35,305 nucleotides of DNA from an uncultured Croceitalea sp. (GTDB taxonomy: Bacteria > Bacteroidota > Bacteroidia > Flavobacteriales > Flavobacteriaceae). A program made the position numbers and the translations under genes. The notes under the pieces were generated by a model. The model did not search any database. It worked only from the letters and a program-made list of their open reading frames with translations, and had not been told where the DNA came from. This document shows positions 1-35,305 of the stretch, piece after piece (the stretch's first letter is position 1; every line of letters starts with the position of its first letter). The stretch is taken from assembly GCA_937969515.1 (NCBI GenBank), contig CALBVX010000043.1, forward strand, positions 1 to 35,305, in the 5' to 3' direction.

Positions 1-480
1 GGAAGTTTAAGTGACCAAACTGTTTGGTTGTTAGAACGTAGTTTGAAGACCATGGGGTTACGGGTAAAGGCCCAAAATGAGAATGCCCAGAAAATGGCAG
101 AGTTTTTAGCTTATCATCAAGATGTTGATGCGGTTTATTATCCAGGATTGGGCAGTCATCCTGACCATGAAATCGCAAAAAAGCAAATGAACGGATTTGG
201 CGGAATGCTTTCTTTTGAATTAAAAGAAGGGATAAATGCATCGGAGTTCATGAAAAATTTACGACTAATTAAACCTTCTATGAGCTTGGCCGGAGTGGAG
301 AGTACGGTACTTTTACCCGTATTAACCTCGCATTCATTGATGTCGCCCGCAGATAGGGCCAAGCAGGGTATCAAGGATGGACTAATCCGTTTTTCTGTTG
401 GAATAGAGGAAGTAGAAGATTTGATAACAGATATTGAGCAAGCCTTGGCGCAGCTAAAGTCAAAAAAAGTTTTGGTATAA
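1..480 (+). CDS. Cystathionine gamma-synthase/lyase family PLP enzyme, C-terminal fragment
   Basis: The reading frame is open from base 1, so the 5' part, including the PLP-binding lysine, lies outside the window. What remains is the C-terminal domain of the Cys/Met metabolism PLP family (MetB/MetC type). Family landmarks are the stretch after the PLP domain (W-L-L-E-R-S-L-K-T), the G-F-G-G-M-L-S-F strand, S-L-A-G-V-E-S, and the closing L-I-R-F-S-V-G-I-E before the final helix. The family performs gamma- or beta-replacement/elimination on homoserine esters or cystathionine in methionine/cysteine metabolism. Synthase and lyase cannot be told apart from this fragment. The stop codon overlaps the next start by one base (TAATG), so it is probably translationally coupled to bshB1. 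That pairing is sensible, since bacillithiol needs cysteine. Confidence 0.85.
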   Translation, partial: GSLSDQTVWLLERSLKTMGLRVKAQNENAQKMAEFLAYHQDVDAVYYPGLGSHPDHEIAKKQMNGFGGMLSFELKEGINASEFMKNLRLIKPSMSLAGVESTVLLPVLTSHSLMSPADRAKQGIKDGLIRFSVGIEEVEDLITDIEQALAQLKSKKVLV

Positions 481-1202
481 TGAAGTTAGATATTTTGGTT
501 TTTGGAGCGCACCCAGATGATGCTGAGCTAGGGGCAGGGGCAACTATAGCAAAAGAGGTGGCCAAAGGTAAAAAAGTTGGAATAATAGATTTGACCCGAG
601 GGGAGTTAGGTACTCGTGGCACTGCTGAAATTAGGGATTCAGAGGCCAGTGCAGCGGCAAAAGTTTTAGGCATCTCCGTACGCGAAAATCTAGGCTTTGC
701 AGATGGTTTTTTTGTTAATGATAGAACACATCAATTAGAAATAATTAAGATACTTCGTAAGTATAGACCAGAGATTGTTTTATGCAATGCTATCGATGAC
801 CGTCATATCGATCATGGAAAAGGTAGTAAGTTGGTCAGTGATGCCTGCTTTTTAAGTGGACTAAAAAAAATAAACACCGAGCAAGATGATAATGGGGGGC
901 TTCAGGAGCAGTGGAGACCTAATGTTGTTTATCATTATATACAGTGGAAAGATTTGGTTCCAGATTTTGTAGTAGATGTTACAGGTTTTATCGATAAAAA
1001 AACAGAGGCTATTCTTGCCTATAGCTCACAGTTCTTTGACCCAAACAGTAATGAACCTGAAACACCTATTAGTAGTAAGAATTTTATAGACAGCGTGAAT
1101 TATCGGGCCCGAGATTTTGGGCGATTGATAGGTGTTGAGTATGCCGAAGGTTTTACAGTAGAGCGTTATTTGGCCGTTGATAGTATAAGCGATTTAATCT
1201 AG
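480..1202 (+). CDS. bshB1: N-acetyl-alpha-D-glucosaminyl-L-malate deacetylase (bacillithiol biosynthesis)
   Basis: This 240-residue protein of the LmbE/PIG-L zinc deacetylase family has the metal motif H-P-D-D at residues 11-14 and the third ligand region R-H-I-D-H at 108-112. The T-R-G-E-L-G-T-R-G-T segment (39-48) is typical of BshB1. BshB1 removes the acetyl group from GlcNAc-malate in the cytoplasm. Cysteine is then attached by BshC to give bacillithiol, a thiol used by many Bacteroidota and Firmicutes. The length matches the family. The ATG overlaps the upstream stop by one base. The stop codon overlaps the stop of the convergent kinase gene by three bases. bshA and bshC are not in the window. 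Confidence 0.92.
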   Translation: MKLDILVFGAHPDDAELGAGATIAKEVAKGKKVGIIDLTRGELGTRGTAEIRDSEASAAAKVLGISVRENLGFADGFFVNDRTHQLEIIKILRKYRPEIVLCNAIDDRHIDHGKGSKLVSDACFLSGLKKINTEQDDNGGLQEQWRPNVVYHYIQWKDLVPDFVVDVTGFIDKKTEAILAYSSQFFDPNSNEPETPISSKNFIDSVNYRARDFGRLIGVEYAEGFTVERYLAVDSISDLI

Positions 1203-3283
1203 CCTGCCTGTTTGTATTTAGACCTTTCTTTAGGGAGGGTGAAATAGAAGATAGACCCTTTGTTAACCTTGCTGTCTACCCATATTTTACCATTATTTTT
1301 TTCAACCATTTCTCTGCATAGTGATAAACCAAGTCCGGTTCCTTTTTCGTTATTGGTGCCATAGGTGGTAACATTTGAATAATCGGATAATATTTTTTCT
1401 TGCATATCCAAAGTCATTCCTACCCCCGTATCTTTTACTTGAACTTTCCAATGGTTTCCATCGTCAACCGTAGAAATAGTAATTAATCCATTTTCTGGAG
1501 TGAATTTTAAAGAATTGCTGATAAGGTTTCTAATTACAATATCTATCTGATTTTGATCTGCCCATGCATTTGGGGCATCTTTAATGTGATTAATAATTTT
1601 GATAGATTTATTCTCGGCCATTTCAGATAATAACTTTATGTTTCTATCCACAAGATTGGTAATGGAGAAGTTTTTAGGTTTTGTCAATGAACCGTTCATT
1701 TGCGACTGCCCCCAAGACAATAGGTTGTTTAAGGTGAAGAATACATTGTCTACATCTGACTTTAATTTAGGAATAAATGAGTTCAGTTCTTCCTTCTTAA
1801 TATCCCCATTAGAGAACATACGTAATAATTCTTGTAAAGCTCCAATAGGACCTCTTAAATCATGACCAATAATCGAAAAGAGTTTGTTTTTGGTTTTGTT
1901 GATTTCATTTAGTTCTATTTCTCGCTTTTGAATTAAGATTGTTTTATGGTTAAGTTTTCTGTTCAAACGTTTCTGCATGTTTTGACTACGGACTACAAGG
2001 AACACGATGGCGCCAAGTATCAGAACGATCGACAAGGTTGAATAGATTATGATACGCTGCTTGGCAAGAACTTTTTCATTCTCTTCGATAAGCAACTCTT
2101 TTTGTTTTTCATAGTTTAACTTTGCCTTTAACAATGATAAACTTTTTTTATTATCATCTCTTGCTAGAGAATCCGTTAGTTTCTTATGTAACTCATGATA
2201 TAGTAGCGCGTTGGTATAATCGTTATTCTTTTTACTTATCTTGTATAGGGTATTGGCGCAGTCTTTTTGACCATTAATAGAGTTTATTGCGTTGGCCACT
2301 GCGTACCCTTTTTTAGCATATACCATTGCCAAGCTATCTTTTTCAAGACCTAAATAGGTTTGTGAAATTCCATTCAACATATCAATTTGGCCTCTTTTAT
2401 CATCTATTTTATCATGAATTAGATTACTCTGCTCGTACCAATATAAGGCCCATTTGTATTTTTTCTGGTCAAGATAAATTCGTCCTTTAACTTCATAAGC
2501 AAAAGCCAGCCAATCAAGAATTTGATGTTTTTCGAAGACCGAGATACCCTTATTTACGTTAAACATTGCATAGTCAAACCTTTTCATTTGCGAATAGGTC
2601 CATGCCATATTGCTAAAAGTCTGAGCTGAAGGAATCTCCTCGCCAATTTCCTCATTAATGGCTACCGTTTTTTCGTAGAACTTTAAAGCCTGCGCATAGT
2701 CTTTTTGAGATGTATAAAGACCGGCAATATTTTCATTTATTATTGATAATAGAAATTTATCATCTATTTCCGTAGCTAAATCGATACCCCTTAGATAACT
2801 ACTTAAAGCCTTAGAATAGTCTCCTAGGTACCCATATTCATTAGCAATATTGTTTATTAAGTCAAGCTCTTGACTTTTTTTTATACCAGTTTTATCAATG
2901 GAGAGGGCTTTTTCATAGTTCTCTATAGCGATTACACTTTTACCTTTTTCAGAGTAGTAATTACCGTAAAGGGCATAACTTTCAATAGTACCATATTTAT
3001 AATCTGTCGCTATACTTAAGTTTAAGGCCTTCTTAGAAATTGTTAAAAGGCTATCCGAATTTGAAAAACGGTAATATTGACCAAGACTAATAATAGCTTT
3101 AATGTAAGAACTATCTTTCTCTGAAAACCCCTCTTTTAACCGTAATTCTCTGATAATATTGGAAACACTGTCTATTTGTTGCTGTTGCGCGTGAATAGAT
3201 GGCAGGGCAATACCAAAGAACATGCAGAAGAGAATGTTCTTTAAAATGAATTTCCAAACAGTTTTTGGAATAAGCGTGTTCAT
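1199..3283 (-). CDS. TPR-containing sensor histidine kinase (paralogue 1)
   Basis: The ATG at 3283 gives 694 residues; a TTG nine bases upstream is less likely. An N-terminal signal/anchor ending I-H-A-Q is followed by tandem TPR units (about 75-380), a coiled segment, one membrane span (I-I-I-Y-S-T-L-S-I-V-L-I-L-G, about 415-435), a HisKA domain with the H-box I-G-H-D-L-R-G-P (phospho-His about 474), and a HATPase_c domain with the N-box R-N-L-I-S-N-S-L-K-F, the G1 box D-T-G-V-G-M and the G2 box G-T-G-L-G-L-S. This is the usual Bacteroidota architecture, with a periplasmic TPR sensor and a cytoplasmic kinase. It has the same layout as the next kinase and no response regulator beside it. Its promoter resembles two sites near the LytTR gene at 21 kb. 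Confidence 0.9.
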   Translation of the reverse strand: MNTLIPKTVWKFILKNILFCMFFGIALPSIHAQQQQIDSVSNIIRELRLKEGFSEKDSSYIKAIISLGQYYRFSNSDSLLTISKKALNLSIATDYKYGTIESYALYGNYYSEKGKSVIAIENYEKALSIDKTGIKKSQELDLINNIANEYGYLGDYSKALSSYLRGIDLATEIDDKFLLSIINENIAGLYTSQKDYAQALKFYEKTVAINEEIGEEIPSAQTFSNMAWTYSQMKRFDYAMFNVNKGISVFEKHQILDWLAFAYEVKGRIYLDQKKYKWALYWYEQSNLIHDKIDDKRGQIDMLNGISQTYLGLEKDSLAMVYAKKGYAVANAINSINGQKDCANTLYKISKKNNDYTNALLYHELHKKLTDSLARDDNKKSLSLLKAKLNYEKQKELLIEENEKVLAKQRIIIYSTLSIVLILGAIVFLVVRSQNMQKRLNRKLNHKTILIQKREIELNEINKTKNKLFSIIGHDLRGPIGALQELLRMFSNGDIKKEELNSFIPKLKSDVDNVFFTLNNLLSWGQSQMNGSLTKPKNFSITNLVDRNIKLLSEMAENKSIKIINHIKDAPNAWADQNQIDIVIRNLISNSLKFTPENGLITISTVDDGNHWKVQVKDTGVGMTLDMQEKILSDYSNVTTYGTNNEKGTGLGLSLCREMVEKNNGKIWVDSKVNKGSIFYFTLPKERSKYKQAG

Positions 3284-3308
3284 ATTGACCAATGGTAGGT
3301 TTCAAAAG

Positions 3309-3354
3309 TAAATGTACTTTACATGTCGCTGGGGTACTAACAATTGTTGTGAAC
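3309..3354 (-). promoter_or_regulatory. Kinase-1 promoter with TTCACAACA element
   Basis: Read on the minus strand, GTTCACAACAAT (3354-3343) precedes the -7 box TACATTTA (3316-3309). The start-to-start distance from TTCACAACA to the -7 box is 37 bp. A second overlapping -7-like box, TACTTTTG, lies at 3310-3303. There is no clear -33 TTTG, which suggests dependence on an activator. The same 12-mer, the same distance and the same TACATTTACT -7 region recur at 21892-21939. Confidence 0.45.
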
Positions 3355-3415
3355 CACCGAATTTTGTGTGTTTTGGCATTAAAAACCTGTATTTCGTCGA
3401 TGTTTTTGGTATATT

Positions 3416-5434
3416 TCAGGTTTTAGGAATTGTAATTATAAAGCAACTTCCATTAGGTGAATTGGGTTCAATTTTAAGCAGACTATTATTTTTTTGAAGT
3501 AGTTCCTTACATATAGAAAGACCAAGACCTGTTCCCTTTTCATTGTTTGTTCCCTTGGTCGAATACATTTTATCCTGATTAAAAAGTTTGGAGTATGTAT
3601 TTTCATCGATGCCAATGCCCGCATCGCAAATTTTAATTGTGGTATGGAGGGAAGTACTGTCAGAACAAATTTCTATTTCCCCATTATCAGGAGTAAATTT
3701 AATGGCGTTGCTTATAAGGTTTCGAAAGATTATTCTAAGATGCTCACAGTCGAAATATACCATATCCTCCGCCGTTATTCTATTTCTTATTTGAATATTT
3801 TTTTTAAGGGCTTCATTACTGAAAACAAGAACGGTATCGGCTACTATCTTTGTGATGTTTATTTTAGAAGGGTCGGCCCTTATGCCGTCCATTTGGCTTT
3901 GGGCCCAATAGAGTAGGTTATTAAGGGTAAAAGTACCGTAATCTACATTGTTTTGTATTCTTGGGGTTAAGGCTATCATCTCTTTAGGTGAAATAGCTTT
4001 GTCTTTAAATAATTCAAGTAGCTCTTTTAATGTATTTAGAGGGGTTTTTAAATCATGTCCAATAATTGAGAAAATCTTGTCCTTTGTATCATTAATTTCT
4101 TTTAGTTCTTTATTAACTTTTTTCTGATTGTAATAGTATTTAATAATTAAACAGCCAATTAATAGAGAAATAATTAAGGCAATAATAGTAATCCTATTTG
4201 CATTAGTTTGTCTAGCAAGCTTTCTTTCATTCTCAGCACGTAATTCTATTTGTCCTTTGTCATATTCTAATTTAGCTCTTAAAAATTTAAGGTTATTTGT
4301 GCGTCTATGTTCTTCCAGCTTTCCATCTAAACTGTCTAAAATTCTTTGGTAAGTAACCGTTTGTTTAAAATTACCTTTTTGAAATTCAACTTCTTTGGAA
4401 TAATAATACGCCTCTCTAATTGCTTTCGTGTTCTTAAGTTCATCTGCAAGATTGTACAATTTTAAATTATACTCCTGTAGTTGATCAAGTGACCCATTTT
4501 TATAAAAGATTTCTGCATAATTTTCTAGAATTTGAAGCTTATCTCTTGGGTTAAACAAAAAATCTAAAACACTATCTGACTTTTTATTAAATATTAGGGC
4601 ATTTTTAAAATCTTTTGAAGCTATAAAATAACTGGATTTAACTCGGTAATTTCTGGACAACCATAACGAATTTGAGCCTTTAGAAATTACATCAATACTT
4701 TGATTTATATATTTCTCAGCTTTTTCTAATTTATTTAGCCCTAAAGAATTAAGAGCAATATTAGATTTTGTTAATGCTAAGTTTATGGTGTCTCCTGCAA
4801 CATTCCAAAGACTGTCAGCAACCATATATTCTTGTTGAGCTTCTTCAAAAAGTTCACGCGACCAGTAAAAGTATCCTAAATTGTGTCTTAAACGCGCCTC
4901 TATTTTATAAAATTTATTTTCTTTTGCAATTACTATTGCCCTGTAAATATGATTTATTCCTTCTTTGAGTTTATCTCTAAAAAAATGATTAAATGAACAA
5001 CTCTTTAGAACATCAATCATTATTTCAGGATGAGAATTAACAAATTGTAGCGTTTTTAGTTCTTCATATATCTTTTCAGCAGTTTTTGGTTTGGATGTGT
5101 CTGAAAAATAATCACCTTGTCTAATCTTAGATACAACCATGCCTTTTTCATAATCGATTTTTTTACTAATATCAAGTGCAATTTTTGAGATTATATTTAG
5201 ACTATCTGGATCTCTAAAACGGTAAAGAGCGGATAACTCGTTTAATAAATTTACATATTCAATACTTTCTTTCTGGGTTGGAGTTTTGTATTTTAAAGAA
5301 TGTAATTCTTTTAATAAACTGTCTTTTTGATAAATATCTTGAGCTTGTAAAACAGAAAAAAATAATAGCGCAAATAAAATGGGAAGTATTTTTTTTGTAT
5401 TAGAGATATAAAATTTAAGAATTAATATCATCAA
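3416..5434 (-). CDS. TPR-containing sensor histidine kinase (paralogue 2)
   Basis: This 672-residue kinase has the same plan as its neighbour: signal peptide (ending V-L-Q-A-Q), divergent TPR-like helices (about 60-380), one membrane span (I-T-I-I-A-L-I-I-S-L-L-I-G, about 415-435), HisKA with the H-box I-G-H-D-L-K-T-P (His about 460), and HATPase_c with R-N-L-I-S-N-A-I-K-F and G-T-G-L-G-L-S-I-C. It starts at the first of two adjacent ATG codons. About 130 nt separate it from kinase 1, which lies downstream on the same strand and has its own promoter-like element. The two are probably an old tandem duplication, because sensor halves have diverged more than the kinase halves. Signal and partner are unknown. 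Confidence 0.9.
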   Translation of the reverse strand: MMILILKFYISNTKKILPILFALLFFSVLQAQDIYQKDSLLKELHSLKYKTPTQKESIEYVNLLNELSALYRFRDPDSLNIISKIALDISKKIDYEKGMVVSKIRQGDYFSDTSKPKTAEKIYEELKTLQFVNSHPEIMIDVLKSCSFNHFFRDKLKEGINHIYRAIVIAKENKFYKIEARLRHNLGYFYWSRELFEEAQQEYMVADSLWNVAGDTINLALTKSNIALNSLGLNKLEKAEKYINQSIDVISKGSNSLWLSRNYRVKSSYFIASKDFKNALIFNKKSDSVLDFLFNPRDKLQILENYAEIFYKNGSLDQLQEYNLKLYNLADELKNTKAIREAYYYSKEVEFQKGNFKQTVTYQRILDSLDGKLEEHRRTNNLKFLRAKLEYDKGQIELRAENERKLARQTNANRITIIALIISLLIGCLIIKYYYNQKKVNKELKEINDTKDKIFSIIGHDLKTPLNTLKELLELFKDKAISPKEMIALTPRIQNNVDYGTFTLNNLLYWAQSQMDGIRADPSKINITKIVADTVLVFSNEALKKNIQIRNRITAEDMVYFDCEHLRIIFRNLISNAIKFTPDNGEIEICSDSTSLHTTIKICDAGIGIDENTYSKLFNQDKMYSTKGTNNEKGTGLGLSICKELLQKNNSLLKIEPNSPNGSCFIITIPKT

Positions 5435-5512
5435 TTAACTAATTGCTATTGTTCTTGAGATTAGTAAGTTACTATTTAATGCTTTCATTTTTTTATTAAT
5501 CTAAACTTTTAT

Positions 5513-5544
5513 TTTGAATGATAGCACAAAAAAAATTACATTTG
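5513..5544 (+). promoter_or_regulatory. Promoter of tRNA-His
   Basis: This is a near-ideal Bacteroidota promoter: -33 TTTG at 5513-5516, a 20-nt spacer, and -7 TACATTTG at 5537-5544. It lies 14 nt before the mature tRNA, so transcription probably starts near 5550. Confidence 0.8.
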
Positions 5545-5558
5545 CATCCGCAATAAAT

Positions 5559-5636
5559 GGTGGTTGTAGCTCAGCTGGTTAGAGCATCGGTTTGTGGTAC
5601 CGAGGGTCGCCGGTTCGAACCCGGTCTTCCACCCCA
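5559..5636 (+). tRNA. tRNA-His (anticodon GTG)
   Basis: A full cloverleaf can be folded. The D-stem starts at G5569. The anticodon stem TCGGT/ACCGA encloses the loop TTGTGGT with GTG at 5594-5596. The T-arm is GCCGG-TTCGAAC-CCGGT. The extra 5' G typical of tRNA-His (G-1, base 5559) faces C73 (5633), and CCA is encoded at 5634-5636. In the acceptor stem, positions 5-68 and 6-67 read as U-U mismatches between five Watson-Crick pairs. The T-stem contains one G-U pair. Confidence 0.95.
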
Positions 5637-5641
5637 ACAAA

Positions 5642-5671
5642 AATAAAGCCTCCTAATTAGGAGGCTTTATT
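5642..5671. terminator. Bidirectional terminator, perfect 30-nt palindrome
   Basis: AATAAAGCCTCCTAA is followed directly by its exact reverse complement. The plus strand continues into a T-rich stretch ending in nine Ts. On the minus strand, the palindrome's 3' end is followed by T-rich sequence. It lies between tRNA-His (+) and the M28 peptidase (-) and probably ends both transcripts. Confidence 0.85.
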
Positions 5672-5691
5672 CGTTTTTGATTTTTTTTTAC

Positions 5692-7254
5692 TTATTTAGA
5701 AGCTTTATCTACCTCTGGTTTTTTATCCCTATTTGCTACTTCCCAAGCAGTATGAAATACTAGCCTGGTTCTGTTTTCTAGCAGATCATAGTTTATTTTA
5801 TCAGGCGTATCCCCGGGTTTATGATAATCGGCATGTGTACCGTTAAAATAAAAGATAATAGGAATATTATTTTTAGCAAAGTTATAATGGTCACTTCTAT
5901 AGTAAAAACGATTAGGGTCGTTTTCATCATTATAGGTATAATCTAATTCTATATTGGCGTATTTAGCGTTAATTTCTTCAGAAAGCTCATGAAGTTCGGT
6001 GCTAAGTTTATCTGAACCAATGAGATAAACATAGTTTCTATTACCTTCTCTTTTCGGGTCGATACGACCAATCATATCAATATTTAAATTAGCCACTGTT
6101 TGCTCAAGCGGAAAAATCGGATTGTAATCCGTGTAATATTTTGAACCTAAAAGCCCTTTTTCCTCTCCCGTGACGTGAAGAAAAACAACCGACCTCTTTG
6201 GTCCGTTACCTTCTGTTGCCGCTTTTTTGAAAGCTTCGGCAATTTCTAAGAGCGCCACACTACCAGAACCGTCATCATCAGCTCCATTATTTATCTGTCC
6301 GTCCGCGGTTACCCCGATATGGTCTAAGTGAGATGATATGATAAGATATTCGTTAGGCTTTTCAGAACCTTTGATAATTGCAGCAACATTTTCTGAGTCA
6401 ATTTTATCGTTTGCACTTTGCACTTTCAATTGTAAATCTACAGGTAGCTTAGCGGGTTTGTTATCGCTATCGATATCATCTTTCAATGCAGATGCCGCTT
6501 TTTCGTTTAGAAGTACGATAAAGTTTTCTGATGTCTCTGCGGCAAGGCCCATTCTACCAGCGTCATTGGTTTTCATGTAATCAAAATAGCGCTTAAAACG
6601 GCTGAAATTTTGACCATCATAATACAAAGCTCCGATGGCCCCTTTAGAAAATGCAAGGGCAGATTTTTTACCCATTGCTTCTGACATATTGCTCCAGACC
6701 GATTTTTCATCAGAACCAGAAAGCACATAAGTGCCATCATCATTCATTGGTTCACCAGACTTTATTAACAAAATTTTACCCGTAACATCTAAATTTTTGT
6801 AATCTGAGTAGTTTTCTTCTTCAACTCCATAGCCGACATAAATTATTTCTTGAGGATTACCTTGTGCCGAAGTAAATGTTAAAAGGTCTTCACCTAACTC
6901 ATAGATATTTCCATTTATTTTGATGCTGCCTGTAGGCACTTTTCCAATTTCCAAAGGCACTTTCTGAAAATAATCACCATTGGTTTGCGCCGCGGGAATA
7001 CCGAGTGTTTCATAGTGTTTCTTTAAATAGGCAATTGCCTTTTTCTGCCCGGGTTTGCCCGTTTCTCGCCCTTCAAATTCATCAGATGCATATATATACA
7101 AATGCTCTTTCAATTCATCTTCGGTAATGGTTGCTGCATATGTTACAGGGTCAGCTTGTTTTAAGGTAACAACATTCTCTTTAGTTGAAATAGTTTTTTG
7201 AGAAGAGTTACAAGAAGCCATTATTAGCGATACGAATAGAAGTACTTTTTTCAT
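5692..7254 (-). CDS. M28 family zinc peptidase, predicted lipoprotein
   Basis: This 520-residue protein has a lipoprotein signal with a lipobox ending A-S-C at residue 15. The metallopeptidase domain has the M28 zinc ligand pattern: S-S-H-L-D-H, then N-G-A-D-D-D-G-S-G, then T-G-E-E-K-G-L-L-G-S, then N-I-D-M-I-G-R, and a late histidine in H-A-D-Y-H-K-P-G-D-T. The insert at about 80-290 is probably a PA-like domain. The family contains aminopeptidases and glutaminyl-peptide-type enzymes acting in the periplasm or at the cell surface. It lies 57 nt downstream of the AraC regulator on the same strand, so the two may be co-transcribed. A role in releasing amino acids, such as proline or hydroxyproline, from peptides is inference only. 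Confidence 0.88.
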   Translation of the reverse strand: MKKVLLFVSLIMASCNSSQKTISTKENVVTLKQADPVTYAATITEDELKEHLYIYASDEFEGRETGKPGQKKAIAYLKKHYETLGIPAAQTNGDYFQKVPLEIGKVPTGSIKINGNIYELGEDLLTFTSAQGNPQEIIYVGYGVEEENYSDYKNLDVTGKILLIKSGEPMNDDGTYVLSGSDEKSVWSNMSEAMGKKSALAFSKGAIGALYYDGQNFSRFKRYFDYMKTNDAGRMGLAAETSENFIVLLNEKAASALKDDIDSDNKPAKLPVDLQLKVQSANDKIDSENVAAIIKGSEKPNEYLIISSHLDHIGVTADGQINNGADDDGSGSVALLEIAEAFKKAATEGNGPKRSVVFLHVTGEEKGLLGSKYYTDYNPIFPLEQTVANLNIDMIGRIDPKREGNRNYVYLIGSDKLSTELHELSEEINAKYANIELDYTYNDENDPNRFYYRSDHYNFAKNNIPIIFYFNGTHADYHKPGDTPDKINYDLLENRTRLVFHTAWEVANRDKKPEVDKASK

Positions 7255-7311
7255 TTTTATAAAAATTATAATTCGTCAAAAATAGGTAAAGAAGATATTT
7301 AATTTAAGTTT

Positions 7312-8163
7312 TTAAGACATTATCATTCTTTTTTGGTATTGTGTTGGACTTAACCCTATTATTGATTTAAAGTGTTTGTTAAAGTTTGAGATAGTGTTGA
7401 ATCCAGATTCCTGGGCTATTTCATTGATTTGAGAATCCGTATTTTCCAATAATAATTGACATGAGTGTGCTACTCTAACTTCTGTAATAAAAGTAAAAAA
7501 TGATTTATTGCTACGCTGCTTAAAAAATCTGCAAAACGCATTAGGACTCATATGTACCATATTCGCGACTGTCTTTAGCTTTATATCATCTTGAAAATTA
7601 TTAATTACGTAATCAAAAATCAGCTGAAGTCTTTCGCCTTGATGATCGGACAGTACTTTCTTATACACTTTACTATTTAATAGCTTTACCGATTCTTCCG
7701 AAAGGTTTTTTATAATACTTAAAAGCGAAATAAATAATTGAAATCTATTTGCTCTATGCAATTGAAGAAATAGATTCTCCCAATAATTATTGTCATAGGT
7801 GCTGAGCGATATCCCATATTTTATGTTATCAAAGAATGACTTGGTTACTTGCATTTCTGGAATGTCAAAAAAGTTTTCTCCAAAAGAATTATGAGAGAAA
7901 AATAAAGATATCATATGAGATTTAAGAGGGCTCTTTTTGCTTTGGAAAAGATGTGGAATATTGCTGTCAATGCCAATAACATCTCCAGCTTTGTAGGCAT
8001 GGATATTATTTCCCACAATAAGTTTGCCTTCTCCACTAAAAATATAGCTTATTTGAATCTCTTGATGGTGGTGTAGTTTATCAAAAAAAGTATATACTAT
8101 ATCTTCCTGTAAAACAATATTCTCTTGAGGTTTCTTCGTAATCTTAAAGGGATAGGTTTTCAC
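7312..8163 (-). CDS. AraC family regulator of the hydroxyproline operon
   Basis: This 283-residue protein starts at GTG (8163-8161). An in-frame TAA lies five codons upstream, so no longer start is possible. The N-terminal cupin-like sensor domain includes H-H-H-Q-E-I-Q-I-S-Y and the strand G-E-G-K-L-I-V-G (about 30-60). The C-terminal AraC DNA-binding domain (about 185-283) contains two helix-turn-helices and the signature ending G-F-N-T-I-S-N-F-N-K-H-F-K, then G-L-S-P-T-Q-Y. It is divergent from the hydroxyproline catabolic operon with 121 nt between them, the classical arrangement for a local activator. A cupin sensor suggests a small-molecule inducer such as hydroxyproline or a pathway intermediate. 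Confidence 0.87.
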   Translation of the reverse strand: MKTYPFKITKKPQENIVLQEDIVYTFFDKLHHHQEIQISYIFSGEGKLIVGNNIHAYKAGDVIGIDSNIPHLFQSKKSPLKSHMISLFFSHNSFGENFFDIPEMQVTKSFFDNIKYGISLSTYDNNYWENLFLQLHRANRFQLFISLLSIIKNLSEESVKLLNSKVYKKVLSDHQGERLQLIFDYVINNFQDDIKLKTVANMVHMSPNAFCRFFKQRSNKSFFTFITEVRVAHSCQLLLENTDSQINEIAQESGFNTISNFNKHFKSIIGLSPTQYQKRMIMS

Positions 8164-8209
8164 TTTTTCTGTAAATTAACTCTAATATGAGTTTATAAAT
8201 TAAATATAG

Positions 8210-8229
8210 GGTAAAATAGTGGTAAAATA
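8210..8229 (+). promoter_or_regulatory. Candidate AraC operator: GGTAAAATA direct repeat
   Basis: Two identical copies of GGTAAAATA (8210-8218 and 8221-8229) are spaced 11 bp apart, one helical turn. This is what the two HTH motifs of one AraC-type monomer would contact. They lie about 40-57 bp upstream of the -7 box of the operon. Confidence 0.45.
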
Positions 8230-8266
8230 TGCTAATAATAGAAAAAGAAAACATATGGGCATCTAG

Positions 8267-8274
8267 TATTTTTA
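8267..8274 (+). promoter_or_regulatory. -7 box of the hydroxyproline operon
   Basis: TATTTTTA fits TAnnTTTR and ends 10 nt before the first ATG. There is no good -33 TTTG, which is compatible with activation by the divergent AraC protein. Confidence 0.45.
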
Positions 8275-8284
8275 CAAAAAAAAT

Positions 8285-9205
8285 ATGATGGAACAAATAG
8301 AATGGAAAGGTGTTATGCCCGCGGTGACTACCAAATTCACAGATGATGATACCTTGGATTTAGATATGTTCGCCCTAAACATAAAGGCGCAAATTGATGC
8401 AGGTGTTCATGGACTTGTACTTGGCGGAACCTTGGGTGAGGCAAGTACGCTTACCGATGACGAAAAACGTGTTTTAATTGAAACAACTGTAGGTTTGGCA
8501 GATGGAAGGTTGCCTGTAATTATAAATATAGCTGAACAGTCTACGAAAGATGCTATCAAGGCGGCTGATAACGCCAGTAAATATGGAGCTGATGGTCTAA
8601 TGATGCTACCTCCAATGCGATATAAATCAACTGATTACGAAACTGTAACCTATTTTGAAACGGTAGCTAAAAGCACCGATTTACCAATTATGATTTACAA
8701 TAACCCAGTAGATTATAAAATTGAGGTAACCTTAGATATGTTAGATCAACTTTTAAAGCTTGACAATATTCAGGCGGTTAAAGAATCTACTCGAGATGTT
8801 TCTAACGTCACACGAATCAAAAATAGGTTCGAAGATCGTTTAAAAATTCTTTGTGGGGTAGATACTTTGGCCTTAGAAAGTATTCTAATAGGAGCTGATG
8901 GGTGGGTTGCAGGTTTGGTTTGCGCGTTTCCAAGAGAGACGGTGGCTATTTATGAACTTGCTAAAGCGGGAAGGATAGATGAGGCGATACGTATTTACCG
9001 TTGGTTTTTACCTTTGTTAGAACTAGATATTAATCCGCAATTAGTTCAAAATATTAAACTAGCCGAGGTAGCTACTGGTATTGGAACAGAGAATGTAAGG
9101 GCACCAAGGCTTCCTTTACAAGGACCTGAAAGAGAACGAGTACTCGAAATCATCGAACAAGGAGTTAAAACTAGACCTGATCTACCAGATTACAAATCAT
9201 TATGA
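8285..9205 (+). CDS. DapA-family aldolase/deaminase, probable 1-pyrroline-4-hydroxy-2-carboxylate deaminase
   Basis: This 306-residue (beta/alpha)8 protein of the dihydrodipicolinate synthase family has the Schiff-base lysine in Q-A-V-K-E-S (K166) and the catalytic tyrosine in I-M-I-Y-N-N-P (Y138). The pyruvate-binding G-T-L-G-E is at 48-52. In hydroxyproline catabolism the family member converts pyrroline-4-hydroxy-2-carboxylate to 2-oxoglutarate semialdehyde plus ammonia. The specific assignment rests on the three following genes, which supply the other pathway steps. In isolation it could be another 2-keto-acid aldolase or dehydratase. Two adjacent ATG codons could serve as start. The end overlaps the next gene by four bases (ATGA), indicating translational coupling. 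Confidence 0.85.
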   Translation: MMEQIEWKGVMPAVTTKFTDDDTLDLDMFALNIKAQIDAGVHGLVLGGTLGEASTLTDDEKRVLIETTVGLADGRLPVIINIAEQSTKDAIKAADNASKYGADGLMMLPPMRYKSTDYETVTYFETVAKSTDLPIMIYNNPVDYKIEVTLDMLDQLLKLDNIQAVKESTRDVSNVTRIKNRFEDRLKILCGVDTLALESILIGADGWVAGLVCAFPRETVAIYELAKAGRIDEAIRIYRWFLPLLELDINPQLVQNIKLAEVATGIGTENVRAPRLPLQGPERERVLEIIEQGVKTRPDLPDYKSL

Positions 9206-10788
9206 TTACAGGAAAAAATTATATCGGAAATAAGCTTTCCAGTTCAGGAAGCAAAACCTTCACCACATTCAACCCAGAATCGAACACCGAAAATTATTGG
9301 AAGCTTTATGAAGCCTCTGATGCTGAAGTTGACGAAGCTATGCGACTAGCTCATGATGCCTTTAAAGTATACAAAACTATGCCAGGGAGGCGTAAAGGTG
9401 ATTTTCTAAACCATATCGCCCTTGAGATAGAAGCTTTAGGCGATAAGCTGATAAAGGTATATTGTGAAGAAACCGGTCTACCTGAGGGTAGAGCAAAAGG
9501 GGAACGCGCAAGAACGGTAGGTCAATTAAGAATGTTTGCCAATTTAGTAGAAGAAGGTTCATGGGTACAAGCAACAATTGATACAGCTTTGCCCGATAGA
9601 GCTCCTATGGCAAAGCCTGATTTACGAAAAATGATGCTGCCTCTAGGGCCTGTAGTGGTTTTTGGAGCTAGTAATTTTCCTTTGGCGTATTCTACGGCCG
9701 GAGGAGATACAGCAAGTGCATTAGCATCTGGCTGTCCAGTTGTGGTGAAAAGTCACCCCATGCATGCAGGTACCGGAGAATTAGTGGCTTCGGCAATTAT
9801 AAGGGCAGCAGAGAAAACAGGTATGCCAAATGGCGTTTTTTCTAACCTCAATAGTAGCGGTATCGAAGTTGGCAAGAAGTTGGTAGAACATCCACTCTCG
9901 AAAGCAATCGGTTTTACGGGAAGTATTAAGGGGGGAAGAGCACTCTATGATATGGCAGCTAATCGTGAAGAACCAATACCTGTTTTTGCCGAAATGGGAA
10001 GCGTAAATCCAGTTGTATTTCTTCCTCGGGCATTAAAAGAGAAAGGCAAAACTTTGGCAAAGACCTACGCTGGTTCGATTACTTTGGGGGCAGGGCAGTT
10101 CTGCACTAATCCTGGGTTGCTTTTTGCCATAGATAGTGTTGAGTTGGACTCATTTATTGAAGAATTGGCCACAGAAATAGTAAAAGTCAAGCCTTTTTGT
10201 ATGCTAAACCCTCAAATAAAGAAGAATTACCAGGCCAATAAGTCTAAAGTTCAAAGTGAGACCGGTGTGCAAATAAAAGCTAGTTTAGATGACAGTCCAG
10301 ATAATTACGCAAATCAGGCATTGGCAATAGTTTCGGGTTCTACATTTATAGTGAATAAATCATTGCAAAATGAAGTTTTTGGGCCGTTTTCGATGATTGT
10401 AAAATGCAGTAGCATAAAGGAACTCGAAAGTGCAATAACTGTTTTAGAAGGACAATTAACAGGAACTATTGTTTCTGAAAACAATGAAATTTTCGACTAT
10501 AAAGAAGTAGTGGCCGCTCTTCAAAACAGGGTAGGGCGTTTAATTTTTAATGGTGTTCCTACCGGAGTAGAGGTTTGTTCGGCTATGCAACACGGTGGGC
10601 CATATCCGGCATCGACTGACAGTCGGTTCGGTGCTGTTGGTTCACAGGCCATATACCGGTGGGTAAGGCCGGTAAGTTTTCAAAATTGGCCAAATGAATT
10701 ACTACCGCTGGAGCTTCAAGATGATAATCCACTCGAAATCAACAGAACTTTAAATGGTGATTTGATTCAAAACAATAGTAAACGATAA
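9202..10788 (+). CDS. 2-oxoglutarate (alpha-ketoglutarate) semialdehyde dehydrogenase
   Basis: This 528-residue aldehyde dehydrogenase superfamily enzyme has the catalytic cysteine in G-A-G-Q-F-C-T-N-P-G (C301), the general-base glutamate in F-A-E-M-G-S-V-N-P (E264), and a Rossmann segment with F-G-A-S-N-F-P and G-F-T-G-S. The M-G-S-V-N-P form and the length of about 525 residues fit the NADP-type semialdehyde dehydrogenases used in hydroxyproline and sugar-acid pathways. It would oxidise 2-oxoglutarate semialdehyde from the previous enzyme to 2-oxoglutarate, feeding the TCA cycle. It overlaps its upstream partner by four bases and is followed after seven bases by the epimerase gene. Confidence 0.88.
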   Translation: MITGKNYIGNKLSSSGSKTFTTFNPESNTENYWKLYEASDAEVDEAMRLAHDAFKVYKTMPGRRKGDFLNHIALEIEALGDKLIKVYCEETGLPEGRAKGERARTVGQLRMFANLVEEGSWVQATIDTALPDRAPMAKPDLRKMMLPLGPVVVFGASNFPLAYSTAGGDTASALASGCPVVVKSHPMHAGTGELVASAIIRAAEKTGMPNGVFSNLNSSGIEVGKKLVEHPLSKAIGFTGSIKGGRALYDMAANREEPIPVFAEMGSVNPVVFLPRALKEKGKTLAKTYAGSITLGAGQFCTNPGLLFAIDSVELDSFIEELATEIVKVKPFCMLNPQIKKNYQANKSKVQSETGVQIKASLDDSPDNYANQALAIVSGSTFIVNKSLQNEVFGPFSMIVKCSSIKELESAITVLEGQLTGTIVSENNEIFDYKEVVAALQNRVGRLIFNGVPTGVEVCSAMQHGGPYPASTDSRFGAVGSQAIYRWVRPVSFQNWPNELLPLELQDDNPLEINRTLNGDLIQNNSKR

Positions 10789-10795
10789 TTGAATA

Positions 10796-11806
10796 ATGAC
10801 ACTCCATAAATTTAAATGTATAGATGCCCACACATGTGGAAATCCAGTTCGCTTGGTTGTTGAGGGAGGACCGAATCTAATTGGTTCCTCAATGAATGAA
10901 AAGCGACTACATTTTTTAAAAGAGTTCGATTGGATAAGAACCGGGTTAATGTTTGAGCCACGAGGACATGATATGATGAGCGGAAGCATTTTATATCCAC
11001 CACATAATCCCAAGAATGATGTTTCGGTATTGTTTATCGAAACATCTGGATGTTTGCCTATGTGTGGGCATGGAACTATTGGAACTATTACAATAGCTAT
11101 CGAAAGAGGTCTAATTGTGCCTAAAGTTCTTGGGAGAATTAGAATGGAAGCACCGGCGGGCTTAGTGGAGATAGAATATCATAAACCAAAAGACAAAGTT
11201 GAATGGGTAAAGCTTACTAATGTAAAGAGTTACTTAGCTCATGAAGGATTGGAAGTTAACTGTCCTGAATTAGGAGGGTTAGTTTTTGATGTTGCCTATG
11301 GCGGAAATTTTTATGCCATTATTGATCCGCAAACCAATTTTAGTGGAGTACAAGATTTTTCAGCAAGCAAGTTGGTTCAGCTTTCGCAAAATATTAGAAA
11401 TCTGATAAATGAAAAATACCCAGACCAATTTATTCACCCAGAAAATGATTCAATTCGCGACGTTTCCCATCTACTTTGGACCGGAAATCCCTTAAATGTA
11501 AATTCTTCAGGTAGAAACGCAGTTTTTTACGGCGATAAAGCAATCGACCGTTCGCCTTGTGGAACTGGCACTTCCGCAAGACTAGCCCAACTATATGCAA
11601 AAGGCAAGTTACAAGTAGGAGAAGAGTTTATTCATGAGAGTTATATAGGTTCTACTTTTATAGGAAAAATAGAGCGTGAGACACAATTAGACGGTGTAAA
11701 AGCTATTGTTCCTAGTATAAAAGGCTGGGCAAAAATATATGGTGAAAATACTATTACAATAGATACCGAAGATGATCCGTACGCGCACGGATTTCAAGTT
11801 ATTTGA
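10796..11806 (+). CDS. 4-hydroxyproline 2-epimerase (proline racemase family)
   Basis: This 336-residue proline racemase family enzyme has both catalytic acid/base cysteines: C90 in L-P-M-C-G-H-G and C255 in R-S-P-C-G-T-G-T-S. Two cysteines support racemase/epimerase activity. Trans-3-hydroxyproline dehydratases of the same family normally have a Thr in place of the second Cys. It would convert trans-4-hydroxy-L-proline to cis-4-hydroxy-D-proline, the first committed step. The operon context favours hydroxyproline over proline as substrate. The stop codon directly abuts the next ATG. Confidence 0.9.
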   Translation: MTLHKFKCIDAHTCGNPVRLVVEGGPNLIGSSMNEKRLHFLKEFDWIRTGLMFEPRGHDMMSGSILYPPHNPKNDVSVLFIETSGCLPMCGHGTIGTITIAIERGLIVPKVLGRIRMEAPAGLVEIEYHKPKDKVEWVKLTNVKSYLAHEGLEVNCPELGGLVFDVAYGGNFYAIIDPQTNFSGVQDFSASKLVQLSQNIRNLINEKYPDQFIHPENDSIRDVSHLLWTGNPLNVNSSGRNAVFYGDKAIDRSPCGTGTSARLAQLYAKGKLQVGEEFIHESYIGSTFIGKIERETQLDGVKAIVPSIKGWAKIYGENTITIDTEDDPYAHGFQVI

Positions 11807-13060
11807 ATGGGCAAAAGAATTATTATTATTGGAGGCGGAATTATCGGGCTGTGTTCGGCTTATTATCTTGAGAAAGACGGGCATGACATTACCATAATAG
11901 ATAAATCTGAAATGAATTCTGGGGCATCTTATGTAAATGCAGGTTATATAACCCCAAGTCATATTATTCCCATGGCATCTCCAGGAATGATTTCGAAAGG
12001 ATTACGGTATATGTTTGATTCAAGTAGTCCTTTTTACATGAAGCCAAGGCTAGATAAGGATTTTATTAAGTGGGCCTGGTATTTTAAGAAGTCGTCAACT
12101 ATAGAAAAGGTTGAAAAAGCAATTCCTTTGATTAAAGACCTTAATGTGTTGAGCAGAGAGTTGTTTATGGATATTAAAGCATCCGGAGATTTAGGAAACT
12201 TCCACCTTGAGCGTAAAGGCTTGTTGATGTATTACCAAACCCAAGCTGAAGGAGACAACGAAATGCTAGTAGCCGAAAAAGCTAAATTTTTGGGTTTGGA
12301 AGTTACGCAATTAGACGCTGCGGGGATACGGAAAATAGAACCAAATATTTCTGTAAACGCTTTAGGTGCTGTGCATTATGAGTGCGATGGGCATACCACA
12401 CCAGATGAGTTTATGCAAAAGATGAAGAACTATCTTGAGGGGAAAGGAGTTCGTATCTACACGAATGAAGAAGTTGTAAATTTCACCGCTTCGAATGAAA
12501 AAATCACCACCGTAGAAACAACTAAAAATGTATACAAGACGGATGACCTTGTTTTTGCTGTAGGGTCATGGTCATCGAACTTGGCCAAAAAATTAAAAAT
12601 TTCGCTACCAATTCAAGCAGGTAAAGGGTATCGAATCGATGTAAAAGAACCAACGGGTATTACAATGCCTGCCATACTAATGGAAGCAAAAATGGCGGTA
12701 ACGCCTATGAAAGGTTTTACGCGTTTTGCGGGTACTATGGAATTTTCAGGCATAAATTCGAAGATTAGAAAGAAAAGAGTAGCGGCAATAGCAAATAATG
12801 CTTCAAACTATTTTAAAGGCCTTCAAATCTCTCAAAGTGATAGGGCAGAAGCGCAATGTGGGTTGCGACCAGTGAGCCCAGATGGTCTACCTTACATCGG
12901 TAAGGCTTCTGGATATAGAAACCTTGTTATCGCTACGGGCCATGCTATGATGGGGTGGAGTTTAGGGCCCATAACAGGTAGTTTAGTCGCTCAGTTAATT
13001 TCTAACTCTAAAACTACTTTAGATATAAAAGCATTGCATCCTGAGCGAAAATTCAAGTAG
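11807..13060 (+). CDS. FAD-dependent D-amino acid dehydrogenase, probable D-hydroxyproline dehydrogenase
   Basis: This 417-residue DadA/DAO-type flavoprotein has an N-terminal dinucleotide-binding fold I-I-G-G-G-I-I-G (G9-x-G11-xx-G14) ending in the acidic I-I-D-K. The S-G-A-S-Y-V-N-A-G motif follows, and the C-terminal FAD contact is R-P-V-S-P-D-G-L-P-Y-I-G, then A-T-G-H-A-M-M-G-W. In context it oxidises cis-4-hydroxy-D-proline to pyrroline-4-hydroxy-2-carboxylate, passing electrons to the membrane quinone pool. It is the last gene of the operon; the next gene has its own promoter. No hydroxyproline transporter gene accompanies the four enzymes. Confidence 0.87.
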   Translation: MGKRIIIIGGGIIGLCSAYYLEKDGHDITIIDKSEMNSGASYVNAGYITPSHIIPMASPGMISKGLRYMFDSSSPFYMKPRLDKDFIKWAWYFKKSSTIEKVEKAIPLIKDLNVLSRELFMDIKASGDLGNFHLERKGLLMYYQTQAEGDNEMLVAEKAKFLGLEVTQLDAAGIRKIEPNISVNALGAVHYECDGHTTPDEFMQKMKNYLEGKGVRIYTNEEVVNFTASNEKITTVETTKNVYKTDDLVFAVGSWSSNLAKKLKISLPIQAGKGYRIDVKEPTGITMPAILMEAKMAVTPMKGFTRFAGTMEFSGINSKIRKKRVAAIANNASNYFKGLQISQSDRAEAQCGLRPVSPDGLPYIGKASGYRNLVIATGHAMMGWSLGPITGSLVAQLISNSKTTLDIKALHPERKFK

Positions 13061-13129
13061 AATTTATTCTATTGGGCATAATTTCGATGTTTGGCACTTC
13101 ATTTGCTTTCCATTTGTTTTAAATCAGAG

Positions 13130-13137
13130 TATTTTTG
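13130..13137 (+). promoter_or_regulatory. -7 box for the secreted protein gene
   Basis: TATTTTTG fits TAnnTTTG. It ends four bases before the ATG at 13142. That supports this ATG over the in-frame upstream alternative and implies a leaderless or nearly leaderless mRNA. Confidence 0.5.
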
Positions 13138-13141
13138 TAGT

Positions 13142-14071
13142 ATGATAAAAAATTACCCCTGTATCATTTTTATGTGCTTATTGTTTAGTTTTCAATCTTT
13201 TGCGCAAGACTTAAAACTTTTTGAGTTAGCCGATTTTGATTTGAACGGCAATGTAAAAACCTGTACCGTTATGACGGCTTACGGTAAAGAAGTTTTTGAA
13301 TTTAACGAAGAAGGTTTTTTAATAAAGTCTACCACTGCCTACAATGAAGCCGATCAAGATATTACCACCTATAAATATGCTAATGGTTTTTTATTGGAAA
13401 AACGAATGGAGAGCTATAAAGACAATGTGTTGGATGAGGCAAGCTCAATGGCAAATTTTTATGAAATCGATACTACAGGGCAAAAAATCATAAAAGAGCA
13501 AATTATATCTTACGATAAAGAATTTTTAGAACAGCAAGAATTTATTTTCGGAGAAGAGGACAGAATTTTCAAAATCATCACTTCTCACGAAAATGCAGTA
13601 GATGAAACAAGGATTGATTATACAAGTTTTAAAAACGAACGAACTAAAACACGCTTTACAAACGGCGTCATAGAAAAATCGATTAGAACATCTACTAAAA
13701 AATCTAAATTGAAGGGAGACCAGAAAATCGTTTTGACCAAAGATTTCTTAGATGGCGAGCCCAATAAGGCAATTGAACAGCGTTTTGATGAAAGTGGTAA
13801 ACTTATTTATGAAGAACTGTTTTTAAATGACCTCGTTAAAGGCAGCTTTGCTAGTCAAGAAATTCATCTTTTCGAATACGATGAAGAAGGAATTTTGAAA
13901 AAAGAAACCATCAAGCAAAAAAATGCAATAGCTACCAAAGAATTCGTTTTTCAGTTTGATGATAATGAGGAAAAAAACTGGGTAAAGAAGATAGTATTGC
14001 CCGACAATACCTATACTACACGAAAAATAGAGTACTATCCAAAATTAGAAATAGAGGAATCTCAAGAATAA
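13142..14071 (+). CDS. Secreted protein of unknown function
   Basis: The ATG at 13142 gives 309 residues starting with a clear Sec signal peptide (M-I-K-N-Y-P then a hydrophobic core, cleavage near S-F-A-Q). An in-frame extension back to 13091 would place the signal inside the protein and precede the -7 box, so I reject it. The mature part is beta-rich, with repeated aromatic/charged strands of the type F-D-E-S-G-K-L-I-Y-E-E and Y-D-E-E-G-I-L-K-K-E. These resemble RHS/YwqK-like antiparallel beta repeats. No catalytic motif is visible. The gene ends one base before the convergent hydrolase. I do not recognise the family. Confidence 0.75.
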   Translation: MIKNYPCIIFMCLLFSFQSFAQDLKLFELADFDLNGNVKTCTVMTAYGKEVFEFNEEGFLIKSTTAYNEADQDITTYKYANGFLLEKRMESYKDNVLDEASSMANFYEIDTTGQKIIKEQIISYDKEFLEQQEFIFGEEDRIFKIITSHENAVDETRIDYTSFKNERTKTRFTNGVIEKSIRTSTKKSKLKGDQKIVLTKDFLDGEPNKAIEQRFDESGKLIYEELFLNDLVKGSFASQEIHLFEYDEEGILKKETIKQKNAIATKEFVFQFDDNEEKNWVKKIVLPDNTYTTRKIEYYPKLEIEESQE

Positions 14072-14072
14072 G

Positions 14073-14717
14073 CTATTCAAACTGTTTTAATACACTAGGT
14101 TTTATTTCATGTCCGCCTTGAAATACCTGTATTTCGTAATTATCCTTAAAAAGATAATCACTTTTTTCTTTCTCAAGCTTAAGCCGTTCCTTGGTTAAAT
14201 AGTCATCCGTATCACCATAAACAAGATGAATTGTAGATTTTTTATAATCTATAAAACTGAAATCTTTGTGTTGTAATTCAGAAGGTATTCCCCCGGCATA
14301 TAGAATAAGACGGTCGAAGATTAAATTTCTTTTTGCTATCCATCTTGAGGCTATTGATACCCCCTGAGAAAACCCTAAAATAATAAGTCTTTTGTCTTCT
14401 GGTATTTTTTCAGATTTCATGACTGCATCTAAATATGACAGTACATTATCCATTTCGGTTTGGGTATCTTCTTTGGTTAGCCAACTCGCGCCAACATATT
14501 TGTATTCCCCATTTAGATAATACTTTGATGGGGCCTGTGGTGCAATAATGTAGTTTTTTTTTGGATTTAATTCTTTAAAAAACCTAAGAAAATAACGACT
14601 TAAAAAACCAATACCATGAAACACAATCCAAACGTTCTCTGTCTGTGAGGTTAAATAGTTAAGAGTTTCATAAGAATTCGTATTGGTAAAGGCAACAGTT
14701 TTCTTGGTACATTCCAT
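14073..14717 (-). CDS. Alpha/beta hydrolase, carboxylesterase/phospholipase type
   Basis: This 214-residue protein has the serine hydrolase nucleophile elbow G-F-S-Q-G (S117), a likely acid in V-Y-G-D-T-D-D (D169 or neighbours) and the histidine in G-G-H-E-I (H203). The early H-G-I-G would supply the oxyanion hole. The elbow and small size are typical of the carboxylesterase/phospholipase (YpfH/lysophospholipase-like) group. The gene is divergent from menI with a 58-nt gap. MenH is also an alpha/beta hydrolase, but its usual elbow is G-x-S-x-G-G and the match here is to esterases. The cellular substrate is unknown. Confidence 0.8.
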   Translation of the reverse strand: MECTKKTVAFTNTNSYETLNYLTSQTENVWIVFHGIGFLSRYFLRFFKELNPKKNYIIAPQAPSKYYLNGEYKYVGASWLTKEDTQTEMDNVLSYLDAVMKSEKIPEDKRLIILGFSQGVSIASRWIAKRNLIFDRLILYAGGIPSELQHKDFSFIDYKKSTIHLVYGDTDDYLTKERLKLEKEKSDYLFKDNYEIQVFQGGHEIKPSVLKQFE

Positions 14718-14755
14718 AGCTTAAAAATAGCCTCTTTTATTATAGGGGTAATGCT

Positions 14756-14763
14756 TAATTTTA
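14756..14763 (+). promoter_or_regulatory. -7 box upstream of menI
   Basis: TAATTTTA fits TAnnTTTR and lies 12 nt before the menI ATG. Confidence 0.35.
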
Positions 14764-14775
14764 CAAAAAATAATA

Positions 14776-15198
14776 ATGGACCAGCACAAAGAAAAAATAC
14801 TTTCCGTTTGTAACGAAATTTGTAAGGGAACCTTAATGGAAACCTTAGCTATTGAGTTTGTGGATGTAGGAGAAAATTTTCTAATTGCAAGAATGCCTGT
14901 TAATTCTAAAGTTCATCAGCCAGACGGAGTGCTGCATGGTGGCGCAACAGTAGCTTTGGCCGAAAGTGTGGGTAGTGCAGCTTCTTATATCTTTTTAGAT
15001 GGGAATAAATTTTATGTTCGAGGCATAGAAATTTCTGCTAATCATGTGAAAAGCATAAGTGAGGGTTTTGTTTATGCCAAAGCACAGATTATCCATAAAG
15101 GCAGAACCACACAACTTTGGGAAATTAAGGTGACCAATGAAGCTGATGAACTGATTTCTAACTGTAAATTAACTACAATTGCCCTCCCAAAAGAATAA
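14776..15198 (+). CDS. menI: 1,4-dihydroxy-2-naphthoyl-CoA thioesterase (hotdog fold)
   Basis: This 140-residue PaaI/YdiI-type hotdog thioesterase has the segment V-H-Q-P-D-G-V-L-H-G-G-A and then L-A-E-S-V-G-S, which places the catalytic glutamate at E63. That matches the position and local sequence I recall for Escherichia coli MenI (YdiI). It hydrolyses DHNA-CoA to DHNA, the step before prenylation by MenA. Its 3' end overlaps the next gene (isochorismate synthase) by 20 bases, so the two are coupled. Phenylacetate-type thioesterases share the fold, but the location at the head of a men cluster favours MenI. Confidence 0.86.
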   Translation: MDQHKEKILSVCNEICKGTLMETLAIEFVDVGENFLIARMPVNSKVHQPDGVLHGGATVALAESVGSAASYIFLDGNKFYVRGIEISANHVKSISEGFVYAKAQIIHKGRTTQLWEIKVTNEADELISNCKLTTIALPKE

Positions 15199-16240
15199 AG
15201 ATTTTTATCAACTCTTTGCCGAAGCCCGTTTTCAAAAAGAGAAAGACTTACCCTTTGTTATATATCAGAGGCCCAATGAACTTTTGGTAAAAGCTATACT
15301 CCCCAATACTTCTAATTTAGTGCATGCTTCAGACTTTTCTGAATCTGGTTTTGTTTTTGCACCATTCGATTCTAAAGAAAAAGCAATACTACTTTCCAGT
15401 AAAAAAATACTACAGGCGGATTATGAAATAACGCCTGCGGCACCAGATCAGATTATTGGCTCAACTGATAATGGAAAGGAATTCCATTTAGATTTGGTGA
15501 ATAAGGCGTTGGCTTCTATTAAAAACGGAGCTTTGAAAAAGGTGGTTGTCTCACGTAGGTTAATTTCAGAAACTAAAAAAGATGCTTTTAAGTTATTTGA
15601 GGCATTGCTGAACTACTATCCTGAAGCTTTTAAATACCTATGGTATCATCCAAAAAAAGGAATGTGGTTAGGAGCCACACCGGAAACCTTGCTTAAAATA
15701 GATGGAGGCGTTTTAACAACTACCTCACTAGCAGGAACACTTCCTGTACAAAGTAATCAAGCTCCCCAATGGAGTTCCAAAGAAGTGGAAGAGCAACAAT
15801 TGGTAACCGATTACATTGTAGATGCACTTTCTGATAAACTAATTGATATCAATGTCACTGAGCCAACTTCAGTAAAAGCCGGTAAACTATGGCATTTAAA
15901 ATCTCTTATAACCGGCTCTTTGGCAAAAGAACTTGGTTTGAATAACATTATCGATGCCTTACACCCAACTCCCGCTGTTTGTGGGATGCCCAAGATTGCA
16001 GCTAAAGAATTTCTTATTGCGAACGAAAATTATGATAGGGAGTTTTATACCGGTTTTCTTGGCGAAATTAATCTTGGTGTTTCTAGAAAAACACATTTAT
16101 GTGTGAATTTGCGTTCTATGAAACTAGAAGACACAAAAGCGAGCATTTTTATTGGGGGAGGTATCACGGAGGAGTCCAATGCCGAAAGCGAATGGATGGA
16201 AACCCAGCATAAAAGCAAAACAATGCTTAGTTTGCTGTAA
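15179..16240 (+). CDS. menF: Isochorismate synthase
   Basis: This 353-residue chorismate-binding enzyme has K-K-V-V-V-S-R-R (catalytic lysine region), W-L-G-A-T-P-E-T-L-L, T-S-L-A-G-T, H-P-T-P-A-V-C-G-M-P, R-E-F-Y-T-G-F-L-G-E-I and G-G-G-I-T-E-E-S. These are the hallmarks of the MenF/EntC/DhbC group, which converts chorismate to isochorismate with Mg2+. There is no in-frame ATG near the N-terminus. The TTG at 15179, inside menI, is the best start and gives a full-length protein. Adjacent menI and menD make menaquinone the likely role rather than siderophore synthesis. Confidence 0.9.
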   Translation: MPSQKNKDFYQLFAEARFQKEKDLPFVIYQRPNELLVKAILPNTSNLVHASDFSESGFVFAPFDSKEKAILLSSKKILQADYEITPAAPDQIIGSTDNGKEFHLDLVNKALASIKNGALKKVVVSRRLISETKKDAFKLFEALLNYYPEAFKYLWYHPKKGMWLGATPETLLKIDGGVLTTTSLAGTLPVQSNQAPQWSSKEVEEQQLVTDYIVDALSDKLIDINVTEPTSVKAGKLWHLKSLITGSLAKELGLNNIIDALHPTPAVCGMPKIAAKEFLIANENYDREFYTGFLGEINLGVSRKTHLCVNLRSMKLEDTKASIFIGGGITEESNAESEWMETQHKSKTMLSLL

Positions 16241-16279
16241 CCAAACGGTTTTTTTCTCGGTTTTAGTTATTTCAGTTCG

Positions 16280-16287
16280 TATTTTTG
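16280..16287 (+). promoter_or_regulatory. -7 box for menD
   Basis: TATTTTTG fits TAnnTTTG exactly and ends six bases before the ATG at 16294. It covers an in-frame TTG at 16285, which argues against that codon as the start. Confidence 0.5.
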
Positions 16288-16293
16288 TCAGGC

Positions 16294-18033
16294 ATGAAGC
16301 AGTCAAATATACCCTCGGCTATAGCAGTAGTTTCAGCATGTCAAGCTAGGGGGATAAAGAATATTGTAATTTCCCCAGGATCGCGAAACGCCCCCCTGAC
16401 TATCAGTTTCACAGAAAATCCATTTTTTAATTGTTTTAGTATTGTAGATGAACGTTGCGCCGCATTTTTTGCATTGGGTATGGCACTGCAGCAACAAAAC
16501 CCTGTCGCCGTTGTATGTACTTCTGGAAGCGCTTTGTTGAACTATTATCCCGCAATTGCAGAGGCATTTTATAGCACGATACCATTGGTGGTAATTTCTG
16601 CTGATAGACCACCCTATAAGATTGACGTAGGTGATGGACAAACCATTCGTCAAGATCATGTTTTTCATAGACATATTGGTTATTCGGCAAATCTTAAGCT
16701 CGATGTTAGTCATGCCAAAGAGCGCATAGAGCGCTATGCTCCTCATTTATTGGAGCAGCAACAGAAAGAAATCGAAAACTACAATGCTTCTGAAGTAAAC
16801 GAAGCGCTTCATGTAGTTTTAGATAAACAACTTCCTGTTCATATCAATATACCTTTTGAAGAACCCCTGTATGATACTCAAAATGTTGGCGAAGCATACC
16901 AAAACTTAAACGATGGTATACAAAGTAATAACAGTGTTTTAAATGACATTAAAAAGTATCGTGACCTTTGGAATTCTTCAAAAAAGAAAATGGTACTTGT
17001 CGGGGTTAACCATCCTAATGCAATAGAAAAAAAGCAATTGGCAGTTCTAGCTAATGATTCCTCGGTGCTTGTTTTTACTGAAACAACTTCTAACCTACAT
17101 CATCAAAATTGTTTTCAAAGTATAGATAGTATTATTTTTCCTATTGAAAAAGCTAAAAATACGGACGAACAGTTTAAAGATTTGCAGCCAGACATCTTGC
17201 TAACCTTTGGGGGCTTAGTAGTTTCAAAAAAAATCAAGGCTTTTTTAAGAACCTACGCTCCTAAGCACCATTGGCATGTAGATGAGGTAAAGGCTTATGA
17301 CACCTATTTTTCTTTAACACATCATTTTAAAACTAATACGAGTGTTTTTTTAGAGGCTTTATTATTGGATAATAAACCTGTAAATAGTACTTATTTTGAT
17401 AAATGGAACTCAGTTAAAAATTCATATGTAGCTAAAAGGAGTAGGTATCTTGAAGAAATTCCGTTTACCGATTTTTCTGTTTTTCATCAGGTTTTAAATA
17501 GTATCCCTAATAATTATCAAGTACATTTAGCGAACAGTTCTACTGTGCGGTATGCCCAACTTTTTGATATTAACCCTACCTTAAAATTATTTTGTAATCG
17601 TGGTACAAGCGGTATCGATGGCAGCACATCTACCGCGATAGGAGCTTCTATGTACGAGAACGGACCAACACTTTTGATTACAGGTGATCTGAGTTTTTTT
17701 TATGACAGTAATGCCCTTTGGAACAGTTATATCAAAAAGAATTTTCGAATAATTTTGATCAATAACTCCGGCGGTGGAATTTTTAGGATTTTACCAGGAG
17801 CAGAAGATTCAGAAAACTTTTCAACCTTTTTTGAGACCCGGCATGGTATGAATGCGGAGCATTTATGTAGGCAGTACGGTTTCGAATATGAAAGTGCTAA
17901 AGATGAAATTCGGCTTAAAGAAAAATTGTTAGATTTTTACGTTAACTCAGAACAACCAAAAGTATTGGAGGTTTTTACTCCTCGAGAGTTAAATGACAAA
18001 ATTTTGCTTGGTTACTTTGATTTTATATCTTAG
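16294..18033 (+). CDS. menD: SEPHCHC synthase (2-succinyl-5-enolpyruvyl-6-hydroxy-3-cyclohexene-1-carboxylate synthase)
   Basis: This 579-residue ThDP enzyme starts at ATG 16294. The N-terminal I-S-P-G-S-R-N-A-P-L and V-D-E-R-C-A-A-F-F-A-L-G provide the MenD signature and the ThDP-activating glutamate. C-S-T-like C-T-S-G-S-A and S-A-D-R-P-P follow. The C-terminal ThDP/Mg motif is G-D-L-S-F-F-Y-D-S-N-A-L through N-N-S-G-G-G-I-F. It condenses isochorismate with 2-oxoglutarate in menaquinone synthesis. It follows menF by 53 nt and has its own -7 box. Confidence 0.95.
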   Translation: MKQSNIPSAIAVVSACQARGIKNIVISPGSRNAPLTISFTENPFFNCFSIVDERCAAFFALGMALQQQNPVAVVCTSGSALLNYYPAIAEAFYSTIPLVVISADRPPYKIDVGDGQTIRQDHVFHRHIGYSANLKLDVSHAKERIERYAPHLLEQQQKEIENYNASEVNEALHVVLDKQLPVHINIPFEEPLYDTQNVGEAYQNLNDGIQSNNSVLNDIKKYRDLWNSSKKKMVLVGVNHPNAIEKKQLAVLANDSSVLVFTETTSNLHHQNCFQSIDSIIFPIEKAKNTDEQFKDLQPDILLTFGGLVVSKKIKAFLRTYAPKHHWHVDEVKAYDTYFSLTHHFKTNTSVFLEALLLDNKPVNSTYFDKWNSVKNSYVAKRSRYLEEIPFTDFSVFHQVLNSIPNNYQVHLANSSTVRYAQLFDINPTLKLFCNRGTSGIDGSTSTAIGASMYENGPTLLITGDLSFFYDSNALWNSYIKKNFRIILINNSGGGIFRILPGAEDSENFSTFFETRHGMNAEHLCRQYGFEYESAKDEIRLKEKLLDFYVNSEQPKVLEVFTPRELNDKILLGYFDFIS

Positions 18034-18065
18034 AAGAATTGTAAACTATAAGAACACTAACAATT

Positions 18066-18407
18066 ATGAGTAAAAGAGACGAATTAATTGAAAAGTATGC
18101 CGCTGACATCAAAAGCAAATTTGGCGAAACCCCTGACATGGACTTGCTAACCAAAGTTGCTATTGGATTAGGCCCAGCGATTTACAACCTTGATGCCTCA
18201 AAGGTTTCGGGCAGTGATGACAAAGAGCTGGAGACGGTAAAGAAGAATTTTTTAATGAAAAAATTAGGTCTTGCCGATAGTCCAAAACTAATGGATGCTA
18301 TCAACACTGTAATAGAAAAGTATGGCAAGTCTGAAAAGAACAAACACCGTGCAGTAATCTATTACCAATTGGCAAGACATTTTAAAAAGGAATCTGTTTA
18401 TAACTAG
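18066..18407 (+). CDS. DUF2853 family protein
   Basis: This 113-residue, lysine-rich, all-helical small protein has the DUF2853 pattern: an N-terminal D-E-L-I-E-K-Y-A-A-D-I-K helix, a central F-L-M-K-K-L-G-L and a C-terminal K-H-R-A-V-I-Y-Y-Q-L-A. Function is unknown; no signal peptide or membrane span is present. It lies 32 nt after menD and is followed by a terminator, so it is likely the end of the menI-menF-menD transcript. Confidence 0.8.
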   Translation: MSKRDELIEKYAADIKSKFGETPDMDLLTKVAIGLGPAIYNLDASKVSGSDDKELETVKKNFLMKKLGLADSPKLMDAINTVIEKYGKSEKNKHRAVIYYQLARHFKKESVYN

Positions 18408-18431
18408 AAACAAATTTTATAGAGATATTTG

Positions 18432-18459
18432 ACCGCTCAGAATTTTGGGCGGTTTTTTT
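18432..18459 (+). terminator. Rho-independent terminator after DUF2853
   Basis: The stem ACCGCTCA/TGGGCGGT (18432-18439 with 18446-18453, one G-U pair) has a six-base loop and is followed by seven Ts. It lies 24 nt after the DUF2853 stop. Confidence 0.85.
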
Positions 18460-18464
18460 ATTTC

Positions 18465-18472
18465 TACTTTTA
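18465..18472 (+). promoter_or_regulatory. -7 box for the cvfB-like gene
   Basis: TACTTTTA fits TAnnTTTR and ends four bases before the ATG at 18477, directly after the terminator. This implies a leaderless message. Confidence 0.45.
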
Positions 18473-18476
18473 CCGA

Positions 18477-19310
18477 ATGATACAGTTAGGAAATTTCAAC
18501 ACGCTAGAAATATTGAGAAGTACGAGCGTAGGTCTTTTTTTAGGCGATGACGAGGGTACTGAGATATTATTACCCAATAAATATGTGCCAGACCCTATAG
18601 AAATTGGTCAAAAATTAACGGTCTTTTGTTATTTAGATAGTAGTGAACGACCTGTATCAACAACACTGAAACCTTTTATTATTAGAAATGAGTTCGCTTT
18701 TTTAGAGGTAGCGGAGTTAAGTACTTATGGGGCATTCATGGATTGGGGTCTAGAAAAGCATTTGTTGGTTCCTTTTCGTGAACAACGCTTAAAAATGGAG
18801 CAAGGAAAAAAATACGTAGTCCATTGCTATTTAGACGAACAATCGTTTCGATTAACGGCATCTAATAAGTTGGATAAATTTCTGGATAACGAAAACATCA
18901 CAAAAAATGTAAATGATGAAGTTTCACTTTTAATAAGTAGAAAAACCGATTTGGGGTGGGAAGCTGTAGTAGATAATAAGCACAAAGGCCTTTTGTTCTT
19001 TAGCGATGTATTTAAAGAAATACAAATAGGCGATAGCATCACGGGCTTCATAAAAAATATAAGGGAAGATAAAAAAATGGATGTATCCTTACTCCCCATT
19101 GGTCAAAAGATGCTAGAACCCACCGCACAACGAATACTAGAAAAGATTAAGGAAGCAGACGGATTTTTAACATTGCACGATAAGTCTTCTCCTGAAGAAA
19201 TAAAACAAGAACTTCAGCTTAGCAAAAAGGCATTTAAAAAAGGGGTAGGTACACTTTACCGAGAGCGAAAAATTCTTATAGAACCTAATGGAATTCGTTT
19301 GGCTGAGTAA
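18477..19310 (+). CDS. CvfB-type S1 domain RNA-binding protein
   Basis: The ATG at 18477 gives 277 residues. An in-frame extension to 18429 would run through the terminator and is rejected. The plan matches CvfB/YitL: tandem S1-like beta-barrels (about 5-60, 70-130 with L-S-T-Y-G-A-F-M-D-W-G-L-E-K-H-L-L-V-P, and 145-210 with G-L-L-F-F-S-D-V) and a C-terminal winged-helix (about 215-277, L-S-K-K-A-F-K-K-G-V-G-T-L-Y-R). CvfB of staphylococci binds RNA and affects virulence gene expression. The role in Bacteroidota is not established. A short hairpin terminator follows. Confidence 0.85.
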   Translation: MIQLGNFNTLEILRSTSVGLFLGDDEGTEILLPNKYVPDPIEIGQKLTVFCYLDSSERPVSTTLKPFIIRNEFAFLEVAELSTYGAFMDWGLEKHLLVPFREQRLKMEQGKKYVVHCYLDEQSFRLTASNKLDKFLDNENITKNVNDEVSLLISRKTDLGWEAVVDNKHKGLLFFSDVFKEIQIGDSITGFIKNIREDKKMDVSLLPIGQKMLEPTAQRILEKIKEADGFLTLHDKSSPEEIKQELQLSKKAFKKGVGTLYRERKILIEPNGIRLAE

Positions 19311-19327
19311 TTTGTCAGTTCTCATTT

Positions 19328-19348
19328 GTAGGTAAAAACCTGCTTTTT
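19328..19348 (+). terminator. Terminator after the cvfB-like gene
   Basis: A six-base stem GTAGGT/ACCTGC closes an AAAA loop and is followed by five Ts, 17 nt past the stop codon. The stem is short and includes a wobble pair. Confidence 0.55.
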
Positions 19349-19402
19349 AACGGTTAATAATAGATTTAATCTGGCTTTATTTTTTTCTTGGTGCAAATAT
19401 TT

Positions 19403-19410
19403 TACATTTG
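19403..19410 (+). promoter_or_regulatory. -7 box for the SPOR-like gene and menA
   Basis: TACATTTG is an exact TAnnTTTG match, 75 nt before the ATG at 19486. The upstream -33 region is only T-rich. Confidence 0.5.
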
Positions 19411-19485
19411 TAAAAATCTATACATTTAAGTGGTTGATAGTTATCTGTTTAGAGCCTATTAATCAAAATTAATATCCATTTATAT

Positions 19486-20085
19486 ATGCCATTTATAGAG
19501 GAGAGCGATTTACTGGATTTACACAAGGATATTGAGAAATCACAAATAATCAATGAGCGATTATTGGATCAAGTAGGTTTCAAAAATAAAGACCTTAGAA
19601 AACTTCGAATACAACGTAATGTATTGGCCGGTATTACTTTAGTCTTTTTGTTGTTGACATTTGGTTTTTGGGCATTTTTCTCCGGTCTTAGAACTTCGAA
19701 TGAATTTAGAGGTCAAGAAGTCTTGGCTGAAGCTGAAGATAGCATAAACTCATTCAGAACCCGAATTAATTTTCTTAAAGAAAGAAATGAAGAGCTAAGC
19801 CTAGTTAAGGAGTTTTACTTGGCAAAGGAATTTTTAGAAAAAGAAAAAATATATTCGGTTCAGGTAAAGTCTTTTGTTGAAAATAACGCTACTTTGGCCT
19901 CTGAGGCACTTACGAATACTTTATTTGTAAAAACAAATCCGTTTTATGCCTATTCTCTGGGTAATTTTGAAACTTTAGAGGAAGCACGACGCTTTAGAAA
20001 ACAGCTTGTAAATATGGGTTTTAAAGATGCCTTTGTTGCCTCTTATCAAGATGGAAAGCGTGTAAAAATTGAAGACCCGTTTTAA
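19486..20085 (+). CDS. Single-pass membrane protein with SPOR-like C-terminus
   Basis: This 199-residue protein has a charged cytoplasmic N-terminus (about 1-45), one hydrophobic span (V-L-A-G-I-T-L-V-F-L-L-L-T-F-G-F-W, about 46-66), a charged coiled coil (about 80-125) and a C-terminal segment (about 128-199). That segment has the beta-alpha-beta pattern of SPOR-like domains: I-Y-S-V-Q-V-K-S-F, then Y-A-Y-S-L-G-N-F-E-T-L-E-E-A, then G-F-K-D-A-F-V-A-S-Y. SPOR domains bind denuded peptidoglycan at division sites, but this assignment is by pattern only. Its stop directly abuts the TTG start of menA, so the two are probably translated together. Confidence 0.7.
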   Translation: MPFIEESDLLDLHKDIEKSQIINERLLDQVGFKNKDLRKLRIQRNVLAGITLVFLLLTFGFWAFFSGLRTSNEFRGQEVLAEAEDSINSFRTRINFLKERNEELSLVKEFYLAKEFLEKEKIYSVQVKSFVENNATLASEALTNTLFVKTNPFYAYSLGNFETLEEARRFRKQLVNMGFKDAFVASYQDGKRVKIEDPF

Positions 20086-20994
20086 TTGAATAAATTAAAA
20101 GCATGGGTAAGCGCTGCTCGTCTTAGAACTTTACCCTTATCCATTTCAGGTATTTTAGTGGGAACGGCCCTTGCAAATCTTCAAGGTTATACAGACATGG
20201 TTGTTTTTTGCCTAGCACTGCTGACGACCATGGCTTTTCAAATCACCTCAAACTTTGCCAACGACTATGGCGATGGGGTTAAAGGCACCGATTCAGATGA
20301 CCGTGTAGGCCCTAAAAGAGCTTTACAAAGTGGTGCCTTAAAAAAAGGAGAGCTTAAATCTGGAATAGTAATTAGTGTTGTTTTTTGTCTTTGTCTCACG
20401 CTTCTATTAATTTATAGGGCTTTTGGTATTGAGAACTGGCTTAACCCACTTCTTTTTCTTGCCTTAGGAGGATTTAGTATTTGGGCTGCAATTCGCTACA
20501 CAATGGGAAACACCCCTTATGGATATAGAGGTTTAGGAGATATTTTTGTTTTTATGTTTTTTGGATTGCTAGGCGTTTTGGGCTGCTTATTTCTTTACAC
20601 TAAGACGTTAGATTATTTGGCAATATTGCCTGCAATAGCTATCGGGTCTTTATGTGTTGGAGTTTTAAACCTTAACAACCTTAGGGATGTTGATTCCGAT
20701 AGAAATCATGGTAAAAACACATTGGTAGTTAAAATGGGTTTTCAAAATGGAAAAAAATACCACTACGCACTAATTTTAATTAGCCTTGTAGCAATGCTAA
20801 CCTTCCATTTTATTAGTATTAAAAGTACTACTCAACTTTTTTATTTTGTGGCTTATATTCCTATTATTTTTCATCTAAAAAAAGTACGTGTAACCAAAGT
20901 TCCTGCTCAACTAGATACTGAATTAAAGAAACTTGCGTTAAGTACATTCCTGCTATCCTTTTTGTTTTACGTAGCAGTTAATTATTTTTCGTAA
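20086..20994 (+). CDS. menA: 1,4-dihydroxy-2-naphthoate polyprenyltransferase
   Basis: This 302-residue UbiA-family membrane prenyltransferase has the first Asp-rich motif F-A-N-D-Y-G-D-G (N59 to D63), the second N-L-R-D-V-D-S-D at about 204-211, and about eight to nine hydrophobic helices. The N-terminal A-R-L-R-T-L-P-L-S is typical of MenA. It attaches the polyprenyl tail to DHNA, giving demethylmenaquinone at the inner membrane. The start is TTG immediately after the preceding stop; no in-frame ATG lies before the conserved N-terminus. Confidence 0.93.
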   Translation: MNKLKAWVSAARLRTLPLSISGILVGTALANLQGYTDMVVFCLALLTTMAFQITSNFANDYGDGVKGTDSDDRVGPKRALQSGALKKGELKSGIVISVVFCLCLTLLLIYRAFGIENWLNPLLFLALGGFSIWAAIRYTMGNTPYGYRGLGDIFVFMFFGLLGVLGCLFLYTKTLDYLAILPAIAIGSLCVGVLNLNNLRDVDSDRNHGKNTLVVKMGFQNGKKYHYALILISLVAMLTFHFISIKSTTQLFYFVAYIPIIFHLKKVRVTKVPAQLDTELKKLALSTFLLSFLFYVAVNYFS

Positions 20995-21028
20995 TTTTAT
21001 TCTAAAGAATAATGTAAACCAACTTATT

Positions 21029-21787
21029 TTGGAACACCCCATAAAGATTCTTATTGTAGAAGATAATGTCATTATTGCAGATGACATGCAATCCATGTTA
21101 GAGGAAATAGGTTATGAAGTTGTAGACAATGTCATTGTATACGAACAGGCAGTTGAGGTTTTAAAGAACAATCATATAGATTTGGTTCTGATAGATATAA
21201 TACTAGCATCGGACAAAACCGGAATAGACTTAGGCAAGCACATAAGAGACGTATATAACATACCTTTTGTATTCGTTACTTCCAATTCTGATAAGGCAAC
21301 AGTAGAAAATGCTAAAACGGTCAAACCAGATGGTTATTTGGTAAAACCTTTTGAGCAACAAGACCTTTATACCTCTATTGAAATTGCCCTATCAAATTTT
21401 AATTATTCGAACAAAACAAATAATAATACCGATGTTGACAATGATGAAGGTGATAGTTTTATGTCCAATTCGGTATTAAAAGACTCCATCTTCGTCAAAA
21501 AACAGCATCTTTATTATCGAATACAGTTTGGTGACATTCAGTTTATAAAAGCTGATAATGTTTATTTAGAGGTTAATACTGTTGACAAGAAATTCTTGGT
21601 TAGATCTCCTTTAAAGGATTATTTAGAAAAGTTACCTAAAGGAAAGTTTTACAGGGCCCATAAGTCATACATCGTTAATGTGGATCATATTGATGCTATT
21701 AACTCAAAGGATATTATGATCAATAATACCTTGATTCCAATTTCTAAAGATTTTAAAGAATTTATTATCTCTTCAATGAACTCTTAA
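21029..21787 (+). CDS. LytTR family response regulator
   Basis: This 252-residue protein starts at TTG. The receiver domain (about 4-125) has the acidic pair E11-D12, the phospho-acceptor D56 in V-L-I-D-I-I-L, T84 and K106 in L-V-K-P-F. After a short Asn/Asp-rich linker comes a LytTR DNA-binding domain (about 150-250; I-Q-F-I-K-A-D-N-V-Y-L-E-V and F-Y-R-A-H-K-S-Y-I-V-N). LytTR proteins bind direct repeats spaced about two helical turns. The next gene encodes a HisKA_2 kinase, the type normally paired with such regulators. The gap between them holds 21-bp-spaced repeats that are the best candidate target. Confidence 0.93.
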   Translation: MEHPIKILIVEDNVIIADDMQSMLEEIGYEVVDNVIVYEQAVEVLKNNHIDLVLIDIILASDKTGIDLGKHIRDVYNIPFVFVTSNSDKATVENAKTVKPDGYLVKPFEQQDLYTSIEIALSNFNYSNKTNNNTDVDNDEGDSFMSNSVLKDSIFVKKQHLYYRIQFGDIQFIKADNVYLEVNTVDKKFLVRSPLKDYLEKLPKGKFYRAHKSYIVNVDHIDAINSKDIMINNTLIPISKDFKEFIISSMNS

Positions 21788-21808
21788 GAACAAGATATTT
21801 AAGATAGT

Positions 21809-21834
21809 AAAATGCCCTTTCAAGGGCATTTTTT
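21809..21834 (+). terminator. Terminator of the LytTR regulator gene
   Basis: The stem AAAATGCCCTT/AAGGGCATTTT has a minimal loop and a T-rich 3' side, 22 nt after the stop codon. Confidence 0.85.
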
Positions 21835-21891
21835 GTTTAATGATGTTGAACAGAAATGCTTTTTAGAAGCATAAACCACATGTAATAGCAA

Positions 21892-21939
21892 GTTCACAAC
21901 AATAATTTCTTTTCATTCTCAAGCTACAATACATTTACT
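21892..21939 (+). promoter_or_regulatory. Candidate LytTR-type site and promoter of RNA 1
   Basis: GTTCACAACAAT at 21892-21903 is followed by -7 TACATTTA at 21930-21937. TTCACAACA begins exactly 37 bp before the -7 box. The 12-mer and the TACATTTACT -7 region are identical to those upstream of kinase 1. No -33 TTTG lies at normal spacing. Confidence 0.4.
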
Positions 21940-21942
21940 ATG

Positions 21943-22024
21943 TATTAATTAAGAAAGTAAATTTTTTCATTTTCATATAGTGTTCTCGTAAAAGAGCCTT
22001 GTCATAAGCGATAAGGCTTTTTTT
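21943..22024 (+). ncRNA. Candidate small RNA 1 (about 82 nt)
   Basis: The proposed transcript begins about six bases after the -7 box at 21930-21937. It ends in a hairpin (AGCCTT at 21995-22000 with AAGGCT at 22013-22018, 12-base loop) followed by seven Ts. There is no convincing coding potential. Both the start and the existence of the RNA are inferred from signals only. Confidence 0.35.
21992..22024 (+). terminator. Terminator-like hairpin 2
   Basis: AGCCTT pairs with AAGGCT, extended by A/T pairs, and runs into a T tract to 22024. No annotated gene ends here, so it implies an unannotated short transcript. Confidence 0.65.
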
Positions 22025-22091
22025 ATGTTTCTAAATTATAGTATAGCTCTCAGATAGTCTTTAAAATGCATAAAACATCGATAAAATACGC

Positions 22092-22144
22092 TTTCACATA
22101 AGACAGCGTTAGTTTCACAACATAATTTGGCACTTTCACAACAT
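22092..22144 (+). repeat. Three direct repeats with 21-bp period (candidate LytTR binding array)
   Basis: TTTCACATAAG starts at 22092, TTTCACAACAT at 22113 and TTTCACAACAT at 22134. The spacing is exactly 21 bp each time, so all copies lie on the same DNA face. LytTR regulators such as AgrA bind nine-base direct repeats separated by about 12 bp, the same period. The array ends 27 bp before a -7 box. Confidence 0.6.
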
Positions 22145-22171
22145 TTTCGAACCGAGGCATGCGTTTCATCC

Positions 22172-22179
22172 TAATTTTG
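22172..22179 (+). promoter_or_regulatory. -7 box downstream of the 21-bp repeats
   Basis: TAATTTTG matches TAnnTTTG. The last repeat's TTCACAACA starts 37 bp upstream, the same distance as at the two other sites. No -33 TTTG is present. Confidence 0.45.
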
Positions 22180-22184
22180 ATAGA

Positions 22185-22255
22185 AATTTATCATGTGCCA
22201 AATCTTACGACATTATAATATTTAAAGGACTATACTTTTTGTATGGTCTTTTTTT
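22185..22255 (+). ncRNA. Candidate small RNA 2 (about 71 nt)
   Basis: The proposed start follows the -7 box at 22172-22179. The RNA would end at the strong hairpin 22224-22255, whose stem GGACTATAC/GTATGGTCT has a T5 loop and a seven-base T tract. It could alternatively be an attenuator in the kinase leader. A ten-codon ATG frame at 22193 is too short to weigh. Confidence 0.35.
22224..22255 (+). terminator. Terminator-like hairpin 3
   Basis: A nine-base stem (22227-22235 with 22241-22249, including G-U pairs) is extended by A-T pairs and closed by a T5 loop. It is followed by T22250-22255. No annotated gene ends here. Confidence 0.7.
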
Positions 22256-22304
22256 AGATATGATGTTTAAGTTGTTGTTAAAATCTCCTCAAACTAACTA
22301 TTCA

Positions 22305-22326
22305 TTAGTGCCTTTTTTGGCATTAA
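22305..22326 (+). other. Stem-loop in the kinase leader
   Basis: TTAGTGCC (22305-22312) pairs with GGCATTAA (22319-22326) around a T6 loop. There is no T tract after it, so it is more likely an mRNA leader structure than a terminator. Confidence 0.4.
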
Positions 22327-22415
22327 ACCTTAGAGATTTTCGACGTAGAATATCGTTTTTATGATGCACAAGATCAATTTGAATATGATTCATAACAAAT
22401 ACAAGTTATTTGAAT

Positions 22416-24407
22416 ATGAAACGTTTTCTAAAGTATAGAATGCAAATAATGCCAAAGCAAGCTAAAATATATCTTCTAATCACCCTTTTTTCATTTGGGT
22501 ACATAGCTGCACAATCTATTCAAAAACAAGAGGTTGATTTGCTTGAAGCTTTTAGGGATAGCGAAAGTGCTTCAGAAAAGTTTGATTTCTTTTTTGAAAC
22601 CCCTAATAGATACACACAAGATTCAGCTTATGATTGGTTAGACGATGTAAAAGTGTATTTAAATAGTGCCGAGAAAATAAATGATTCTTCCGCTATTAGA
22701 CTGTACAAACTTATTAAAGCCCAGTTGTATTTTGATATTGGTGACTATAACAAGAGTATCGCTTTTGCAAAAGAATTACCGAAAAGTAAAGACACATTAG
22801 GGCAAAAGCCCCTAGAAATTTTACTGACCCTACTAGACGAAAACTATAGAGAACTTAAAATGTTCGATGAACAGATTAAGGTCAGGGAAGAAAAAATCGA
22901 ATTGGGCTTTACAGAAGGCGTTGCGTTTTATGATATTTATGAAAAAATGGGGCTTTACAGACGAGCAATGAATAAATATGTTCAGACTGTTGGCCCTACA
23001 ATTGCGGATAACGACCATTTAGGAAAAGCTAAATACCACAATAAGATTGGAAATTTTTTAAGGTTAGAGAAATCAGAACCGACGGCAATAGGAGAATTAA
23101 ATAAAGCAAGTGGTTTTTTACAGGTTGCAGTTAATGATATCACTATCCAAAAAACGGAAAGTGATCTTTTTGATATTGAATTTTTAAATGCAGAAATTGA
23201 AGGGAATATTGGTAAGTGTTATGTCGGCCTAAAACAATACAAGGAGGCCTTACCCCATTTGCAGGCAAGTTTAAAAATTTTCGAAGAATTTAGTAACGGC
23301 AAATATGCAGATCAATTGGTTGACAATACCTTAAGTTTCGCCAATGCACATTTGCAACTTGGAAATTACAAAACGGCCAAAAAACATCTTGACAAGGTTT
23401 ATCAGGTTGAGGACATTCAACAGCAATTAAACCTGAATCATTTATTGGCAAGCTATTATGATAAAACTGAAAATTATAGAACAGCTAACACTTTCTATAA
23501 AAAGAACCAACGAATTTCAGACTCTTTAAAAGCGAATGAACAGTCAATTTTAAAGCAGCAATTGGTTGCTATTGTCGGTACCTCTGACCTAGAGAATTCT
23601 CGTAGATTGGTAAATGAACAAAAGGCTTCTAATGAGAAGTTCAGAAGTGAATTACAACAACAAAGCGAACGTACAAATCTTGTAATTATCTCTTTAATTT
23701 TCACATTACTTGGCTTTGCAGGTTTAGTTTATGCTTATTTAAAGAGTATTAAAAATCAGCGATTAATAGCTCAGCAAAAGCATATTATTGAAGATTCACT
23801 AAAAGAAAAAGATTCTTTACTTAAAGAGATTCACCATAGGGTTAAGAACAACTTGCAAATGGTTTCGAGTCTGCTTAGCCTTCAAACAAAAAACACAAGG
23901 AGTAAGGCTGCGATTGAAGCACTTGAAGAAGGTAAGAGTAGGGTGAAAGCCATGGCCCTTATCCATCAAAAATTATATCAGAACGAAGACCTTTCGGTTA
24001 TTGAAATGCAGGGATACATTGAAAGTCTTATTAATAGTGTGCAATCGGTATACAAGAAGGGCGGTCATAATATCAGTATTACTATCGATGCCGAGGGTAC
24101 TGAGTTAGATATTGATAGAGCCATCCCTTTTGGATTAATTTTAAATGAATTGGTTTCTAATTCTTTTAAATATGCATTTCCGGAAAGTGATGAAAATGGT
24201 AAAATTTATATACACTTAAGAAAGAACGGTGATCAGGGGTATTTTGAATATACTGATAATGGAGTAGGCTTACCAGAGGATACGGATGAACGTGCAAATT
24301 CTTCAATGGGTATTCGTTTAATGAATCGTTTGGTGAATCAATTACAGTCAAAATTGAATGTGGATAAAACCGGCGAAGGTGTCCGGTTTTGGTTCAACTT
24401 TAAATAA
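22416..24407 (+). CDS. TPR-containing sensor histidine kinase, HisKA_2 type
   Basis: The ATG at 22416 gives 663 residues; ATGs at 22440 and 22449 and a TTG at 22410 are alternatives. The N-terminal hydrophobic signal ends Y-I-A-A-Q. A TPR-type helical sensor covers about 50-385, a coiled coil about 390-420, and one membrane span about 423-445 (L-V-I-I-S-L-I-F-T-L-L-G-F-A-G-L-V-Y). The HisKA_2 domain has E-I-H-H-R-V-K-N-N-L-Q (phospho-His about 474), and the HATPase domain has L-I-L-N-E-L-V-S-N-S-F-K-Y, D-N-G-V-G-L and a final G-I-R-L. This kinase class typically pairs with LytTR or other non-OmpR regulators, here probably the protein at 21029-21787. It ends one base before the convergent SDR gene. 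Confidence 0.92.
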   Translation: MKRFLKYRMQIMPKQAKIYLLITLFSFGYIAAQSIQKQEVDLLEAFRDSESASEKFDFFFETPNRYTQDSAYDWLDDVKVYLNSAEKINDSSAIRLYKLIKAQLYFDIGDYNKSIAFAKELPKSKDTLGQKPLEILLTLLDENYRELKMFDEQIKVREEKIELGFTEGVAFYDIYEKMGLYRRAMNKYVQTVGPTIADNDHLGKAKYHNKIGNFLRLEKSEPTAIGELNKASGFLQVAVNDITIQKTESDLFDIEFLNAEIEGNIGKCYVGLKQYKEALPHLQASLKIFEEFSNGKYADQLVDNTLSFANAHLQLGNYKTAKKHLDKVYQVEDIQQQLNLNHLLASYYDKTENYRTANTFYKKNQRISDSLKANEQSILKQQLVAIVGTSDLENSRRLVNEQKASNEKFRSELQQQSERTNLVIISLIFTLLGFAGLVYAYLKSIKNQRLIAQQKHIIEDSLKEKDSLLKEIHHRVKNNLQMVSSLLSLQTKNTRSKAAIEALEEGKSRVKAMALIHQKLYQNEDLSVIEMQGYIESLINSVQSVYKKGGHNISITIDAEGTELDIDRAIPFGLILNELVSNSFKYAFPESDENGKIYIHLRKNGDQGYFEYTDNGVGLPEDTDERANSSMGIRLMNRLVNQLQSKLNVDKTGEGVRFWFNFK

Positions 24408-24408
24408 T

Positions 24409-25203
24409 TTATTTGACTTCGCTTTTTAAAACTAGCTTGTGAAGCAGTTTTGGAAAAAAACGTTTTACGTAAACACCTTTGGTTTCTTTTCCACCTATAT
24501 AAGCTTCGTAACTCTTTTTCTCGATCGCCCTTATCATTTTACGACTTAATTTAGTAGTCGAAATTCCATTTGCAGTGGCCTTGTCATTTTCACCTTGAGC
24601 AGAACCATCACCGGTAAGCGCACTTTTCGCAATATTGGTATTTACGAAACCTGGGCATATCATGGTTACATCGATATTGTCTTTTTCATGTTCCATGCGC
24701 AAAGCGTCAAAAAAACCATGTAAAGCATGTTTGGCCCCACAATAACCGGAACGATAGGGAGAAGAAAATTTACCCATTAAGCTACTTACGGTGATAAAGT
24801 GACCTGATTTTTGGGCTACAAAGTACGGCAAGATGGCTTTTGTCAATGCAACCGTACCTAAATAATCGACATCTATCATTTTTTGATACACACTAAAATC
24901 GGTTTCTGCGATCAAAGACCGTTGGCTAATACCGGCGTTATTGATTAGAATATCGATCTTTCCAACGAGTTCTATGGCTTCCTTAACTTTCTTTCCCATG
25001 ATAGAAAATTCAGTGACATCTAATGGAAGTACAAAGACATTACTTTTATTAATACAAGAATTTCTAACTTCTTCAAGTGCTTCTTTTCGCCTAGCGGACA
25101 AGATGAGCCTACAATTTTTAGAAGCAAGTTGATATGCTAGTTCCTCTCCAATACCTGAAGATGCTCCGGTAATCCAAACTGTTTTTCCATCAATTCTTGC
25201 CAT
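24409..25203 (-). CDS. Short-chain dehydrogenase/reductase
   Basis: This 264-residue classical SDR has the cofactor motif T-G-A-S-S-G-I-G (12-19), N-N-A-G (88-91) and the catalytic set S140/S141, Y154, K158 in Y-C-G-A-K. The R at positions 38-39 suggests NADP(H). A C-terminal extension rich in basic and aromatic residues (about 225-264) resembles the DHRS7-like/short-chain subgroup with membrane association. The substrate cannot be predicted. It is divergent from menC with a 42-nt gap. Confidence 0.88.
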   Translation of the reverse strand: MARIDGKTVWITGASSGIGEELAYQLASKNCRLILSARRKEALEEVRNSCINKSNVFVLPLDVTEFSIMGKKVKEAIELVGKIDILINNAGISQRSLIAETDFSVYQKMIDVDYLGTVALTKAILPYFVAQKSGHFITVSSLMGKFSSPYRSGYCGAKHALHGFFDALRMEHEKDNIDVTMICPGFVNTNIAKSALTGDGSAQGENDKATANGISTTKLSRKMIRAIEKKSYEAYIGGKETKGVYVKRFFPKLLHKLVLKSEVK

Positions 25204-25231
25204 AAGAGTTTATTTAGGCTTAAAATATAGC

Positions 25232-25239
25232 TAATTTTG
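25232..25239 (+). promoter_or_regulatory. -7 box for menC
   Basis: TAATTTTG matches TAnnTTTG and ends six bases before the menC ATG. A weak -33 TTTA lies 19 nt upstream (25209-25212). Confidence 0.5.
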
Positions 25240-25245
25240 AACTAG

Positions 25246-26298
25246 ATGATAGCATTCTATAAACGTCATGAGCTTATTTTTAAACGCCCAAGTGGAACTT
25301 CGAGAGGTGTTTTAAAGAAAAAAGAAACTTGGTTTTTAATTTTAAAGAACGGCCAAAATTATGGAATAGGAGAGTGTGGACTTTTAAGAGGATTAAGTTT
25401 TGATGATGTTCCACATTATGAAGAAAAGTTAATCTGGGTTTGTGAAAACATAGATTTAGGTCTCAAAAATTTATTAATAGAGCTAATAGATTTTCCTTCA
25501 ATACAGTTTGGTTTAGAGCAGGCTTTTTTATCGCTTCGAGCTAAAGATCCATTTCATCTTTACCCAAGTAATTTCATATTAAATGAGTCTCCTATTGAAA
25601 TAAATGGACTTATTTGGATGGGTAGCAAAGAATTCATGCTCGAACAGATTTCAGAAAAGCTTGAATCTGGCTTTACCTGTATTAAAATGAAAATTGGGGC
25701 CATTGATTTCGAGACTGAACTGTCGTTGCTAAGTTCCATCAGAGAGGTATATGGCAAAGAAGAAATTGAACTGCGTGTTGATGCAAATGGCGCTTTTAAA
25801 CCAATGGAAGCCTTATCTAAGTTGAAAACCTTATCCCAGTTTGAATTACATTCCATTGAACAGCCAATAAAGCCAGGTAACCTGCAAGAGATGGCCCGTT
25901 TATGCAAAACAAGCCCGTTACCTATTGCTCTAGATGAAGAATTAATCGGCGTTGTGAGTTTACAAGAAAAACGAAAAGTACTTGAATCCATAAATCCCCA
26001 ATATATTATTCTTAAACCAAGTTTGGTTGGCGGTTATAAAGGTTCACAAGAATGGATAGACCTAGCAGAAGCGCTTGATATAAAATGGTGGATTACAAGT
26101 GCCTTAGAGAGTAATATTGGGTTAAATGCAATTGCACAATGGACATACACTCTCAAAAGTAATTTACCTCAGGGATTGGGAACGGGTAGTCTCTTTACCA
26201 ACAATTTTGAAAGCCCTTTGCATGTTGCAAAAGGCAAGTTGTTTTATAGAAAAGATTTATCTTGGCAGCAAGATTTAATAGAACAGTTATGTATATAG
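25246..26298 (+). CDS. menC: o-Succinylbenzoate synthase
   Basis: This 350-residue enolase superfamily protein has the K-x-K motif in C-I-K-M-K-I (K147, K149), metal ligands D179 in R-V-D-A-N-G, E205 in I-E-Q-P and D230-E231, and the opposite-face lysine K257 in I-L-K-P-S. It dehydrates SHCHC to o-succinylbenzoate. The enolase superfamily also contains muconate cycloisomerases and dipeptide epimerases, but an overlapping downstream CPBP gene and menE make MenC nearly certain. Its last ten bases overlap the start of the CPBP protease gene. Confidence 0.92.
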   Translation: MIAFYKRHELIFKRPSGTSRGVLKKKETWFLILKNGQNYGIGECGLLRGLSFDDVPHYEEKLIWVCENIDLGLKNLLIELIDFPSIQFGLEQAFLSLRAKDPFHLYPSNFILNESPIEINGLIWMGSKEFMLEQISEKLESGFTCIKMKIGAIDFETELSLLSSIREVYGKEEIELRVDANGAFKPMEALSKLKTLSQFELHSIEQPIKPGNLQEMARLCKTSPLPIALDEELIGVVSLQEKRKVLESINPQYIILKPSLVGGYKGSQEWIDLAEALDIKWWITSALESNIGLNAIAQWTYTLKSNLPQGLGTGSLFTNNFESPLHVAKGKLFYRKDLSWQQDLIEQLCI

Positions 26299-27227
26299 AA
26301 CAGGGGTATAAAGGGAATATCGGTCTTTGGAAATATTTTATAATTCCATTAGGCTTTATCGGGTTTATGGCCTTCAATTATATTCTAACCATAAATTCTG
26401 ATATTAATGTAGAAGATGCCATGGGCTCTATGATTGATAAATTAGGTACTAACATAGTCTTAATTATTCTATTGGCGCCTTTGGTGGCAGGCCTTTTCGT
26501 CGTTTTAGGTTGGACAATCCTGGTACATCAGCAATCAATAAGGTCATTAACAACCTCTAGAAAAAAAATAGATTGGAAACGAGTGTTTTTTGCATTTGCA
26601 CTTTGGGGAGGTTTAACGATAGTAATTACCCTAATTGACGTTTATGCTTCTCCTGATGACTATGTCCTCAATTTTAATTTGCCAAAATTTATTGTATTAG
26701 CGATAATAGCAATCTTTCTAATACCTCTTCAAACCAGTTTTGAAGAATATTTATTTAGAGGGCACATGATGCAGGGACTTGGTCTTTTGGCGAAAAATAA
26801 GTGGGTTCCATTAATTATCACCTCCGTTCTTTTTGGCTTGATGCATATCGCCAATCCTGAAGTCGAAAAATTGGGTTATGGAATCATGGTGTATTATATC
26901 GGTACTGGTTTTTTTCTGGGAATTATGACATTAATGGACGAGGGTTTGGAATTGGCACTTGGGTTTCACGCAGCAAATAATCTGATAACATCTTTACTTG
27001 TGACGGCCGACTGGACAGCGTTTCAAACTGATTCTATTTATAGGGATGTTTCTCAACCCGTTCTTGGGTTAGATGTATTGGTTCCTGTTTTGGTAATATT
27101 TCCAATTTTACTATTCATTTTTTCAAAAAAGTATAAATGGACCGATTGGAAGGAAAGACTTTTCGGAAAAGTCATGATTAAAGAAGAATTTTTAGCTGTT
27201 GAGAATGGAAATCCATCCGAAGTTTAA
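26289..27227 (+). CDS. CPBP family intramembrane glutamic endopeptidase (CAAX protease-like)
   Basis: The ATG at 26289 gives 312 residues; an in-frame extension into menC is less likely. It has about eight hydrophobic segments. Catalytic motif 1 is F-E-E-Y-L-F-R (E152, E153, R157), motif 2 is F-G-L-M-H (H186) and motif 3 is G-F-H-A-A-N-N. These are the CPBP/Abi family signatures. The gene overlaps menC by ten bases and menE by 23, so it is embedded in a coupled unit. A role in quinone biology is suggested only by this position. Confidence 0.88.
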   Translation: MYIEQGYKGNIGLWKYFIIPLGFIGFMAFNYILTINSDINVEDAMGSMIDKLGTNIVLIILLAPLVAGLFVVLGWTILVHQQSIRSLTTSRKKIDWKRVFFAFALWGGLTIVITLIDVYASPDDYVLNFNLPKFIVLAIIAIFLIPLQTSFEEYLFRGHMMQGLGLLAKNKWVPLIITSVLFGLMHIANPEVEKLGYGIMVYYIGTGFFLGIMTLMDEGLELALGFHAANNLITSLLVTADWTAFQTDSIYRDVSQPVLGLDVLVPVLVIFPILLFIFSKKYKWTDWKERLFGKVMIKEEFLAVENGNPSEV

Positions 27228-28254
27228 ACTTAATGGCGAGTCGTATTCTGTTCAAGAACTTAAAGAAGTTGCATATAGTTTAGTTAAAGAAGGAGAACCT
27301 TTTGAAGTTTCTATTGGTAACTTTCTGCTCAACTGGTTGAGTACATCTAAAACACTTACGGTTTCTACTTCTGGGTCAACAGGTACACCAAAACAAATTC
27401 AACTTCAAAAAACACAGATGGTCAATTCTGCATTGGCTACTGGTCATTTTTTCAACTTAAAAGCGGGAAATTCTGCTTTGCTCTGTTTACCATGTAACTT
27501 TATTGCAGGTAAAATGATGCTGGTAAGAGCTATGGTTCTAGGTCTGGAAATGGATAGCGTTGAACCGAGTTCAAATCCATTAAAAGAAGTTATAAAAACT
27601 TATGATTTTGGGGCTATGATTCCGCTTCAAGCTCAAAATTCACTAAAAAAATTACAACTAATTGATAAGCTTATTTTAGGGGGAACCTCACTCAATCAAA
27701 AACTGAGAAATCAACTAAGCCCTTTAAATACATCTATTTACGAAACTTATGGTATGACCGAGACTATAACACATATAGCTGTTAGAAAGCTCGAAACTGA
27801 CAAATTCGTAACTCTTCCAGATGTAACCGTTGTTCAAGATTCAAGAGAATGTTTGGTTATAAATGCCCCAAAGATTTCCGCTGAAGAAGTGGTTACCAAT
27901 GATGTCGTAGAGTTAATTTCTAATACCGAATTTAAATGGCTAGGTAGATACGATACAGTAATTAATTCCGGAGGAATTAAACTGATTCCCGAACAAATTG
28001 AACTAAAACTCTCAAAAATTATTGATAATCGTTTTTTTGTTGCCGGAATACCTGATGAAACTTTAGGTGAAAAATTGGTTTTAGTGGTTGAAGGCAAAAT
28101 TAACACCGATATTATATTGGAGAAAATACAGGGTTTAAAGTACCTGTCTAAATATGAAAAGCCTAAAGTCGTTCTACGTATTAAAAAGTTTATTGAAAGT
28201 GCCAACGGAAAAGTATTGCGTTCCAAAACACTTTCTACATCGGTCAAGAACTAA
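27205..28254 (+). CDS. menE: o-Succinylbenzoate-CoA ligase (short Bacteroidota type)
   Basis: The ATG at 27205 gives 349 residues; a TTG two codons earlier is possible. This is an ANL-superfamily adenylate-forming enzyme with the P-loop T-S-G-S-T-G-T-P-K, motif A5 Y-E-T-Y-G-M-T-E-T, the hinge region L-G-R-Y-D-T-V-I-N-S-G-G-I-K and the C-terminal catalytic lysine in N-G-K-V-L-R. It is about 100 residues shorter than proteobacterial or bacillar MenE, mainly at the N-terminus, but all core motifs are present. It activates o-succinylbenzoate to its CoA ester for MenB. The first 23 bases overlap the CPBP gene. Confidence 0.9.
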   Translation: MEIHPKFKLNGESYSVQELKEVAYSLVKEGEPFEVSIGNFLLNWLSTSKTLTVSTSGSTGTPKQIQLQKTQMVNSALATGHFFNLKAGNSALLCLPCNFIAGKMMLVRAMVLGLEMDSVEPSSNPLKEVIKTYDFGAMIPLQAQNSLKKLQLIDKLILGGTSLNQKLRNQLSPLNTSIYETYGMTETITHIAVRKLETDKFVTLPDVTVVQDSRECLVINAPKISAEEVVTNDVVELISNTEFKWLGRYDTVINSGGIKLIPEQIELKLSKIIDNRFFVAGIPDETLGEKLVLVVEGKINTDIILEKIQGLKYLSKYEKPKVVLRIKKFIESANGKVLRSKTLSTSVKN

Positions 28255-28286
28255 TATTTCGTATTTTACATTATCAATTAACTCAA

Positions 28287-29633
28287 ATGAAAAATACACT
28301 GCTAATACTTAGTTTTATTCTTCCTTTTCTTTTAACATCGCAACAGATATTGCCCGAAAATGAACGGGCTAGGGTAGTAGATGAAATTTTAGAAGACCGT
28401 TTTAATACTCTTTTGCCACAATTGATGGATAAGACGGATATTGATATGTGGATTCTAATTTCAAGAGAATATAATGAAGATCCTGTATTACGTACTATGC
28501 TCCCAGCCAAGTGGTTAAATGCACGGCGTAGAACTATTTTGGTTTTTTATAGAAATAAAGAAAAGAATACGATTGATAAACTTGCCGTTGCCAGGTATAA
28601 TGTTGGTAAGAGTATTCAATCTGCTTGGGACAAAGAAAAGGAGCCTAATCAATGGAAACGATTAATGGAGCTTATAGAAGAACGGAATCCTAGTAAAATT
28701 GGATTAAACTTTTCTAAAGACCACAATATTGCAGATGGGTTGGATAAAACCGATTATGATGAGTTTATTAAAAATCTTCCAAGCAAGTACAAAAACAAAG
28801 TCGTTTCGGCAGAGCAGTTAGCAGTACGTTGGATAGAGACAAGAACAGAACGTGAAATGATAATCTATAACCAATTGGTAGCTATTACCCATGATATTAT
28901 AGCCAAAGCATTTTCTGAGAAGGTTATAACTCCTGGTATTACCACTACGACTGAAGTGGAGTGGTGGATGCGGCAAAAAGTAACGGATTTAGGCCTAGAG
29001 ACATGGTTTCACCCAACAGTAGATGTACAAAGAACAAGTGAAGAATTGGTCGGTCATTTGTATTCATTTTCCGGTAGGCCCGATGATATGGTAATTCTGC
29101 CGGGCGATTTGTTACACTGTGATTTCGGAATTACTTATTTACGCCTAAATACGGATTGTCAAGAATTGGCTTATGTACTAAAACCACAAGAGAAAAAGGC
29201 GCCAGACTTTTTGGTTAATGGTCTTAAAGATGGAAATCGTGTTCAGGATTTTTTAACCAAGAATATGATTAATGGAAAAACTGGTAATCAAATTTTAGCA
29301 AAATCACTTTCGGAAGCTAAAGCTGCTGGCCTAAGACCAGCGATTTATACGCATCCACTTGGTTCATATGGTCATTCTGCGGGCACTACCATAGGAATGT
29401 GGGACTCTCAAGGCGGGGTAATGAAAGATGATGGTGAAAACTATCCGTTAAATCCAAATACGGTTTATGCCATCGAATTAAATACTACCATAACAATTCC
29501 TGAATGGAAAAGAGACATTCGAATTATGCTTGAAGAAGCAGGTTTTTATGGTGAAGATGGATTTAGATATGTGAATGGCAGACAAACAGAATTATTGCTT
29601 ATACCAAGAGTTAAAGCACAACAGGGCAATTAG
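28287..29633 (+). CDS. M24 family metallopeptidase (Xaa-Pro peptidase-like), secreted
   Basis: This 448-residue protein has a Sec signal (about 1-19, ending L-T-S-Q), an N-terminal creatinase-like domain (about 25-190) and a C-terminal pita-bread metallopeptidase domain. Expected dinuclear metal ligands appear as L-H-C-D-F-G, L-N-T-D, T-H-P-L-G-S-Y-G-H, A-I-E-L-N and M-L-E-E-A-G-F-Y. Xaa-Pro aminopeptidases and dipeptidases cleave bonds next to proline, which would fit periplasmic peptide use. Export and the absence of a lipobox suggest a soluble periplasmic enzyme. It lies 32 nt after menE and may be read from the same transcript. Confidence 0.87.
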   Translation: MKNTLLILSFILPFLLTSQQILPENERARVVDEILEDRFNTLLPQLMDKTDIDMWILISREYNEDPVLRTMLPAKWLNARRRTILVFYRNKEKNTIDKLAVARYNVGKSIQSAWDKEKEPNQWKRLMELIEERNPSKIGLNFSKDHNIADGLDKTDYDEFIKNLPSKYKNKVVSAEQLAVRWIETRTEREMIIYNQLVAITHDIIAKAFSEKVITPGITTTTEVEWWMRQKVTDLGLETWFHPTVDVQRTSEELVGHLYSFSGRPDDMVILPGDLLHCDFGITYLRLNTDCQELAYVLKPQEKKAPDFLVNGLKDGNRVQDFLTKNMINGKTGNQILAKSLSEAKAAGLRPAIYTHPLGSYGHSAGTTIGMWDSQGGVMKDDGENYPLNPNTVYAIELNTTITIPEWKRDIRIMLEEAGFYGEDGFRYVNGRQTELLLIPRVKAQQGN

Positions 29634-29823
29634 TTAACTTAATTTTTTCATAATTAAACTTACAATAACTCCATTTTTTGTATTTTAAGTTTGTTTCAAA
29701 AAATTGCTTTTTGTGTAATTATTCATCGGAATCAATTTAAAAGTCAATAGCATGCCTGAAATTGGAATGATGTTTGATTCTTTTTTACAAGTTCCCGATA
29801 AGTCTAATTTAAATACTCCAGCT
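29634..29823. other. 190-nt AT-rich leader region
   Basis: No gene is seen. A -7-like TAAGTTTG lies at 29686-29693 and would give a leader of about 125 nt before the ATG at 29824. An in-frame ATG at 29752 exists but would put the signal peptide internally. Confidence 0.4.
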
Positions 29824-31569
29824 ATGAAAAAAATTCTTTTTCCAGTATTACTTTTATTTTTTGCTTACTCTTTTTCGCAAGACCAGCGCACAATCTTTGG
29901 TAAAGTTAGTGATGGTACTAATCCATTAGAAAATGTAAATATTGAAATAGAAAGTAACAACACTGCAACAGCCTCAGATAAAGAGGGAAAATACCAAATA
30001 TCAGCGGAAACAGGAGATATAGTTAAATTTTCGTATGCAGGTTTAAAAACAATTAAAATAAAAATCGAGGATGTAACCCGAATTCTTAACCCTATAATGA
30101 TTCCTGATATTACAGAATTGGATGAAGTTGTTGTAGAAGCCAGTAAACGTCGTTCACAAAAAGATTTAGAAGAAGATTACGTAATAAATAAAAATATTAT
30201 AAGAACTGCTTGGGGTCTTATAGATGCCGATAGGGCTCCAGGAAATATTCGCATATTAACAGAAGAAGAAATTAGTCCCGTTTCTATATGTGTTCTTGAT
30301 TTATTGAAAAGTCGATTCCCTGGAATAGTTGTCCTTGGTGGTTGTGATGGTGGAGGTGGAGGAAGTGTTTTTATAAGAGGTGCAAATTCTATTTCTAATA
30401 ATAGACCAGCGGTTTTTGATGTTGATGGACAAATATTTACAGATACTCCAGTTTGGATTGACGTCACAAATATTAAACGCTTAGCCATTTTAAATAACGC
30501 TGCAAGTACTGTACAATATGGAAGTTTTGGATTTGGCGGAGTAATTGTAATAAATACTATTGGGGGAAACCCACAATCAAATACAATTGTAGATAGAGCG
30601 CGTTTAAAAAATAACTTTGTTAAGGGAAGGGTTTTAAAAGCATCTGAGATAGCTAAAAACAAACCTAATTATTTAAGAGAATTAGAAGCTAGTTCAAGTT
30701 TTGAGGAAGCCAAAGAAATCTACTTGACAAATAAAGCTAAGTATAATAATTCGTCTTACTTTTTTATAGATGCTTACAATTACTTTTATGAAGATTTAAA
30801 AGAAGCGGAATTTGCGGATAGTATAATTAAAGAGAATTATAGGTTGTTCGAGGGTAACGCTATTCTTTTAAAAGCTTTAGCTTACAGTTATGACAGTCAA
30901 GAAAGGTTTAAAAAATCTCATGAGCTGTATAAAGAGATATTCATTCTTCGCCCTAATTATTCGCAGAGCTTTTTAGATGTTGCCAATAGTTATAGAAATA
31001 TTAAATCGAATAAATTGGCTGCCAGTATATATGCACGGTATGATTATTTAATAGAGGAGAGTTTTATAAAAGCTGATACTACTGTTTTTGATAAAATTCT
31101 TCAAAGAGAATACAACAACCTTTTGGCTTTACATAAGAATGAGATAATGGATTCTAAAAAGTCTAAAAAGATTTATGTAGCAGAGGAAGATTTTAAAGGA
31201 ACGCGTTTAGTTTTTGAATGGAATGATAGTGAGGCAGAGTTTGATTTGCAATTTGTAAATCCTGGCAATCAATATTATATGTGGAAACACAGCCTAGCAG
31301 ATAACGCGGATATTATATACCGAGAAAAGGACTTTGGTTATAACACAACAGAATATCTATTAGATGAGGCTTTACCTGGCACATGGCAAGTAAATATCAA
31401 CTACTCTGGTAATAAAAGTTTGACTCCAACTTTTTTAAAGGCAACGGTGTATTATAACTACGGAACCCGTGCGCAGCGAAAAGAAGTTAAAACGTTTAAA
31501 TTGAGTTTAAAAAATGTGAACCAAGAATTGTTTAAGGTTACTGTGGGGGGTAAGATGGCATCTAGATAA
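29824..31569 (+). CDS. Exported CarboxypepD_reg / TonB-plug / TPR / YfaP-like protein (paralogue A)
   Basis: The ATG at 29824 gives 581 residues beginning with a Sec signal (1-18, cleavage before Q19; no lipobox). Domains in order: a CarboxypepD_reg-like beta-sandwich (22-95), an L-D-E-V-V-V TonB-box-like segment (99-104), a TonB-receptor plug-like domain (about 148-246; V-F-I-R-G, V-F-D-V-D-G, I-K-R-L-A-I-L-N-N-A-A-S, Y-G-S-F-G-F-G-G-V-I-V-I-N-T) with a G-rich G-G-C-D-G-G-G-G-G loop, a TPR-like region (about 310-420) and a YfaP/DUF2135-like C-terminal beta domain (about 455-565). No 22-strand barrel follows, so it is not a transporter. It is probably a periplasmic protein working with TonB or an outer-membrane machine. 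Function unknown. Confidence 0.82.
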   Translation: MKKILFPVLLLFFAYSFSQDQRTIFGKVSDGTNPLENVNIEIESNNTATASDKEGKYQISAETGDIVKFSYAGLKTIKIKIEDVTRILNPIMIPDITELDEVVVEASKRRSQKDLEEDYVINKNIIRTAWGLIDADRAPGNIRILTEEEISPVSICVLDLLKSRFPGIVVLGGCDGGGGGSVFIRGANSISNNRPAVFDVDGQIFTDTPVWIDVTNIKRLAILNNAASTVQYGSFGFGGVIVINTIGGNPQSNTIVDRARLKNNFVKGRVLKASEIAKNKPNYLRELEASSSFEEAKEIYLTNKAKYNNSSYFFIDAYNYFYEDLKEAEFADSIIKENYRLFEGNAILLKALAYSYDSQERFKKSHELYKEIFILRPNYSQSFLDVANSYRNIKSNKLAASIYARYDYLIEESFIKADTTVFDKILQREYNNLLALHKNEIMDSKKSKKIYVAEEDFKGTRLVFEWNDSEAEFDLQFVNPGNQYYMWKHSLADNADIIYREKDFGYNTTEYLLDEALPGTWQVNINYSGNKSLTPTFLKATVYYNYGTRAQRKEVKTFKLSLKNVNQELFKVTVGGKMASR

Positions 31570-31636
31570 AAGCATTTAGCATAGACTTTCTAAGGATTTA
31601 TGGACATTACACTTTTTACTTGTTAATTTCTTTAAT

Positions 31637-33406
31637 ATGAAAAGAGCAACGCTCTATTTAATTCTATTTATGTTTTCTGCTGCTCTGGTAGCACAAAATA
31701 AAAGACAAATTTTTGGTACGATTGCAGATGGAAAAACGCCATTACAAGATGTTAAGGTTACAAATCTTGATAGAAACTTGGTTATGGTTACGGATGAAAC
31801 TGGAAAGTACAGTATAGAAGTTGAAACCGGTAATAATGTTCAGTTTTCTCATGTAGGTTATAAAACCATTACCATTAAAATAGAGGATATTACTCGTGTT
31901 TTAAACCCAATTATGGTTTTAGAAGTGACCGAATTAGATGAAGTGGTTGTAACTGAAAGTAGACGAGAATCTCAACAAAAACTTAGAAAGAATTTTGTGA
32001 CGGATAAGAGAATTGTTAGAACGGTTAATGGGTTTATGAATACCGATTGGGCTGTTGGTTTTGTTAGGGTCATTGGTGAAGAGGAGATTAGCCCTGCCGA
32101 CAACTGTATTTTGGGACTATTAAAAAACCGTACAGCTGAAGTGAGCGTGCAAGGGTCTTGTAATGGACCTATGCTTTTTGGACCTATGGGTGGTTCTTTT
32201 GGTTTTGTTTATGTAAATTCTAATAGTTTTGCTGCTTCTGGCCCGGCAATTTTTGATGTAGATGGAAAACTACATTTTTCTACTCCAATTTGGTTAGATG
32301 TTAAGAAGATTAAACGAGTTGCTATTCTAAATGATATTGCATCAAAAATGATGTATGGTGGCGTTGCCATTGGAGGAGTCATTGTAATAAATACCAGTGA
32401 GGGTTTTAAAAATTCTTTTGATAATTATGACGAAGCGCGTTTAACGGATAATTTTATAACTGGAAAAATTTTGCTTGAAGCTGAGGTAAATAAAAACAAG
32501 CCAGATTATTTAAAAGAACTAGAAAATACTACTTCTATAGAAGAAGCTAAAAAAATCTATTTGGCTAAATCTGAAGAATACAGGAGTTCTCCCTATTTCT
32601 TTTTAGACGCTTACAACTATTTTTATGATAACAGTAAAGAGAAAGAATTTGCAGACTTTATTGTTAAAGAGAATTTTGGATTATTTGAGGGTAATGCTGT
32701 TCTTTTAAAAGCTTTAGCTTATATATATGAAAATCAGAAAAGGTTTGATAAGGCACATGAATTGTACAAAGAGATATTCATACTTCGCCCGAACTATTCC
32801 CAAAGCTTTTTAGATGTTGCCAATAGTTATCGAAATATTAATTCTAACAAATTAGCAGCTGGAATATATACAAGATATAATTATCTAATAGATGAAGGTT
32901 TTGCAAAAACCGATACAACTGTTTTTCAAGAAATTTTCCAAAGAGAATACAACAACTTATTAACCTTACATAGGGATGAGATAATGGATTCTAAAAAGGC
33001 TGAAAAGGTTTATGTAGCTGAAGAAGACTTTAAAGGAACGCGTTTAGTTTTTGAGTGGAATGACAGCGAAGCAGAATTTGACCTTCAATTTGTAAACCCA
33101 GGCAATCAGTATTACACATGGCGACATAGCTTGGCGAATAATCCTGAAACCATTTATCGCGAGAAAGAATATGGTTATAACACAACAGAATATTTGTTAG
33201 ATGGGGCCTTACCTGGAACATGGCGGGTAAATGTAGATTATTTAGGCAACAAAAGTTTAACACCAACTTTTCTAAAAGCGACTATATACTATAATTACGG
33301 AACCAGTTCACAACGCAAAGAGATAAAAACGTTTAAATTGAGTTTAAAGAATGTAAACCAAGAACTTTTTAAAATTCAATCTAATGCTAGGATTGCCTCA
33401 AAATAG
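31637..33406 (+). CDS. Exported CarboxypepD_reg / TonB-plug / TPR / YfaP-like protein (paralogue B)
   Basis: This 589-residue protein has the same domain order as its upstream neighbour: signal peptide (1-19, A-L-V-A-Q), CarboxypepD_reg (22-95), E-L-D-E-V-V-V (99-105), plug-like domain (about 148-255; I-F-D-V-D-G, I-K-R-V-A-I-L-N-D, G-G-V-I-V-I-N-T), TPR-like and YfaP/DUF2135-like C-terminus. From about residue 290 to the end the two paralogues are nearly identical. In the plug they differ greatly: here the loop region is F-G-P-M-G-G-S-F-G-F. The 3' end overlaps the next gene by 23 bases, so the three genes probably form one operon. Confidence 0.82.
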   Translation: MKRATLYLILFMFSAALVAQNKRQIFGTIADGKTPLQDVKVTNLDRNLVMVTDETGKYSIEVETGNNVQFSHVGYKTITIKIEDITRVLNPIMVLEVTELDEVVVTESRRESQQKLRKNFVTDKRIVRTVNGFMNTDWAVGFVRVIGEEEISPADNCILGLLKNRTAEVSVQGSCNGPMLFGPMGGSFGFVYVNSNSFAASGPAIFDVDGKLHFSTPIWLDVKKIKRVAILNDIASKMMYGGVAIGGVIVINTSEGFKNSFDNYDEARLTDNFITGKILLEAEVNKNKPDYLKELENTTSIEEAKKIYLAKSEEYRSSPYFFLDAYNYFYDNSKEKEFADFIVKENFGLFEGNAVLLKALAYIYENQKRFDKAHELYKEIFILRPNYSQSFLDVANSYRNINSNKLAAGIYTRYNYLIDEGFAKTDTTVFQEIFQREYNNLLTLHRDEIMDSKKAEKVYVAEEDFKGTRLVFEWNDSEAEFDLQFVNPGNQYYTWRHSLANNPETIYREKEYGYNTTEYLLDGALPGTWRVNVDYLGNKSLTPTFLKATIYYNYGTSSQRKEIKTFKLSLKNVNQELFKIQSNARIASK

Positions 33407-34550
33407 TTTTTATATCAAAACCTGTATAGTAGTAACTCTTTTTCTTTTCTACTTAGGTCGTACAAATGCCCAAAAAGATTTTAAAGGAAGGGTAGTTGAT
33501 GAAAATACAAAGGAACCCATACCTTTTGTTAATATTGGAATTATAGAGGAAGGAGTGGGTACAGTAAGTGACGAAGAAGGTCTGTTTCATTTATTCCTAG
33601 AACCCAACAGATTCGAATCCAACACTCAAATTCTATTTTCTGCACTGGGTTATGAGACCCTATATATTTCTATTTCTGACATAAAATTTGTTTATAACCA
33701 ATATCCTGATATCATTCTTAAACCTTCCTTAGTGGAGTTAAATGAGGTTGTTGTCTCTAACAAAGGAGAGCGTTTTATAGCAGATAATATTGGCTATCGA
33801 AATTATGGGGTAAAGAATTATGGCTATTGGAAAGATAATATTGCTTTGGGTGGAGAGCTGGCTACCAGAATTGTAGCGAAGAATGGCTTACGCAGACTTA
33901 ATCAATTTGAGTTTGAAGTTTGGCACAACCCCTCTGATAGTCTTTTGCTAAGGGTTAATATTTACGAAGATGATGGAACAATTGGAAAACCAGGCACTAA
34001 TCTGAATACCTCAGGCAAAAATATTCTTACCGTGGTAAAAAAAGATGATAGAATGGTAAAAGTAGATTTAAGCCCATTTGATATTTATACCAAAAGCGAT
34101 TTTATAATTAGTCTTGAGTTATTAAAAGTGTATGGCGAAGAGGATTTGGGTTTAATTTTATCCGCAACCTTAAATGGTTATGGTTCCTATAGAAAATATG
34201 CCAGTCAAGATAAATGGGAGTGGTTGTCTGATTTGAATATGGCTTATTACGTTAAATCTCAACTAATGGTTTCTGAAAAATTTGCAGACCGTTTTGAAAA
34301 AAGACAACAGAAGAAAAATCAAAAAAAACGCACCGTTTCTGGTTTTGTAATTTTAGGAGGAAAAATGATTTCTGGCGTATCAGTTTTTAATAACACAACC
34401 AAAGAATCTGTACTTTCTGGAGATGGCGGTCGTTACTTGATTCCTGCAAAAAAAGGAGATATTCTTACCTTTTCAAAAGATGGACTCGAAAACTTCAATG
34501 TAAAGATTACGGATAAGCCTAATCAGAATGTTGCAATGAGTAGAAAGTAG
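33384..34550 (+). CDS. Exported protein with two CarboxypepD_reg-like domains
   Basis: This 388-residue protein has an N-terminal hydrophobic signal after a ten-residue polar stretch (cleavage near T-N-A-Q, residue 30). A canonical CarboxypepD_reg domain covers 33-115 (F-K-G-R-V-V-D-E-N-T-K-E-P-I-P-F-V-N), followed by V-E-L-N-E-V-V-V (117-124). A central beta-rich domain (about 140-300) is of unknown family. A second, degenerate CarboxypepD_reg-like domain ends the protein (about 315-388; V-S-G-F-V-I-L-G-G-K-M-I-S-G-V). It has no plug or TPR. It overlaps paralogue B by 23 bases, which argues for a joint function. It ends four bases from the convergent carboxylase gene. Confidence 0.78.
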   Translation: MLGLPQNSFYIKTCIVVTLFLFYLGRTNAQKDFKGRVVDENTKEPIPFVNIGIIEEGVGTVSDEEGLFHLFLEPNRFESNTQILFSALGYETLYISISDIKFVYNQYPDIILKPSLVELNEVVVSNKGERFIADNIGYRNYGVKNYGYWKDNIALGGELATRIVAKNGLRRLNQFEFEVWHNPSDSLLLRVNIYEDDGTIGKPGTNLNTSGKNILTVVKKDDRMVKVDLSPFDIYTKSDFIISLELLKVYGEEDLGLILSATLNGYGSYRKYASQDKWEWLSDLNMAYYVKSQLMVSEKFADRFEKRQQKKNQKKRTVSGFVILGGKMISGVSVFNNTTKESVLSGDGGRYLIPAKKGDILTFSKDGLENFNVKITDKPNQNVAMSRK

Positions 34551-34554
34551 TATT

Positions 34555-35305
34555 TTAAACCTGTAGTACTCCCAAATTAAATTGTTTTTCAATAGGTGCA
34601 TGATTGGCTGCCGCTATACCCATTGAAACCCACTTTCTGGTATCCAAGGGGTCAATAATGGCGTCAGTCCATAGACGAGACGCAGCATAATAGGGAGAAA
34701 CCTGATTATCATAGCGGTCTTTTATGCTTTTAAAGAGTTTTGCTTCTTTTTCTGGGGTTATCTTTTCACCTTTTTTTTCTAAGGAAGCCTTCTCTATTTG
34801 CAAAAGTACTTTGGCGGCTGAATTACCACTCATAACGGCTAGCTCTGCGCTTGGCCACGCAACAATTAATCTAGGGTCATAAGCTTTTCCGCACATAGCA
34901 TAATTGCCCGCTCCATAACTGTTGCCGATAATAATTGTGAATTTCGGTACAACAGAGTTACTGACCGCATTGACCATTTTTGCACCATCTTTAATGATAC
35001 CGCCGTGTTCACTTTTGCTCCCTACCATAAATCCAGTAACGTCTTGTAAAAATACTAAAGGAATATTTTTTTGATTACAAACCATAATGAACCTAGCAGC
35101 TTTGTCTGCAGAATCATTATAGATGACACCACCAAACTGTAATTCACCTTTTCCGTTTTTTACTAATTCTCTTTGGTTTGCTACAATCCCAACAGACCAT
35201 CCATCAACTCTTGCGTAACCACAGACAATTGTTTTTCCGTAGTCGCCTTTGTATTCTGTAAATTTAGAATCATCAACTAAGTACTTAATGATTTCCTTTG
35301 TATTA
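34555..35305 (-). CDS. Acyl-CoA carboxylase carboxyltransferase subunit (methylcrotonyl-CoA carboxylase beta-like), C-terminal part
   Basis: The frame is open through the window end, so the N-terminal half is missing. Visible landmarks of the biotin-dependent carboxyltransferase C-domain are G-Y-A-R-V-D-G-W-S-V-G-I-V-A-N-Q, P-L-V-F-L-Q-D-V-T-G-F-M-V-G, the oxyanion-forming G-N-S-Y-G-A-G-N-Y-A-M-C-G-K-A-Y, and W-P-S-A-E-L-A-V-M-S-G. The G-A-G-N-Y-x-M-C-G-x-A-Y form resembles MCC beta (leucine catabolism) more than propionyl-CoA carboxylase, though other acyl-CoA substrates are possible. An internal Met at 35085 is not the start, because strongly conserved sequence lies before it. Confidence 0.85.
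   Translation of the reverse strand, partial: NTKEIIKYLVDDSKFTEYKGDYGKTIVCGYARVDGWSVGIVANQRELVKNGKGELQFGGVIYNDSADKAARFIMVCNQKNIPLVFLQDVTGFMVGSKSEHGGIIKDGAKMVNAVSNSVVPKFTIIIGNSYGAGNYAMCGKAYDPRLIVAWPSAELAVMSGNSAAKVLLQIEKASLEKKGEKITPEKEAKLFKSIKDRYDNQVSPYYAASRLWTDAIIDPLDTRKWVSMGIAAANHAPIEKQFNLGVLQV

Follow-up and report, generated by a model that had tools for sequence, protein, structure and literature searches.

Two arrays of 21-bp-spaced direct repeats in the gap between a LytTR response regulator gene and a histidine kinase gene of an uncultured Croceitalea sp. are best read as operators of that regulator. From them it would activate short transcription units, above all a multicopy small RNA, RNA1, with a core complementary to the region where translation of a CAP-domain lipoprotein mRNA begins. 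In this species the second array, a triple repeat, would drive a further short RNA, RNA2; in many relatives it would drive the kinase gene. We give this reading a probability of roughly 0.8.

Organization of the regulator-kinase gap

The window is the whole 35,305-nt stretch of DNA that was analysed. The first-pass annotation had described a triple repeat in it, between a LytTR response regulator and a HisKA_2 kinase; Pfam searches bear out both neighbours, a protein with Response_reg and LytTR domains on the left and a TPR, HisKA_2 and HATPase_c kinase on the right. The gap between them contains two cassettes, each of operator, promoter and terminator in the same geometry, made up of the following features.

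21029 to 21787, + strand: LytTR response regulator (RR) gene (open reading frame, Pfam Response_reg and LytTR, orthologs)
21809 to 21832, + strand: terminator of the RR gene (terminator scan)
21875 to 21901, + strand: operator 1, ACCACA-12-TTCACAACA with a 21-bp period (exact match, conserved 5' of RNA1)
21930 to 21937, + strand: -7 element of the RNA1 promoter, TACATTTA (sequence, geometry, TAnnTTTG consensus)
about 21942 to 22023, + strand: RNA1, a predicted small RNA of about 82 nt (start inferred from the -7 box)
21964 to 21992, + strand: 29-nt RNA1 core, the predicted target-pairing segment
21990 to 22023, + strand: RNA1 terminator hairpin (terminator scan, consensus fold, covariation)
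22092 to 22144, + strand: operator 2, the triple 21-bp repeat (sequence, conservation in relatives)
22172 to 22179, + strand: -7 element of the operator-2 promoter, TAATTTTG, Bacteroidetes-type (sequence, geometry)
22184 to 22257, + strand: RNA2, a predicted second short RNA with a CCAAATCTTA motif (start inferred)
about 22224 to 22257, + strand: terminator-like hairpin of RNA2 with a U tract (folding; not listed by the simple terminator pattern scan)
22410 to 24407, + strand: TPR-HisKA_2-HATPase_c histidine kinase, the presumed partner of the RR (open reading frame, Pfam)

The operator at 21875-21901, the terminator at 21990-22023 and the hairpin with its U tract at about 22224-22257 go beyond the earlier description. 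In the first cassette TACATTTA sits 37 nt from the start of TTCACAACA, and the -33 element is imperfect. The wider neighbourhood (window 16285-26298) is of menaquinone type, with a menD-like ORF identified by eye and, by Pfam, a UbiA prenyltransferase and a MenC_N/MR_MLE_C protein.

The triple repeat as a probable LytTR operator

The repeats reported previously are present as described: TTTCACATAAG, TTTCACAACAT and TTTCACAACAT, built on TTTCACA units, begin at positions 22092, 22113 and 22134 of the + strand, exactly 21 bp apart, and the -7 box claimed downstream of them is found as TAATTTTG at 22172-22179. The window contains two matches to TTTCACA-N14-TTTCACA, and 100 dinucleotide shuffles gave none. 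No second copy of the TTTCACA triple exists in the available assembly, which is 54% complete at 2.09 Mb, and the reversed pattern has no match there.

Conservation was assessed in one genome per species with the regulator, using 80 named loci, the best 80 of 285 (88-98% identity). A scan that demanded both half-sites, with no more than one mismatch in total, recovered operator 2 in 79 of these 80 best loci. The annotation had named lack of conservation in genomes with the regulator-kinase pair as a result that would refute an operator, and this result answers that objection. The usual form in relatives, in the same 79 of the best 80 of 285 loci, is TTTCACAACA twice and then mostly TTTAATTTTG; most of them have only a degenerate version (TT.acaTac) of the half-site that comes first in the triple, one step further up.

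The spacing was rechecked from a single half-site, so that the 21-bp period was not presupposed. The gaps of the best 80 of 285 loci contain 203 exact TTCACAACA sites. ACMACA lies precisely 21 bp upstream of 128 of them, and no other offset between 10 and 32 accounts for more than 9; for the exact TTCACAACA sites that precede RNA1 the proportion rises to 78 of 87. Half of the operators (80 of 160) have TAnnTTTG, which is the -7 consensus (PMC9723704), exactly 37 nt downstream, and none has it at another offset between 28 and 47. The arrangement thus meets what is expected of LytTR direct repeats, namely half-sites about two helical turns apart (18-21 bp) in a site just upstream of a promoter. 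As far as the accessible text of PMC11347149 goes, LytTR binding by CoxC and RcoM1 requires three direct repeats, spaced 18-21 bp in CoxC; unlike the RR at operator 2, these are one-component gas-sensing regulators, and their repeat sequence differs. The proposal that the array is the operator of the neighbouring RR is supported by this observed conservation, and binding itself is inferred.

The operator is not confined to the gap. With up to one mismatch, the two-half pattern occurs 11-21 times per genome, compared with 1-6 times for the reversed pattern (12 genomes). Within the window's genus it precedes, as judged by eye, tandem RNA1 genes, a 35-aa protein, PAS-type kinases, a leucine-rich-repeat-like protein and others. 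The 35-residue protein (MTSEFNHMPIEEEIKVYRNDFYAGFAQLVKKLFML in locus L174) is highly conserved. In three genomes of that genus, at loci L174, L181 and L187, it immediately follows a LytTR operator, 90-91 nt from the point where the half-site TTCACAACA begins. At four other loci (L176, L183, L188 and L192) the operator stands before large sensor-kinase-like genes, PAS-type by eye, which suggests that the regulator controls further kinases.

RNA1, a predicted multicopy family with an invariant core

The RNA1 core, TTTTCATTTTCATATAGTGTTCTCGTAAA, is found with up to three mismatches in 71 of 397 genomes of the family, in 198 copies, and its reversed pattern is found in none. At least two copies are present in 66 of the 71 core-positive genomes, with a maximum of six; a congener of the window species, G006, has a single strong RNA1 copy. 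The gap beside the regulator contains the core in 75 of the best 80 of 285 loci, with an operator of like geometry 5' and an intrinsic terminator 3'. Many other copies lie away from the regulator, and some are in tandem, about 200-260 bp apart.

Sixty-four copies, gathered from the loci with up to four mismatches permitted, were aligned, and 24 consecutive core columns are invariant among them. A two-half 21-bp operator with no more than two mismatches lies upstream of 119 of 120 RNA1 copies and is exact in 78 of the 120, while the best of 120 mononucleotide-shuffled 160-nt upstream regions has four mismatches. A -7-like box is also present in the RNA1 consensus. In the consensus fold the core is unpaired and the terminator stem covaries; in the window copy folded alone, part of the core falls within a weak 6-pair stem. 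Cells changed on both sides of the terminator stem number 59 compared with 22.5 in shuffles, and 95.3% of its cells are paired versus 38.8-67.9% when the stem is slid. The number of pairs with a both-side change is not unusual (7 versus 5.5, with 57 of 500 shuffles reaching 7).

RNA1 thus has the marks of a multicopy small RNA, that is, several near-identical copies, each with its own promoter and intrinsic terminator, judged from sequence alone; its expression and the ends of its transcript are inferred. No match at the gathering score was found in Rfam release 15 for 16 loci. The sub-threshold matches in window 20900-23000, to PsrR1 (E 0.32) and mir-626 (E 0.49), were judged to be due to chance.

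Co-occurrence of RNA1 and the regulator

An RR ortholog (E up to 1e-90) is present in 79 of the 397 family genomes, and these include all 71 core-bearing genomes. The regulators of the eight RR-positive genomes without a core are, bar one, the most diverged (67-76% identity). Read by eye, most of the core-less gaps retain repeats with the 21-bp period and short units that end in a terminator, and a CCC(C)AA-type stretch is frequent; the repeats are weak in one of them (L236, genome G264). In another genome, G126, the region 3' of the RR gene (L235) holds about four tandem operator-plus-short-unit cassettes without an RNA1 core.

A covariance model of RNA1 found strong copies (above 65 bits) in all nine core-bearing genomes it was run on and none above 37 bits in 11 others. 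Across 295 genomes of the class, searched with the stricter filters of Infernal, strong copies occurred only in the window's own genome and the 11 other matches scored no more than 50.6 bits, ten of them, below 42 bits, being left uninspected. The highest of the 11, in G614 (50.6 bits), was read and judged to be a chance terminator after another gene. The observed co-occurrence is confined to one part of the Flavobacteriaceae; the genomes therefore do not count as independent, and the totals are inflated by common descent.

A CAP-domain lipoprotein as the predicted target

The RNA1 core shows complementarity to the mRNA of a CAP-domain lipoprotein (Pfam CAP) around its start codon. A search for the core complement gave start-codon matches in the orthologous CAP lipoprotein of three genera, and an ortholog search gave matches in 74 of 80 genomes. 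Duplex energies were then computed in fixed windows, with the genomes that had revealed the target excluded. Between the core and the CAP start the median is -24.1 kcal/mol over 46 core-bearing genomes, and 28 of the 46 are at or below -22; when the core is shuffled 300 times, on average 0.07 and never more than 3 of the 46 reach that value. None of 18 RR-less genomes is at or below -22 kcal/mol (best -16.0), nor is any of six core-less RR genomes (best -12.6), and 15 further CAP genes (the second or third in an RR-positive genome) have a median of -9.0 and a best of -13.0.

The pairing is weaker than -22 kcal/mol in 18 of the 46 core-bearing genomes. Within the window's genus (six genomes, G000 excluded), only G004 passes, and this genome had helped to reveal the CAP target; the other five (G001, G003, G005, G006 and G007) lie between -11.4 and -16.7 and are all counted among the 18, which suggests that the window species may use other targets. 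Across 30 CAP loci, the 400 bp upstream never contain an operator with up to two mismatches, which makes the gene look like a target of the RNA and not of direct transcriptional control.

In the genome at large the complement GAGAACACTATATG, with up to one mismatch and RNA genes excluded, has 17 matches in 12 RR-positive genomes versus 11 in 12 RR-less genomes, and the reversed pattern has 8 and 15, respectively. The complement is not clearly over-represented genome-wide, and the case for a target consequently rests on position and orthology, not on number. Sixteen of the 17 RR-positive matches were read: the ATG is a predicted start in four, four more lie 22-68 nt before one, and the remainder are mostly in coding interiors. 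None of the nine RR-less matches read (of 11) falls at a start codon, seven being inside an ORF and two having no listed ORF on the strand. A second complement pattern identifies 19 further places, including the CAP gene of G424. Its start-codon matches are in one gene shared by G000 and G003 and in another gene of G003; several others are inside ORFs, and one locus (L421) looks like a further RNA1-type gene.

At two loci from two species of one genus (L280 and L285), a 12-13-nt core complement lies 66-68 nt before genes that are GldL-like by eye. The leads that lack an ortholog series comprise GldL-like leaders in G230 and G397, a small lipoprotein in G033 and the start-codon genes of the second pattern.

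Taken on the complementarity that is observed, RNA1 appears to be built to pair with the start of the CAP mRNA, probably switching it off; the regulation, including any translational block, is inferred.

Predicted RNA2 and the kinase promoter

In the window species a terminator-like hairpin follows the triple array after about 75 nt, so the array most likely drives a short RNA and not the kinase gene directly. The same order, from array promoter to a short unit with the CCAAATCTTA motif and a terminator, is seen in Croceitalea, Croceivirga and Eudoraea-type loci. Overall, by the scan, a terminator separates array and kinase in 21 of the 80 sequences (the best 80 of 285), of which one (L090) and perhaps another (L106) are spurious, and several terminator-bearing loci have a further, weaker operator closer to the kinase. 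The RNA2-type units of G033 and G087 contain a core-like stretch, which makes it likely that RNA1 and RNA2 are paralogs. In Flagellimonas/Allomuricauda-type loci the kinase start lies mostly 130-235 bp after operator 2 and the scan finds no terminator between them, and there the array probably autoregulates the kinase. The array thus precedes a diverged short RNA here and appears to drive the kinase in the Flagellimonas/Allomuricauda-type loci.

Alternative explanations and the proposed circuit

The most serious competing account, which we regard as possible but considerably less convincing, makes the triple array an autoregulatory kinase promoter and nothing more, with the hairpin at 22224-22257 as a leader attenuator instead of the end of a free small RNA. 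The Flagellimonas/Allomuricauda-type loci, in which the scan found no terminator ahead of the kinase, fit it, but it has to contend with the terminators that intervene in Croceitalea, Croceivirga and Eudoraea-type loci, several of which have their weaker operator nearer the kinase, and it leaves RNA1 unexplained. It is also conceivable that another LytTR paralog binds the repeats in place of the adjacent RR, since some genomes hold a more distant related regulator (31-43% identity). We consider this improbable, because the core tracks the ortholog of the adjacent RR over 397 genomes and, of the best 80 of 285 loci, 75 have the core in the gap next to the RR gene.

Common descent or the A/T-rich composition of start codons could also produce the match at the CAP start without any pairing; A-rich start regions, the relatedness of the genomes and the lack of a clear genome-wide excess of the complement all lend this some weight. 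It remains unlikely, given that shuffled cores, RR-less orthologs and the other CAP genes of RR-positive genomes show no comparable pairing and that the RR-less matches that were read avoid start codons. Hardest to sustain is the idea that the core acts as DNA, either as a protein site or as the end of a mobile element. Its extreme invariance and its multiple, sometimes tandem copies might be so explained, but not the operator, the -7-like box in the consensus and the covarying terminator that accompany it, nor the single orientation of the start-codon complementarity, and the core has no exact match in IMG/VR viral contigs.

The reading we prefer, an RR-controlled set of short RNAs, would work as follows. 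The phosphorylated RR probably binds TTTCACAACA half-sites, 21 bp apart and immediately 5' of the -33 region, and would then activate short transcription units, with multicopy RNA1 as the main output; both the signal and activation, as opposed to repression, are inferred. The invariant core, antisense to the translation start of the CAP lipoprotein and perhaps of other exported proteins, would mask the start codon and block translation without Hfq. None of 12 genomes gave a match to Hfq (PF17209), and the search recovered it from 5 of the 14 named genomes that served as a control. The triple array would lead to the diverged, probably paralogous RNA2 in this species and to the kinase gene in many relatives, where it would constitute autoregulation.

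Relation to known systems and significance

In AgrA-RNAIII and VirR-VR-RNA a LytTR regulator activates a regulatory RNA from repeat operators; both are Firmicutes systems with one longer RNA and are not known to have a multicopy short family. The circuit proposed here shares with them the LytTR regulator, the repeat operators and the RNA, and differs in that RNA1 is short and multicopy. The Vibrio Qrr1-5 RNAs are several near-identical small RNAs under one regulator, as is proposed for RNA1; that regulator, LuxO, is a sigma-54 activator, and the Qrr RNAs are Hfq-dependent. LisR, of the two-component system LisRK, is an OmpR-type regulator. According to the portion of PMC4132741 available to us, LhrC1-5 of Listeria monocytogenes is a multicopy small RNA that needs LisRK for expression, impedes translation of envelope-protein mRNA, uses three CU-rich sites for pairing and binds Hfq but does not depend on it. 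It thus resembles RNA1 as proposed here, a multicopy small RNA under a two-component system with a predicted envelope-protein mRNA target (PMC4132741). On the same partial text, the proposed RNA1 is unlike LhrC in its LytTR control, in having one invariant core over the start codon, in belonging to another phylum and in that no Hfq gene was found. Closer in phylogeny, Rfp18 of Flavobacterium psychrophilum is a Flavobacteriaceae small RNA that, like RNA1, has predicted secreted-protein targets; it differs in its strong predicted secondary structure, and the word LytTR is absent from the main text of its report, insofar as this was accessible (PMC9723704). Searches confined to the open-licence literature turned up no description of a two-component-driven small RNA circuit of this kind in Flavobacteriaceae.

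At the level of the family, we find it fairly probable, with less assurance than attaches to the circuit in itself, that in many marine Flavobacteriaceae the main output of a dedicated LytTR two-component system is a family of Hfq-free, multicopy, start-codon antisense RNAs that would silence envelope lipoproteins. Its cassettes would have duplicated and diverged in the regulator-kinase gap, leaving nested RNA1 and RNA2 arrays that are co-inherited with the regulator. The window gives one readable circuit: a regulator, its operator, the RNA predicted as its output, and one candidate target with wide conservation. This circuit lies in a group in which no Hfq was found (0 of 12 genomes). Through RNA1, and in harmless marine strains, the silencing of mRNAs by Bacteroidetes small RNAs without Hfq becomes directly testable.
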